Source: Tubulanus polymorphus (lineage: Eukaryota; Nemertea; Palaeonemertea; Tubulaniformes; Tubulanidae). From it: a stretch of 64,000 bases of DNA. A program made the position numbers and the translations under genes. Location of the stretch: NCBI RefSeq assembly GCF_964204645.1, contig NC_134026.1:19610650-19674649 (forward strand), given 5' to 3'. Under the pieces are notes generated by a model, which was not told the DNA's origin, did no database searches, and saw only the letters and a list, made by a program, of their open reading frames with translations. Of this stretch, positions 1-64,000 are shown one piece after another (positions within the stretch are counted from its first letter, which is position 1; each line of letters starts with the position of its first letter).

Positions 1-356
1 GTTTTTTTTAACTCCATTTAAGAAACAACTCCTCAACAGATCCAGATGGTATAACATCTTCCCTGAAATGGATCCACTCAATGGCACTTCTGATAAAGAA
101 GGGTCCTTGGTGTTGTGGGGTTCGACTTCGAGGGTCTTCGTAACATTTTCTTTTTATATATAGGGATACTGGTGTCATCCATCCTGCGTCACCCACCACA
201 CAGGACAGGAATCAGGGCACAGCAGTACAGTGCCAGGGCAGGGAAGGTCGGTGACCTTAATTGATACACTAGTCTAGTATCTAGCCTTTGTTCCTCAAAC
301 AACGACTACGTTGTAGGGGACCGTAACAACGTCTGGTATTCAGACTACACGCTGTG
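1..356. other. No gene recognised
   Basis: I see no recognisable coding exon or element here. A 63-codon open frame on the minus strand (8-199) has no family I know and no convincing splice context. The stretch ends where the first copy of a dispersed repeat with tRNA-like content begins. Confidence 0.4.
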
Positions 357-712
357 GGTACTCGTACGGACCTGTACGGATTACTCTGGAGGCTATTCGT
401 ACGGAACTAGGAACTGAACACTAATAACTGTCGACGCTGATTGGCTGATAAACGCTTCGCATGCGCACAGAGTGCGATTCAAGGGAAGTGTAGAGAATAG
501 AGTTAGAGAAAAATAGAGCGGATTGAGCGAGACTCGAATGCGGGCCAACAAATTACTAGCACAGCATCCATCATACCACTAGACCACCGAGCTCGCTGAC
601 ATGACAGTCGGCCGAATGTTTTAACTAGATACAGCCTCACCTTACCCTAACCCAATCCCGTCCCGTACGAATAATTCCAGACAGAGTAATCCGTACGAAT
701 AGCTTCCGGAAT
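357..712 (-). repeat. Dispersed repeat R1, copy 1, with tRNA-derived core
   Basis: This is a 0.36 kb repeat matching 28135-28491. Both ends carry related inverted blocks built around GTACGGATTACTC and ATTCGTACGG. On the minus strand, positions about 520-600 read as a degraded tRNA: a GGTGGTCTAGTGG A-box-like stretch is followed by a B-box-like TTCGAGTC, and the flanking sequences pair like an acceptor stem. The 3' part is CCCTAA-like (CTTACCCTAACCC). A related core, without the tRNA-like part, was the target of the DIRS-like element at 29618. The repeat could be a SINE or a non-autonomous DNA element with tRNA cargo; the inverted ends favour the second reading. Confidence 0.65.
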
Positions 713-1775
713 TGTAATTAAAATGTTTTCCTCGATATTATCAAAGGTCTTCCTTAAGAAAGTAAAAGAAAGCCGGATTGAAATAATAATAGTACACACT
801 TTGTCTTTAGTATTCATCTCATCTACAGACACTACCAGTACCAGTGACTACGACTAAATTACACAGTGTCAGTGCATTCCAACTGTCCATCCAATCCTCC
901 GACGCAACAAGAACAAACCAATCCGAAGAAAGTAACGTTTAACGAAAATGTGATCATCGACAGACACTGAGAAGTTTATCGGGCTTTGGAAAGCGTAGTA
1001 TCACACCAGCCGATATCGGATAGATTACAGATTATAGATTCTACACTACTAAATACGAACGACCCACACAGCTTTTTGAAAACTTTTTTTCAATTCAATT
1101 CAATCTAATGATAGATGTCGCCACCAGACGGTACTGTAGAACAAGAAGACGAAGAAGGCGCTACTACTGTCACTTTCTAAAAAGAAAAACTTTTCAGGTG
1201 TGTCGTCGATTTCTGCCATTTAAGAAATGAACGTTTAACTGACCAGATGGACGATGTTTTAGCAAGAGTGGTTTGGGGCCCGTCTCGTCGAATTGTTTAG
1301 TCTCAGTAGACTTAAGTCTAAGAAGTCGTAGACTATCGTTTAAAATAAAATTTTCATAAACAAGTTGTGCTATTTACCAACTGAAAACGAGACAAGTTAT
1401 GTGGGAACTTAATGCAGGCCCTTGTGTTTACTCTATGGCTATGGAAAATCAGAAAATGGTCCCACGAAGAAAGATTTTCCTTCTATTTTTGATTTGAGGC
1501 TATAGTATTGTCTCGAAGCTAATATTTTGATAATGGTAACCACAGGGAGTTGTCACTTTCCAGATGACGCATTGCTTATGGCCACTACATACTTAAGAGC
1601 AATCTTTATAAAAACACTTGTCAATGGTATTGAGGTTATCTTATTAGTTTGAATGGGCCTACATTGCCTGATCTGGTCAGCGATGTTTAGTAATTTGTGG
1701 GTATGGAAAAGGTATGAAAAATAATATTAGACAACTCTAGAGAACCCTGTTGGTAAGGAACTAATGATTCACCTG
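713..1775. other. SSX2IP: Upstream region of SSX2IP; no coding exon recognised
   Basis: The first coding exon of SSX2IP is preceded by a clear splice acceptor, so a non-coding 5' exon and promoter must lie upstream, probably here or further left. I could not identify that exon. A purine-rich stretch near 1140-1190 is followed by a CAG/GT junction, but nothing confirms that it is transcribed. Confidence 0.3.
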
Positions 1776-2128
1776 GGTCCTTACCGAGATGATGTAATTT
1801 ACCGAGATCAACGGAGATCAACCGAGATGACCTGAAATATAGCATATTTATTTATTCCTTATCGATTTTAACACTTGAAATCATGTTATATCAGTAATAA
1901 ATACCTTCTAGAGTCATATTTTACATATTTTTCCGGATATTTTGTAAAAAAAATTTTGACTTCAAATACGTAACGGTAACATGAAAAGTTATTTTTCTAC
2001 AAAAATATCCGACAAAATATGACTCCAGCAGGCATTTATTACTGATATATTATGATTTCAAGTGTTAAAATCGATAAGTTATATTTCATTTCATCTCGGT
2101 AAAATACGTCCTCTCGGTAATGAGGACC
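1776..2128. mobile_element. Foldback MITE with 10-bp target duplication, Mutator-like
   Basis: The element starts GGTCC and ends GGACC, and long arms fold on each other over almost its full length (for example 1825-1945 against 1995-2100). It is flanked on both sides by the same 10 bases, GATTCACCTG (1766-1775 and 2129-2138). Long inverted repeats with a 9-11 bp target duplication are typical of Mutator-like elements; that family assignment is inference. It sits about 50 bp before the acceptor of the first coding exon of SSX2IP, so it lies in the last part of the 5' UTR intron. Confidence 0.75.
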
Positions 2129-2194
2129 GATTCACCTGGCTCGTGCAGCATTTAACATTGAATTATTTTTTCTCCAGGTTTCAATGAGATAACA

Positions 2195-5100
2195 ATGGGA
2201 GATTGGAACATTCTACAGCGTGAGGCCGAAGACGATAACGCGTTTCTCACGATGTGCTTATCGAAGAGTCAAACGCCGTCCCTTCACGTTAAACGCAATA
2301 TGGCGTTGACTGGCCAGCTCGCATTTTCGCCGTCGCAAAAGAAAGATTGTCGCGGCGAACGGTTTTGTACGATCGACAACGTCAACGAAAGAATGCTGTA
2401 TCTAAACCAGGTAGATATTTTTCATGCATTGCGCAAAATTTGCCTCCCTATAATTACTGCAGACTTGGCGTACATCTGACTTCATGGAACTGTCTAGGTA
2501 TAGGCCTAAATGATTTATTTTTTACTAAATCAAAGATGGCTGAACAGTGGCCATCTATGCAATGAATTTTCTTCTCGGACCTTTCTTTCTGCACTGTATA
2601 TGTTGGGGTATATAAATCTGCTCATTGCAGATGTTTCTAGTTTTATGATAATAATAGAATGGGGAAAATATTGAAAAAAATCAGGGAATTTGACAGATTT
2701 TGAAAAAAATAACCTGGAAAACTCAGGGGATTTGTATATGCTATTGACCAAGCCTTTCTTTATCGATACATGTTTCATAGAAAATTAATGGATTGTATCA
2801 TTTTAAACCAAGAAATTCCTAGATTTCCCAAGGGAATTTTGTGTGATAACATAAATAAATCAGGGAAACTCACAGAATCAGTGAATTGGCGGAAAGTGGC
2901 CATGCTCCCTTCCAAACGAATGTTAAGATAATTGTCACGATAATTCGTAAGGTTGATGAATCAAATTTTTGCTAAACGACTGATCACGTTTTCAGGAATT
3001 AACTGTCCGCGGTTTCACGTCGATGTATTCAGCTGATGTATTAGATCTCGTCGAAGTCGCCAATACGATGAACGAACTGCTGCAGCTTCATCAGAAAAGT
3101 TCGCGCATCCACGAATCGCTGGAAAATAGGTAATCGACGATTTTGAATTTCTAAAGCCCGTCTAACTCTGGTCGTATAAGATGTGGCCCGATCACCGACT
3201 CCTCAGTTGGGAAATTTCTGTGACATGAGAGTAGTTAAAATAAGATATTAAAACTGGTGGCAGACCAGTCGTAAGCCAATCGGACATGTTCTATTTTTTA
3301 CGACGATCGGATCTTGACCTGAGTGTACTTACGACCGATCATAAGGGCGTAGCCAATGAACAGCGATGAGTATACATCACGTGACTCGGAGGCGGATCCA
3401 GCGTCCTATCTCGAGGGGGTTCCAAATTGTATAAGCGCATTCGCTGTTATGCGGGAGTGCACTTTCTATGTCAAATTACGGCAAAAAAGGGGCACTTGAC
3501 ATCAAACTTTGTGGTTTTCAGGGGCTCTTACTATGCCAAATCATGCCAAACGAGGGCACTTTTACTGGATCTCGAGGGGCACTCTCAGGGCTCGACGGTA
3601 ATCCAGAACCCTTTTTATTAGCCCACTTGGGACTTTAGTCCCAGCGGGCTATTGTGTTCACTTTTCGTCCGTCCATCCTTAGACGGAATCCAGTTATTTT
3701 GGGAAGTTTTGAAGACGCTTCAAGGTAATGTCTTGATATTTGGGTTACACATGTATCTACCCTAGGCACATCTTCAGCCCAAAAACTGGCCCTGTCAGAT
3801 TCAAGATGGCCAACTGGCAGCCATTGTTGTTCGCCAAAATCAGCACTTTTTACACATTTTTGAACTTTTTGAGGGAAATTTTGAAGACGCTTTGATCAAT
3901 TACCTTGCTCTTTCGGATTGGTATAAATCCCCCCCAGGGCCCATCAGCATAACAAAAATTGGGTCGATCGGACTCAAGATGGCCGTCCTGAGACCTTTTT
4001 AGTGCCCAAATTCTGAGTCCTGTAGCTTCCTACTGGTTTACCATTTCTCATTGCAATTTGTGATGGGTATTCTTTGGAAAGCGATGTTTTATACCTGAGA
4101 CGGGTATTTTTCATCAGCCAATTATGACGCAATTGCGGCCATCTTGGTGTCACCAGTACTCATTCGTAAGTGGGAAAAAGTTTTTCCACATTATATTGAT
4201 ACCTAAGCGTATTTTGTTACCACAATCATTTAGAAAGTTGTAGCTCATAACGTGTTCTATGATTGTGGTGAGTTTCAAGGTCATTGGATTTTGTATATGG
4301 CCACCAGGGGGCATTGAATAATGCAATATCTTAGCATTTCTATATTATATTCGTACCTATGCATATTTTGTAACCACAATCAATTGGAAAGTTGTAGCTC
4401 ATGACATCATCTATGATTGTTGCAAGTTTTAAGGACATTAGTTATTCTATATGGTCACCAGGGGCCTTGAATAGTAGAATAACTTAATATTTATTATATT
4501 GGTACCTAGGCATATTTTGTTACCATGATCAATTGCAAAGTTGTAGTTCATGACATGTTCTATGATTGTGGTAAGTTTCGAGGTGATTGGGTTTTGAATA
4601 TGGTCACCAGGGGGCGTTAAATAGTAGAATAACTTAGTATTTCCATATTAAATTGGAAACGGGGCATATTTTGTTATCACAATCAATTACAAAATCGTAG
4701 CTGCTGACATGTTCTATGATTGTGGTGAGTTTCAAGTTCATTGGTTTTTGTATATGGTCACCAGGGGGCGTTGAATATTGAAATTGTTAGATTGTTGAGC
4801 ATTTGGAACCACTTCCCAAGTGGGCATGGTCTCCCTGGACCCCTAGTTCTACTCTGTCTGGATTGTGATAAATAGAAACTGCTAAGCGTTATTTACTTTG
4901 GTATGAAAAAGTGCGAAAAGTATGTGAAAAATCCTGTGCTAAGGTTTTATAGACTGAGTATCAAAGTTATCCCTAGGGTAAATTCTTAATCTGGGTGACA
5001 AACACTATAGTTACAATGAGAAACCATGGTTGTAACTGACAAATTTCAAAATGTTCCCAGGGGATTTTTTGCTTCGACATCTATGAAACCCAGCCCTGGT

Positions 5101-8100
5101 ATTTTATCATGAAATAATGTGAAAAAGCCGGTTTGTAAGATCGGAGTGAAAATTCGCTCTAGGCCCTGTATTCAACCAACTCATTTCAATGTCACTGCGT
5201 TGGTGCAAATTTCATTGTTTTTCGCCGCTTTTTGATAAGTCATTCTCTCATATTTTACAGACAGTTGAGACTGGAAAACGATCGCGATCATCAGGAACAG
5301 GCGTATCAGAGACTGAAAGACAACGTCGAACAGTGCGAACGCGACTTGCAAACGAAGAAGGAAAAGGAGCGACAACTCGGCCTGAAAGTGAAACAGCTTA
5401 CTTCAAAACTGAAATCGGAAAAGGAGGAGGTACCGCTTACGCAATACGATCTACAAATATTGACATATTATTATTCTATGAAGTTTTGGTACAGTAGCGT
5501 GTTCAGGCTGCATCCCCACTTGCCAGGGGTCTGGTATCGCTCCCAAACTCACTCACCAACGCCCTGGCCTCGCTTAATTTCATTGCTGGCGCTTTAAGGC
5601 CGGCTTATGTCGTCAAGCAACGCGATGCCTACCGATGCAACCAGGTTTATTGCTGATTAGCGGCCTACGAGCGGCCACCAGTTGCTGCTCTATGGGTTCG
5701 ACATAAGCCGGCTTGCGATGGCAACTCGTCGCCTACCGACTCGTCGCAGGCTAGTTGACTTAGTTAGAATTAGTTAGTTTAATGATCATAATCAAATGAG
5801 ATGATTGTCAATGAACAAAGAATTAGAAGAAAAACAATAAGTTTTTATATTGTAACTAGAGTTACAAAAATATTTACAGGAAAACAGTGCAGAAAACAAG
5901 TACCATACTATACACATATCATTTCAAACATCAAATTAAATGTAATATTCAAACCCCAATTTAACGTACTTCTTTAATCCATTAGACGCCGCGACTTCAT
6001 ATTTATGTTCCAGAATAACAAAAATTGAATTGGCCAATTGAATTTGCATACAAAGATTATTAGAGATGCAGTGTGTGAAAACCACTGAAAATGATGCATT
6101 ACAACCATTGGTTATTTTGAAGATAATTATACAGGCTTTCCATCGCTGTATAGATTTGGTCGATCATCGGTCAAAAGTTTGACCTTTGGCCCCTCAAACT
6201 ATGGGTGGCGCTATAGCACAACGGACGTTCTGCGGAGATACAAGTCCGATGTCGACGGACATTCTATTGTCTAATGGGTTAAAATGATTTTTCAAGGGAA
6301 TGAATAGTCATCTAGAGATGAATTTCAGAGAAACGTAAAATTGAAAGAGATTTCTTTTCCATCGTCAGGTGAAACGGCTCAATTCGGTGATGCACCACCG
6401 CAACGTTCAATATCAACACGAATTGAAGAAGAAAGAGCGCGAAGCCCTGAAAATAAAGGACCGCCTACATCAAGCTTTAATGGACAAAAAACAAGAGAAG
6501 AGAATTGGTAAGAATAGAAATACAGTCAGCCTCCGATATACCGCCCAAATCAGTGCAGAACGACTTTGGCGGAAAAGAGAGTATGGCGGTGTATCGGGGG
6601 TGTTTTACTATGTGTTTGTATTGAGATGTACATTGAGGTAACCTGGCAGTAAATGGCAGTCGGGGTGGCGGTAGGCCTATATGGGAGGCCAGTATATCGG
6701 GGTGGTTCATTGTATACACTTCGAAATTTTGAATGAAGAATTCGCAAGGATAAACACTCCTTGAAATCAAATTAGGCCTACATTAGTTCATTTTCAAATA
6801 TTATACTCTTAAGAGTGAAATTCTAAACAAGAAGAGGGTCAGCACTTATCACTTTAGAAGAGTATCTTTAGTTGACCTCTGTAAATAGCTTAATTTTGAA
6901 TTTGAAATCTTCGTCGTTGATATTGTTAAATTCCTCTGTATTTACAGGAATGCAAATTTTAAACTCGCTCCAGCGAGTCGATGGCAAGCGAGGCACATGG
7001 AAAACTAGTTCAAGGTATGGTTGTTTACATCAAGCCGTCTAGCATGTCTGCACGCTCTCGTCATCAACAACTGACAACTCAACACGTTAGGTGTGAAAGA
7101 CAATACCAGTTGGTGCCTAAAACTGCGTTTAATGGTATCTGTTTCATAACCATGCAACATGTTTCATAGCCGGTTTGGCCTATAAGTGGATCACCTAATG
7201 GATGACCCCCTTATCCAGTAAATTACCACATGCATAAGACCCCCTTATCTAGTTAATTTCCCCATATGCATAAGACACCCTTATCTAGTTAATTACCCCA
7301 TATCCATAAGACCCATTATCCAGGAAGAAAGACACTCTAAATATTTGGATGGATATATGAAAGCTGCGGGTACTGGAGTTTGTAATGGGTAGTGTAGTGT
7401 GATCTGTGTGCATTTGTGGCCAGCACACAGATCACATTGTTCAATGGGGTTTGGTCCAGGACTCGCGAGATTTTCAACAACGTGGAAGTAACGTGTAATA
7501 TATGATGACTTGAATTGCATGACTACCTACCACCCCTCATTATTGTTGGAAAACTAAACGCTCGGCACTGACTAAAAATTAGTAATAACATTTTAGAAAT
7601 GGCCAGAATTTTAACTTAGGTTGTATCTCATTTTTATTTTACAATTGCGATTGGTATTAATTTTTTTTAAACGGCCGTTAAGGCTTCATGTTTCGTCTGC
7701 AATTCACTGCAAATAGTTACGCAACTACGCACATTTCAGTGTTTTTGGCAGCTGTTCACTCAATCGGCACCGTTCGTGACTAGCTTCACTGCGGAATTAT
7801 CATTAATTAACATCGCCATATCACATCATCAACTTATATTGTGCCTTAAAACCCTAACAGCCAAAATAATTGAAATGCACACACGATTTCTATCATTGAA
7901 AATTGAGAGAGTGGCCATGTTTGTGTTCTGCTGCTTCGCGTAAATCCAGCACGGTGGCGGAACTGCGCGGAGTGGGGCCGATACGTCTAGTTAATTACCC
8001 CATATCCATAAGACCCCTTATCTAGTTAATTACCCCATATCCATAAGATCCCTTATCTTGTTAATTACCCCATATCCATAAGACCCCTGATCTAGTTAAT

Positions 8101-11100
8101 TACCCCATATCCATAAGACCCCTTATCTAGTTAATTACCCCATATCCATAAGACCCCTTATCTAGTTAATTACCCCATATCCATAAGACCCCCTTATCTA
8201 GTTAATTACCCCATATCCATAAGATCCCTTATCTTGTTAATTACCCCATATCCATAAGACCCCTTATCTAGTTAATTTCCCCATATGCATAAGACCCCCT
8301 TATCTAGTTAATTACCCCATATCCATAAGACCTCCTTATCTAGTTAATTACCCCATATCCATAAGAGACTTAGTTGTGAGTTGTTGATTTCATTAGATTA
8401 TTTCTCAGTTGATACTTCGACAAATTTGCGAACTCTCAGATAAGAGACATTCATCGAGTTTGAGAGATCAATATAAGAAATTACTGGTGTATTTAATTTT
8501 CACTTACCAGCTAACCACTGTCACAATAAAACCAGGCCCTCGATATTATAGGTTATTAGCTAATATGCATCACTGCGACATTTAAGGTAGGCTCCTTTTC
8601 TACTGATCTTCGAATATATATTTGAAACACTTGAAATAAATCTATGAAGATGGGTAGTATGATTCTACCCGAAATGTCAGATTGATGAATATTTGCTATT
8701 AGGCACTGCACGTCTGGTGTTGTATATGCACTAGACTGCACGATTAGTCTAAATCGATAATCAAAAACCATGAGGTAACGAAATAGTACATGTAGCAGGA
8801 TGGCTACTTAACTCGAAATCAGAGAAAACTCGGGGAATTTTCTTAAGAAAAGTCAGGGAATAATCGGAGAATTTAGTAATGAGTAAGCTAAAAAAAACAA
8901 TCAGGGATAAGTCAGGGAAATATGTTGAGATTGCTATATTGCGCATATATGATCAAACAGGTTCCGTATATGTCTTACCGGTGTGTATTTGACTATGTTA
9001 ATTGATTGGATTCTTAGCAGATCAAGTCAGACATTGTCAAGGGAAAAACCAAGTCAAATAAGAGTGGCCACCCTGATGTAGTTTGTACCTTATTTTCAGA
9101 CATGAAGAAGAGATGTACACACTGATTATCAATAATTATGAAGAGAAACAGAAAGAATTACGTGTGGAAAATCATCAACTACGTCAGAGTTTGAAAGACG
9201 TGCAGAATGAACTTATCAACGTGCTCAACTCAAAGTTCTCGCCTACCAAGTCGCCGAACACTTCACAGGTACAAGATCCACAGATTTATATTGAAAATTG
9301 TGATTCTGATTTAAAAAGACACACCATTATGCAAGGTCACAGATGTTCTTTCTCTACGCTCCGACTAACAGAATCTGCTCACCATTAGAAAATACAGACT
9401 AGAATCATTTGGTGGAAGATCTTTCTACGTGCATGCTCCCGTTATTTGGAACTCGCTCCCATCTTATCTTCGATCTCTAGACAGCTTCGCAGCATTTAAA
9501 ACCGGACTTAAAACATTTCTTTTTACCCGTCGCTTCTGTACCGCTGGGGAGCGCCTTTGAACACTGATTATTGTGAAATCGGCGCTATACAAATATGAAC
9601 ATTCATTCATTCATTCATTCATTCTTTCCTCCTTTATGTACATTGGGACTCATCCAGAAATTGAAACGTTATTCCTTCTTTTTACTGACAGTGTCCATTG
9701 GGATATACTCAAAGGATCCCCCTCCTAAGATCCTCTCCTCACGGCCTTTGGCCCCTCAGGCTTTGCCAATGAGCGACTTGCTTTTTAGCCTTTACTTAAG
9801 ATTTTGCAAAGATTCTTTAGAAAGATAATATTCATCTGTATATCCAGTCAACTCAGTCCTAATGATGCTGAGTAATGGAGGAGTCTACCCTACATACATT
9901 GAGGAATGATCATTTCTTACCTAATATCTTGCAAGAACATATATTAACATAGGTCTTATGTTTTTCCTTTCCCCTAAGTAATGACTTTTGTTGAATCTTT
10001 TTAGTAGGGTCTATGGTATTAAGTATATTTGACTTTGTTCGTATTTAATTTAGATCTGAAACCGTTTAAATCTACTCGGATTACAATGCTGCGTTATAAT
10101 CACATCTTTGAGCATTGCCTTTAGGCTTGCACTATATCCCTCATCTTTGAAAATTTATGTGAACATTGATAATGAAAATGATAATTTTTTGTAAGATTTA
10201 TATAATAATATAGATTAATTTCATTAGGCCTATATATTATAGATGTATTTATCAAATGGAAACGCATTTTTTATTCAGAATCTTAATGACACGCTGGACG
10301 ACTGCGATGACATCAGCGAAGCGACGACATCGGCGTCTCATTCGCTCGACACGTTATCCGACGGCCACTTTCAAATGCCGTACGAAATAGTCAAGGAGGG
10401 TATCGAAAAAAGCCTGAAAGAAAAGTGTCGTCTGCTCAAAGAACATATCAGAAATTTGCATTCAGAAAGTCAGAAAGGTGAATAACTGCTACGATTAATA
10501 TAGTTTATTATATCCTGTGTCTCAATATGAATATCATTTTCCCCGAATCATTTTTGCAATGATCACATCTGAGGCTTCAACAAAGAATCTAATGAATTAA
10601 AAACTGTCAAATCCCTTTCACTCATGTATCATTGCTCCATTCAAGAACTAAGCTGTGTACTAATTGAATCATTTAAACCTTATTCGAATTTCACTCTGTG
10701 GAGAAGACATATTAGTCATTACATATTAAGATATAAGCTAGTTTGAAAGCCCATTTAACAACTTATATAGCATGAAAATTTAAGAATACTGTACTTTTAG
10801 TCTAAGTTATGACTCAGGAATTCATCCAGCATGGGTCGTGATGAGCTTCCTCCACTGTCACGACAAAGCTCAAAAGATCTAGTAGTTTCTGATCGGAAGA
10901 GCAGATCGAGTAGTTGATCGATTTCATTTATTGGTTTCTAGGTTCGGTCGAATCGTCTCCACAGTCTTGTGATAACGATAGTAAATGGAAACAGCAGATC
11001 GATGAACTGACGGAAAAAGTCAATCATTACGACAGTATTATACAGCAACAAGAGGATCTTATATTGGTACGTGTGTACCCCGGTATTTAGATTATCAGGG

Positions 11101-14100
11101 TGGGCCCTTCCCTGGGAATCGGGGAAAAGTCTGGGAATAGTCAAGGAATTTTGTAAAGAAAAAAGCTAAAGAATCAGGGAAAGCTCAGGGAAATTTGTTT
11201 ATGTTGCTAGATTGCGTATAGAACCAAAAAGTTTCCGTCTTTGTCTTACATATTTAACCTTACAGGGACATCGCTTGCAAAACATAACCATTGCAGCTTA
11301 TGGAAGAAACCCTCAAAGATCGTGGAATTTGATCCTTATCGAGGGAATTTTAGATCTCTTATTGCTAATGATATGACATAGTAAACCGTGCTTAATCCAG
11401 ATCATTTGGGACCATTGAATCATTCTTGCCTATGGGAAATCTGTGTTCAAATAGATTTATGAATAGTTAGACCATAGATAATATTTTGCATACAGTTCTC
11501 AGTTAAGTAAGTTCTCGACTATAGATAACAAAAAAATATTGGTCAAACTGATCTCGGTCGGGCAGGTTTGACAATTTAATTTTATCTCTAAATTCTATTT
11601 TGAAATCACAGTCACTGCAGAACGGCTCGGCGAACAATACTCTTCAGAATTCGATTCTCAGCGATTCGAATTACCTCGAGGAGCAGACGGCGTTCGCCGA
11701 TGCGAAACGATTGTTTTATGAACAAAAAGCTCACTTCGAAGAGGAACGAAAGAACTTCACGGAGGCGGCGATTCGCCTCGGTAGAGAGGTACTGTGTTCA
11801 TCAAAATTTCTGCTTCAAAAGTTCATTTGATGGGGCGAGTGGTTGATGCTTCCAACGAAAATAGCTCCTGTCAAAATGAAAGTGGGCACCATTGAAAAAC
11901 TGGTATTTTGGTAGAACTCCACGGTCAGTTTTGGATGACGCCCCACCCAGTTGATTAGGTTGAGATACAGAATTTGTGCATTTGGTCACAATAGATAGAT
12001 TGAACCACATCACATAGACACGGCATGACCATTGAGTCATTTTGGAAATACATGCGGAGTCTTCGATGAAACACTCGGCCCTTGTGACATTAATATAAAA
12101 TCTTATATGAAAAAATGTATAAGATATATATTCTGAAATGTTTCCTTGAGCTATTAGATTATGCAGCCTTTCTACTACATATATGATATCCTAATAATAG
12201 TTACCTTCAGGAATACATTGGTTTTGTGTTTTGATAAGGAATAGATTCAGTGGATAATGCTCTTGATTTTACAAATTATCAATGAACGTAGAACAATTGT
12301 TTTGATGTAACTTACAGCCGTGTTGGTAGAAACTTCATACTTTTTTCAGAGAAAATCGTTCGAGGACGAAAAAGCATCTTTCCTGCAGCAACAGTTCATG
12401 CATATGACGCCGTTTACCAAGCAGCGAAGCCATTCGCAGTCGAAAATAGTGATGACTAGTAAATCGATTCCACCCACCGGATCCACGACGAAATCTAAAT
12501 CAAGCAGTAAGTTTATGTTTCCTTTCATATTGAATTTCTTCATTGCTCAATGACAAATGGTATGCAGTGGCTTTTACATGTTCACTTGAAAGACCTCACC
12601 GTGTTTAGAATTTTACCTCATGTAGTTAATTGACTACATGTATGTGTAAAAGAAAAAGTTTCCATCATTGTACTAAATCCTCGAAATTTGCGATGAGAAA
12701 TTCTGATTTAGCTTGTACAGTGAACCATGCGTAAACGAGGTGTTACAGGGTTCAACCGAGTTAGAAATCCAATTTTTAAGAACTGATGTTTTTCCAAGAG
12801 TGAGAAGCAAAAAATGGGACCCATCATTTTCTCTTACTTATCCGACTGACACTGATCTTACTTATGCATGGTTTACTCTGCCCTGTCTTTAGAGCAGGTC
12901 GTGTGCACTTTCGGCACGTCACTTTAAGGCGGCCATTAAATCACCCATGATTTTGCTTTGCTGTGCTCACATGATTCTCCTGTCCTCCGCACAGGTTCAC
13001 AAGCCGGTCCGAGGTTAGTTCCGTCCACGCCAAACTTTTCACCCGCCCCGAAAGGTCTACATTCAAACGAAAAAACTCCATCCACGCTTGATCTCTATCG
13101 AACTATTGGATTGGTGTCCGAGGAGCAGAAAGAGTAAGTTTCTAATACTGTTAACACTCAGTTTTCATCAAATGATCAATAATTGCTTTAATTGCTCGAA
13201 ATTCATAGTTAAAATTACTGGTGTATGTATTTTGAGGGCCAATTTCAGGCACCAACCATTTTTCAGGCAATAATTGGACAATAAGGAATGAGGGATCTTG
13301 TCATTTTCTTTGCCAAAAAAAATATATCTTAGTGTAGATTGAGGCTTATGATAATGAAATATCTCAAAAGAGGCAATGGCAGAAGACCATGAAATACGAG
13401 ATATCTCGAATTGGCAATTGTGGGATACTTTGAGTACGAGATAGTTTCTAGCTTAAAAGTTAGACTAATTCATGAATTAATCACACATTCAGAGCTGCCA
13501 ACATTGCCAACAGTGTTTTCGGTAAGAAAAACTGATTTGATTTGTTGAATATGAAATATGTTACTGAGGGACTCGCCTTTGATTACTGATTAATTTTAAA
13601 AATTCTTGCGCATATTTTGATAAAAAATTGCTGAAGAAAATTCAATTTGTTACTGATAGCACTTGCAGAGGTTGGCAGCCCAAAACATTATGCTCTACCG
13701 GCATCAATCAGTCAGTATCCTGCTTCATAAAACAATTCCTGGCAAAAACCTAGATAACGCTATGGTTTACTTGATATCTCGATCGTTCAAATTCATTATT
13801 TTGTTTTAGTAGAATAGCCACACTCTGAAAATTATTCAGAATTTTAGAAATCAAATCAAATTTGATTTATCAATTTTTAGTTAGAATTTGCTCTTAATTT
13901 CGTAAAATTCTGCATACAGTGGGTTTTAAACTTATACCAATTTGTTTTTATTGTTTTTGTTTTTGTTTTTTTGTAGAAACAAGCCCGCTTCAAAACATAA
14001 ACTAGATGGCTCGGCGACGACTACGTTCATCTACCACCGTAAGAACTCGAACGAATCGAGGAATTCGTCCCGCCTAACGACTCCTTCGAACAGTTCGCGA

Positions 14101-14184
14101 ACGTCGCCGGCTCCGCACCGGCAGGGCGAGGCTTTACGTACGGCGTTGTTTCGAAACGACGGCGACGGAAGTAACAATAAGTGA
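2195..14184 (+). CDS. SSX2IP: Afadin- and alpha-actinin-binding protein (ADIP/SSX2IP) orthologue, 12 coding exons
   Basis: In vertebrates this coiled-coil protein binds afadin and alpha-actinin at adherens junctions and acts at centriolar satellites in microtubule anchoring. Coding exons I derive: 2195-2410, 2996-3129, 5261-5429, 6369-6507, 6948-7014, 9100-9268, 10279-10477, 10942-11066, 11612-11788, 12350-12506, 12995-13133, 13977-14184. All junctions are GT-AG and phases agree, giving 632 aa; the vertebrate protein is slightly over 600 aa. Hallmarks are the MGDW start, MNELLQLH near residue 97, ILNSLQRVDGKRGTWKT in exon 5 (about 222-238) and FTEAAIRLGRE near 455-465. Residues about 95-290 and 365-480 are charged and heptad-like, as expected for coiled coil. 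The C-terminal tail is Ser/Thr/Pro-rich and less conserved. The start ATG has a good context (AACAATGG), and a splice acceptor just upstream (exon from 2178) implies an untranslated first exon. Confidence 0.93.
3130..3620. other. SSX2IP intron 2, proximal part
   Basis: This is intronic sequence between exons 2 and 3. It holds one open stretch (3427-3621) with no recognisable protein. Nothing else is evident before the 3621 element. Confidence 0.4.
3621..4825. mobile_element. 1.2 kb non-autonomous element with 12-bp inverted ends and internal tandem repeats
   Basis: The ends are perfect inverted 12-mers: GCCCACTTGGGA at 3621 and its complement at 4814-4825. Between about 4190 and 4790 there are four diverged tandem copies of a roughly 155-bp unit. 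Each contains a GGTACCTA/GCATATTTTGT block, an AAAGTTGTAGCTCATGAC block and a TATGGTCACCAGGGGGC block. No transposase is present. It lies inside SSX2IP intron 2 and has no effect on the reading frame. Confidence 0.65.
5599..5712. repeat. Short inverted repeat in SSX2IP intron 3
   Basis: GCCGGCTTATGTCG at 5599-5612 is repeated in inverse orientation at 5699-5712, enclosing about 86 bp. It could be a miniature element. The rest of this intron (to 6368) shows nothing else. Confidence 0.5.
7199..7325. repeat. Minisatellite, small block of the 35-bp unit
   Basis: About four copies of the unit CTAGTTAATTACCCCATATC plus CATAAGACCCCCTTAT lie in SSX2IP intron 5. They are separated from the main array (7986-8366) by about 660 bp of unrelated sequence. 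The units here are the more variable ones. Confidence 0.85.
7986..8366. repeat. Minisatellite, about eleven 35-bp units
   Basis: A head-to-tail array of roughly eleven near-identical 35-bp units (TCTAGTTAATTACCCC followed by ATATCCATAAGACCCCTTA). Occasional changes such as GATCCC for GACCCC, CTTGTT for CTAGTT or GCATAAG for CCATAAG recur in more than one unit, as expected from unequal exchange. It lies within SSX2IP intron 5 and is non-coding. Confidence 0.9.
9325..9632 (+). mobile_element. LINE 3' end (CR1/L2-type) with (ATTC)n tail
   Basis: One frame reads the C-terminal end of a non-LTR reverse transcriptase: SFYVHAPVIWNSLPSYLRSL, then FKTGLKTFLFTRRF, with a stop at 9558-9560. An upstream in-frame stop within LRSD*QNLL shows decay. 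About 35 bp after the stop is an (ATTC)n run at about 9597-9630. The WNSLP motif and a short tetranucleotide tail are typical of CR1/L2-clade elements. The copy is strongly 5' truncated, and lies in SSX2IP intron 6 immediately after exon 6 (ending 9268). Confidence 0.8.
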
Positions 14185-16846
14185 CAGTAACTATATAAAA
14201 AAGAACTATAGTATTTAGCCTATCCTTGCACATGGCATATTTTATTCTAGCTGATTATGTGAATTCGCGCTGCTTAAATCATGGGTGTCCCCAGGATTTT
14301 TCAAGGGAGTTGAATTTCTCTTTAAAATGACTTAATCTACTAGATTTTAGGCTTAAAGGGCACATGCCCACTAAATAGAATATCATATAAAAGTTATTCT
14401 TTAAAGTTATATGTTCAGAAATTATAAATATGCTACTGATTTCAATTTTAGTTTAGCCTTCTCTGAGAAATAAGACTTTTAGATCGGCAATTTCAGCACG
14501 TGCTCACTGTTATTGTTTATGTGTGCAGGTGCGCGTTTCTGACGTCATCTTTGTTGAACGCTAACTGTTTCCAGTCATTTCACTAGACATTGCAAAGGTC
14601 ATTTTATCCTCTCGGAAGATTTTTAGAATTAATGAATTCTAAACTATTATATATGTTGGTGCCATCATATATGACATGATAAACATATATTAGTGGGTGT
14701 ACTATATAGCTGTGATTAAAGCAAACAAATGATGTTCATTTTCTAGATTTCATATAGGCTACTGTGCACTGTGAGCACACACGTGCTTGTGTTTATAACA
14801 AAGATACCGTCAAAAATAGCGCCGACTGCGGGATATAGGTGAACTACGTAAACAAAGTGGAGAATAATTAAATGTCTAATTTAGAGCTAATCTGTCATCT
14901 TTTTTTCGATCAGTCACATCTCAGGTTGTTATTTGTATACAAAAGTAGCATTTGGTTTACTAATCACGGAAAGTACAATTTATTGGGCATGTGCCCTTTA
15001 AGGCTTTTTAAATGAAAAATATGATTACTACTTAATCCCGATCCAGGTGTACGAAGTTTGGAGCAGACTGCATAATTTATGAGGAAAATATTTTTCATAA
15101 TTCAGGCCCGAAGGCGGCTACTAGTTGAGAGTACGGTAGTCCTTTTGAGAGCTCTACTATTAGAAAAAAATTTCAAACTCAAAATCTCAAGATTTATCAC
15201 GTGGTCTGCATTGTTTGAAAGAGGGCACTTATTGCTCAAAGGTAACGTTCACATCCCCCGATCCCTCAAGGGGATGCCTATATTGAATTCAGTATTTTGG
15301 TCCCAAGTTCATCAAGAATACCCCTTGATGTAAGGCTGTATCTTCCTTGTAATTGACATGATTTTGCTTTTATTCCGAGTATGTTATACGGTTGTTTCTA
15401 TATATAATATGTATATATGTCTGATGCACGGACGTATTAACCTGACACGGTAAAACACCATGACAATGTATTGCAAATACTGGTGCTTTTCATTTCGACT
15501 GCGATAGAAGTAGAGCAAATATTAGAAATTAAGCTCAGGAGTGGTCAGTTCCAAGTGCCATAACACTTAATATACTCGACATAGTATTGTCTGTTTATCC
15601 CCCTATTTTCAATTTTCTGTTTAAACTGTATGTATTTTAGTAGACTAGATTAAATGTGAAATGCTTGCAAAAAGTAAAATCGACACAGCTGAGGGGTCAT
15701 TTTTCTCAGCCCTGTATTATACAGTGCAGTACGGTAATCACCATTGACAATTTTAGTTATAAAAGATGATATTCATATGAAAACACTGGATTCATTTGAT
15801 AAATTGGGCATATCCCTGGAAAGATTGCTTTTGCATGAATCCAGCTAAAGATTTTTTTTTGCATTTGTAATGTTGAATTTTTTACATTATCTCCACGGGC
15901 ATCACTTCAGCTTTTCAGTTCTTAGAATTATTAGAATAATATATCACCAGGTGCATCAAAGCGGTTGAGGCCATTTCTAGTATTGGTTTCGTCAATCCAG
16001 CTCATGAATTTGAATCCTGGTGGAGTTTCTTGGCCAAAGGGTCAACTCTGGCCTCTCTCCTTATAAGGAAAAAACCTTGACTGTGGTAGAAAGTTGCACT
16101 CAGCCGGTTTAAGGATAGAACTAGGTTCATGCGTACATTATTTACAATCTATCATGGACGACTTTTACAGTAACGATGTCCGTAGTCTATATCTTCATCT
16201 GTAAACCGGACTGGTTTAGTTTAGTACTCTCGTAAAAATTAAAGAACTTATCTACTATTCCTGCATTATTAACAAGCCCATGATTTAGAATTTCTTTCTA
16301 GCTCAATATTATATCTTGCTTATAATGCCGCTCCATTGAATCATTTCGAAAGTCCATTTTAATTTAATTTTTGGCTTGATTGAATTACATAGATTACAGA
16401 GTGGTAGGTAAATAATGCTTCTCGTGATTTTATACACGTACGTACACTTTAAACGTTCTTATAATCTCATGATGCCGATGTTTGACGACACACTATGATG
16501 TGACATTGTAATGATTTTGTTGTTTGATGGTAGTTTCCTGCACATTTTCACTCCTAGTCAAACAGCTGGTAACTTGAAGTAGACTGGTGAAATTATAATA
16601 GTTAGGGTGATATTATATATAACGTCTCGCAGATGTGTAATAAACTTTTTCTCGATATCTACTGATTGCATTTTTTTCTGGCAGCAAGAAAGTTGGTTCT
16701 TGATTTTTTTTTAAACCTATGTATATTTTATACCTTACCTAGACATTTAGTGGTGTGACTGTAAATTCGATTTTTAGTGTGCCATGTACCAATCTAGTAT
16801 AGGCCTATCTCACAATCATGGTTAAGTAGGGTCTGTATTTGTAAAA
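14185..16846. other. SSX2IP 3' UTR and downstream sequence, no second gene
   Basis: AT-rich sequence without a recognisable coding exon follows the SSX2IP stop. Part must be 3' UTR, but I cannot place the poly(A) site with confidence; an AATAAA at about 16640 is one candidate. The longest open frames here (for example 15079-15333) resemble no family and have no splice context. Confidence 0.5.
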
Positions 16847-16985
16847 CAGGTTCCAGTTTCATGAAAGTTTAAACTATGATTTTTGCTTTATTTTCCATTG
16901 GTTACTTCACATTATCAATGAGGACCACAATTCAAACTTCTTAACCGATTTAAGTTTTAAACTTTTTCATGAAACTGGACCCTGG
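16847..16985. repeat. Palindromic MITE
   Basis: GGTTCCAGTTTCATGAAAG at the left end is matched in inverse orientation by TTTTTCATGAAACTGGACCC at the right end, with the inner bases (AGTTTAAACT) also pairing. It makes an about 139-bp hairpin. The ends resemble those of the hairpins at 20729 and 23643, so these may be one family. Confidence 0.7.
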
Positions 16986-18380
16986 TGTCATTCTGCAACC
17001 TGGCCACCCATTCAGACGTTGATTGTTCGACATCTGAGAGGTGGCTCCTGGCTGTAGATGATACCGCCATAAATTTGAAATATGTAAAAGATATCAAGCA
17101 TAATTATCACGTTTATGTTGACTTGCTTTTATTCTGTATTATTGGGCATTGTACACAAAATACGCGGTAGAACTTAAGAACATGATAACTAAAATCATTG
17201 CCGTTCACACAGTGTTTATTCATGTCTATGCAGGCATAAATCTACTCTGAACCCACCCTTAATGCTGGTATGGAAATCAGATTGTGCAGACTTCATCTAT
17301 CAAATGATGACTGTCTGATAGGCTCCGGTTTCTGGATAGCAAATTAGTCTACTTATGCGAATTCTTTTTGCTCACATATCTCACATATCATCGGACGGAT
17401 ACTCGCGATGTACTATATATCATATCAAGCTTTCTACTAATTTATATCAATATCATAGCTTTGTTAATCATTATTTTTACGTTCTTTAATCATTGAATAC
17501 CAGCTGCCTTTTGTTGCGACGAAAGGTTGCAGCAACAGCGGCAAAAGTTTGATCTCAACCCGAGGCAAAACTCCGCCAATAAGCTGAGCAGCCTAAATTT
17601 CGTACATAGGATAATTTTCAACGATATTTTTTCCATCATAACCGCTAGAATCAAGATGACAGCAGTTTTGGCACTTTGTGTAGACGTTGAAGTAACATTT
17701 CATTGCTAGATGACATAAATGTACTGGCTTGAAAAATAAACTAGAAATGTACCGGTTATAAAAAAAACTTAGCGCTAATGAAAATAAGTATTTAGGCCTA
17801 CATTACTTAAAAATAAATGTAGGATGATCTAAAATGGAAATATCACGAGGCGATTTTGTCATATGTACAATAGACTGCGCTCAAGTCGGGTCTGGTCAAC
17901 TCGGATTTAACCCTTTAACTCAAATGTTTGTTGTTTTAATATTTTTTTACACTATGAAATATGTAACATCAAACTCGTTCAATGCCATGTATATCAATGT
18001 TGAGCGATATTCAATAAGTCGTAAAAGTTTTCACCGTTCCGAAAGGTTTGACTGAAGCAGAGTCTACAGCGTTTAGATTAACATTCCATAGAAATATTGT
18101 AGAATACTACCTATACATATATAAGCCTGCAAAGAAATAGTATTACAATAGTATTGGTAGATTTGTATTATGATATAGTGGGTGATTTATATTTGTACAT
18201 TTTTTTGGTATTTTGATGATGGCATCAGTTGGCAAGTTTTGATTTCTCTGTTAGGGAAATATGATGTAATAGGTCCTATGGACTGCGTATTTTATTTAAT
18301 GAAAATTTAAGTTGGGTATGTTTTCCGTTTGTGTAGCCATGTGGATGGTTGTAAGTTTGACTTGACTCGCCTTGAAATAA

Positions 18381-18554
18381 CAGCGGAACCTTGTTGCAGC
18401 GAACTTCGCGGGAACAGAAAATATGTTCATTATAATCGATAGTTTGTTAAATGCAGTTGGAAATTTATTAAATTTTCTTACTTGGGACGAAATTCTATAT
18501 TTGTAATATCCGATGAATCATTGTATCCGAGATCGTTATAACGAGGTTCCACTG
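18381..18554. mobile_element. MITE with pogo/Tigger-like inverted ends
   Basis: The left end is CAGCGGAACCTTGTTGCAGC and the right end, read inversely, is CAGTGGAACCTCGTTATAAC. CAGT-starting ends with GGAACCTCGTTATAACG are common in Tc1/mariner-pogo derived MITEs. A TA follows the right end. There is no transposase in the 174 bp. Confidence 0.65.
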
Positions 18555-20492
18555 TAGTTCACTTTCACTCATTGAATGCGTCAACCTTTATACGCGGAAC
18601 TAGCTGTTGAAGTATGATATACATTGTACATGTACCTGGTTAAAAGTCGATTCAGACATTAAATGAATGCACTAGTTTGTATACATACTGCATTTTTTGG
18701 CAGGATGCATATCCCCCTCTCAATTCCTTTATCTCTGTGCCCTTTTGTCGATGTGGACACATAATGGATTCTAATGATTTCAGTTCTCATTTCGAATTCG
18801 GATGAACTTGTAGTTGAGTTAACCACTTCGGGTTAAATGTAAAATTTATCTATAAAACCTGCCCGTGTAGTCCTTTTTACTTGTTTGGCAAATGCGGTAT
18901 TTATTAGACACCACTGGGTTGTTCTTCCCCATTTCAAAGTCTTCCTGTAATTGTCGATTTACTAACAATAAATCATCACCAGTAAATGATGTCTTTCTTC
19001 ACTTTATTTAATTTACTGCATGCGACTGTTCATTTAGTTTCTACTGTGTATAGGAAGGTGATGCGATGATTGACAACTAAACTGAAGTCAACTGTCAAAA
19101 GCCCATAAAAGTGATCAGTTACGAATCCTGACCCTATTTGGAAATAAACTTTACCAGCATTTTCTGCTAAATCTACAAATCAGGTAAGCCCCCAGTAAAT
19201 GCACATAGACACAACTTTCTGAGATTTTCTGGAGCAACTTTCCATTCTTGCATCTAGCCTCTGATATTCACCATGTTGGGGTTACTCTAATTTGATTTCA
19301 GTTCTATCCATTAACAAACTGTGTCCATTCGTAATTGGAAATATACTTTTAGGTAAAATACTCTGCATTCATCAAAATTATGTGGATAGCCTCTTACGCA
19401 ACCCCTTTTCCATTTTCATGGTTCTAAAAAAGGGATTTCATTTGAATCATATGCATTACAACTAGGACACCATCCTTCTTTGGGATGTATTTTACAAATA
19501 TCAGTCCCGTTATCTAAATCAGATTTAAAAGGATTTTGATTGTCCTCTGTAGTTTCAATCTTTACAATTGAATACAGTACAGGAAGCAACATAAAATCCA
19601 CGAAATCAACGATCTAATACAGACATCATTTACAATGTAATGTTTTTATTTGGTTCTATCTACATTGTGCAGCGCATATATATGCAAGATACCAACTTTC
19701 AAGTTTAAATGCAGAATAGGTTAATCGGGAAACCTAGAAAGTTATAATAATAGAAAATAAACCATGAACATTATTTCTGAAAAAATTTCTGAATGCGGAA
19801 ATTATTTACATTATTCACATGAATTAATTATAGCAGACTTCAGCAAGCCTGGAGTTTTGTGGCAAGCGAATTCCAGGGTAGTCAGAGCTACAATACGTCA
19901 TCGCCACATACATAGGGGGACAAGATTTTAATATTTAGCCAGAAAATGCAATACCCGGGAATCCGAGGCAATCGGGTACATGAAAAATAGAGTCTACTGT
20001 ATTTACATAATATGTACACAAGTATTCACACTCATAACTAAATAATATCTACACAAGTGATAAACGAGTTGAGATTGATGCAGGTACTCATCTACCGCGA
20101 GGAACAACTGTGTCGGACGCTCAACATTTTTAGAAAAATTTGTCAACTTTGTAGTCGTCGCAATGCATCACCATGTCTGACGGTAGGGTCCGGACTGATG
20201 ATTGATAGCAGCATTAACATGTTTACTGCCTCCATGATAAGACAGTGCTGTTTTCATTTGCAACGAAACGATATCCGAGTTGACAATAGAGCTATTACGC
20301 AGTTAGCCATTGTTCAGAAGTGACCAATGGGCATCATGCCGATGTAGTTGTCAATACCAGCCAAGTAGCAACCGACATTTTGCGTAATGGAAACGATGAT
20401 ACCAGTAAACATCTCGCAACTAAACACGTGTTAACATGTTCATCAGATTTTATCTGAATAATTACAATGTATAGAGTAATAGAAAACAGGAT
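18555..20492. other. Region between convergent genes, includes the likely HMGXB4 3' UTR
   Basis: No coding exon is recognisable. The portion just below 20493 must contain the 3' UTR of HMGXB4 on the minus strand. Reading the minus strand, AATAAA-like signals occur near 19640-19760, but the true cleavage site is unknown. Confidence 0.45.
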
Positions 20493-23400
20493 TCACAATC
20501 CGGGCATGAAATACGCTATATTGTCCAGCGTCGAGGCCAGCGTAAAGTCCGTAATGGCATTCATCTGCGGCACTTGTGTTGTAAGCGCCGTCAACGGTCC
20601 CAGCGCACCGAGTAACGAATCCAAAAGTACCGATATACTTCCCTGCACGGCGATCTGGCCCTATAACAAAAGGGAATTTGTGAATATACGATTTTAAAAT
20701 GAGATAACTCATAACTCTCAATGCAGCAGGACCTGGTTCCACAGTTTAGAGTTTTTCCACAGTTTGGAGTTTAGTCTGAGTTAACTATTGTGTTAAATCT
20801 GAACTAACAACTGTGGAACCGGGTCCAGGGCTGCAAACCTGTGAAAAGTGCTATCGCTAACAAATTGAATTTTCTCATTGAAATATAAAAGAAAACGTTT
20901 CAGTAATCAAAACAGTAGGACCCTCGGTTACATTTTTCATACCAGTACTTCTGTATGCATCAAGCAAATCAGTGTTTCTTGTTATAAAACAGTAATAAAT
21001 ACTAAAGATGAGGAACAGTTGGCAGTTCTGATGCAGTTAACCCAACTAAATCTAGATCAATTGAGACTGATGATATTAATCAATGCGGTTTATAAGAAAT
21101 CATATTCTCTGTGCAGTAAATTCATGTATAAGGACGTGTATTATTGAATACCAGTAATATCTGCATTGAATCAAAACAGAACAGAAGCAGTAGATATGTA
21201 GAAAAGTATTTTCTAACAGTTTCGGGGTAACTTCTAAACCCCATTATCAGAGAAACTGTGGGTTTTTATTTGTTAACTCAACACAGAGATTAATATCAGT
21301 TCACTATAGTCAGAGGAGAAGCAGGTTTGATCACAAAGTTTATTATCTTCCAATGTTTTGAATCTTTACAAAGAAACATCAGCAGCACTCCCTGAGTGAT
21401 GACATCAGTATAGGACTCCGTGTTAGACGTACCAGTACGCTTCTTTTGATATAATGTACGTACAGTCAAACCTTGTTAACAAGAATTCTTTTATTGTGAA
21501 ACATGTGCATTACGACGATTGCCAGACCTTCAGGCTGCAGTATTTATATTAATCCACATTTGAATAATGCGAAACCGGTTTTACGCAACAATTTCAGAGT
21601 TGCCCACAGGATTCACTGTATCAATCCGCTGCCTCGGGTATTCCATTGGTTCCAAATTAAACCATTTTACCAAGTCAAAATCACTAGAATTCGATTACAT
21701 TTTACTTACTTTGTGCTCAGTAAGCCGAGTACCGATGATGCTGAGGCTTTCCCCTAATAGTTTCAGATGTGCTGCGACGTCAATTGGTTCAGTGTCGGGT
21801 GGCTGCGAATATAATACAACATCGAAATATTGATCACGTGTGCATTATACAGCGAAACAAGGCCTGCTGGCACAGGGACCAATCCACATCTAAGAAATTA
21901 CATCTCATAAATTTCAAGTGTGGCATTTTTTATTCATCTATTATTCTTAAGTCATGATGAGAAGATTTGTAGAGTAGCCGTGTTAACCGGTTTAGTTTAA
22001 TGACGAGACGAATAGTACTATATAGGTTAACTACTTATTTTAGCTCTTTATTTCGCGCTTCATTATATAAAACTTGTGCGTCAAATAAATAGTTTACCTA
22101 TATAATACTACTCGCCTTGGCATTTATTATATTTTAGTACGTTATAACTGGGCCACAAGTTCGACGAAAATTCAAAGCCCAAAAATAAATTTTCAAGACC
22201 CAAAGTGGTGAAATCAAGGCTTTTCCAGGATTTCAAAGCCCGCTACAAATCCCTTATTACCTTGAACTGTGCAACCTCAGCCGACCGAGCTGCCTTGATC
22301 AGGGAAGCCGTTTTCCTATATACAGTGGGATAGGGATGAATGATGACGCGGCGTGCACTGGGATTCGTTGCCGCACCGTTGCCGGTGCTGCCACCGCTGC
22401 CGCCGCCACCACCACCGCTACCACCAGCCACGACAATCGATAACGCTTTGGCTGCCTTCGCTGCCGCGCGTTTCGCCTTCCTTTTGTAAACGAGTTTCTC
22501 TTTCTCGGGAAGCCCTTGCCAAATTTCCCCGAGTCGCTTGCTTATCGCCGAGAAGTCTATTACGTCAAAGAAAGAAACAAAAACAAATCGTTTGAAAAAA
22601 GAGTTGAAAATAGTTCACGAGCCACTGAGTTCCACATCTGCATAATTTTATATATTCACTTTTCTTCAGAAGATTAATTTTCGTGGAATAAGTGGCGCTG
22701 CGTAGAGCCCAACGCGCACAACACAGAAACATGGAAACAAACATGTTTGGTCTTCAAACGTTTTTCATGAAACCAAATTTCCCGTTTGTTACGACACACA
22801 GGGAAATGCTTGGAAACATGTTTCCGTCGCTTATTTCCGTGTTGTTTCCCTGCATTGCGTGCGATGGGCTTAAAGTACGTATGCAAAACCATGTACCCCT
22901 ACAAAATTTCGAGCAAGTAGTAAAATTTTTAATGGCTCCAAACAACCCCTGAATAATCCTGACTATACGCCCGGATCATATTCGCCAAGTAATTTCTTAC
23001 CTCTATCTGGATTTTCGGCAAGAACCTTCGGTCGATAGAGATTGCAGAACAACATGTACGCGGTCGGGCCAGGTCGGCGACGTCTCTTTCTTCTCAGTTC
23101 TTTTTGCTACAAACAGAATTGTATATTTTCAGTTCTGCGTAGTATCTGTAGGGAAAATTGGCAATATATGCGACAGGCGACAAAAAGGCACATTTGTTAG
23201 TACTAGTAGTAGTTCCTTCTTGCAAGACTGCGATGGCTGCATGTTGTGCTAGGGGGTTGAAAGACACCGCGTATGCCATCTTGGTGATAGTGAAAAACTT
23301 ACCATAAAAAACAAAATTCACAAAAACCTGGCTACGAATCCAGGTGTAACCGAAGAAATATACATGTAAAAACTCACTTTTTTGGATTGAGCATTTTTTC

Positions 23401-26400
23401 CAGGCTTTTTTCGTTTTCCGTTTGTATCAAAGTAAGCGCTGCCCGGGCTGTTGCCATCATTTAACTTAGCATCTAAGAAATGAAAACATTAATTTCAAAT
23501 TTTTTATCATTGATACTCGAAATTCTGGACCGAGTTGCACAGATGTGTTGGTTACGTTTGAATCTGCGGTAAAAAATTAGTTCATTTCCAAAGTTTTAGC
23601 CGTAGAGTCAAATTCAACTGGGTCCAACAAGCATCGACACCAGGGGCCAGTAGCACAGTCGCGACTTAAGTCCAAAAGTGGTCTTAAATCTTAAGACTGG
23701 TCTCAAGTTGTTGGATTGACTATAGAACTTAGTTGGTCTTGGACTGTTCTTCAGTCTAAGCCATGACTATGCAACCGGCCCCAGGATTCAGTTCTACAGT
23801 TGCGAGCTAGAGTTAACTCCGAGTCAAAATCATTTAATTTTCGATGAGTTAACTTTGGGTCGAATCTAAACTTAGAACTACCGAAACTGGATCCTGCAGT
23901 CAGGTGTCACTCGACAATGCCAGTCTCAATAGACACCCATACTCTCTCTTAACATACCCACTGAAATAGCACTGTGAAATAAACAGCAACACATTGCTTT
24001 GTTTATCCGATTTCGGTTGACAAAACATCATAAGAATGCGCAATAAGTCGATTAAAAAGTACACTTCATATTAAAGCCTATATTTTTATAAACTCATTAA
24101 TTCAATTCGTAAGTGTGGGTTTTGACTAACAGACCGACGCATATTAAACGCTTTATGGACTTTTCCGTCTAACTACAGGATGCATATATTTCGGTTATCG
24201 TTAAGTACTTTGATGAATGCTCCTTAAGAACAGAATTGCCACTGAATGGATATATAAACAATAGCCTAAAGCCGCGATCGCACAAACATTTTCAGCCCAG
24301 AACAACTGGACTGTATACATGGATGCCAAATGAGCCCATGCCTGTTTGGTCCAGGTCAAAATAATTTGATCGGACCAGCAGGCCAGAGCCAAATTTTAGC
24401 ACGGGTCAAATTATTGCATGGGAATAGCGACTAGTTCAGAAAGTGACTCACTTCGCTTTGTTTAAGCATTCAAAATAGTATCGGGTTAATGGTTTATGAG
24501 TGGAACATGTTCTTCGATAAGAAACGGCCAAATTTGACTCGAGCCAATTTGATCCAGGCCAAAAAGCGATCATGGCCCATGTGACGACCCATAGATAGAT
24601 ACAATGTAAAAAAAATCCGCAGTTACTCACCTTTCTTCAACTTTTTTATCTTGTGGAAACTCGTCGATTTAGTCGATGGCACAACGATCTGCAATATATC
24701 GTCCGAATTGCTGTCGTTGTCTTCTTTTGCGTCGACTCCGGTATTTACGACATCGCCGGGAGCCAGTTGCGCCGGTTCTCCTTTGATCTTCTTCTTTTTC
24801 TTCTTCGTCGGCTTCGTCGTATCGCCATTGCCATCCGTCGTCGACTTTTTTGCGAAATCCGGCGACTCGGGTTTTACGACCGTAAAGGGTTCGGCAGCCG
24901 ACGCTTCTATGTTCAACGTCGGTTTCAAGATTTCGCCGGGCTCGATCTCGGGGAAGTTAACCGCGTCGTCCGCGACTTCCTTATTACTATCCTTCGATGC
25001 CTGAACGTCTTTCGGCTTTTTCGCCTGTTCGACGTCTTTCTCTTTTTTCTTCTTTTTGATGGGCTTCGGCAACGCGACGACCAACGGCGCCGAAGCTAAC
25101 GCGTCTTCGAAACTGATTTTAACTTTCTCCTTCGCTTTCGTCGACGAAGGTTTCGCGTCACTCTCGCCCGCGTCATCTTTCTTCGCGATGACGGCACTTT
25201 CAACCGACTTGTTTTCGTTTTTGTTATTTTTGCCCGGTTGGTGAACCGTCGCCTCTTTAGCCGAGACTTTTTCTACGCACGGCGTTGATCCTAAATGCAC
25301 TTTCAACTTCAGACTTTCACGCTCGACTTTATCTTTCCCGTCTGGTTTTTGGGATTTTTTTTTCGACGCTCTAGATCCCCTCGACGACCTTTTATTTACG
25401 ACAGGCTCCGGTTTTATTTCCTTTTCTTCCACTTCTTGCACAACCGGAGGAGGGGTTTTCGCCGTAATTTTTGACGCGCCTTTGTTTCCTTTCGGTGGCG
25501 TTGCTTCCGGAACAGGTTTGACAGACGCTTTCGGTTTTTTGGGTGTCGGCGAAGGCGGTGGTAGCTCCAAAGCTGCCGATTCCTCCATTTTCTTTTTCTA
25601 AAATAGAAATAGCACGTATGTCCAACATTGTACAGTTACATATACTACGTGATACTCACGATCTTATTTTGGATATTCAAAATTTAAAATATAAACAGAC
25701 CACCACAATATCAGGACTTCCAAAGCTCACTTAACCTCTTGACAGTGCTGTCAACCCTTATAGCCATCACTAGTTTTAAGACCTTTTTATCAACTTCAGC
25801 AGTTGCTGCTTAGTATACGGATGATATTTATGTACCGATAATGTATAAATCGATGGTTTGAGTCATTGCATAAGGGAGCGTTCAAATAGTACGTATGATT
25901 TTAGGGGCGAGGGGGTAAAAAATAATGTAGGCCTACTAACTTCGTATGGAGAAGGGGGGCTAAAGAAAAATGTACATAATTTTCAGGTAGGGGGTCTCTC
26001 AAACAAATGTACGTTCTTAATGGACGAGAGATATCCAAAATTACGTCAAACATATGTCCGAGACAAAATAAATTACAGTAAACCGTTTGACATTAAAGGA
26101 TTTGGGTTCCGAACTTATGGGGGCCCAGTTATAGAGAACATGATAGAAACGCAGTACCGGGGTATGGATTTTTTTCTTCATCGCTAGATTTGAATAGCGA
26201 TGATCTGTCTAGACACTCAGACTCCCGACGTTTTTAAGTGAAAGTAGGTCAAAAGTTCTATAAAGTTGGATTAAGTATCATGTTAGGCCTATGTCTAATT
26301 TGTTGATTTGAGGGGGTCTTTCAAAATGTACGTACGGGTGGGGGGGTCAATGAAATAAGTACCAAGATCGTACAAGGGGGAGGGGAGGGGTAAAACTGGC

Positions 26401-29126
26401 CGAACGTACTATCTGAACGCTCCCGAATGGTACAAATGGATAGTCTCTGCTACCCGCTATCAAACTTGACCAAATAGATGGCGTTGTCGTTATTACTAGT
26501 GACTTCAATCCGAGAAATCAAAAGATCGCTCCAGTACTGTTGGATTCGCAGTAGTCATGAGATTAAGATGGCTAAATCACAACAAACGCCTAGCCTATCA
26601 TAATCGCCTGATCATTGTTTACTGTCCAAACGGTATTGAATCTTTGATCAAATAGGATCTAGGCCTAAAAGGATACTTAGAGGGTGGAAGTCTTATTTGA
26701 TTGTAAGAATAGGGTTCATAGTATAGCCTCTATGATCGATCAAATTACATGACTTTCTAATAAGACTATTTGGCCCAATTCGATGACTTTGAAGTCTGTG
26801 ACTGAATGTCATAAAATTCTTATATTGGTCAGACCACCCTCAAAGTTTCAAAGCTAATAAGGTACCTGTCATCAATTTATGATGACAGGAATTTACGACT
26901 TTTTTATGAATATTACCAGTATGTAAAGTATCGTGTAAAATTGAATTTTGATGACGAAATAGATGATAATAAATAAGAAATAAGGTGGGCATCAAAAGTG
27001 TGAACGCTAAAAAGGGAGGTTAGGGAGCTGTTCCCTAATAATAAACCCAGCCTGTAATTTTTCATAAAGCAGTCAATCATTGACCAGGCTAATGGCCTCG
27101 AAGGTTTAGCGTCACCTTTGCAGCCGCTTTTCCCAGAATGGCGTGTTGAATGTCTTCTTTAGATTCTTCCATCTCGAGCAGTTTAGAAGATTTCTTACGC
27201 ACCCGCCCGGTTCTCGAGATGTAACCGGCATCTGAAAATGCATCAGAAATATACTAAAGGTACATACGCAAAACATTGCTGATTTGACAAGTATCGTGTA
27301 CATGGGGAAGTGCCAAACTTACGCATCCTATGGAAGCATTTCAAAATTTTCATATGCCTAGTTATGTAATTAGAATAGGTCTAACTTGCGGGAGTGGGTG
27401 GGAGGTTAAAGGCCTCCTGTGGATTGATCGTAACTGCCCAACTATCAATCATTGTTATATGATTCGAACATTAATATCAATGAATAATAATGAGAAAATA
27501 TAGTGCGAATAGAGCGGGATTCGAACCCAAGCCACGATATTGCTAGCGTAACGTCTTTCCACTAGACCACAAAGGTTCTTGCAATCCGTCAGTAAGTTTC
27601 AACTACATCTACCGTTAGGGTCACCTTGTGTGGCGCTAATGTTATCAATGAAGTTATTAAGGTTAGGGCACAGGGGCTCATATCGGAATTGTAGGCTACA
27701 GGCATAGCAGGCATTGGCATAACATCAACTTTCTTTTAACAAAGACCCTTTTTGTGGCTTTTCACGGAAAGTGCAGATCTGCACCTCTCATAAACGGTTC
27801 AATCAATTCTATTCTGTATCACTGTTTGAGATGAGGAATGTCATCAGGAATTCAGTGGAGTGCGGTTTACTTTGTGATATCTCCACTTGAAAGTAGGTTT
27901 TTGGCACGGTTTTTGTCTCGAGATTGTCGCGATTACATGACCCACTCAATTTGAGAAAGAAAAAGAAAAATTACTTGTCAATTTTAACAATAGTATCAGA
28001 CTCTTTGGCTAGGCCTGGCATTAATAACCCCAGTGACTGTTGACTAAATTTAATTAATTTCATGCACTGATTACCCTCACATAGTTTCAGCAAATACTTG
28101 TGACAAATCTTCACTTCACAGATTTTGAACGCTGTGGCTACTCGTACGGACCCGTACGGATTACTCAGGAGGCTATTCGTACAGAACTGGGATCTGTACG
28201 CTAATAACTGTCGGTGATTGGCTGATTAACGCTGCGCATGCGCACAGAGATGCGCGACTTAGAAAATTCAAGGAAAGTGTGAAGAATAGAGTTAGAGAAA
28301 AATAGAGCGGATCGAGCTTGACTCGAACCCAGGCCAACAAATTACTAGCGCAGCATCATACCACTACACCACCGAGCTCGCTGACAATCAGTCGAATGTT
28401 TTAACTAGCCTCACCTTACCCTAACCCTATCCCTACCCGTACGAACCAGAGTAATCAGTACGGGTGCGTACGAATAGACTACGGAATTATTTGTACAGGA
28501 ATACTAATAATACTAATAATAATATTATTCCTGAAGATGACTATTAGGATATAGTCGAAACGTTGAAATAAACTACTATCTCGAAGTTTCATTTTCGGAC
28601 TTTTTCGTTATAATTGTGGGATTCTCTCTACAACGATTATTTTCTTGTCAGCTGTTTGGAACAAGGCGTCAAATTCATGCTTTTGTGCAAATCTTATTTG
28701 ATTAGATTACACGTGACTAGCAAATTATGATTAGGAAAATCAAATCTGATTTGACAAGATAAATTCGCCTTCAGCTGTGTTCACTGTTATTGTGTACAGA
28801 TTTACCAATCCAATATGGCGTCCTATTGAAAGATCGTCACGATTTTAATAAAAAGCGGGCCAAAAATCTACTTTCTAGTGAAGATATCACAAAATAAATC
28901 ACTGCATTGGATTCCGTGAATCATTCTACAGGCAGAACAGTGATTTGTAATTCATCAGATTGCGTCAATCACGAGTGGTGCGGATCTGCACTATTATTTA
29001 TTAACATTTTCAAAAATTTGAGAATTTGCTTTCTTTTTTTATTTTACCTTCATCGGTACATATTTTTCCAGTTTTAGCAGTGCCGCTGTCCTCAGTATTA
29101 TCCGAAATCTTTCGTTTCGCTGACAT
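20493..29126 (-). CDS. HMGXB4: HMG-box protein HMGXB4 (HMG2L1) orthologue, 8 coding exons
   Basis: This is a nuclear HMG-box protein; the vertebrate protein is linked to transcriptional repression, Wnt signalling and a chromatin-remodelling complex. Exons in transcript order: 29126-29048, 27231-27116, 25597-24631, 23472-23378, 23106-23001, 22556-22261, 21802-21710, 20660-20493. Joins are GT-AG and in frame; total 639 aa against about 600 in human. The start is MSAKRKISD. Exon 2 encodes a basic [15 protein letters not shown] block like the vertebrate N-terminal region. Exon 3 is one long Lys/Glu/Pro-rich, low-complexity exon. The HMG box (about 429-490) is split over exons 5 and 6, with [17 protein letters not shown] and [21 protein letters not shown] Gly-rich linker follows. 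The C terminus holds [20 protein letters not shown] and ends [12 protein letters not shown], nearly identical to the vertebrate end. It is convergent with SSX2IP. Confidence 0.93.
20729..20826. repeat. Palindromic MITE in HMGXB4 intron 7
   Basis: GGACCTGGTTCCACAGTT at the left end is the inverse of the right end AACTGTGGAACCGGGTCC with one mismatch. It forms a 98-bp hairpin between the last two coding exons of HMGXB4. It is similar in plan to the hairpins at 16847 and 23643. Confidence 0.7.
23643..23782. repeat. Palindromic MITE in HMGXB4 intron 3
   Basis: AGGGGCCAGTAGCACAG at the left is inverse to CTATGCAACCGGCCCC at the right with mismatches. Inner blocks built on TCTTAAGACTGG and CAGTCTAAG also pair. 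A second, weaker inverted pair follows at about 23783-23897. Both lie in the intron between exons 3 and 4 of HMGXB4. Confidence 0.6.
25874..26424. mobile_element. MITE with about 22-bp inverted ends
   Basis: GGGAGCGTTCAAATAGTACG at the left end is matched inversely by CGTACTATCTGAACGCTCCC at the right end. The interior is G-rich and includes GTACGTACG motifs. No transposase is seen in the 551 bp. It lies in the large second intron of HMGXB4 (25598-27115). The rest of that intron shows nothing recognisable. Confidence 0.75.
27498..27585 (-). repeat. tRNA-derived SINE-like fragment
   Basis: On the minus strand the sequence reads TTTGTGGTCTAGTGGAAAG (A-box-like), a short arm around CTAGCAATATCG, and then GGTTCGAATCCCGC, a perfect B box. 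Stems are imperfect, so I do not call a functional tRNA. The arrangement is close to the tRNA-like part of repeat R1 (for example 28305-28385), pointing to a tRNA-derived repeat family in this genome. It sits in HMGXB4 intron 1. Confidence 0.6.
28135..28491 (-). repeat. Dispersed repeat R1, copy 2 (uninterrupted)
   Basis: This copy has the same layout as 357-712: CTCGTACGGACCCGTACGG at one end and inverse GTACG-rich blocks at the other. The core contains GCGCATGCGCACAGAG, then CAAGGAAAGTGTGAAGAATA, and a minus-strand tRNA-like segment with B box GGTTCGAGTC near 28305-28385. It matters because the core sequence around 28278 is the unoccupied version of the site into which the DIRS-like element at 29618-36764 inserted. 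Located in HMGXB4 intron 1. Confidence 0.75.
28531..28561 (+). ncRNA. Hammerhead-ribozyme-like core
   Basis: CTGAAGA (28531-28537) is followed by a perfect 6-bp stem GACTAT/ATAGTC (28539-28544 with 28551-28556, loop TAGGAT) and then GAAAC. This is the order CUGANGA, stem II, GAAA found in the hammerhead core. Hammerhead motifs of this sort are known from Penelope-like retroelements. Stems I and III and a cleavage triplet are not convincingly visible, so activity is doubtful. Confidence 0.35.
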
Positions 29127-29369
29127 AGCGTTTGTTTATGTGACTATGGCTGTTATTTACTCCGAAAAAAATGAAAAATAACTGCCTGTTTATTATTTTT
29201 GAGGGTTAATAGAAATCGATCGATGCACCGCCTGGCAAATAGACTGGTTACCGGTCTCAATCTAGACTGGTTGCCGGTTTCTATGGAATGGAACATATTG
29301 AATGGGACAGGCAATCAGTCTAGTCTCAATCATCATTGAATGGCACAGGCAACCAGTCTAACTAGGACA

Positions 29370-29529
29370 CGAGGATAGAATACATGTATGTCCTTTTTGT
29401 AGTGAAAACAAGGTAGAAAGCGAATTTCATTTTGTCATGGAATGTCCTAAATTTGAAACCCATAGATCTGTTTCATTCAATAAAGATAAGGCAGTGGATA
29501 TTTTGCTAATGCGGCATTATTCTTGTTAA
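29370..29529 (+). mobile_element. LINE C-terminal zinc-knuckle fragment
   Basis: One frame reads RIHVCPFCSENKVESEFHFV, then MECPKFETHR and a stop near 29529. The C-x2-C...H...C pattern with HF-x-MECP is the C-terminal motif of many non-LTR reverse transcriptases. Only the tail is present. It ends where the block that recurs inverted at 40024-40082 lies. Confidence 0.65.
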
Positions 29530-29807
29530 CGCTATTTTGCCAATGGTGTGTTTTGATTGGCTAATTGACGCCACGCATGCGCACAGAGGTGCGCGACTTA
29601 GAACATTCAAGGAAAGTATAATATCCACACTGATCGGTGGTTTCTCGTTCCGCGGTTATGTAGTGATTGGGGATAAAAAACGAAACCCGGAACAAGTAGC
29701 CACATACGCTGGGTTTTTTTTTTAATATCTTAACCCATCCTGTATTTCATTGGCCCATTCCCTCCACTGTACAAGGCACACCTGTCACACTCGACTCCCC
29801 ATCTTCC

Positions 29808-29925
29808 GCAAACTAAGAAGTGACCGCGTCACTAGTGTCACATGATCAGTGTGGATAGTATAATATCCACACTGATCGGTGGTTTCTCGTTCCGCGGTTA
29901 TGTAGTGATTGGGGATAAAAAACGA
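29808..29925. repeat. Internal B-A junction of the split direct repeats
   Basis: Block B (29808-29859, identical to 36713-36764) abuts block A (29860-29925, identical to 29618-29683). The junction GTGTGGATAGTATAATATCC is the product expected when the two element ends are joined in a circle. Flanking it are inverse GATCAGTGTGGATA and TATCCACACTGATC, which could form a recombinase-binding palindrome. Block B also holds the palindromic GTGACCGCGTCAC. Confidence 0.88.
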
Positions 29926-30148
29926 CCCAACCCCTTACTGATAACCACAACAAATACTAAAAACCTTTCCACAACTACACCCAAACCCCAACTATACTAG
30001 GCCGAGTGAAACGAGGCCAAAAATCAGAAGACAGAATATGCATCCGAAGTCGATTTATTTAGACCCGCCTTAGAAATCGGGTATATTAATATACAAAATT
30101 CGTATTAGCGTCTAGTTTCTTATCGATATAAATTGGCGTACGTAGAAC

Positions 30149-31597
30149 CTACATGGATGAAAACATTGGTTTAAACCCGCTTGTAGCATTATTCAGGCGA
30201 TATGATTCTACACTTTTATCAGTTAACTGTCCCATAGCTTGACCGAGAGAGTCAGAGACTTTACCCTGCATCAGACAAGCATGTTTGGTGTAATGCTTTG
30301 CCATGGACTGATGCTTCCAACCAATATAAGAAGTCACCTCTTTAGATGTATGGCCCAAAGAAGCCAACATAACGGAGCATCCAACCCTGAAACTATGCGG
30401 GGTCTCACCGTCATACATACAAATTTCTTTTAGGTAAGTTTTCAAACGGCTTCCCACCGCATTCGAGTCGAGTCCGTTATTAACGATAGCGCCCTCTTTA
30501 TTCATTATCCGGAATAAGTAACCCCCTCCAAGGTCAACTCCAAGCGCCTTTACAACAGCAAAATACCTTTCAATCGCCAAAACCGGGCACAGAACCGGGT
30601 TGTTAAAACGAGTAACTACGGATGTCAAAACCGAACAATCCCGCAGTGTTTTCCCGAACGTTAGATTTGAAATGATTACCCTTCCATCGTCACTCTGAGA
30701 GATCCCATCTGTCAAAACCCGACCTAAGTCTGCCGCCCTATGTCCTGTTAGAAAATCAAGTTTGAAGAAAGCCTGCTCCCTTGCTAAAATATACTCCGTT
30801 ACCGCGGGTAAATCTGGGACAGCCAAGCGTTTATCAATACAGAGAATCATTGCCGTCAACTTGCTAAGGTACATTGGGACGGCTTGTTTAGGGGTGATCA
30901 TGGCCACCGATTGCTCCTTCTTAGTCACTCTCAGGTATTGTTTTACCTCTTCTGATATGGTAGGATTCCCAGTTCCGCGCTCGGGATGCCAACAGTCAAT
31001 TTTACCAATCGAGTTAAATATTGCCCTTATCTGACCCAGATAGGAATCAACCGTTCCGGCTGCCAGTCTTTTGGGGCATAAACAACCACCGGTCCTTGGT
31101 GAGGCCTTCGAGACTGCTTTCCAACCTCGTACCGGACAGGTTAAAGAGTGTACTACTGTTTTATCCCGAGCATCCCTGAATACCATGAACCTACAGATAT
31201 CCCTAGGTGATGCCGTCAACAAGGATCTCGATGGGCGCAGTGACCTGAGGAACAAGACCAAATCTTCTTCCAGTTTTGACTTCTTTCGGCCATAAACAGA
31301 GTTGCGCTCACTCTCTGACATAGAATTTAACCGGGCATCCAAATCTTTTAATGGTAAGGCTAGCAATGTACCGTTCTCGCCATCCGCATTGCTTAACTCT
31401 GAACCACAATTGTAGCAGAAATTTGAGTGCTGTCGCGAGCGATGTCCACAGTCCGCACAATGGTTCTCGTGATGCAGAGACAGATCCTGTAAAATATGAC
31501 AGATCTTAAAAGAACCATAATAAACGAGGTATATCAGAAAAGACAAAACGTTTATTAACGTAAAAGCAAAGTTATGCATCCGGATTTTACCGTGCAT
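30149..31597 (-). CDS. DIRS-like tyrosine recombinase
   Basis: This ORF would integrate the circular cDNA of the element. Of the 482 residues from the first Met, the C-terminal half shows the tyrosine recombinase signature: R in LTGHRAADLG (about 282), the HxxR box PHSFRVG (about 409), GW and the nucleophile Y in SMAKHYTKH (about 444). Around residues 46-68 there is a CADCG...CYNCG zinc-ribbon-like pair, which is less usual for this family. A splice acceptor (TTTTACAG/GATCTG) sits inside the ORF just before the zinc ribbon, so the hydrophobic first 37 or so residues may be intron read-through. It lies 3' of the RT ORF, as in other DIRS elements. Confidence 0.88.
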   Translation of the reverse strand: MHGKIRMHNFAFTLINVLSFLIYLVYYGSFKICHILQDLSLHHENHCADCGHRSRQHSNFCYNCGSELSNADGENGTLLALPLKDLDARLNSMSESERNSVYGRKKSKLEEDLVLFLRSLRPSRSLLTASPRDICRFMVFRDARDKTVVHSLTCPVRGWKAVSKASPRTGGCLCPKRLAAGTVDSYLGQIRAIFNSIGKIDCWHPERGTGNPTISEEVKQYLRVTKKEQSVAMITPKQAVPMYLSKLTAMILCIDKRLAVPDLPAVTEYILAREQAFFKLDFLTGHRAADLGRVLTDGISQSDDGRVIISNLTFGKTLRDCSVLTSVVTRFNNPVLCPVLAIERYFAVVKALGVDLGGGYLFRIMNKEGAIVNNGLDSNAVGSRLKTYLKEICMYDGETPHSFRVGCSVMLASLGHTSKEVTSYIGWKHQSMAKHYTKHACLMQGKVSDSLGQAMGQLTDKSVESYRLNNATSGFKPMFSSM

Positions 31598-31673
31598 AGA
31601 TCAGAGTAGAAAATAAAGACCACCGTTACGCAACACCATGTTATCGCTCAGGAAAACATGTCAATTTAATCTT

Positions 31674-33866
31674 TCAATCTAATCTATCAAAATCTATCCT
31701 ATAAACAAACAGATCCCACGGTATGCCTACTGTATCCTCCACAAAACCTTTTTTAGTCGGATATTTCAAAACACCCACATCTCCCTTTTTGCCAAGCAGG
31801 CGACGTTTGGATGCACGAGAGGTTACCAAAGGCCACGAGAATGGCCTCGGAAAGATTTCTGGAATGACGATAGATGCTTCTTTGACTGCGTCTGCCAAGA
31901 ATCGTAAAACCGCCGGTATCTTAGAAATTGGCGGAAACACATATGGATTAACCTCGTCGCATAGATTTTGTGCGAACAGATCTACACCACTAGAATCAGT
32001 AGATGGCGTTGGCGTAAAATGTCGTAGTGGAGAGCCTGACAAATCTACCATTACGTTCGAATCAAGGGCCATCAAATCAACCGAGTGTCCGTTTTCACCC
32101 CCATATTCACGTTGCACGAGCTGCCATATACGCGGAGATAACATACATTCCGATTTTCGCAAAATTCGCGAGGGAGCGTCTGCTAGATTCTCTTTTGACG
32201 GTACATAATGCAATTTCAACAACACATTTTGTTCTGCTGTTAGTTCAAACAAAAGCTTAATTGCTTCTGACAGATCATGTGATTTGGAACCTTCACCAAC
32301 CCATGCCGCAATCATAGTTTTATTATCTACAAAAGCGTCTACTCTACTGTCTCTAATTTTATCAGAAACCACCATTAAAACGTTTTTAAGTGCCAGGGTT
32401 TCCTTTATTACAATGGGTTTTTGTACCAGCTCCTGTGGCCAATAATCGGAGGGCTCAAACCTCTGCTCACCAATCGTGACTATCCCACCCCATCTATAAG
32501 AGGATGCGTCCGTATACATCTGAATTCTGACATGCCACTCTTGGCGCCACCTTACCACCCTTGGCAAACATTCAATTATCTTCCAGTACTCTATCTCAGT
32601 TCTGAGATTGCCCTCAACCCTAATGAGTCTCGAGTTTCTGAATGCCTTAGAAATAGCTAAGTTTGACTCCCTTGTATAAAGCTTCGCAGCTGGTACAACC
32701 AACGAGAAGGATATGATCTTACCCACAAACCGCTGAATCGTTTTAATGTTAACGAATTCGGACGATAAAATATTGTCCCTTAAAATGGCAAATTTTACCA
32801 CCTTATCATTTGGGATCTCAAAACGTTCCTCTATAGTGTTAACAAATAAGCCTAAATGCTTTAATAACTGACACGGTTCCAGGACGCATTTATGGAGGCC
32901 TAGAAAATACCCTAGTCTTGTTAAAACTTGGGCAGTCATATATAGAGCTAACCTAGCCTTTGTGATGGATTCTAAACCCCTAGCCGAGGAACTTAAAAGC
33001 TCCCCATTTAAACGGTCATCAATGTATTGAGTTATCTGTACTCCTAGGTCTCGAAGGTAACCCGTTGCAACCAAGCCAGTTTTCTGGTATATATAGGCCG
33101 AGGCCTTAAAACCAAAAGGAATAACGGTGTAAACGTAATACCAACCTTTCCAGCTGATTCCCAAATACACCTCACTTCCCGGTGTTACCCTGATGTGGTC
33201 GTAACCACTTTTATCATCGACAGAGGTCATAAACGCGCTTTTATGTAGCATGCGAGGTACGTTTACCAAAGTTTCCAAATGGAAAGGCGAGTCCCGAATC
33301 CATAGATTTAGAAATCGTTCGTCGTGGCACATTCTGGGTTTCGTGGGTTCAACCGTCAAGGGCATAACTAAATGCGGGGGTGGATCGACCCCAACCTTTC
33401 CCCAGACCTTGAGTGATCCATTAGCCACCCGACCTTTTAATGTTGTAGAAATGAAATTTTCAAATTGTTCGCAGTTTCCAGAATTCGGGAACACCGTTTT
33501 TGGGGGCGCATCACAATCATACGTCTTGCCTTTAAACTGACCCTTAAACCTCTTAAAGAAATCTGGGATATGAACACCATCTCGCACCCAAGATAATATC
33601 GTGTCTGACAACGGATCCTCTGACTGCCGTAGAATAAATTCCCATTCCTCCAGATGGCGACTCAGTTCACCTGCGACGAAATTCTCCGGGTCCCTGAGGG
33701 GCAGGTCAAAAATTGTCAAATTGTTATACTTGTCCGCCGATTTCGAAACGGTCTCGGCTGAGACGACCTCAGGCAACGGTAACTGGACGGATGAACCTCT
33801 AGCACCAACCCAAAACACGTCTTTACACACAGGTATCTTCAACGGAACAAAATCCTGAAAAGACAC
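31674..33866 (-). CDS. DIRS-like reverse transcriptase-RNase H
   Basis: This 730-residue polyprotein copies the element's RNA. The RT region spans about residues 130-340, with SVDDKSGYDHI (motif A) and QYIDDRLNG (the catalytic DD) and PFGFKASAYIYQK between them. RNase H follows (about 450-570), with MYTDASSYRWGG, IKETLAL, VDNKT and NLADAPSR supplying the acidic residues. The tail carries LRHFTPTPSTDSSGVDLFAQ and PYVFPPISKIP, common after RNase H in this order. No methyltransferase or hydrolase domain is evident. The acceptor-like TCTTTTCAG/GATTTT just after the first codons suggests that this ORF may be reached by splicing. Confidence 0.9.
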   Translation of the reverse strand: MSFQDFVPLKIPVCKDVFWVGARGSSVQLPLPEVVSAETVSKSADKYNNLTIFDLPLRDPENFVAGELSRHLEEWEFILRQSEDPLSDTILSWVRDGVHIPDFFKRFKGQFKGKTYDCDAPPKTVFPNSGNCEQFENFISTTLKGRVANGSLKVWGKVGVDPPPHLVMPLTVEPTKPRMCHDERFLNLWIRDSPFHLETLVNVPRMLHKSAFMTSVDDKSGYDHIRVTPGSEVYLGISWKGWYYVYTVIPFGFKASAYIYQKTGLVATGYLRDLGVQITQYIDDRLNGELLSSSARGLESITKARLALYMTAQVLTRLGYFLGLHKCVLEPCQLLKHLGLFVNTIEERFEIPNDKVVKFAILRDNILSSEFVNIKTIQRFVGKIISFSLVVPAAKLYTRESNLAISKAFRNSRLIRVEGNLRTEIEYWKIIECLPRVVRWRQEWHVRIQMYTDASSYRWGGIVTIGEQRFEPSDYWPQELVQKPIVIKETLALKNVLMVVSDKIRDSRVDAFVDNKTMIAAWVGEGSKSHDLSEAIKLLFELTAEQNVLLKLHYVPSKENLADAPSRILRKSECMLSPRIWQLVQREYGGENGHSVDLMALDSNVMVDLSGSPLRHFTPTPSTDSSGVDLFAQNLCDEVNPYVFPPISKIPAVLRFLADAVKEASIVIPEIFPRPFSWPLVTSRASKRRLLGKKGDVGVLKYPTKKGFVEDTVGIPWDLFVYRIDFDRLD

Positions 33867-34101
33867 TAAGGTCCATCAGTCCAGCCCCGTTGCCAGCACG
33901 ACATAAGCCGTGACAACAGACTTAGATAGCCTGTGACAACAAAGCCAACCGACCACAAACAACCGATAACAAAATGAATTATCCAACATATGATCAATTT
34001 AATGGAGAGAAAATAACCTTGTTTATCATCTTTAACAACACAATATAACATTACGTATCATCCAAAACTAAATTCAATCTAACTCCTAAGTTCTAACTCA
34101 T

Positions 34102-34686
34102 TTAGACAACCTTACTTTCAGTCTTCGTTACCACTTGTGGTTGCTTATTCTCAGGACAGTCGCGAACAAAATGACCCTCTTTGCGGCATAAGAAACAATT
34201 CCCCCTGGAACTTCTCCCTGCTCTCCTTGTACCGTAACCTCGGCGCCCAACATATCCCCTGCCTACACCCGACCCACCCCAATAGCCGTAAGTTGGGTAA
34301 TAATTGTTTGTGTGCGGCTTTTTAGCCCATTTTGCCTCCACTGATGCCACTTTTTCATCATCCGGGGAGCCAATCAAACGCCTACACAAAGCAGGTAAGT
34401 CTGGAGAATCGATATTTCTCTTGATACTTTTCAGCACAGAATCAAAATACCCTTTTTTCGGATCTGTGGTTTCAGCTGCCACCTCTACCAAGCCTTCCAT
34501 ACAACCGAGAAGGAAGTATGGATCAAAGAAAGAGCCCGGCCTTTGAAGCGCTGCCCTCACCTGCATCAGAGCGCTCTCTACTGAACGAGCTGGATGTGTA
34601 ACCTTCTTCTCGAGTTCCTCCAGACGCTTTAACAATTTTTTGTCCTGAAACACACGAGATAAATACAAATATAGACTAATCAGCAT
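34102..34686 (-). CDS. Gag-like ORF with zinc knuckle
   Basis: A 194-residue open frame ends in a Gly/Arg/Tyr-rich stretch and a CCHC knuckle, CFLCRKEGHFVRDC (about 167-180). That motif binds RNA in retroelement Gag proteins, so a nucleocapsid-like role is likely. The coding part probably starts at GACAAAAAATTG behind an acceptor (GTGTTTCAG), since the first 14 or so residues are hydrophobic and unlike the rest. A donor-like GTAAGG lies within the last codons. It is placed between the small first ORF and the RT ORF. Confidence 0.75.
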   Translation of the reverse strand: MLISLYLYLSRVFQDKKLLKRLEELEKKVTHPARSVESALMQVRAALQRPGSFFDPYFLLGCMEGLVEVAAETTDPKKGYFDSVLKSIKRNIDSPDLPALCRRLIGSPDDEKVASVEAKWAKKPHTNNYYPTYGYWGGSGVGRGYVGRRGYGTRRAGRSSRGNCFLCRKEGHFVRDCPENKQPQVVTKTESKVV

Positions 34687-35115
34687 GACTTCGCAGTAAA
34701 TAGTTTAAAAGATCGCCATGATTTCGGTTAACGAACAATCTATAGTCAAATCTATCATCCTAAATGTTTCATGCTTCTCCTTCATACCATTACCTACATC
34801 TTAATGGGTTATCTTTACATTCCATCTTGCGTCTTACATTTTCAGAAGCTGTCTTTTAAAAAACCTAATCTCTATAAACTTTCTCCTCCAGTAAAGGAAA
34901 CGAAAAATCCTCTAACTTAACCAAAACAGATCCCCATTCTGTACCCACTAAATCCTGGTATGTGCAAGGCCCAGAGCAATAAACCTTAAACGCACAGAGC
35001 TACACATGTTTTAAACAAATGTCTATTAATTTCCCAATAAATCTACCCAGTCCAGGCCTACCGACCAAACCCGGGGGCTACAAATACAGATATAAAACTG
35101 AGAAAATAAAAACAC

Positions 35116-35511
35116 TCACCGGTTCAGAACCCCATCTGGGGTTACCGCATCACTCTCCGCACCGACCGTGCTTGTACTAGGTGCGGGCACAGACTTCCTT
35201 TTCTTTGGTACCTGAGGGAGCTTGTTCGCGTTCTCGTTAGCAAAAATTATCAAGTGGCGCGCTAGCAGCGGACCTTCCGTCTCCTCCCAGTCCACCAGCG
35301 TTAACAGATCATTCATCTTTTTACCAGTCAGAGAAAATACCGCATCATCCACATACTTCCTCGGTGCCGCTTCTAGTGGCTTAAGCCTTTCGAACCTAGC
35401 GAAGGCTGTAGGCCGATCTACGTTCAAATCTAACCCTCTTAATTTCAATAACATGGGGATGATGTCCACCGTTTTCAAACCGTCTGACGATTTTAAAACC
35501 ACCGGTTCCAT
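35116..35511 (-). CDS. First ORF of the DIRS-like element, unknown function
   Basis: A 131-residue frame starts MEPVVLKSSDG and ends at a stop overlapping a strong donor (CCG/GTGAGTG). It is preceded by an acceptor-like TCTGTTTCAG just before the ATG. The sequence is mixed charged (LPQVPKKRKSVPAPSTST near the C terminus could be a nuclear localisation signal). I do not recognise a family. Given the splice signals it may be the N-terminal part of Gag joined to the zinc-knuckle exon, although the simplest donor/acceptor pair does not keep the frame. Confidence 0.55.
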   Translation of the reverse strand: MEPVVLKSSDGLKTVDIIPMLLKLRGLDLNVDRPTAFARFERLKPLEAAPRKYVDDAVFSLTGKKMNDLLTLVDWEETEGPLLARHLIIFANENANKLPQVPKKRKSVPAPSTSTVGAESDAVTPDGVLNR

Positions 35512-36199
35512 CTCTGAAACAGATAAGCGAAAAGAACATCAAAATTACTACCGCCCCGTACCAGGAATAAAATTTAAAAGTATTAGCAAACTGATCCTAA
35601 CAACCGTCGACAAAGTTTAACAAAATATATACATGTGACCAGACCAGAAAAACGTTAAATTTTCGGCCACATGCCGTAATTTTTTCCCTAGCCACCATCT
35701 TAAATTAAACAAGAACTAATACGACAGTAATACACTAATAAAAACTCACCTTAACTCATCTGTACGATACACAGTCAAACAAGTCTAATAATACCACCGA
35801 GCTCCAAAACTGTCCTCAAATCTGAAAAGCGATTTGACTAACAGGACTTGATGCTAACCCAACACTACCGCTAACTACAAAACGAGACCAAGGACCAGGT
35901 AAAACGTCACCAGATTGCCTTTACACGCCCAGTAAGATTAAACCGAATTTTGAAAAGCCAATGAAATCCCACAAAAGAATTCCAAATCCAGACCTTGGAA
36001 ATGCGCCTATGAATGAAATAAATCTAGCAAAATGCACGCACTGTGACTTACAGTATTTACCCACGTCCCAATAAAGGCAAAAGCAATCACGCATGTAGCA
36101 CTGTAACCTAAATGTCATTGACGGTCAAAATGTACCAAAGTACCCTAGTACTTCTAACCTGACCGAGAATTTTGCCTCAATAAAATCACTATCAATCCA

Positions 36200-36545
36200 T
36201 CACCCGTGCTTCATCCAAAATACTGCACTTATCCCAGAAAATCTAAAAGACCATCTGCCCGTGCTTAAACCCAAAATCACGGTACAGTATAACCCAAAAC
36301 ATCAAAATCAGTGTTTCATCCGAAATGACTGCACCAAAATTAACAAACCTAGTGCTTCATCCTAAATGACTGCACTAAAACTAACAAAACCAGTGTTTCA
36401 TCCGAAATGACTGCACCAAAAATAAATAAAAACCAGTGTTTCATCCGAAATGACTACACTAAAATCAATAAACTCCAGTGTTTCATCCAAAATGACTGCA
36501 CTAAAACTAATAAACCCAGTGTTTCATCCAAGATGACTACACCAA
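36200..36545 (-). repeat. About 42-bp tandem repeats in the leader of the DIRS-like element
   Basis: Six to seven units built on CAGTGTTTCATCCGAAATGA followed by CTGCACTAAAA lie between the first ORF and the B terminal repeat, i.e. in the 5' leader on the minus strand. Units vary in length (about 40-45 bp). Repeats of this kind can act as promoter or RNA-structure modules; here that is only a guess. Confidence 0.75.
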
Positions 36546-36814
36546 AGTCTCCAAACCAGGCAAAAGGGGACCAAAACTAAAGAGGAAACCACAAACAAAG
36601 TTCCAAAGAAAAATACCAAATGCTACCGGAAAGGAACCACAGAAAATCGGCAAACGCAGGAGACAAAACTCACCACAAAACAGCTGACCACACACGTCCG
36701 ATAGCTTCGAAAGCAAACTAAGAAGTGACCGCGTCACTAGTGTCACATGATCAGTGTGGATAGTGTGGAGAACAGAGTCAGAGAAAATAGCAGCATAGAG
36801 CGGGATGCAAAAAC

Positions 36815-39090
36815 TATGGAATACCTCAAGGGCCATACGACTTACGAGTTACGTTTTACGAGTTACGATTTACGTTTTACGAGTTACGATTTACGTTTTA
36901 CGAGTTACTTATACATTTCCTTGAATATTCGTTACGACTTCCGTTTTACGAGTTACTTATACATTTCCTTGAATATTCGTTACGACTTCCGTTTTATGAG
37001 TTACGAATTACAACTTAAATACGTTTTACGAATTACGAGTTACGATTTACGAGTTAAGTGTTGGAGTTTCGGTTCGCAAGAGTTCAAGGACAGTGGCCAC
37101 GTGGTAGGCATTTCACTGTGTGGGTGTAATTATTAGACGAATAACTGTAACGATGATGGATGGCTGTATGCGGCCCAGTGTTTTCAAAAAATAAATACAT
37201 TTTTTCTATATTGATGAATCTTGTTCTAATTATTAAAATCATTTCCAGCTTAGATCTACATATTGAAATATCGTCTATTAAAATCATCGTGCACGTAACG
37301 GGACAGTCATCAGTCAGTGTGCATTGTCAGCATTTAACAGATTTTGAGAAGGTTCGCACAGCAGATGGCCAACGCGCAGATTTTCTGCCCTGTAATAGCC
37401 CACTGCAGTCGAGATTGATTCACTATGTACAATAAATTACTCGACTTATTATGCTGTTTGAAATGACAATTCGACTTCATTTTGAAACCCGTTCTTTGAA
37501 TTTAGCGCGCTTCGGATATCCGAAGCCAATTAGTGAACCAGAAAGAAACTTTCCATGATGGGTTTCTGTGTAATTGTTTCTGTTTCATTCACCGAACTCG
37601 CTGTCAAAAAGGCGATTCTCGATATAAATAGTAATGGGTTTTCCCCGCGGGATACCCGCTTTGGGAAAGGCACCTGAATCGATGCTACGAGTTCGAATCC
37701 CAATATTTAGACGTAATTTATTATTCTTTGAAATTAATTCTTAGAATTTCTATTTATGATAGGATGTGCAGGTTTTGATTTGGTAATGATGTTAATAAAA
37801 GTTAACCTCTTAAGGTATTGTTTTCTATCTATCATTTGTGACGGATTAGTTCGATGCTCCTCACAACCCGCCCCACCACGTGTCACTTATTCACGGACAC
37901 GCGGATTGTATCATTTGTAATAGGCCTACCACATGAAAGAGTCCATGGCCTACCGATCACGCTATGTGCGATGAAAGTAGTGTTTGAATAAAACAAATTT
38001 TTAATGAAATAAACATTATTTATCATAATCAATCAATAGATCAGGTGCCGCCTAAATAATTGTTTGTTTCGTGAAATTTGTACAAAACTTTGCGACTTCG
38101 TCATGTCTTGTGACCCTGAAAATACTAGAAGAATCATCGGTATAAGCTTATAAAACGGCGAGGTCAACATAGTAACAACAACTTCGGGGATTGAAAAAAA
38201 AACTCGAAAGAATTATTTCTTATACTGATGAGTTATACTGATGGGGAGTAGCGACCGTCATTGACACCGGTTATTTATCCATTCACTATCAAATGTGACG
38301 AGCCCAATAAATGATTGCGCATAGATTCGGCCTCTCAGCATTTAGCACAGCAGTTCCGAGAAGTGTTAAGACCGATCAGCGCGCGCGCTATCTAAAACCG
38401 GTGCTAGTACGATCAATATCTACAGGTATTCTGTATTCTGTTAACTCGACCGCCGATCACACATCTATCTCTGTACTTCGATTTCCGATTTCAAAATCAA
38501 ACCCCCTGTTTCGCTCCCGGCAGGTGTGGTGGGTCTGTAAGGGACACTCAATCGAAAAATCAAACAAAATTTACCAGCCAAATAAATAAATAATGGGGAC
38601 AATCCCTATTTTAAGATCAAAAACCAAAAAAAAAAAAAAAATATCTACAGGTATATACGTGTTCAGTATTACACAGCGAGTACCAGTATGTTGATCGAGC
38701 GTCGTCGTAGCAACGCGCTATACAGCGGCTTGAACTAGCGAGTAACGTTAATTATCTTATAACCAAATTAGAGCACTTATAACCCTCGGAATCAAATATA
38801 AACCAAGCTGCACCATCTACATCAAGTAGAGAATACCTGTGTGAAATTACAGAATTGTCGGTCCACACAAACAGCTTAAATCGTGTCATAAAGAAACATC
38901 CACAGACGGACAGACATGACGACGATGCCATAGATGGGTTCGTCTGACGACGAAACCCATCAAAAATGTGTAATTCGTAAAACGTAAGACGTAAAACGTA
39001 AGTCGTAACGTAGGAAATGTATTAGTAACTCGTAAAACGTAACTCGTAAGTCGTAAAACGTAACTCGTATGGCCCTTGAGGTATTCCATA
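36815..39090. mobile_element. Element with inverted satellite-like arms
   Basis: TATGGAATACCTCAAGGGCC at 36815 is perfectly inverted at the right end (to 39090). Inside each arm comes a run of short degenerate repeats of ACGAGTTACGTTTTACG type (36837-37058, and inversely 38976-39073). The interior (37.1-38.97 kb) has no recognisable gene; open frames such as 38311-38589 look random. An A-run is at about 38625. It may be a non-autonomous DNA element with satellite-bearing termini. Confidence 0.6.
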
Positions 39091-39093
39091 ATA

Positions 39094-39847
39094 AACCGTA
39101 AAGTTTCCCAAGTCTCCGTTTCTACCTAACGCATGCGCATTAGTCAGTGCTGGAATTGCTCTTAGTCGAGAAATCGGCACATTGCGCATGCGGCACTAAA
39201 TGTGAGCTACATGTAACCTTTAATAACTAATAGTCGCTGTAGTTTCCATTAGGTTCGAATCCCGTAAAAATATTGATCTTATTTACGCTGTTCATCTTAT
39301 AAGCGGCGCTATCAGATTCGAAACCCGAAAATTACTGATCGTATTTCAAGCGTTACGACATGAACTTTGATGATTAAAGTGTCACTGGGTTATTGTTTGC
39401 CGAGTAAAAAAGTGATAGCATCCCGAATATGAAATAATGAACTTTGATAGCCCAAGGATTTACTTTTAAGTGCTATAAGGTTCGAATCCCGAATGTGTAG
39501 CAGAAAAATACATTCATCCTTTTTAATATACCGATATATATCTTAGATTCTTAGCTTATGGCAAGACCACTTGAACACCTGTCATTCCCAAAAATACAAA
39601 TGATCCTCTAAGAGGATCATGAAGAGTCTTAAGTGACCAAACAAACTGCGCCTTCCCGCTGCGCAAAAGTTCACGCAGGTTCATTCCGTTATAGTTCTAT
39701 GTTTCAGCGTTCTGACATGACCCAGTTTAGGAAAAAATACACATGTAGCGACGCATGCGCACGCGACCAATTTCTGGACTTAGAGGATTTCCCCAACACT
39801 TCCTAATGCGCATGCGTTATAAACAGAGGCTTGGGAAACTTACGGTT
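39094..39847. mobile_element. 0.75 kb element with about 48-bp inverted ends and B-box motifs
   Basis: AACCGTAAAGTTTCCCAAG and the following CTAACGCATGCGCATTAG at the left are mirrored at the right end (CTAATGCGCATGCGTTA, CTTGGGAAACTTACGGTT). No transposase is present. The interior contains two copies of GGTTCGAATCCCG (about 39255 and 39478) plus the variant GATTCGAAACCCG, all resembling tRNA B boxes, and a 21-bp near-perfect palindrome ATGATCCTCT-A-AGAGGATCAT at about 39600. Confidence 0.72.
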
Positions 39848-40579
39848 TTTGCGAGCGGGATATAGCCTCACCTTACCCTAACCCTATCCCTAGGGGTAAA
39901 AACGGACCCTAATCCTCACCCTAACCCTCTGGACCCTCTAGACCCTAACCCTATCGAAACCCTAACCCTACACCCAATATAATGATGTTATTGTTATATT
40001 TTATTACTATATCTTATTATATATAGCCATTGGCAAAATAGCGTTTACTAAAATAATGCCGCATTGGCAAAATATCCACTTCCTAAAGGGCATAAAGATA
40101 AAGACAAACAGTTTCAAATCGGCATCCAACTTATATGTTTAGTCACCAAATTTTTTTCTCCAATTTTCTCTTTGCTGCATGGTCAAAAAGAAAAAACATT
40201 TTTGTGCCTTCGAAAATCGAAGCCGTAGTACTTGATTATATAGGTTATTTGGTGGGTTTAAGAGGGGATAACATTATAAGCACGTCGCACATTGTATAGG
40301 ACGATACTATCGCGTGTGTACGCTAACCTGAAAACGTATTTTTCTATTATTATGCGCAGTCTCACGATAAATGATAAAAGTACGGATCTTATATGAACAT
40401 TTTGTTCTCGCGCGATCCAAGATTAAAGTTGGAGATACATGTAACTACTCACACTTAAATGATTTCCCACCCCATATTGAATACAGGGTTGTCCAAAAAT
40501 AAATTTGTCATTATTCACTAACGCGTCATATATTTTGACATACTGACGAAGCGAAGAACCCCGACATACCGACAAACCC

Positions 40580-40820
40580 GTGCGTGGATTACCCTTATAT
40601 AAAGTGACTGGGATCGAGGGGCTGTGTGATGCGTGGATTACCCTCGTATAAAGTCGCTGGGATCGAGGGGCTGGGTATGTGTGTGTGGATTAACCTGATT
40701 TAAAGTGGCTGGGATCGAGGGGCTGGGTATGTGCGTGGATTACCCTTATATGAAGTGGATAGGATCGAGGGACAGGGTTTTTTCGAGGATTACCCGTGGC
40801 TGATTCGAGGGACCATGGGT
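40580..40820. repeat. Minisatellite, about 50-bp unit
   Basis: About five diverging tandem units contain GCGTGGATTACCCTTATATA, AGTGGCTGGGATCGAGGGGC and TGGGTATGTG. The last units are the most decayed. The array runs up to about 70 bp before the first recognisable exon of the Ly6-like gene. Confidence 0.8.
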
Positions 40821-40887
40821 ATGTTGGTTTGTCAGTATGTAAGTAGAAAACTGAGTGCGCAGCCGAATTACTCCTTTTTTGAAACAG

Positions 40888-42076
40888 CTGTTCAAGAAAT
40901 GGTCTGTGCATCTTGTGAATATCATAACGACGATTATAAGACAGAATATGATAAATCAAAACGATTAGCTGAAGAGAGTAAGTTCATTTGTCACATCAAT
41001 ACATCTTATGTCTATTTCAACTTGACTTGACAGCACATTTGGTGGGCTACAGTCAGTTTCGGTTATACATGACAAAACGGTATAATATATGGTTATGTCT
41101 GTATTTTTACCAAGTACCGGTAATATCTTTTCATGATGACCTATGTATAGTATATTTTACCACACTTTTAGTTGATGAATCGTGACGCTTTGACAAACTG
41201 CGTCCCAGGATTTATGACGGGGTTGCTTATCTAACCAACTTTTGAGCAACTGGCCCCTGGGAGGTCGTAATAGGACTCCAGGACAAGACTTGTCTGGCAG
41301 TTGAACTAAAACAAGGTTTTTTAATCCATTTTACACTATATTGAAGGATTGCAAATAGTCTTCATTGAATACAGGATTGAATAAAGAAAAGTGACTCGAT
41401 TTAAATGTTTAACGTTAAATGTCTTATACATAACATAATTTTTGATAATTTGAAAAAACTTCATGAAGATTTAGGGAAGAATTTAGGGGAGTGTTGCTGA
41501 TGTCGCCATAGTGTAAAATGTTTTGTTATTTGATTCAGGTGGTTTTATATCTAACGCCGCAAACGAGACCGGCAGAGAGCTTTTTATTTGATTCAAAAGA
41601 TGCAACAGGTGCGATAGCCAAGCCAAAACCTGAATTGCACGAATTTTACTATAAGAACATACTGAACGTAACGTGTCCTGAAGGTTATCGATGCGGGCAA
41701 GTCAAGATGAGCTTGTTTAATTGCCCCCAGCGAAGTTAGTCGCTGAATCACCGGTTTTGAAACTCACGTCCGTTTTTTTTTTTATTTTAGAAAGTACATT
41801 ACACAGATAAAGCATTAAGTTGAGGTTGCTTCAAGGATTGCAGCAAGGAATTTAAATCAATCAGGAGAAGTGGACTCGGCCCTAATGTATTGCTGCACAT
41901 CTGATTACGACTACTGTAACAGTGCTGCTATTTACAGGATAAATATGATGCTAATAGTTATGGTTGTTTTTGGTGTTTGGTGGTTTAAGTTAAATTCGCT
42001 TTGTAAGGCTAGAACTATTTTACTTTTAAACAAATTCACCTCTCACCGTGATTACGCTTATAGGTTACTACCTTAG
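40888..42076 (+). pseudogene. Ly6/uPAR-like three-finger protein, exon remnants
   Basis: Three exon-like pieces carry the cysteine pattern of Ly6/uPAR proteins, which are small secreted or GPI-anchored. Piece 1 (40888-40977, acceptor and GTAAGT donor) reads MVCASCEYHNDDYK. Piece 2 (from 41609, matching phase) reads ILNVTCPEGYRCGQVKM. Piece 3 (from about 41791) reads GCFKDCSKEF and then, in another frame, YCCTSDYDYCN, the closing CCxxDxCN signature, followed by a hydrophobic MMLIVMVVFGVWWF that would serve as GPI signal. A TGA before GCFKDC and a frameshift before the last block indicate decay, unless a splice site is misread. No signal-peptide exon was found. Confidence 0.5.
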
Positions 42077-44088
42077 AATATAGAGAGCATTGTGTAAAAC
42101 ATTTCGCATGTTAAATACAAATTTGTATGGCATTGGGAATGGAATCTGGGACTTACAAAACGGGGAAATCTGTGAAAAAAATAATTACGTACTACCATAG
42201 AAAATAATTACAGAAATAACTGGTTAACTATGTCCAATGTGTTCAAGAGAAAAGTCGCAGAAAAGAAATGTACATAGATTCACCTAAATGGAATAAGATT
42301 TTGAAAGCGGCAGTTCTAAGAATAAGATAATATAAAGCGGAATTTGTTATATACAAATTGTTCCAATTTTTTACTTGCTGTGAATACCTATCAAAATTCC
42401 AATAATGAGAGGCGTTTGCGGTTATCTAAGATATGACGTTGCAAAACTGTTGACGTTGAATATCATTGTGTCCATAATGAAATAACATTTTTGAAATTTG
42501 ATATTTAACTCTATTTCATGCAGCTAATCTTTGGAAAAATTTAAATCTCTTGACCAAAATTGCTAAATGTGTGAATGCTACGTTCAAAACCATGTTGTGA
42601 TTATTTTGTTGTAGTAGTATTTTCTACATGTATTTGATTTATCATTTGTTAGAAAATGTAAATAGGTGTGAAAATTTTACAAAACTGATGCGCAATAGGT
42701 TATATCAATAACATTCTATGTGATAATGTTAATTTTCTTTTGTTTGATTTTATAGTAAATACTGTAATCCTCTATGTACCACTAAGTGTGGTTAGAGTGT
42801 AATAAATCTTATCTAATCATTCTTATCATTTTTTTCAAGATGATTATCTTCCCTATTGGACGCGATCGATTTCAAATCAACAAGTGTTAAAAATGAATAC
42901 TGCTGATAGGCTGATTAGATTAAGATTAGATTGAAAACTTCAGAAATGTAGATTGAAATATGTAACAATTGCGAACTTTTGGATGGAATGAGCAATAATT
43001 TAAGTTGAATTATCGGGAAGACGATTTCAATGTTTATCACTTCACCAGCGTGCATTGTTGCATTAACTTTATAAATGAGTGATATCATAAAAAGGTTAAT
43101 GATCAGCTGAGTTCATCGATATTTTTACTTTGTTTCTATCTTAATCCGATCCAGAGATATAAACGAAATAATAAAATTAAACGGGGGAAAAATAGGGACA
43201 AAAAATTCAACAATGTGGACCTGGCGGGTACCCAAAAAATGGTTAAAAAGCTTATTCTAGGTAATGAGGATTTTGTTTATAAAACCATAGTGAAGCTTAT
43301 CAACCCCAATCGTCGTTTAAAACTTACTTCTTAATCATTTGGGTTCCTTGTAAATATGTATAGTACATGCTTTTATCTTACATAACACATATGCTGTGTA
43401 CAGATGTTGTTTTCTTTTTTCTTTGTCAAATATTGTTTGATCTATATTCTATGTTAAGTTTTGAAATTGTGTATACTTCTTGATGTTCCTGTGCAAACCT
43501 CTCGTTGAGGTGTTGAGTGTAAATAAATTTCAATTTCGATATTCATATTCAAATGATAGATCTACTAGTCCCTTGCTGTAATTTATTTCAAAAGTTTTGA
43601 TGATGGCAGTTTATCATAAACCTGGACACATCAATCTATGGAAATTCTAGGACATTTAGAAAAAATTAAAACAAACATACATATACTCAGCGACCACTCG
43701 CAATAGAAAGATTTTAAGATAGATAATTATCCGTAAACATGTTAAAGTCAAAGAAAATAAAGATAATATGAAATATGAAAGCAATATTTATCTGCAGCTT
43801 GATGACAAATGGGGAGCCGCGCTTAGAGTGACCAGTAGATGTTATTAAAATCAAATTCATACCGCAGAGTACGATTTCGAGGATCTGGAACTAGTTCCAT
43901 ACGTCACACAGGTATAGTCCGTGCCATTCGCTTCCATTGGATGAAAAAAGAAGTAAAAGTTATGCATAAATTTAACGTAGTTTCTCAAAAACATTTTTTT
44001 CGTATAGATGCTGCGACAAAAGATATTAAAAATATAAATGGATCACGACACTTAGTGACGGTTGGACGATTGATAATCGCATTTTGAA
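42077..44088. other. Intergenic, LINE-like 3' tails possible
   Basis: No coding exon is recognised. Two places look like retroelement 3' ends: GTGTAATAAATCTTATC at about 42798 and GTGTAAATAAATTTCAAT at about 43518, both after short T-rich stretches, but without coding sequence to prove it. The last about 200 bp before 44089 is homologous to the 3' flank of the second receptor gene (after 55337), so it belongs to the receptor duplication. Confidence 0.4.
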
Positions 44089-45204
44089 CTAAGCGCAATA
44101 ATGCAAGCGAAATAATTTACTGCCCGCTTTTCTGAAAATATTATTGGTGGCGCAATAAATGATGAAGTTGAGCGACGAGTCAACACAGCTAAGCAAAATG
44201 CCAACTTTTCTCATAACCATCGAATGGTCACCACTGATGTTGACCCTTATACCAAAAGCCATCAAGACGAAGTAAAAAAGTCTGTCTAACCCGGCCGGAA
44301 TCTCACAAACGAAGAATACGAGAACGATGGATAAGACCATTTTCAAGATTTTCGCCTCGTGTGTCGAGTGAGACCCGCTTTCTTTTGAAACGTCGTGCGC
44401 TGACAACATTTGACGCCGTTTCGCCGATCGATGGCGTAGAATGAACGACAGTAAAACGATGTTCACAATGACTAACGAAAACAGCGGTACTATGACCGTC
44501 ATATACAAGTACGTGAGACCAGTAAAATGTGTCGCCACTGCTGGATTATAATTAAATATGGTGCGGGTCGTTTTGGCACCGAATGCACCCATTGTGAAAA
44601 CGAGTAGCCCATTTCGATTGTTACCAAAACAAGGCGACGTTGCTGGCCCCGGTAAAGTAAGAGGAAAGAAATATGGCCAGTTGCAAAAAACAGAAAATAT
44701 AAATATGAACACAGTGACACCTATGAGCTGTTTCTTGCCCCAGAAACGCTTATAATAAAGTGGACTCATCACGACGAACAACCTCTCTAAGTTGATGATC
44801 ACTACCGCCCAGTTACGGGACATCTGGAAAACGAAGAATAATGGCATTGCCCAAACAATGAGCTCGTGGCCGAAATACCAATCATCGTAGCCAAACATCA
44901 AATCATAGTTTATAACCGCCAACAGGATCATGATACGGAACGGGTACATGATGAACACCGTGATCACAAACAAAAGGTCGAACCAAGCCAGGATAATAAT
45001 GGAACGATAGCTAGCGACTCCCATTTTGTTAAACACTATGATTGTTACGATGTTGAGAAATATTCCGATGGTAGCAGCAGGAAAATAAGTGCCCAAGTAC
45101 AAATAGACGCTAAACGCGTAATCCCACCTATATGGCGGGTACTTGCACACAGGTTCGGAAAGGCGAGTTGTCGAAAACACTCCAGTGTCATTCAGCAGAG
45201 TCAT
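44089..45204 (-). CDS. Rhodopsin-family (class A) GPCR, copy 1, intronless
   Basis: This 371-residue receptor has seven hydrophobic segments at about 32-58, 68-92, 114-138, 158-180, 229-256, 286-309 and 330-352. Class A marks are present but altered: ER at 140-141 within NLERLFVV replaces the usual DRY, TM6 has CEIPAG rather than CWxP, and TM7 ends NFIIY where NPxxY is expected. Glycosylation sequons occur at N5 and N322. The third loop is basic (RHRSAKRRQM). It resembles invertebrate neuropeptide-type receptors, but the ligand is unknown. Its paralogue at 54225 is nearly identical over the whole length, in opposite orientation. Homology continues about 250 bp upstream and 200 bp downstream, showing a genomic duplication rather than a retrocopy. 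Confidence 0.88.
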   Translation of the reverse strand: MTLLNDTGVFSTTRLSEPVCKYPPYRWDYAFSVYLYLGTYFPAATIGIFLNIVTIIVFNKMGVASYRSIIILAWFDLLFVITVFIMYPFRIMILLAVINYDLMFGYDDWYFGHELIVWAMPLFFVFQMSRNWAVVIINLERLFVVMSPLYYKRFWGKKQLIGVTVFIFIFSVFCNWPYFFPLTLPGPATSPCFGNNRNGLLVFTMGAFGAKTTRTIFNYNPAVATHFTGLTYLYMTVIVPLFSLVIVNIVLLSFILRHRSAKRRQMLSAHDVSKESGSHSTHEAKILKMVLSIVLVFFVCEIPAGLDRLFYFVLMAFGIRVNISGDHSMVMRKVGILLSCVDSSLNFIIYCATNNIFRKAGSKLFRLHYCA

Positions 45205-45500
45205 TATCTAAATTCAGGTTTCCCCAAAGGTTCACTGGGCGGCAAAGCTAATCAATTTTCCCGAGCAGTTCGGCACCAGTACATTTCCAAACAATCCTGT
45301 GTTGTATAGCTTGCTTTGCGTCGTTCGGATCTTGGCTTCCTAAGACTATTGAAACACGGCAGGGAGCGGCGTTCGAAATGTTGCCTCACTCCGTAAGGGG
45401 CCAACAAAACTCGAACCCGCTTGCACTCACGAATCAATGTAACGAACAGTGTCGTGGTGCACTGAACAATACCTGCGAGAGATGATTGCTAGCTAGGATA
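45205..45500 (-). promoter_or_regulatory. Duplicated 5' flank of GPCR copy 1
   Basis: Read on the minus strand this matches the plus-strand flank before GPCR copy 2 (about 53930-54224), including ACAGGATTGTTTGGAAATGT and GAACGACG-AAAGCAAGCTAT blocks. Conservation of a non-coding block beside both start codons suggests 5' UTR or promoter, or simply recent duplication. No TATA box is clear. Confidence 0.5.
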
Positions 45501-45769
45501 TACTGGTATCTCGGCTTAGTTGAAGAAAAGCTGCAAATACAGTATGTAATTTCAGTGTAACATGCCCGCAGGTAGTCAGTAACCTGTCTGGTTTAGTTTC
45601 GCAATCGGATATTTTCACAAACCATAGTCAGGAATAGGAAGATCATTTTCAATGACATTTTCAGTAGATTTTACTCCCGAGTAAAATTCACCTGTCATTT
45701 CATAGTATTTTAAGATATCCGTCTAATTCTTGTTGTAATCCACGCACAACGATTCCATCGTTTGTTCGA

Positions 45770-46463
45770 TACATGACTTGATTTGATTTATTTTGCATGA
45801 ATAATTGGTACAGAGATTATAACATGACATAATAGTCATTATAGTCAGTGTAACAATAATTCATGCGAGGAATTGAAGAAAAGCCAGTAAGGCTTATACT
45901 AGTCTAAAAAATCCCTCACCACATACACTCACATTCTCGCACTTATACATACACCACGCATACGTTACTAGAGACACTCTTAAAGGTATGAATATAAATC
46001 AGACTTGAAGTCACATCACACAATTAAGGTTATATAGTAATAATTAGACAAGAGCAGACTTCTGAGACTGTTCCGAAATATATTTAAATGGGGCTCATTT
46101 TTCAATTCAGATGGTAGATTGTTCCAGTATTTTACACCTTGAATTTTAATGCTTCTAGATTGAATATTAGATTTAGAAAATTCGATGAAAAGATCATTGA
46201 TTCTGCGCGTGTTGCGCCAATTAGGCCTGGAACACCGAAAAATGAAGAAGTCTTCGAAGGTCGGGTAACAAATTAATATTATAAAATTTACAGAACGTGA
46301 AATTTCGAAGCTGATGTTTGTAAATATCACATGATTTCAGGATTTTGAGTCTTTTGAAAATTGGCGACGTGTGTTCTAACCAGTCAGAGCGCGTTATAGT
46401 GCGTATTGCTCTCATACCAGAGGTCGAGTGGTCGAGCTCGCAAAAGCTCACTCTCCCTCTCAA
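45770..46463 (-). mobile_element. LINE 3' end, C-terminal RT fragment with frameshift
   Basis: The minus strand reads SPIFKRLKILKSCDIYKHQL in one frame and then SIKIQGVKYWNNLPSELKNE in another, with a stop at 46016. These are consecutive parts of a non-LTR reverse transcriptase C terminus (the WNNLPSE-x-K motif). One frameshift near 46300 breaks it. Untranslated tail sequence continues to about 45770, where AAATAAATCAAATCAAG ends the copy. Confidence 0.72.
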
Positions 46464-46528
46464 CCTCTGATATGAAACAAGACTTTCCCTATTACTTCTA
46501 ATAATTTCATAAAAATGAACATTATTTA

Positions 46529-46692
46529 GGGATCATTCATTTATTCGTATGCAAAAGATTTGAATTTTTCAACCCCTCCCCCCCCCTCTGTACGCAAAAT
46601 CGGCCATTTCTTTGTATACATTAAGCATTACAGTACGCAATTGCACTGACCCCTCCCCTCCCCTAATGCGTACGTTATAAATGAATGACCCC
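46529..46692. mobile_element. MITE, 164 bp
   Basis: GGGATCATTCATTTATTCGT at the left is inverse to the right end ACGTTATAAATGAATGACCCC with few mismatches. The interior holds a C-run and CCCCTCCCCTCCCC. No coding potential. Confidence 0.65.
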
Positions 46693-46992
46693 TTATATGA
46701 ATTTCATAGATTTCGAATTTAAAAAAAATGTCGAATAGATGGACAATTAAAAGAATATAAAAAGTAATTTACGATTCTTGATTTACAAACATTAAAGTGT
46801 GAGTAAAGTGTGAGAAATAATTCATATTTTAAGATTGAACATTTATATTTGAATGACTTAGATTCATTTTAATAAAAATTTTGTTATAAAAATGAAGAAA
46901 GAAGAAGAAGAACCGAAATTCAAAATCGAAATCAAAGAAACCAATGAATTATTTTCACTGTTAAACATCAAAGATTATATCAAATTTAGAGT

Positions 46993-47440
46993 ATGGAAGA
47001 CAATATGAAATCGATAATATTACTACAATTAATCAAATTATATCAAAAGAAACATATTTAATTACTGAACTTATATACTTTTGACAATGTAATAAAAAAT
47101 CCTAAAGTATTCAATACAGTTTTAAATTGTAAAGGGAATTTAGATGAAAAGATTATACATATTCTTGAATCTCCTTTTAATGAAAGAAATGATGATTTAA
47201 TACTTTCTAAATATTACAATGATATAATAAACTTAAGAATTGAAAAACGACAATAGTATTATTTCAATTTTAATAATTTTATCCACGAAATATGATATTA
47301 TGAAAATTCATCAAATATTGGAATTCAATGTGAATTAGATAATAATAATTCTAAAAAAGATATTGGAATTCAATGTAATTTATGATGAATTTAGAAAATT
47401 CAATCATAATGAAAAAGTGTATTGTTATTGTGGCGGCAAA
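46993..47440 (+). pseudogene. Left-arm copy of the AT-rich element protein, degraded
   Basis: This is the inverse counterpart of 49425-49877. It starts ATGGAAGACAATATG and keeps recognisable segments (FNERNDDLILSKYYNDI, SNIGIQCELDNNNSKKDIGI). Frameshifts near 47000-47080, a stop near 47254 and a one-base loss before TGATGA near 47383 disrupt it. The CYCGGK part remains at about 47420-47440, after which the arm diverges. Confidence 0.55.
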
Positions 47441-49352
47441 TTTATTTTTATATCAAATAAAAGAGGCACATAATCATATTCATATTAATATTCAAATTTA
47501 TTTTTATATAAAAAGGAGTCATATTCATATTAATATTCATATGAATATATAAAATAAATAAGAGACATATTCATATTCATATTCATAGTTATATAAAAAA
47601 GAAATGAGAGTATTTTTATATAAAATATATATGAATAGGAATATGAATATGAATATGAATATGTCTCTCGTTTCTTTTTTATATTACTATGAATATGAAT
47701 ATGAATATGAATATGAATATGTCTCTTATTTATTTTATATATTCATATGAATATGACTCTTTTATATAAAAATAAATATGAATATATTATGAATATGAAT
47801 ATGTGCTTCTTTTATTTGATATAAAAATGAATATGAATATTAATATGAATATGAATATAATGCCCCTTGTGTCTGTATGTCTTTAGTACTTTTAGTACAT
47901 AAAGAATATATCTTTATATTATTAGTAGTTGAAAAATAAAAATCTATGTACTAATAAAATAAACATATATTCTTTATGTACTAAAAGTACTAAAGACAAT
48001 AAAGACACAGGGGGTATTAATTGAAATATTCTCTATGTCTACACAGATTTATCATATTCATTTTTTTAACTAATATATTTTATATTTTCAGCTAATATAA
48101 TTTATATTTCATATATTATATTTTTATATTTTCATTTTATATTTCAACACTGGATTGGAATTATGATATTTTATTTTCATAGTACTATATAAAATCTATC
48201 AGATGAATATCATATTCTTTATTCAGCACTAGAATATGATATAATTCTTTACGCAGCAATAGTTATTGTTTCTATTTGCTATAATATTCTAAATAGATTC
48301 AATAAGAAAAACAATAGAATTATATAGGTTAGTATTATTTAGTCAAAGTTAAAGAAACTTATTATAATTCTTATTGAATCTATTCAATTCTTGTTTACTT
48401 TAAATTTCTTAACATTTGACTAGAATTCAACTAGAAAAACTTTACCTTGAATAGGTTAGTATCACTCTTGTATTATTCTAGTATGTGTAAAGAATAAAAA
48501 TATCATGTATGAATAACTTTTAAAAAATTAATTTGAATTATATAATTTTTCATTAAGTTCATGAATGTATTTATGATTTCTCAAACTCTTTTTATTTTTT
48601 CTAAGTACTAATAGAATAAAGATTTATTTTTTATGTCCTAGAAGTACTAAGACTATTCAAGACAATTAAGACACAAGGGGTATTAATTGAAATATCATTA
48701 AAAAACTTAATTTGAATTATATAATTTTTCATTAAGTTCGTGAATATATTTAGGATTTCTTAATGATTTTTCATTCTTATACTTCGTATTGCATATTTCA
48801 CAACACTTAATATTATTAATTCTATCTGAAATATAATTTATATTATCTTTTAATTTTGCAATTATCATAAAATTCCAATAACTGTTTTATACTATAAAAT
48901 GAAAAAGAAACTAATCCTGTAAGCATAATAATTGATTTAATATTCTGTCGATTATTGTTTATTAGATGTAATATTTCTAATTCCTTACTGTCACTCATTT
49001 TTATAGTTAAAATATATAAAATAAATTAAATTAAAAGATTCTGTCTTAATCCTCTAAATCATTTTCTAAAGTTTATTTTTTATTCTTTTTATTTCTATAA
49101 TTATTCCCATTTAATTTCTTTAATTTCTTACTTAATTTCATATTTTCATTCATCAGATCTTTACTGATATTCTCATAATAAAAGTATAATGCAGCCAATA
49201 TTAACCCTCCTGCTACAAGTTAATGCTTCAAATGACCTTTTCCAATTGGAATACTGAAATCATTCTCATTCATTTATTTAAAGAAAAAAAATTAAAGTAA
49301 TTTGAAATATCTTATTTTGAATTACTCATACAGCTTAATCTTATTTCAATAT

Positions 49353-49877
49353 AGAATTATTATTCTTTTCATAATTGATATGTTTTATTGTCTGATAATG
49401 CTTTGATTTATGTGATTTTAGATATTTGCCGCCACAATAACAAGACACTTTTTCATTAGGATTGAATTTTCTAAATTCATCATCTAAATTACATTGAATT
49501 CCGATATCTTAAAAAGAATTATTATTATCTAATTCACATTGAATTCCAATATTTGATGAATTTTCATTATAGATAATTTGTTTATTATTACAATTGAAAT
49601 AATATAATTCTCGTTTTTCAATTCTTAAGTTTATTATATCATTGTAATCTTTAGAAAGTATTAATTCCCCATTTCTTTCATTAAAAGGGGTTTCAAGAAT
49701 ATTTATAATTTTTTCATCTAAATTACCTTTATAATTTAAAACTGTATAAAATATTTTTGGATTTTTGATTCCATTATCTAAAGTATCTATAGGTTCAGTG
49801 ATTAGATATGTTTCTTTTGATAATATTTGATTAATATCATCGATTAGTAATATCATCGATTTTTTATTGTCTTCCAT
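49353..49877 (-). pseudogene. Small AT-rich-encoded protein with CxC...HxxxH zinc-binding end
   Basis: The open frame 49509-49877 gives 122 residues starting MEDNKKSMILLIDDINQILS and ending GIQCELDNNN before a stop. Immediately after the stop the same frame continues with GIQCNL and then VSCYCGGKYLKSHKSKHYQT followed by IKH, a C-x-C...H-x3-H...H pattern like a small zinc finger. In the left arm (46993-47440) the position of this stop is a sense codon, but other frameshifts and stops occur. So each arm is damaged at different places. I know no family for the N-terminal part. Codon use is almost wholly A/T at third positions. Confidence 0.5.
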
Positions 49878-50013
49878 ACTAAATTTGTTGCTGAGATATA
49901 ATTTATAACGTTAAATAATGAAAATAAGTTATTAGATTCATTGATTTCGATTTTGAATTTCGGTTCTTCTTCATTCTTCATATATCTTCATTTATAACAA
50001 GACTTTTATTAAA

Positions 50014-50216
50014 AGGTTCCGCAGTTAATCTTACGCTAACTATCTTATCGTTTTGTCCTTTAGTGATTGAACGGTCTCCATCAATTACACACTGATGCTT
50101 GTTTTGCAGTTTTTTCTCTTGCATTTTAAGAATGGTCAAATATTCCTGACGAATTCACTGACCGAGACTGAGTGCGCAGCTTAGAAGATGACATCATTAG
50201 CCAATCAGGTATCCCA
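50014..50216. repeat. Duplicated non-coding block, copy 1
   Basis: It starts AGGTTCCGCAGTTAATCTTA and includes CACTGATGCTTGTTTTGCA and ACCGAGACTGAGTGCGCAGC. It matches 60903-61103 in the same orientation at high identity. Its left boundary coincides with the right end of the AT-rich element. In the second copy it is followed directly by the truncated third receptor. Confidence 0.8.
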
Positions 50217-50289
50217 ATCAGCAGAAATGGAAAACGACGAGCTTTGTTTGAAGCAAACTGAACAAGACATGTAGTTGATTAATTTAAGG

Positions 50290-50772
50290 TAATTTATTGA
50301 TGTAAATGACAGTTGAAACTAAGTTGATAACAAAATTTTTGCTAATTGATACATACATATATATATTTTGCGAAAAGTTTGGCCAAAAAATCGATTCTTC
50401 ATATGATGTGACAACATTCACAAATAAGTACGTCCAATACGAATATATACAAAAATTTACATTTGAAAAATGGAGGGAATATGGGTGGGATAACGAATTG
50501 AAGTAGGTGAAACGAAGTATCCTACTGGTGCTTCTATGCTCTCTAGGATTGCGAGGAAATGCTCAGCCATGTTGTCAGGATAAGCGGTGGCAAAGAGCAA
50601 TTGACAACTGATAAGCATCACGTGACTCCGCGTGATCTCACGCAACATTTATTCTCTATTTTACCCGGCAATTTTTGGCCAAACTTCTCGCAAAGTATAT
50701 ACATGTATGTTTCAATTAGCAAAAATTTTATAGTTGTCAACTTAGTTTCATCTGCCATTTACATTAATAAAT
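50290..50772. mobile_element. Foldback element with about 110-bp inverted arms
   Basis: The left arm (50290-50400) includes ATGTAAATGACAGTTGAAAC and GTTTGGCCAAAAAATCG. The right arm (about 50668-50772) is its inverse with moderate divergence. About 270 bp of unrelated sequence lies between them. No transposase; a non-autonomous DNA element is likely. Confidence 0.75.
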
Positions 50773-50791
50773 GACGGATGAAACTTGTGCT

Positions 50792-51105
50792 CGACCCAAT
50801 GAAACTAGCAAAAAGAATTTAACACACGCTAAGGATTTACATTTACTATTTCAAAACGTTTCTTAGTACAAACTTAAACTAACATCCCATCCATATATCG
50901 ATCTTCGATATCGGACCAACCATTGGATCACTACAGTTGGGGTATAACAACTACAACATGAAGATATGATCATATCACGTTTAGTTTACATAATTTGAAA
51001 TTTAAAAACGACGACTACTACTGTTGATAAACACGCTTTAACCGCAATTTCAAAACTAGAACCAAGGTAAAATAATCAAAATGCCGGCAGTGACCTTGTC
51101 TCCAT
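50792..51105. repeat. Duplicated non-coding block, copy 1 of a pair
   Basis: This block (ACCCAATGAAACTAGCAAA to the GCAGTGAC region) recurs in the same orientation at 55990-56335 with small indels. The second copy lies downstream of GPCR copy 2. I see no coding content. Confidence 0.75.
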
Positions 51106-52009
51106 ACATCGGTTTCACAGCTTTTTTACGATAAATCATGTTACATAAATACATAATAATCAGTAGAGATAATTTTTAATTATGTCGAAATTCGATTTAA
51201 TAAGTTGAAATTCGACTTAATAAGTCGGATTATCTCGTATGTGATATAAGGGTCTTCCGTAGAATTCAAGCCAGCGCGAGTTAGTTCCATGTTGATATAC
51301 ATGGTAGTTTTAGTTATCCCCGTTTATCTTATGTACTAAATAGTACATTCATCAGTATGTCGTCTATGCGTGGTAAACACAATCGGATCATCTTTTTAAT
51401 TCGTGTTTACCTTGCCTGTTACCGCGCTGTACTGCGCCGATTGGAGGTAAAAAATGTGTCATATCTTGATTATATCTAATTGATTACAGTTATGATGAAA
51501 ATAAGGATAATACCAATTAATCAAGAATTCAGTTGAGATCGAGTAGAAAAAAAAAACGATAAAACTTACACTGACAATGTGTATTCGCAGTAGCCCGCAT
51601 GACGTCACTCGCAGAAAATTCGCACACATGCCATTCATTTTTCAAACTCATTTTATTCAAGTTCAGTGTTGATCGAATAAATTACATTTATTACTGGTGG
51701 GTTAGTTATCTATTGCATGAGACCATAATTAGAATTTTAATGAATAGGCTACACTTGATAGTTCATACTCAAAAATTGATACATGTTATGGAAACATGTA
51801 ATATCGTACAGAACCAACCATTAATTCGTTTTCGTGTTTTTCGTCTAATGGTGTCGGCACGTGACACCCGCAATGTGTTTACGTTTTCCATCAATTTTAG
51901 AATTTTGAAATTCTGCCGCATATTAACGAGATTAGAATTTTCCAAATCGATTTTGATGAATGGTATAAGTTATATCCCAGAAACGTGGATTTCCTCCGTT
52001 TCTAATATC
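51106..52009. other. AT-rich intergenic, nothing recognised
   Basis: No family or repeat is recognised beyond short GTCGAAATTCGA/TTAATAAGT repeats near 51185-51225. A 149-codon open frame on the plus strand (51599-52048) runs into the antisense of the LINE remnant and shows no known domain. Confidence 0.4.
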
Positions 52010-53565
52010 TTAGTTTTTATCAACATTCACCGTGAGGCCGTTGTCTAAGAAATATTCAAATAGTGTATCTAAATGTGACTGGAGAGAATTCTCATCTTCA
52101 GCAAAAATGACCGTGTCATCAGCATAAAGGATAATGAACAAATTAAGTAAAGTCCCTAGTTCTGGGTCACAATTCACATTAAGCTTTTCAATATACGACA
52201 AAGTTGGTTTACCACGCGTAGCAAAAAAGTCATCAATATCGTTTAAAAATAGGGAAAATAGGATAGGTGATGAATTTTCACCTTGTCTTAATCCTCTATC
52301 TGCAGCAAAATATTGTGATGTGTTACCGTTAAATTTAACACATGATTTTACCGAATTATAGATATTTCTAACTAAGTTCAAAAAATTCCCTGTAATGCTA
52401 CTCTAAATTTTCTCCTTAAAATAACTCGGTAAACCGAGTCAAAAGCCTTCTTAAAATCAACAAAGGCGCAAAAAATCTTATTCCTTGGCTAAAGTACAAT
52501 TCGACGATTGTTTTCAACGTGTAAATATGGTCAGTAGTAGAATATTTTGGTCTAAATCCGGCTTGTGCTTCACTAATTACATTGTTCGAATCGAGGAAAG
52601 TAATTGACAGCCTTTCATTAAGGATACCTGTGAATAATTTACCTAGCGTGATACCTCTATAATATTGTCAGGATTAGTGGGATTGCCTTTCTTTTTAAAA
52701 ACAGGTTTTATTATCCCTATAGACCACGTCTCTGTCCAGTCTTAAGAACTAAATCAAATAGGTTTTGTAATATATTGACTAAACATGGATACCGACTAAA
52801 TTTCAATAACCTATTAGTGATGCCATCTATACCAGATGCCTTATTATTTTTTAGCAATAAGATAGCTTTCGTTACTTCATCAGCTGTTATGTCGCAATTT
52901 TTAACATACGGTTGTCATATATAGGAGGATCATCATTCTGTAGTTCAGTATTATCGTTCACTTCGTGTACATCATGTAAGTCATTTAATTGCATAAAATG
53001 TTCGAAAAAAATATCAATATCAATATTAGCGTCCTAAGTTTTTGCACAAGTTGCAGAATTAAGCATAGCCCAATACTTTTTCGGATTACTGATTTCACAA
53101 TCTCTCAGTTATTTAATAAAAGTTTCCTTCTGTTTTCTCTTACTTTCCCGGATGATTTCTTTTTTATTTCCTTGAAGAGTTCTTGAAAGCATCAATGTTA
53201 GAAGGGGTGGAGCAGCCCCTGTATCTGTTTTTACTATAACAATAATAGTCTTTAAGCGCATCCCTACATCTACGATTAAACCACTTTTTATGAACCGGAT
53301 TTTTGCGTCTTCTATTTTTCCTATGGAACATCAAATTACATTCTTCGGCACTTAACAACAAAGAAAATACAAATCTAGCAGTGAGTTCGTTTACATTGTT
53401 CAGAGACTGATAACCTAGGTCCTGCAATCCTTTCATACGTGAATCATTAAAGCCAGTGTCATATAATTTTGATTCTACCGTCGCGAAAAACTGGTTCGAT
53501 CTAGTATTTTCCCATCTAATTGAAGGTTTTCCATTTACCCGATCGTTGTTCTCATTATGAGCAAT
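52010..53565 (-). pseudogene. LINE reverse transcriptase remnant with several frameshifts
   Basis: Reading leftwards, successive frames give the linker (LTARFVFSLLLSAEECNLMF, KNPVHKKWFNRRCRDALKDY), then WSIGIIKPVFKKKGNPTNPD, LGKLFTGILNERL, VISEAQAGFRPKYSTTDHIY, FVDFKKAFDSVYR (motif A), GLRQGENSSPILFSLFLNDI and LYADDTVIFAEDENSL (the catalytic box). The part past LTVNVDK is missing, so it is truncated at the 3' side as well as broken by frameshifts near 52395, 52670 and 53160. It is a non-LTR element. The clade is not certain. Confidence 0.82.
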
Positions 53566-53929
53566 ACTAGGTCCCTAGAATGTCTACATAAATAGTGCCT
53601 AAGAGGGTTGTTCCGTGTGTCCGCAGCGGCACGTAGTGATACTCGCCTGTCCTATTCATATTGAATGGACTACAACCAGTCTAAGTATAGCAGGGATAAG
53701 TACCGTGACGAATATCGACACAATCAGGTTCGAATCTCTACTGGGAGGATGGCTCGAACGCGATTGAAAGACTTCGTCATCTCGCTCTTGTGAAAGCGCT
53801 TTTGAGCGTATCATGACTCAGTTTAAAGTGTATAAGTTTTTTTGGTGTGACGCTGTGCGTCGAAACTTATACGCTTGCCTGCAGGCATGTCAGTGAAATA
53901 TTTTCGTCAACGTCTAAATACAGCAATGG

Positions 53930-54224
53930 ACTCTAAAACGATTTTAGAGTCTACATCTCTCGTAGGTATAGCTCGTTACATTCATTCCTGAGAGACAAGT
54001 GGGTTCGAATATTGTTGGCTCCTTACAGAGTAGGGGGCAATACTACCTCAAATGCCGTTTCCTGTCGTAATTCAATGGTCGTAGGAAATCAAGCTCCGAA
54101 CGACGTAAAGCAAGCTATATAACATAGGATTGTTTGGAAATGTACGTGTTGCACGGGAAGATTGATTAGTTTTGCCGCCCTGTGCGGTGCACGTTGACAC
54201 TTTGGCGAAACCTTAACTTAGAAA
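53930..54224 (+). promoter_or_regulatory. Duplicated 5' flank of GPCR copy 2
   Basis: It matches the minus-strand flank of GPCR copy 1 (45205-45500), with shared GAACGACGTAAAGCAAGCTA and GGATTGTTTGGAAATGTAC. It probably holds 5' UTR. The stretch 53566-53929 before it shows nothing recognisable. Confidence 0.5.
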
Positions 54225-55337
54225 ATGACTCTGCTGAATGGCTCTGAAGTGTTTTCGACAACTCGCCGTACCGAACCTGTGTGCAAGTACCCGCCATATA
54301 GGTGGGATTACGCGTTTAGCGTCTATTTGTACTTGGGTGCTTATTTTCCTGCCGCTACCATCGGAATATTACTCAACATCTTCACAATCATAGTGTTCAA
54401 CAAAATGGGAGTCGCTAGCTATCGTTCCATTATTATCCTGGCTTGGTTCGACCTTTTGTTTGTGATCACGGTGTTAATCATGTACCCGCTCCGCATCATG
54501 ATCCTGGTAGGAATAATCGGCTATAGTCCGATATTTGGCTACGATGATTGGTATTTCGGCCACGAGCTGATTATTTGGACGATGCCGTTATTCTTCGCTT
54601 TCCAGATGTCCCGTAACTGGGCGGTAGTGATCATCAACTTGGAGAGGTTGTTTGTCGTGATGAGTCCGCTTTATTATAAGCGTTTCTGGGGCAAGAAACA
54701 GCTCATAGGTGTCACTGTGTTCATATTCATATTTTCTGTTTTTTGCAACTGGCCATTTTTCTTTCCGCTTACTTTACCGGGGCCAGCAATGTGGCCGTGT
54801 TTGTATCACACTCCAGGGCCACGCGTATTCACGATGGGCGCATTCGAGGCCAAAACGATCCGCACCATATTCGATTATAGTGCAGGATGGGCGGGAACGT
54901 TTACTAGTTTCACGTATTTGTATATGACGGTCATAGTACCGCTGTTTTCGTTAATCATTGTGAACATCGTTTTATTGTCGTTCATTTTACGCCATCGATT
55001 GGCGAAACGGCGTCAAATGTTGTCAGCGGACGGCGTTTCGAAAGACAGCGGGTCTCAATCGACACACGAGGCGAAAATCTTGAAAATGGTCTTATCCATC
55101 GTTCTCGTATTCTTTGTTTGTGAGATTCCGGCCGGGTTAGACAGACTGTTTTACTTCGTCTGGAGAAGTTTTGGTGTAGGGGTCAACATCAGTGGTGACC
55201 ATTCGTTGGTTATGAGAAAAGTTGGTATTTTTCTCAGCTGTGTTGACTCATCGCTCAACTTCATCATTTATTGCGCTACGAATGATATCTTTAGAAAGGC
55301 GGGCAGTAAATTATTTCGCTTGTATTATTTCAGTTAG
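54225..55337 (+). CDS. Rhodopsin-family (class A) GPCR, copy 2, intronless
   Basis: This 370-residue receptor is a near-identical paralogue of the one at 44089-45204. Differences concentrate in the first extracellular loop (VGIIGYSPIFGYDDW against the AVINYDLMF version), the second extracellular loop (about 188-225) and the stretch before TM7. The TM cores and the altered motifs ER, CEIPAG and NFIIY are kept. The pattern suggests divergence at ligand-facing loops. The N-terminal sequon is NGS at 5-7. The frame is complete with no disabling change, and no intron is needed. The two genes point away from each other, with about 9 kb between their start codons. Confidence 0.88.
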   Translation: MTLLNGSEVFSTTRRTEPVCKYPPYRWDYAFSVYLYLGAYFPAATIGILLNIFTIIVFNKMGVASYRSIIILAWFDLLFVITVLIMYPLRIMILVGIIGYSPIFGYDDWYFGHELIIWTMPLFFAFQMSRNWAVVIINLERLFVVMSPLYYKRFWGKKQLIGVTVFIFIFSVFCNWPFFFPLTLPGPAMWPCLYHTPGPRVFTMGAFEAKTIRTIFDYSAGWAGTFTSFTYLYMTVIVPLFSLIIVNIVLLSFILRHRLAKRRQMLSADGVSKDSGSQSTHEAKILKMVLSIVLVFFVCEIPAGLDRLFYFVWRSFGVGVNISGDHSLVMRKVGIFLSCVDSSLNFIIYCATNDIFRKAGSKLFRLYYFS

Positions 55338-55989
55338 CTTGAAACGCGATCACCAATCGCCCAACCGTCACATTTTCAATATCCTTTGTCGTAGCATTCG
55401 TATTATAATTACGAGACATGTTTTCGAGAAAATATGTTATATCTATTCATATACGAAAAAGTCATTTCGAGCTATGTAGTAAATAGAATGTGTTTTGGAA
55501 ATCCTTGACATTAAGGTGGGAATGAAATTTAGACCAAAAAAACTTTTATCCTATCGATGGATGTTAAGAATTTGCTCGGAAATTTATATCTGTTTTTTCT
55601 TCCGAATGAACTGCAGTTTGATATCATTTAAAATCATTCCATTATTGTTGGTGACACAAACAAACTGACGCTTACCTAGTCTCTCCCCTCCCCCCCCCCC
55701 CCCCAACTATTCTCGATTGTGTTCTTTTCTTCGGTTGGACTAGGGTCCAATTTGTACAATCTTCAAAGCAATCTGCGAATGCCAGCAGCCTTTAAAATCG
55801 AAAATCTGCCCCCATGAAATAATACCGATATACAAGTATATAAGTCTATGTACGTTGGATATTAAGTTTTATTCAATAAAACGATTCTTTAAACGGCCCA
55901 CGCTTCGAACATTATTCCCTCTGGGTTCGGGAATATTTCAAATTAGTTTCATAAATCTTATTGCATGTGTTTCATCAGTTAAGTATTTT
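55338..55989. other. 3' flank of GPCR copy 2 with poly-C tract
   Basis: The first about 140 bp are homologous to the 3' flank of GPCR copy 1 (below 44089; CCAACCGTCAC, CTTTTGTCG blocks). A run of about 16 C lies near 55689-55704. An AATAAA occurs near 55877 (TTCAATAAAACG). Nothing coding. Confidence 0.5.
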
Positions 55990-56335
55990 ACTCAATAAAT
56001 TGTGCTTAGACCCAATGAAACTAGCAAAACAACATCGAAAGTATTTAACACGCTAAGGATTTACAGTATTTACGAATCTAAAACTTTTAAATAAGTATAA
56101 ACTGAAACTAACATCCCATCCATCTTTTGTCCTTCGAAATCGGACCAACCATTGGATCACCACCAGTTCGGGTATAATAACTACAACATGAAGATATAAG
56201 CATATCACGTTTAGTTTACTTAATTTGAAATTTAAAAAGGATGACTACTACTGTTGGTAAACACACTTTATCCGCTATTTCAGAACTGTAGCCGAGGTCA
56301 AATAATGAATTCTGATCCTGCCTGCAGTGACTTTG
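55990..56335. repeat. Duplicated non-coding block, copy 2 of a pair
   Basis: Same orientation as 50792-51105. Shared blocks include ATCGGACCAACCATTGGATC and CATATCACGTTTAGTTTAC. It lies between GPCR copy 2 and the last recognised metalloproteinase exon. Confidence 0.75.
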
Positions 56336-56462
56336 CCAAGTCAAATTAAACCTACTCCTGTGAAACTGAAGTCAATGTGACTGCAAAACTTGGACCGAAC
56401 ATCAGCGGAAATTGAGTCAAAACTATATGAGCTTACGAGAAACGTCGATAATCTACTTACTA

Positions 56463-59400
56463 TTGTCCCTGAAACATAAAGATTGTGTTTCCATGCATGG
56501 TTGCCGAAAGTATTTCACCTTGCGGTGCGTTCGGAAAATAATCGGCTAACATGTACTTCTTGTTTTTATCCTAACCTTCAGAGAACTCCCAGAAATATCC
56601 GTCCTAAAATAATCGAATGATACTCTTTATGCATCCACAGCGGGGATCGAAATGTACGGTCAGATCTAAGATTTCCACAAGGTATGAGGTATTAGAAAAG
56701 TGCTCAAATTACTAAAGTTACACCGGGGTACACCTATATGTTAAATTAGATACCTTCGATGATCGCGTTTATAACATTACAAAACCTATGGCCAGCTATG
56801 AAATCTTGTTCAAATAACATCTAATATCACATATAGAATTTGACGTTTTCAAATATTGCGCGAAGTTAAGAAGGGATCTGAGCCACCGAGATGAACACTC
56901 ATTATTCCAACGATTACCGGAAACGGTAAGGGATCTCACCTCCGAAAACTAGAGCGCTTTCCGTGCGTTTGTCGTACGCCGCAGCTTGTATCGGTTGACC
57001 CGGTTCCGGAATCATCACATCTCTGACGTCAGTTTTCCGTTCGACACCGCTACCTATCAGATAATTCGTGTTTTACTGTGTTTTCGTGGAACGCATAGGT
57101 CAATCCATCAGGGGCTGTAATATGACAAACGTCTTTATATTAAAAAGCGAAGGTTCGTCGTCCATCTCGTCCATTTTATGCGCTGGAGAGTTGCCAGAGA
57201 GTGTTGCCAGAGGCGCGTCGCGAAGACGTATGCACTGAGAACGTGGTATTTATATAACTCGCAACTAGATACATAAGTACATATAATTTTCTTAGAGTTT
57301 AGAGCTCTCTACACGTAGAAAGTAGTACATGTCAAAACGCGTATGGAGAGGAATATAGTTGAAACCTCGAAAAACAAGATGTGAAGCTAGATTTCAACAA
57401 CTACCGAAGGAAAATTCAGCATACAACTTTTAATGAAACGATATGGGGCATTAATCATCAATGAAGATACTGACAAGATATAACGGCATCGAATGAGCCC
57501 TGACATGGTCCTGAGCCTGGTCTCATAGTTTTAGGTTCGTTTGGCTTGGCGGTCGTCCGTGGAACTGGACCACCTTTCTTACCTAGAATGAATATATGTT
57601 TTGAAATCATAGAATATTTTGGTCGATGTTATCTGACTCATCCTCTAGTCCTTCCTTTTTATTAGGCATACACGCTCTTGTGATCTTATCGTCTAAAATT
57701 TTTAAATAGAGAAGTAAAAGAATTTGAGTTGAGAGTTCTCAAATATAGTGATGAGGACTATTTTTGACCTGAGTTGCTTTTGCGTTAAGTTGGACTCACC
57801 ATACAGCGATTGAATAGCGCGGACATCGTCGTCGGGAAGTCGAAATTCTTCAAAGTTCGTATGGCCTTGATACACGGCGCCATAAGGGCCTCGGGGACTT
57901 CTGAGTGGGATAGTCCCAGACCGTGTCCGAGTTCGTGCGCGGCGACGATACGAAGGTTCGTTCCGTCGTCCAATCCTTCCGTCCACGTCTCATCCTCGTC
58001 GAAATGCGCGCGTCCATCTTCCGGGTAGAAACAGTGGGCCAAAGTACCACCTGGAATTTCATGGCACTGGCGGCATAGAGAAAATGTGTATGATAACATC
58101 ATCGGTTTAATGATGCCGTTAAGTACCTGGTCCGTCGAATGGATAACCGCAGCCGTGTTCGAATGGGCCGAATCCAAGTTCAAAATCCGCTTTAGCGTTC
58201 CTTGACACTTCACTGAATTCTATATTTGTCACTTCGTGCCAATAATTAAAAGCCCGTTCGAAAGCAATTCTATGATTGATCAAGAGAAATGCATATGGTG
58301 TACATGGCGATTTTTAGCATACAGATAATTACCAAAGTTTTCGCTATATTTTTAGATATGTAATTCATCGATCATTGTAGACTTCTGTAATGATTTTTTT
58401 TTTCGTTTTTGGAAAACGGCAATTTAAGCGATTTTACTGCAATAGTTTTACTGGTTTTTTTCCATTTAAATTCTCAACAGTTTATATAATGCCCTATCTA
58501 GTCACCTTTGCTCATTTTCGGACATGTCCGGCGAGAAGTTAAGAATCTTCCATGTAAACGTATTTTTCGGCCATTTGTCTAGAAATTAGTGTCAAGATAC
58601 GTATTAATTCGACGAAAGAGATAAAGGGAAATCATTTAGCTATTAAGGTTTATCAATTCCACCAATTTCATAGTTGCGGAACTTGATCGAACACAGTCGA
58701 AACATTGTCGATTAAAGAAAGGTATGATTAAGCACGATAAGCCTCATTCTTCAAACAGAAAATGTATTTGCAATAATTGTAAAATCTTTTCAAAGGTATT
58801 CCGACGGATGGAGTTTACGTACTAAATGTTTTGTATATATCTGGAACGGCGAGATTAGGGGTTGACGTTTTCCTATCAGGCATACCACAACGAGGAGCAG
58901 CCGTTTAGGTTATTGTTTCCGTGTCAAGGACGCCGGTCTCCGGAAGCATGGCCATATGCTGAAATTCTCTAAAAAGAAAAGTTTTCGCTGTTTAGCAAAT
59001 ACTCTCGTGGAAAACGTGCGTTCGAGGCTCTTTTATATTAGCGATTATTTCTATCAGGTCATGTGGTTAGAATTTGCTTTATTTAACGAAGTAGCAACTG
59101 CAATAGACAACCTTATAGACAATCCCGAAATAGATTTGACCATTCCTTTCATTACAGAAGATATTATTTCGACGGAACGATTACGTTTGACCTTTGACAG
59201 CCAGTCGACGAAATTCATAAAAGAACAACATGCTTCCGTTCGGAAGTAGTTTACATTGCGAAAATGTCCAACCACCTTCGAAAGTAAATGATTGCCTTCC
59301 TTCTAGCGACATAGCTGTGTTGGCCCTTGGCTCCTGGCGGTAGCGTTTCCAAATAGCCGTAACGTTCCAGATAGCCCTATGTTAAAATATAGTGAAATCC

Positions 59401-60332
59401 CACTGCCGGGGTCGGCTCATTTGAAGAAGCCGTTTTATTGAGCCCGATGTAAGCCTTGGTGCATTCATTCTTTCATATCTAGAACATTACTATCACTTTA
59501 CTAGCGAAACGGAAATCGACTTAAGCATCTTGGATATAACTTATACCATCCATAAAAATCGATTTGGAAAAATTTTTTTTCGTTAATACGCAGCAAGATC
59601 TCAAAATTCTACAAATTGTTGGGAAACGTTAACACGTTGCGAGGTCACGTGCCGACAATATCAAATGAAAAACAAAGGGTTTATGGTTTGTTATGGCGAT
59701 ATTTCATGTTTCCTAAACATTTAGAAGTAGCCGACATTGGCCATCAACGTATAAGCTTCCTTTACCAATGATGGCACCAATGTCGAAGGCCTTTTTGGTT
59801 ACTCTGAGTACGGACTTTTTTCCCAAAAAAAAGTAGGTGGGCAAAGGGAAAAAAAGAAAAAAAGAGGTTTTCTATAATAGACTTTTTGAAATTGAAGGAA
59901 CAGAAAAGAAATTAAAATTGTGATGAAACAAAATAATGATGGAAGGAATGAAAAAAGAACTAACTCTTTTCGCAAATCACGAAAATTAAAAAATCACAAA
60001 TTGAAAATTCCGATGAACATAACTTAGAGATTGAAAGTACTGATGTAAACACGAAGGAGGATTTTTTATTTGATAATCTTTGCAGAATTCCCCGGAACCG
60101 TACTCCAGATAATTAACAAAGACTGGCATATATGCCCGCATTGCTTATTCAAATTTGTATGCATCATCGGGAGCTATAAAGTACTTATGTATATATATAT
60201 ATATATATATCCATTCTCATGAAGTATATATTGTTTACTCACGTCCGGATCGACTGTTTTATTCAGATTTCGGCCATCGACAGTGAAACCTAAAAAGGCC
60301 GCTGCGGCTACAACGAAAACGACTGCATTCAT
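56463..60332 (-). pseudogene. Matrix metalloproteinase gene with disabling changes
   Basis: MMPs are secreted zinc proteases of the extracellular matrix. Exons in transcript order: 60332-60243 (signal peptide, MNAVVFVVAAAAFLGF); 59376-59276 (prodomain, GYLERYGYLETLPPG); from 58968 down to about 58810 (EFQHMAMLPETGVLDTET, then the cysteine switch PRCGMPD near 58890); 58269-58127 ([16 protein letters not shown] to YPFDGPG); 58050-57800 (zinc site [12 protein letters not shown], Met-turn ALMAP, end [12 protein letters not shown]); from 57582 (hinge, GPCQGSFDAV); 57053-56940 (hemopexin repeat, IQAAAYDKRT); from about 56577 (KYMLADYFPNAP). Phases match up to the hinge. An in-frame TAA lies six codons before the cysteine switch, and one base is missing just after ALMAP. 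I found no exon for the first catalytic strands (the LTYRI region) nor the last hemopexin blade. It is either a pseudogene or carries sequence errors. Confidence 0.8.
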
Positions 60333-60902
60333 ATTCGACGTTCAAAAATGCTCTACTCGACTTACGGCTAGGTTTCTAATTCATTCGATTGTTTGGACTG
60401 TTTGAGACTCCGTTTACCCGTTACGTGTTTTCAAACGTTGTTAACATGATAGATTCGAATACATTCGAGACAGCTACAAGTGCATTTTTTACAATTAATT
60501 TCTATCACAGCGGATATGTTCGATCGACATGACACGTATAAAAATGACTGATGTGTCATTTTGAATTAAATGCGTAGGGTGTTGCCCTAATTTACTCCCA
60601 CCATCTCTAACATTTAATCTTCCCCTTTTATATTTGCCTTTGCAATTTCGTACTTCCATATGTTACTCGCGAATCATGCATCACTCTATTGTCACATATT
60701 CAAGACTTGATTGCCGTGTATCGTGAATTCTATTCAGATGCAAATTGGTCGAACTTACAACAGTTACATCGTTCTGATGTCTATGACGCAGAGATCTGGA
60801 ACCTACCGCGCTGTTGTGTCACTGATCATTTTGCCTAGTGCCTGTCCGGTTCATATTGGGAGCTTCGGAAATTCGGCTAATTTCCTGATAATGATTAGTC
60901 GC
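60333..60902. other. Upstream of the metalloproteinase, nothing recognised
   Basis: This should contain the promoter of the metalloproteinase on the minus strand; no TATA-like element is convincing. There is no coding exon. A short (AT)n run lies downstream of the first exon at about 60189-60210. Confidence 0.4.
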
Positions 60903-61103
60903 AGGTTCCGCAGTTTATCTTAGCTATCTTATCATTTTGTCCTTTAGTGATTTCACGGTCTCCATCAATTACACACTGATGCTTGTTTTGCATTTTTTTT
61001 CTCTTGCATTTTAAGAATGGTCCAATATTCCTGACGAATTCACTGACCGAGACTGAGTGCGCAGCTTAGAAGATGATATCATTAGCAAATCAGGTATCCC
61101 GCA
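60903..61103. repeat. Duplicated non-coding block, copy 2
   Basis: Same orientation as 50014-50216, with few substitutions. It joins directly to the third receptor copy at about 61106, so the breakpoint between the two duplicated pieces is visible here. Confidence 0.8.
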
Positions 61104-61374
61104 ACACTTCGACCTTTTCTTTGAGATCACGGTTTTTAACCTGTTCCGCATCATGGTCCTGATAGCAGTATTCGGCTACGAACCGATTTTTGGCTACGAT
61201 GATTGGTATTTCGGCCACGAGCTGATTATTTGGACGTTGCCGTTATTCTTCGCTTCCCAGATGTCCCGTAACTGGGCGGTAGTGATCATCAACTTGGAGA
61301 GGTTGATGTCGTGATGAGCCCGCTTTACTATAAGCGTTTCTGGGGCAAGAAACAGCTCATAGGTGTGTAGAAGC

Positions 61375-63157
61375 AATAGTTATAGGGTTTTTAAGATAGT
61401 GTGTGAGCACGATAGCACACACTAGGTGTATGCTGGTGTGCACACTGAATGCAAATGGCTCGGGTTACAAAAATGGAGTATGTTGATAAGAAAGAGCAGC
61501 ATTTTGTAACTATATTTAATATGTAAGGACTTTTAAGGGATGGTTAGTGTAGTACAGGAGGGAGTAGAATGGAGTAGAAGTAGCCGGGATTGATAATACC
61601 AATTAGGGTGATGTTAGAAGCGGGTGAGGTCATGGTATAGGAATGTAAAGTATAATGATAATAATAATAATTTATTGAGCCTAAAATCCATATAAAATAT
61701 GCTCATTGGCTGTGGAGACCACGAATTGATATTGTACTATACGTATAGAATACCTATGTAAGACCTATGTATTATAATCCAAGTCTTTACAGCACTTCGA
61801 TGACCGCATTGTACTTGTCACGTGATTTCAGTAACAACGGAAGCCTTTTCCCTTGCCTCGTTCATTTTACGTGCAAGTCGCGGTAGGAGCTGCATGGTAA
61901 ATTTTGTTATCCCGGAATCATAACGTTTCGTAAGTTTTACCTTTAATTTATTATTATTCTGTGGTCTTCACATTCCGTTAATACGCATTTCCAGTAAGAT
62001 TTACAGCTAATTTCAGTTGTTGAATATCATTAGTTATTGAACATTTTCGTCATTTTTGCCGGGTTAAGTAATATACTTTTGCCGGCTAATTCCGTCGTAT
62101 TTGTATGCGTTCTGGATTAAATACGTTTCCAGCGGTGTGTACAAATCGTTCGTTCATACTAAACATTTTCAATTGAATGTCCATATTCTGGCCAGTGATA
62201 TGTCACTCGGTCGTTATTTAGTCATATTTATCACCTAGCCTACCACTGATATCGGTTTCGGAGAACTTCCATTTCCGGTTAAGTTTTTTCGTAGGCCATT
62301 CCGGAGCATTTTAGCTCCAACTTATTACTGTATTTGGTATTTACAGAAATCGTGAAGTGAATTATTGCGAATATTGTCGTCTGGTCGTCTCCAGTCGTGG
62401 AGAACTGAATCGAACTCCGCAATAAAAGTGTATTGAAACTGAAATAAATATATTTGTACCAAGAAAGAACTTGTCACTCGCGTCATCGGGATATCAGCCG
62501 TTACATTGGCTTTACAATATAAAGACACAATTTAAACATAAAGAGAGAAAAAACAATTTACATCATTAGTTAAAAGCTTTAGTGAACAAATGGGTTTTAA
62601 GTTGCGATTCAAAAACATCAGTAGAAGGACTAGATTTAATTGCATCTGGTAAGGAGTTCCAAAGTAGTGGGGCGGAGTAAGAAAAGGCCCTGTGACCCGC
62701 AGAGACTAGATTGACACGAGGGATGACTAGAAGTGATTGACTGTTTGATCTTAACACTCTAGAGGATGCCTTGTATTGCACTAATGATTTCAAATATTGT
62801 GGGGCCTGACCATTCAAGGATTTATAAGTCTAAGGTTATATAAGTCTAAGGTTTTTGGTTCAGGGAGAGTACAAAAGAGAGTACAAAAGAGAGTACATGG
62901 GAGAGAGTACAAAAAGAGAGTTGGGGAGATAAAGCTGAATTGATGGTGTAAGCAGTAGAGAGAAAGTAAAGTAAAGCTTGATCATACCAGATAGAAGTGT
63001 TAGTAGTTAATATCTACATAAGGAAGAGGCAGCTCAGCGAAAGGAACCCGTTACATAAAAGATCCAGCGGCGCAGCATTTATTGAGAAGAACGAGGTGAC
63101 ATAACAGTGGTGGAGGTGGTAGTCCCATTGCAAGTAGTAGAAATCGTAATACCATTA
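61375..63157. mobile_element. 1.8 kb insertion within the third GPCR copy
   Basis: Receptor homology stops after CAGCTCATAGGTGT and resumes with GTGTCACGGTGTTC, so GTGT may be a short duplicated target. The inserted DNA includes an ATA/TTA microsatellite (about 61660) and a LINE tail on the minus strand (62566-62817). GAGAGTACAAAAGAGAG short tandem repeats lie at about 62863-62910. It may be more than one insertion. Confidence 0.6.
62566..62817 (-). mobile_element. LINE C-terminal RT fragment
   Basis: An 83-residue open frame reads APQYLKSLVQYKASSRVLRS, HRAFSYSAPLLWNSLPDAIK and VFESQLKTHLFTKAFN, then stops. The LWNSLP and F-x-LKTHLF motifs are the C-terminal end of CR1/L2-type reverse transcriptases. 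It is severely 5' truncated. Its untranslated tail extends left to about 62440. Confidence 0.8.
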
Positions 63158-63193
63158 CAGGTGTCACGGTGTTCATACTTATATTTTTAGTGC

Positions 63194-63382
63194 AGGGAAT
63201 GGTGCAGTGATACTTATATAAATAATGCTATTAATAATATAGCTAACAATGATTGTTCAATTCTATGATAATAGAAATGACAATAGTGACAAAATGGAGA
63301 TGGAATAATCATAATAAATAATAATAAAAATGATAGCAATAGCAAAAATAATAATAATAACAATAATAGTACTGATAATAAT
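63194..63382. other. Simple-sequence-rich gap in the third GPCR copy
   Basis: AT-rich filler with ATAATA-type repeats (63308-63382) separates the TM4-region remnant from the TM5 remnant. The matching receptor part (second extracellular loop) is absent, so sequence was replaced, not just inserted. Confidence 0.5.
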
Positions 63383-63440
63383 CATCGTGAACATCGTTTT
63401 ACCGTCGTTCATTTTACGCCATCGATTGACGAAACGGCGT

Positions 63441-63863
63441 CATAATTCAATTCAATTCACACTTTATTGATCCTTGTCGAAACATTACAACATCAGATAT
63501 ACAACAATAAAGTGAACACATTACAATCACAGTTACAAACAAGAGAGACAAGTTGAAAAAGAGAAGAGAGAAAAACAAAAACAAAAACATATGTAACAAA
63601 AATACGATTTACAAGTAATGAAAAAAAGGAACATTTACACGTTCATGACTCGAGCGATTGCCGTTTAATGAAGATATTATTTATAAATTTATTAATTATT
63701 GGAAAAATTTCTGTGTCATCACGACCATAAGACATAATAAATTGAAATTGTGTATCTTCCGAAAGGTCCAGGAAATCAGTAAATTTTGATAATTTTGAAA
63801 AACATTTAGCACGTAGATCGCCGTAAACCGCACATTCCATGACGAAGTGGACGCCATATGTTG
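63441..63863 (-). mobile_element. LINE 3' end inserted in the third GPCR copy
   Basis: On the minus strand it codes VHFVMECAVYGDLRAKCFSK, then FTDFLDLSEDTQFQFIMSY, and stops (63643). The HF-x-MEC-x-YGDLR motif is a non-LTR C-terminal signature. The 3' end at the left is AATAAAGTGTGAATTGAATT, a tail of GAATT repeats. Receptor sequence resumes on both sides, so the insertion post-dates the receptor copy. Confidence 0.75.
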
Positions 63864-64000
63864 CCAGCGCACGACGTTTCGAATGAGCGCGTGTCTCCGA
63901 AACACACGAGGCGAAAATCTTGAAAATGGTCTTATCGATCATACTCGTATTCTTCGTTTATGAGATCCCGGTCGGGTTAGACAGGATTTTTACTTTTCCT

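Follow-up and report, generated by a model that had tools for sequence, protein, structure and literature searches.

Junctions of an ALOG-bearing PAT-like retrotransposon in the nemertean Tubulanus polymorphus point to insertion of a circle by a tyrosine recombinase

How does a retrotransposon that encodes a tyrosine recombinase join its DNA to a genome? A full-length element at positions 29618..36764 of the window (the whole 64,000-nucleotide stretch of Tubulanus polymorphus DNA that was analyzed) allows the question to be put at the level of single bases. The initial annotation had read the locus as a DIRS-like element; its extent and its identity as a tyrosine-recombinase retrotransposon stand, whereas the DIRS1-type placement gives way to a PAT-like element with an ALOG-bearing recombinase. 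The genes lie on the minus strand of the window, which corrects the annotation and makes that strand the sense strand, and the strict ends are uncertain by one to three bases under the junction rule given below (shared AG/G). The element carries split direct repeats in the order A1-ORFs-B1A2-B2, read on the minus strand. The 5' terminal A1 (36713..36764) and internal A2 (29808..29859) are identical over 52 bp, the internal B1 (29860..29925) and 3' terminal B2 (29618..29683) are identical over 66 bp, as had been claimed, and both pairs occur in all eight near-full copies in the genome. The inverted ends extend over 35 nt at 71% but are perfect over the outer ~14 bp only. Rfam (gathering threshold) and ARAGORN returned nothing for the window.

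The minus strand encodes Gag in two exons, the first with the ATG and the N-terminal part (35120..35511; ~130 amino acids) and the second with the C-terminal part and a CCHC zinc knuckle (34102..34644; PF00098, 2.9e-5). A 726-residue exon (31674..33854) encodes reverse transcriptase (RVT_1, 9.9e-8; Ty3 RT match; YIDD motif) and RNase H, followed in its C-terminal part by a degenerate Dam-like domain. A direct Pfam match to a methyltransferase-like domain is absent in the element's protein. Profile comparison with genome loci matching PF05869 (five of six such loci used, one of the six above the curated cut-off) nevertheless identified the domain with 95.9% probability (E = 6e-9), at a score of 59.9 against at most 20.8 among 20 column-shuffled controls. 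The 445-residue recombinase exon (30149..31486) encodes, from its N terminus, a zinc-ribbon-like stretch (its cysteines can be made out by eye, while the PF12773 match, at E = 5e-4, falls short of the cut-off), an ALOG domain (PF04852, 2e-19) and a catalytic domain (PF00589, Phage_integrase, 1.5e-7). Structure-level matches were LSH3 (8p5q) for ALOG and Cre (E = 0.018). R, HxxR and Y, the catalytic motif of tyrosine recombinases, can be read off the translation of the catalytic domain. A PHROGs search gave weak matches only, the best being an integrase at E = 0.016, and two AlphaFold predictions made without an alignment reached mean pLDDT values of only 33.8 and 33.2.

Judged by layout and domains, the element is PAT-like: it combines split direct repeats, a zinc finger (the knuckle) in Gag, RT-RNase H and, on the indirect evidence of the profile, a methyltransferase-like domain after RNase H. 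The echinoderm-form Pat1-like PAT described in PMC4157794 likewise has split direct repeats, a methyltransferase domain and a zinc-finger Gag; the recombinase of the window element differs in its ALOG domain. Assignment to Ngaro or to the DIRS1 type is very improbable. In the account of PMC4157794, Ngaro too is defined by split repeats whose internal members lie downstream of the recombinase, and Ngaro as described in PMC8547959 and PMC9210276 shares the A1-ORFs-B1A2B2 layout and the recombinase, but those descriptions give it no methyltransferase domain, whereas a Dam-like domain follows RNase H here. DIRS1-like elements (PMC3266345, in the portion cited) likewise have a recombinase, RT-RH-MT and duplication-free insertion at a short sequence common with the circle junction, but their terminal repeats are inverted and their junction spans 3 bp, where the window element has split repeats and a shared AG/G beside a 6-nt spacer. 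Neither the long inverted terminal repeats nor the internal complementary region of the DIRS1 type was found in the element, and both placements were rejected on repeat layout and the methyltransferase-like domain. With ALOG N-terminal to the recombinase catalytic domain, the sequence places the element in the ALOG-DIRS class of Iyer and Aravind (2012). ALOG-domain DIRS1-type retroposons were reported from marine animals and Ectocarpus (PMC3537659) and, in that account, likewise have a zinc-knuckle Gag, RT-RNase H, an inactive methylase-like domain, terminal direct repeats and a recombinase with ALOG and catalytic domains, preceded there by a zinc ribbon. The element is thus of a kind already known, and the useful part lies in its junctions; predicted splicing, the crossover and empty sites are described here and do not figure in the sections of PMC3537659 cited.

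Empty copies of the target show what the insertion changed. The left target half (29554..29617) ends GGAAAGT, with a shared AG at 29615-29616 and a T at 29617 that is the element's or shared; the right flank starts GTGGAGAAC, and the right target half (36763..36800) begins with the shared G and the target's own six bases, GTGTGG. That these flanks rebuild an uninterrupted repeat had been proposed from a copy in the window (28215..28310), which reads GGAAAGT-GTGAAG, and it is borne out by other genomic repeat copies (e.g., GGAAAGT-GTGGAGAACAGAGTTAGAGAAAATA). Of five fetched copies, four align with the joined flanks without a gap at the join; the remaining one has six extra bases next to it. Empty counterparts, which are paralogous repeat copies and not alleles, were found for six of nine target sites. 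Target duplications, which the annotation had named as evidence against its own reading, were not seen at any of these six, nor were deletions or fillers. Insertion into one particular repeat family was rejected: some of the nine sites belong to different repeats, and others to DNA that has no further match.

The joined ends are also present within the element, as the annotation had noted: the B1-A2 junction (29859/29860) reads GGATAGT/ATAATATCC and was found in all eight near-full copies. Around it (29844..29877), a 14-bp arm (29844-29857), the spacer GTATAA (29858-29863) and an inverted arm (29864-29877) form what, by sequence, is a Cre-type site. Tyrosine-recombinase sites consist of two inverted 11-13-bp arms and a 6-8-bp spacer (PMC3212892, as excerpted), and the element's 14-bp inverted arms and 6-nt spacer fit this design. 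The spacer is identical in 8/8 copies and the arms in 7/8 (the eighth has a single changed arm base), while the longest arms among 100 mononucleotide shuffles reached 9. A crossover within a shared AGT, as first suggested, holds for AG, present in 9/9 copies (p ~3e-12), and fails for the T, which is replaced by G or A (AGG, AGA) at three of the nine right junctions. Given this p value and the shuffles, shared AG and the arms-spacer design are both beyond chance. Target and element agree at positions -5 to +1 in 6, 5, 8, 7, 9 and 9 of nine copies, and at +7 in one. At the C1 site, empty array units (3/3) and the right junction both read GATAG-GTTGAA and the left junction reads GATAG-TATAA, which places the exchange at or left of the G.

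The junctions are one-sided. In 9/9 copies the left junction has the element's six spacer bases and the right junction has others. Where empty copies exist (six sites), those other bases are the target's, save for one base at the C9 right junction that matches the element and not the empty copies. This pattern suggests that a single strand's exchange, at one border, was inherited; nine such outcomes alone give p = 0.004 against a 1:1 expectation.

The whole locus is very probably explained by an ALOG-bearing PAT-like element whose circle, closed at the B-A junction, was inserted by the recombinase. The tyrosine-recombinase insertion of circular cDNA first proposed is thereby supported, by the joined-end junction and by the lack of duplication. 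RNA would be copied into cDNA, and the B1-A2 junction would act as the template on which both ends are rebuilt and joined into a circle. The Cre-like recombinase would then bind the 14-bp arms and exchange strands at the arm/spacer border, ATA/GTATAA, where the junctions are seen and the chemistry is presumed. The target would offer one clear half-site, roughly (GG)ATA/G, and the element would enter without duplicating it. One strand's outcome would be inherited, through either single-strand exchange or strongly biased repair of a mixed spacer.

Two related families, with recombinases ~28-50% identical by segment, bear on these steps. The arms-6-arms design is kept in 2/6 related loci scanned for an AGTAT-centered site, and the G is common to 30/33 left and 12/14 right junctions (the three left ends of L044 type that lack it have A twice and C once). 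Among the 33 L044-type left junctions, 19 have the element's six bases exactly, with 27-30/33 agreeing per position; the fit is poor for the left ends of L046 type, which are degraded. Left ends L097, L098 and L099 (L044-type) and L107 (L046-type) lack the six bases, pointing to the opposite outcome, or decay, at times. At +8 to +10, the relatives' right flanks match the second arm more often than expected, in 22/42 comparisons (p = 0.003) or 28/69 when pooled with the window family (p = 0.035), so that a weak second half-site may exist at the target.

A tentative version of recombinase-mediated insertion, possible though rather unlikely, is that only the strand matching first-strand cDNA was exchanged, at one spacer border and into a half-site, with replication finishing the event as for integron cassettes. 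Integron cassettes (attC) are inserted by a one-strand exchange beside a G, followed by replicative resolution. Such insertion would give the same one-sided junctions, but attC systems are bacterial and lack reverse transcription, and the parallel is mechanistic only. Were the one-strand reading correct, what recombines with the genome could be a circle of single-stranded cDNA, with the palindromic junction folded on itself. Since relatives show the mild excess noted at +8 to +10, this reading loses some weight and gives it to an ordinary two-strand exchange, with a 6-bp stagger and unbiased repair or replication of the mixed spacer, in which one-sidedness is an accident of sampling. Arms around a 6-nt spacer are typical of ordinary recombinase sites (PMC3212892), and target spacers resemble the element's beyond the G (pooled over 23, there are 14, 11 and 11 agreements at +2 to +4, where ~7 would be expected), as homology testing would give. 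An ordinary exchange is nonetheless improbable: the same outcome recurs in all nine copies of the window family and, among the 33 left junctions of L044 type, in the majority, and a second half-site is absent from the window family (1, 2, 3, 1 and 3 of nine at +7 to +11). Linear cDNA might instead have been inserted by end joining or homologous recombination, and the two to three bases common to ends and target do resemble microhomology. We consider this extremely unlikely, as the same AG/G and half-site recur over copies and families, the nine copies read share the same ends, the six empty-copy sites are free of deletions and fillers, and the element encodes a Cre-like enzyme. End joining was rejected on the recurrent half-site.

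Recombinase-mediated insertion of a circle is a model for these retrotransposons that is years old, long assumed and little tested, and a Dictyostelium review describes their replication scheme as not fully proven (PMC5633606, in the part cited). Recent copies together with empty repeat sites yield base-level junctions and a defined Cre-type circle site that sharpen the model, and the one-sided outcome can be checked in any genome carrying such elements.

As to expression, the element's proteins probably arise from a single 5' coding exon spliced to three alternative acceptors, all predicted in phase 0. Predicted intron 1 (34645..35119, minus strand) has the donor CCG/GTGAGT (GTAAGT in one copy) and the acceptor TTTCAG/GAC; TTTTCAG/GAT directly precedes the RT-RNase H-MT exon and TTTTACAG/GAT the recombinase exon. 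Translation of the three long ORFs without splicing, from their own starts or by frameshift or read-through, is a rather doubtful alternative. An ATG does lie upstream of the recombinase frame, inside the predicted intron; donors alone prove little, since the sense strand has three perfect GGTRAGT and the opposite strand two; and the copies are too alike for conservation among them to count toward splicing. Against unspliced translation, the RT frame has no ATG ahead of its conserved start, and exon 1 is in phase 0 (393 nt) in 6/8 copies, matching the three acceptors. Relatives, read by eye, have phase-0 acceptors before the recombinase in four of six loci (L043, L045, L046, L048) and before RT in two of three (L044, L047).

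The search for other copies that the annotation had proposed returned the eight near-full copies (98.2-99.9% identical), fragments and one copy with a 0.6-kb deletion; an inversion at the C6 pair may be real or an assembly flip. With 13 private substitutions in 7042 columns, the copy in the window is young, as had been claimed. Repeat-pair identity, which had been offered in proof, says little about age, since the pairs are also identical in the near-full copy that has diverged most (75 private changes). Nor is the window copy intact: a one-base length change in exon 1 shifts the frame relative to exon 2 and breaks gag. Exon 1 has its full length in six others and is interrupted in the 9.8-kb copy. 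pN/pS over seven copies, leaving out the 9.8-kb copy, is 0.40 for exon 1, 1.23 for exon 2, 0.56 for RT-MT and 0.66 for the recombinase; with few changes behind these values, selection on the frames is weakly supported. All four coding frames are open, as read from sequence, in one of the eight copies, whereas the animal ALOG copies in PMC3537659 were all reported as inactivated; this copy bears on a reviewer's remark in that paper that further sampling of marine organisms might reveal an active ALOG element. Upstream of the gag ATG, 41-42-nt tandem repeats (36269..36546, minus strand) give seven pattern matches in 7/8 copies and six in the other.

The element at window 29618-36764 is a single retrotransposon insertion with its coding strand on minus, lying in a 268-Mb host genome among genes of animal type (in the window, two rhodopsin-type receptors, an ADIP-like protein, and a matrixin). 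Its sense order is A1 (52 bp), a leader with 41-nt tandem repeats, a two-exon Gag, RT-RNase H-MT, the recombinase, B1 (66 bp), A2 (52 bp), which B1 abuts directly, and the terminal B2 (66 bp). The B1-A2 sequence is that expected from joining both element ends, as the initial annotation had proposed. This circle junction is spanned by perfect 14-bp inverted arms around a 6-nt spacer, GTATAA, whereas the longest inverted arms in 100 shuffles were 9 bp. Arms of 11 to 13 bp and a spacer of 6 to 8 bp are given as typical of tyrosine-recombinase sites in the excerpted PMC3212892. Two loci of related families, L044 and L046, keep the arms-spacer-arms design with changed arm sequences; in the other four related loci scanned, an AGTAT-centered pattern found no such site. 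In a comparison with solved structures, the recombinase matched LSH3, an ALOG protein of plants (1.6e-6), and there was a weak match to Cre (0.018).

Using a 343-base query from the left end, one genome search supplied the further copies sought: seven near-full copies besides that in the window, one 0.6-kb deleted copy, and fragments. In all nine copies, left flanks end in AG followed by T (ATAATATCC), and right junctions read GGATAG followed by T, G, or A. Empty array units at the C1 target site have GATAG-G-TTGAA; the third base thus comes from the target at the right junction and from the element at the left one. Because its origin differs between the two sides, the core common to both ends and target is AG (9/9 copies), and not the AGT to which the crossover had been narrowed. 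Junctions were also read in the L044-type family, whose recombinase segments are 42 to 50% identical to those of the window element, and in a second, L046-type family; these counts are samples, because 40 of 91 candidates were scored in the L044-type search. For the L044-type family, each of the 33 left-only and 7 right-only matches listed was read; for the L046-type family, every right-only match listed (7) was read, as were six of the seven left-only ones (the seventh, inside L046, was read separately). Of the 33 L044-type left ends listed, 30 have G as the border base, although two of these rows represent one flank and another, L100, may be internal; the preceding base is A in 19 of the 33. 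Border G is also found in 12/14 right ends of both families listed, and 5 of the 6 L046-type left ends fetched keep it in otherwise degraded sequence.

Joined flanks were searched in the genome, the best candidates scored, and matching repeat copies fetched, giving paralogous empty copies for six of the nine target sites. Five were read for the window site, four of them gap-free and the fifth 6 bases longer beside the join. Matches ran across the join at C1 (3/3), C3 (6/6), one C6 site (4/4), and, one base off, C9 (4/4); at C10, 4/4 matched on the right, with a left match of only 14 to 15 bases and one copy differing just past the join. Neither target duplication nor loss was found at any of these six sites; absence of duplication had been proposed for the window site. 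C6c, C4, and the other C6 site had no empty copy among the best-scored joined-flank matches; weaker matches across the join were present for C4. The target repeat runs on into a tRNA-like stretch (window 28320-28380) with a minus-strand GGTTCGAGTC, noted by eye, that resembles a box-B motif; this suggests a SINE. ARAGORN called no tRNA in this stretch. Tandem TTACGAGTTACGTTTTACG-type repeats lie near the right target half (window 36840-37070).

When strands are exchanged with a 6-bp stagger, each side is left with a mixed spacer, which replication would be expected to resolve into left-element/right-target or the reverse in roughly equal numbers. Here, all nine copies have the element's own bases in the left six positions and other bases in the right six (p 0.004 versus 1:1). 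Where empty copies exist (six sites), the right spacer is that of the target, apart from a single odd base at C9. Among the L044-type left ends listed, 19/33 carry the exact element spacer, with 27 to 30 of 33 matching per position; L097, L098, and L099 lack it. Our reading is that a single exchanged strand may be inherited. This would be the window plus strand and hence, by the orientation of the element, putatively first-strand cDNA. Biased repair of the mixed spacer is a plain alternative to such one-strand inheritance. Across the nine window-family sites, target and element agree on the left side of the cut and at the G; the agreement declines beyond it, and positions +7 to +11 show no second half-site. 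In the relatives, by contrast, 22 of 42 right-flank positions at +8 to +10 match the second arm (p 0.003), making a weak second half-site possible; pooling with the window family gives 28/69 (p 0.035).

GTATAA begins each of the nine copies on the left, even though their right ends carry non-element spacer bases; the element ends therefore seem to be rebuilt from an internal template and not copied from the parent's flanks. This agrees with the DIRS scheme as excerpted in PMC3266345 and PMC5633606, in which internal-template end repair is combined with circle integration without duplication.

The eight near-full copies are pairwise 98.16 to 99.94% identical over 7072 to 7145 common columns. 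Over 7042 gap-free columns, 13 substitutions are private to the window copy, compared with 2 to 75 for each of the other seven; the lowest values (2 and 2) belong to a near-identical pair and are low partly for that reason. By this count the window copy is recent. Recency had been argued from its identical repeat pairs, and both pairs are indeed identical, but across the near-full copies such identity alone dates poorly. With the last, target-dependent base left out, the 52-bp pair differs at 0/51 sites in seven copies and at one in the eighth; the 66-bp pair has no differences in five copies, one in two, and three in one. The recombinase frame is open in 5/8 near-full copies; a single copy, not that of the window, has all four coding frames open. 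Two copies, L037 and L038 (99.94% identical; assembly G000, C6:12368082-12385712), lie in opposite orientation about 3.3 kb apart. Elsewhere, repeat copies run from the left flank of one into the right flank of its partner, so that with respect to the insertions the intervening segment is inverted, through copy-copy recombination or an assembly flip. The internally deleted copy, L016 (C4:21812664-21813262), has precise ends and follows the same junction rule; its deletion ends share CCC by eye, and it may be either a non-autonomous form or the product of a later deletion.

Exon 1 measures 393 nt in 6/8 copies and 392 nt, one base off, in the window copy; in the 9.8-kb copy L039 (C3:16454833-16464646) it is interrupted, covering about 3.07 kb, with about 2.7 kb inserted inside the element. 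Its 3' border is CCG|GTGAGT (GTAAGT in L039). The frames of Gag-2, RT, and the recombinase all begin directly past a phase-0 CAG|GA acceptor, each with its own stop codon, and no ATG occurs in the stretch preceding the conserved RT start. By eye, phase-0 acceptors were found ahead of the recombinase in 4/6 related loci and ahead of RT in 2/3. A single 5' exon spliced to three acceptors is the prediction that fits best. Introns are reported in some elements of this kind; within the coverage of our literature search, which excluded older subscription papers, no paper was recognized as describing this arrangement.

Split repeats, a zinc knuckle, and an MT-like domain are all present, as in the PAT definition excerpted from PMC4157794, the MT-like domain being detected solely by profile comparison, with direct Pfam scans finding no MT domain in the element. 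Given its ALOG recombinase, the element is a member of the retrotransposon class described in the excerpted PMC3537659; its kind is thus already known, and its junctions are unusually readable. Five loci matching PF05869 (Dam model), one over the cut-off, adjoin RNase H-like sequence (C4:11204213, C2:11588859, C3:16712805, C12:10892792, and C2:16900406) and probably represent other DIRS-type families.
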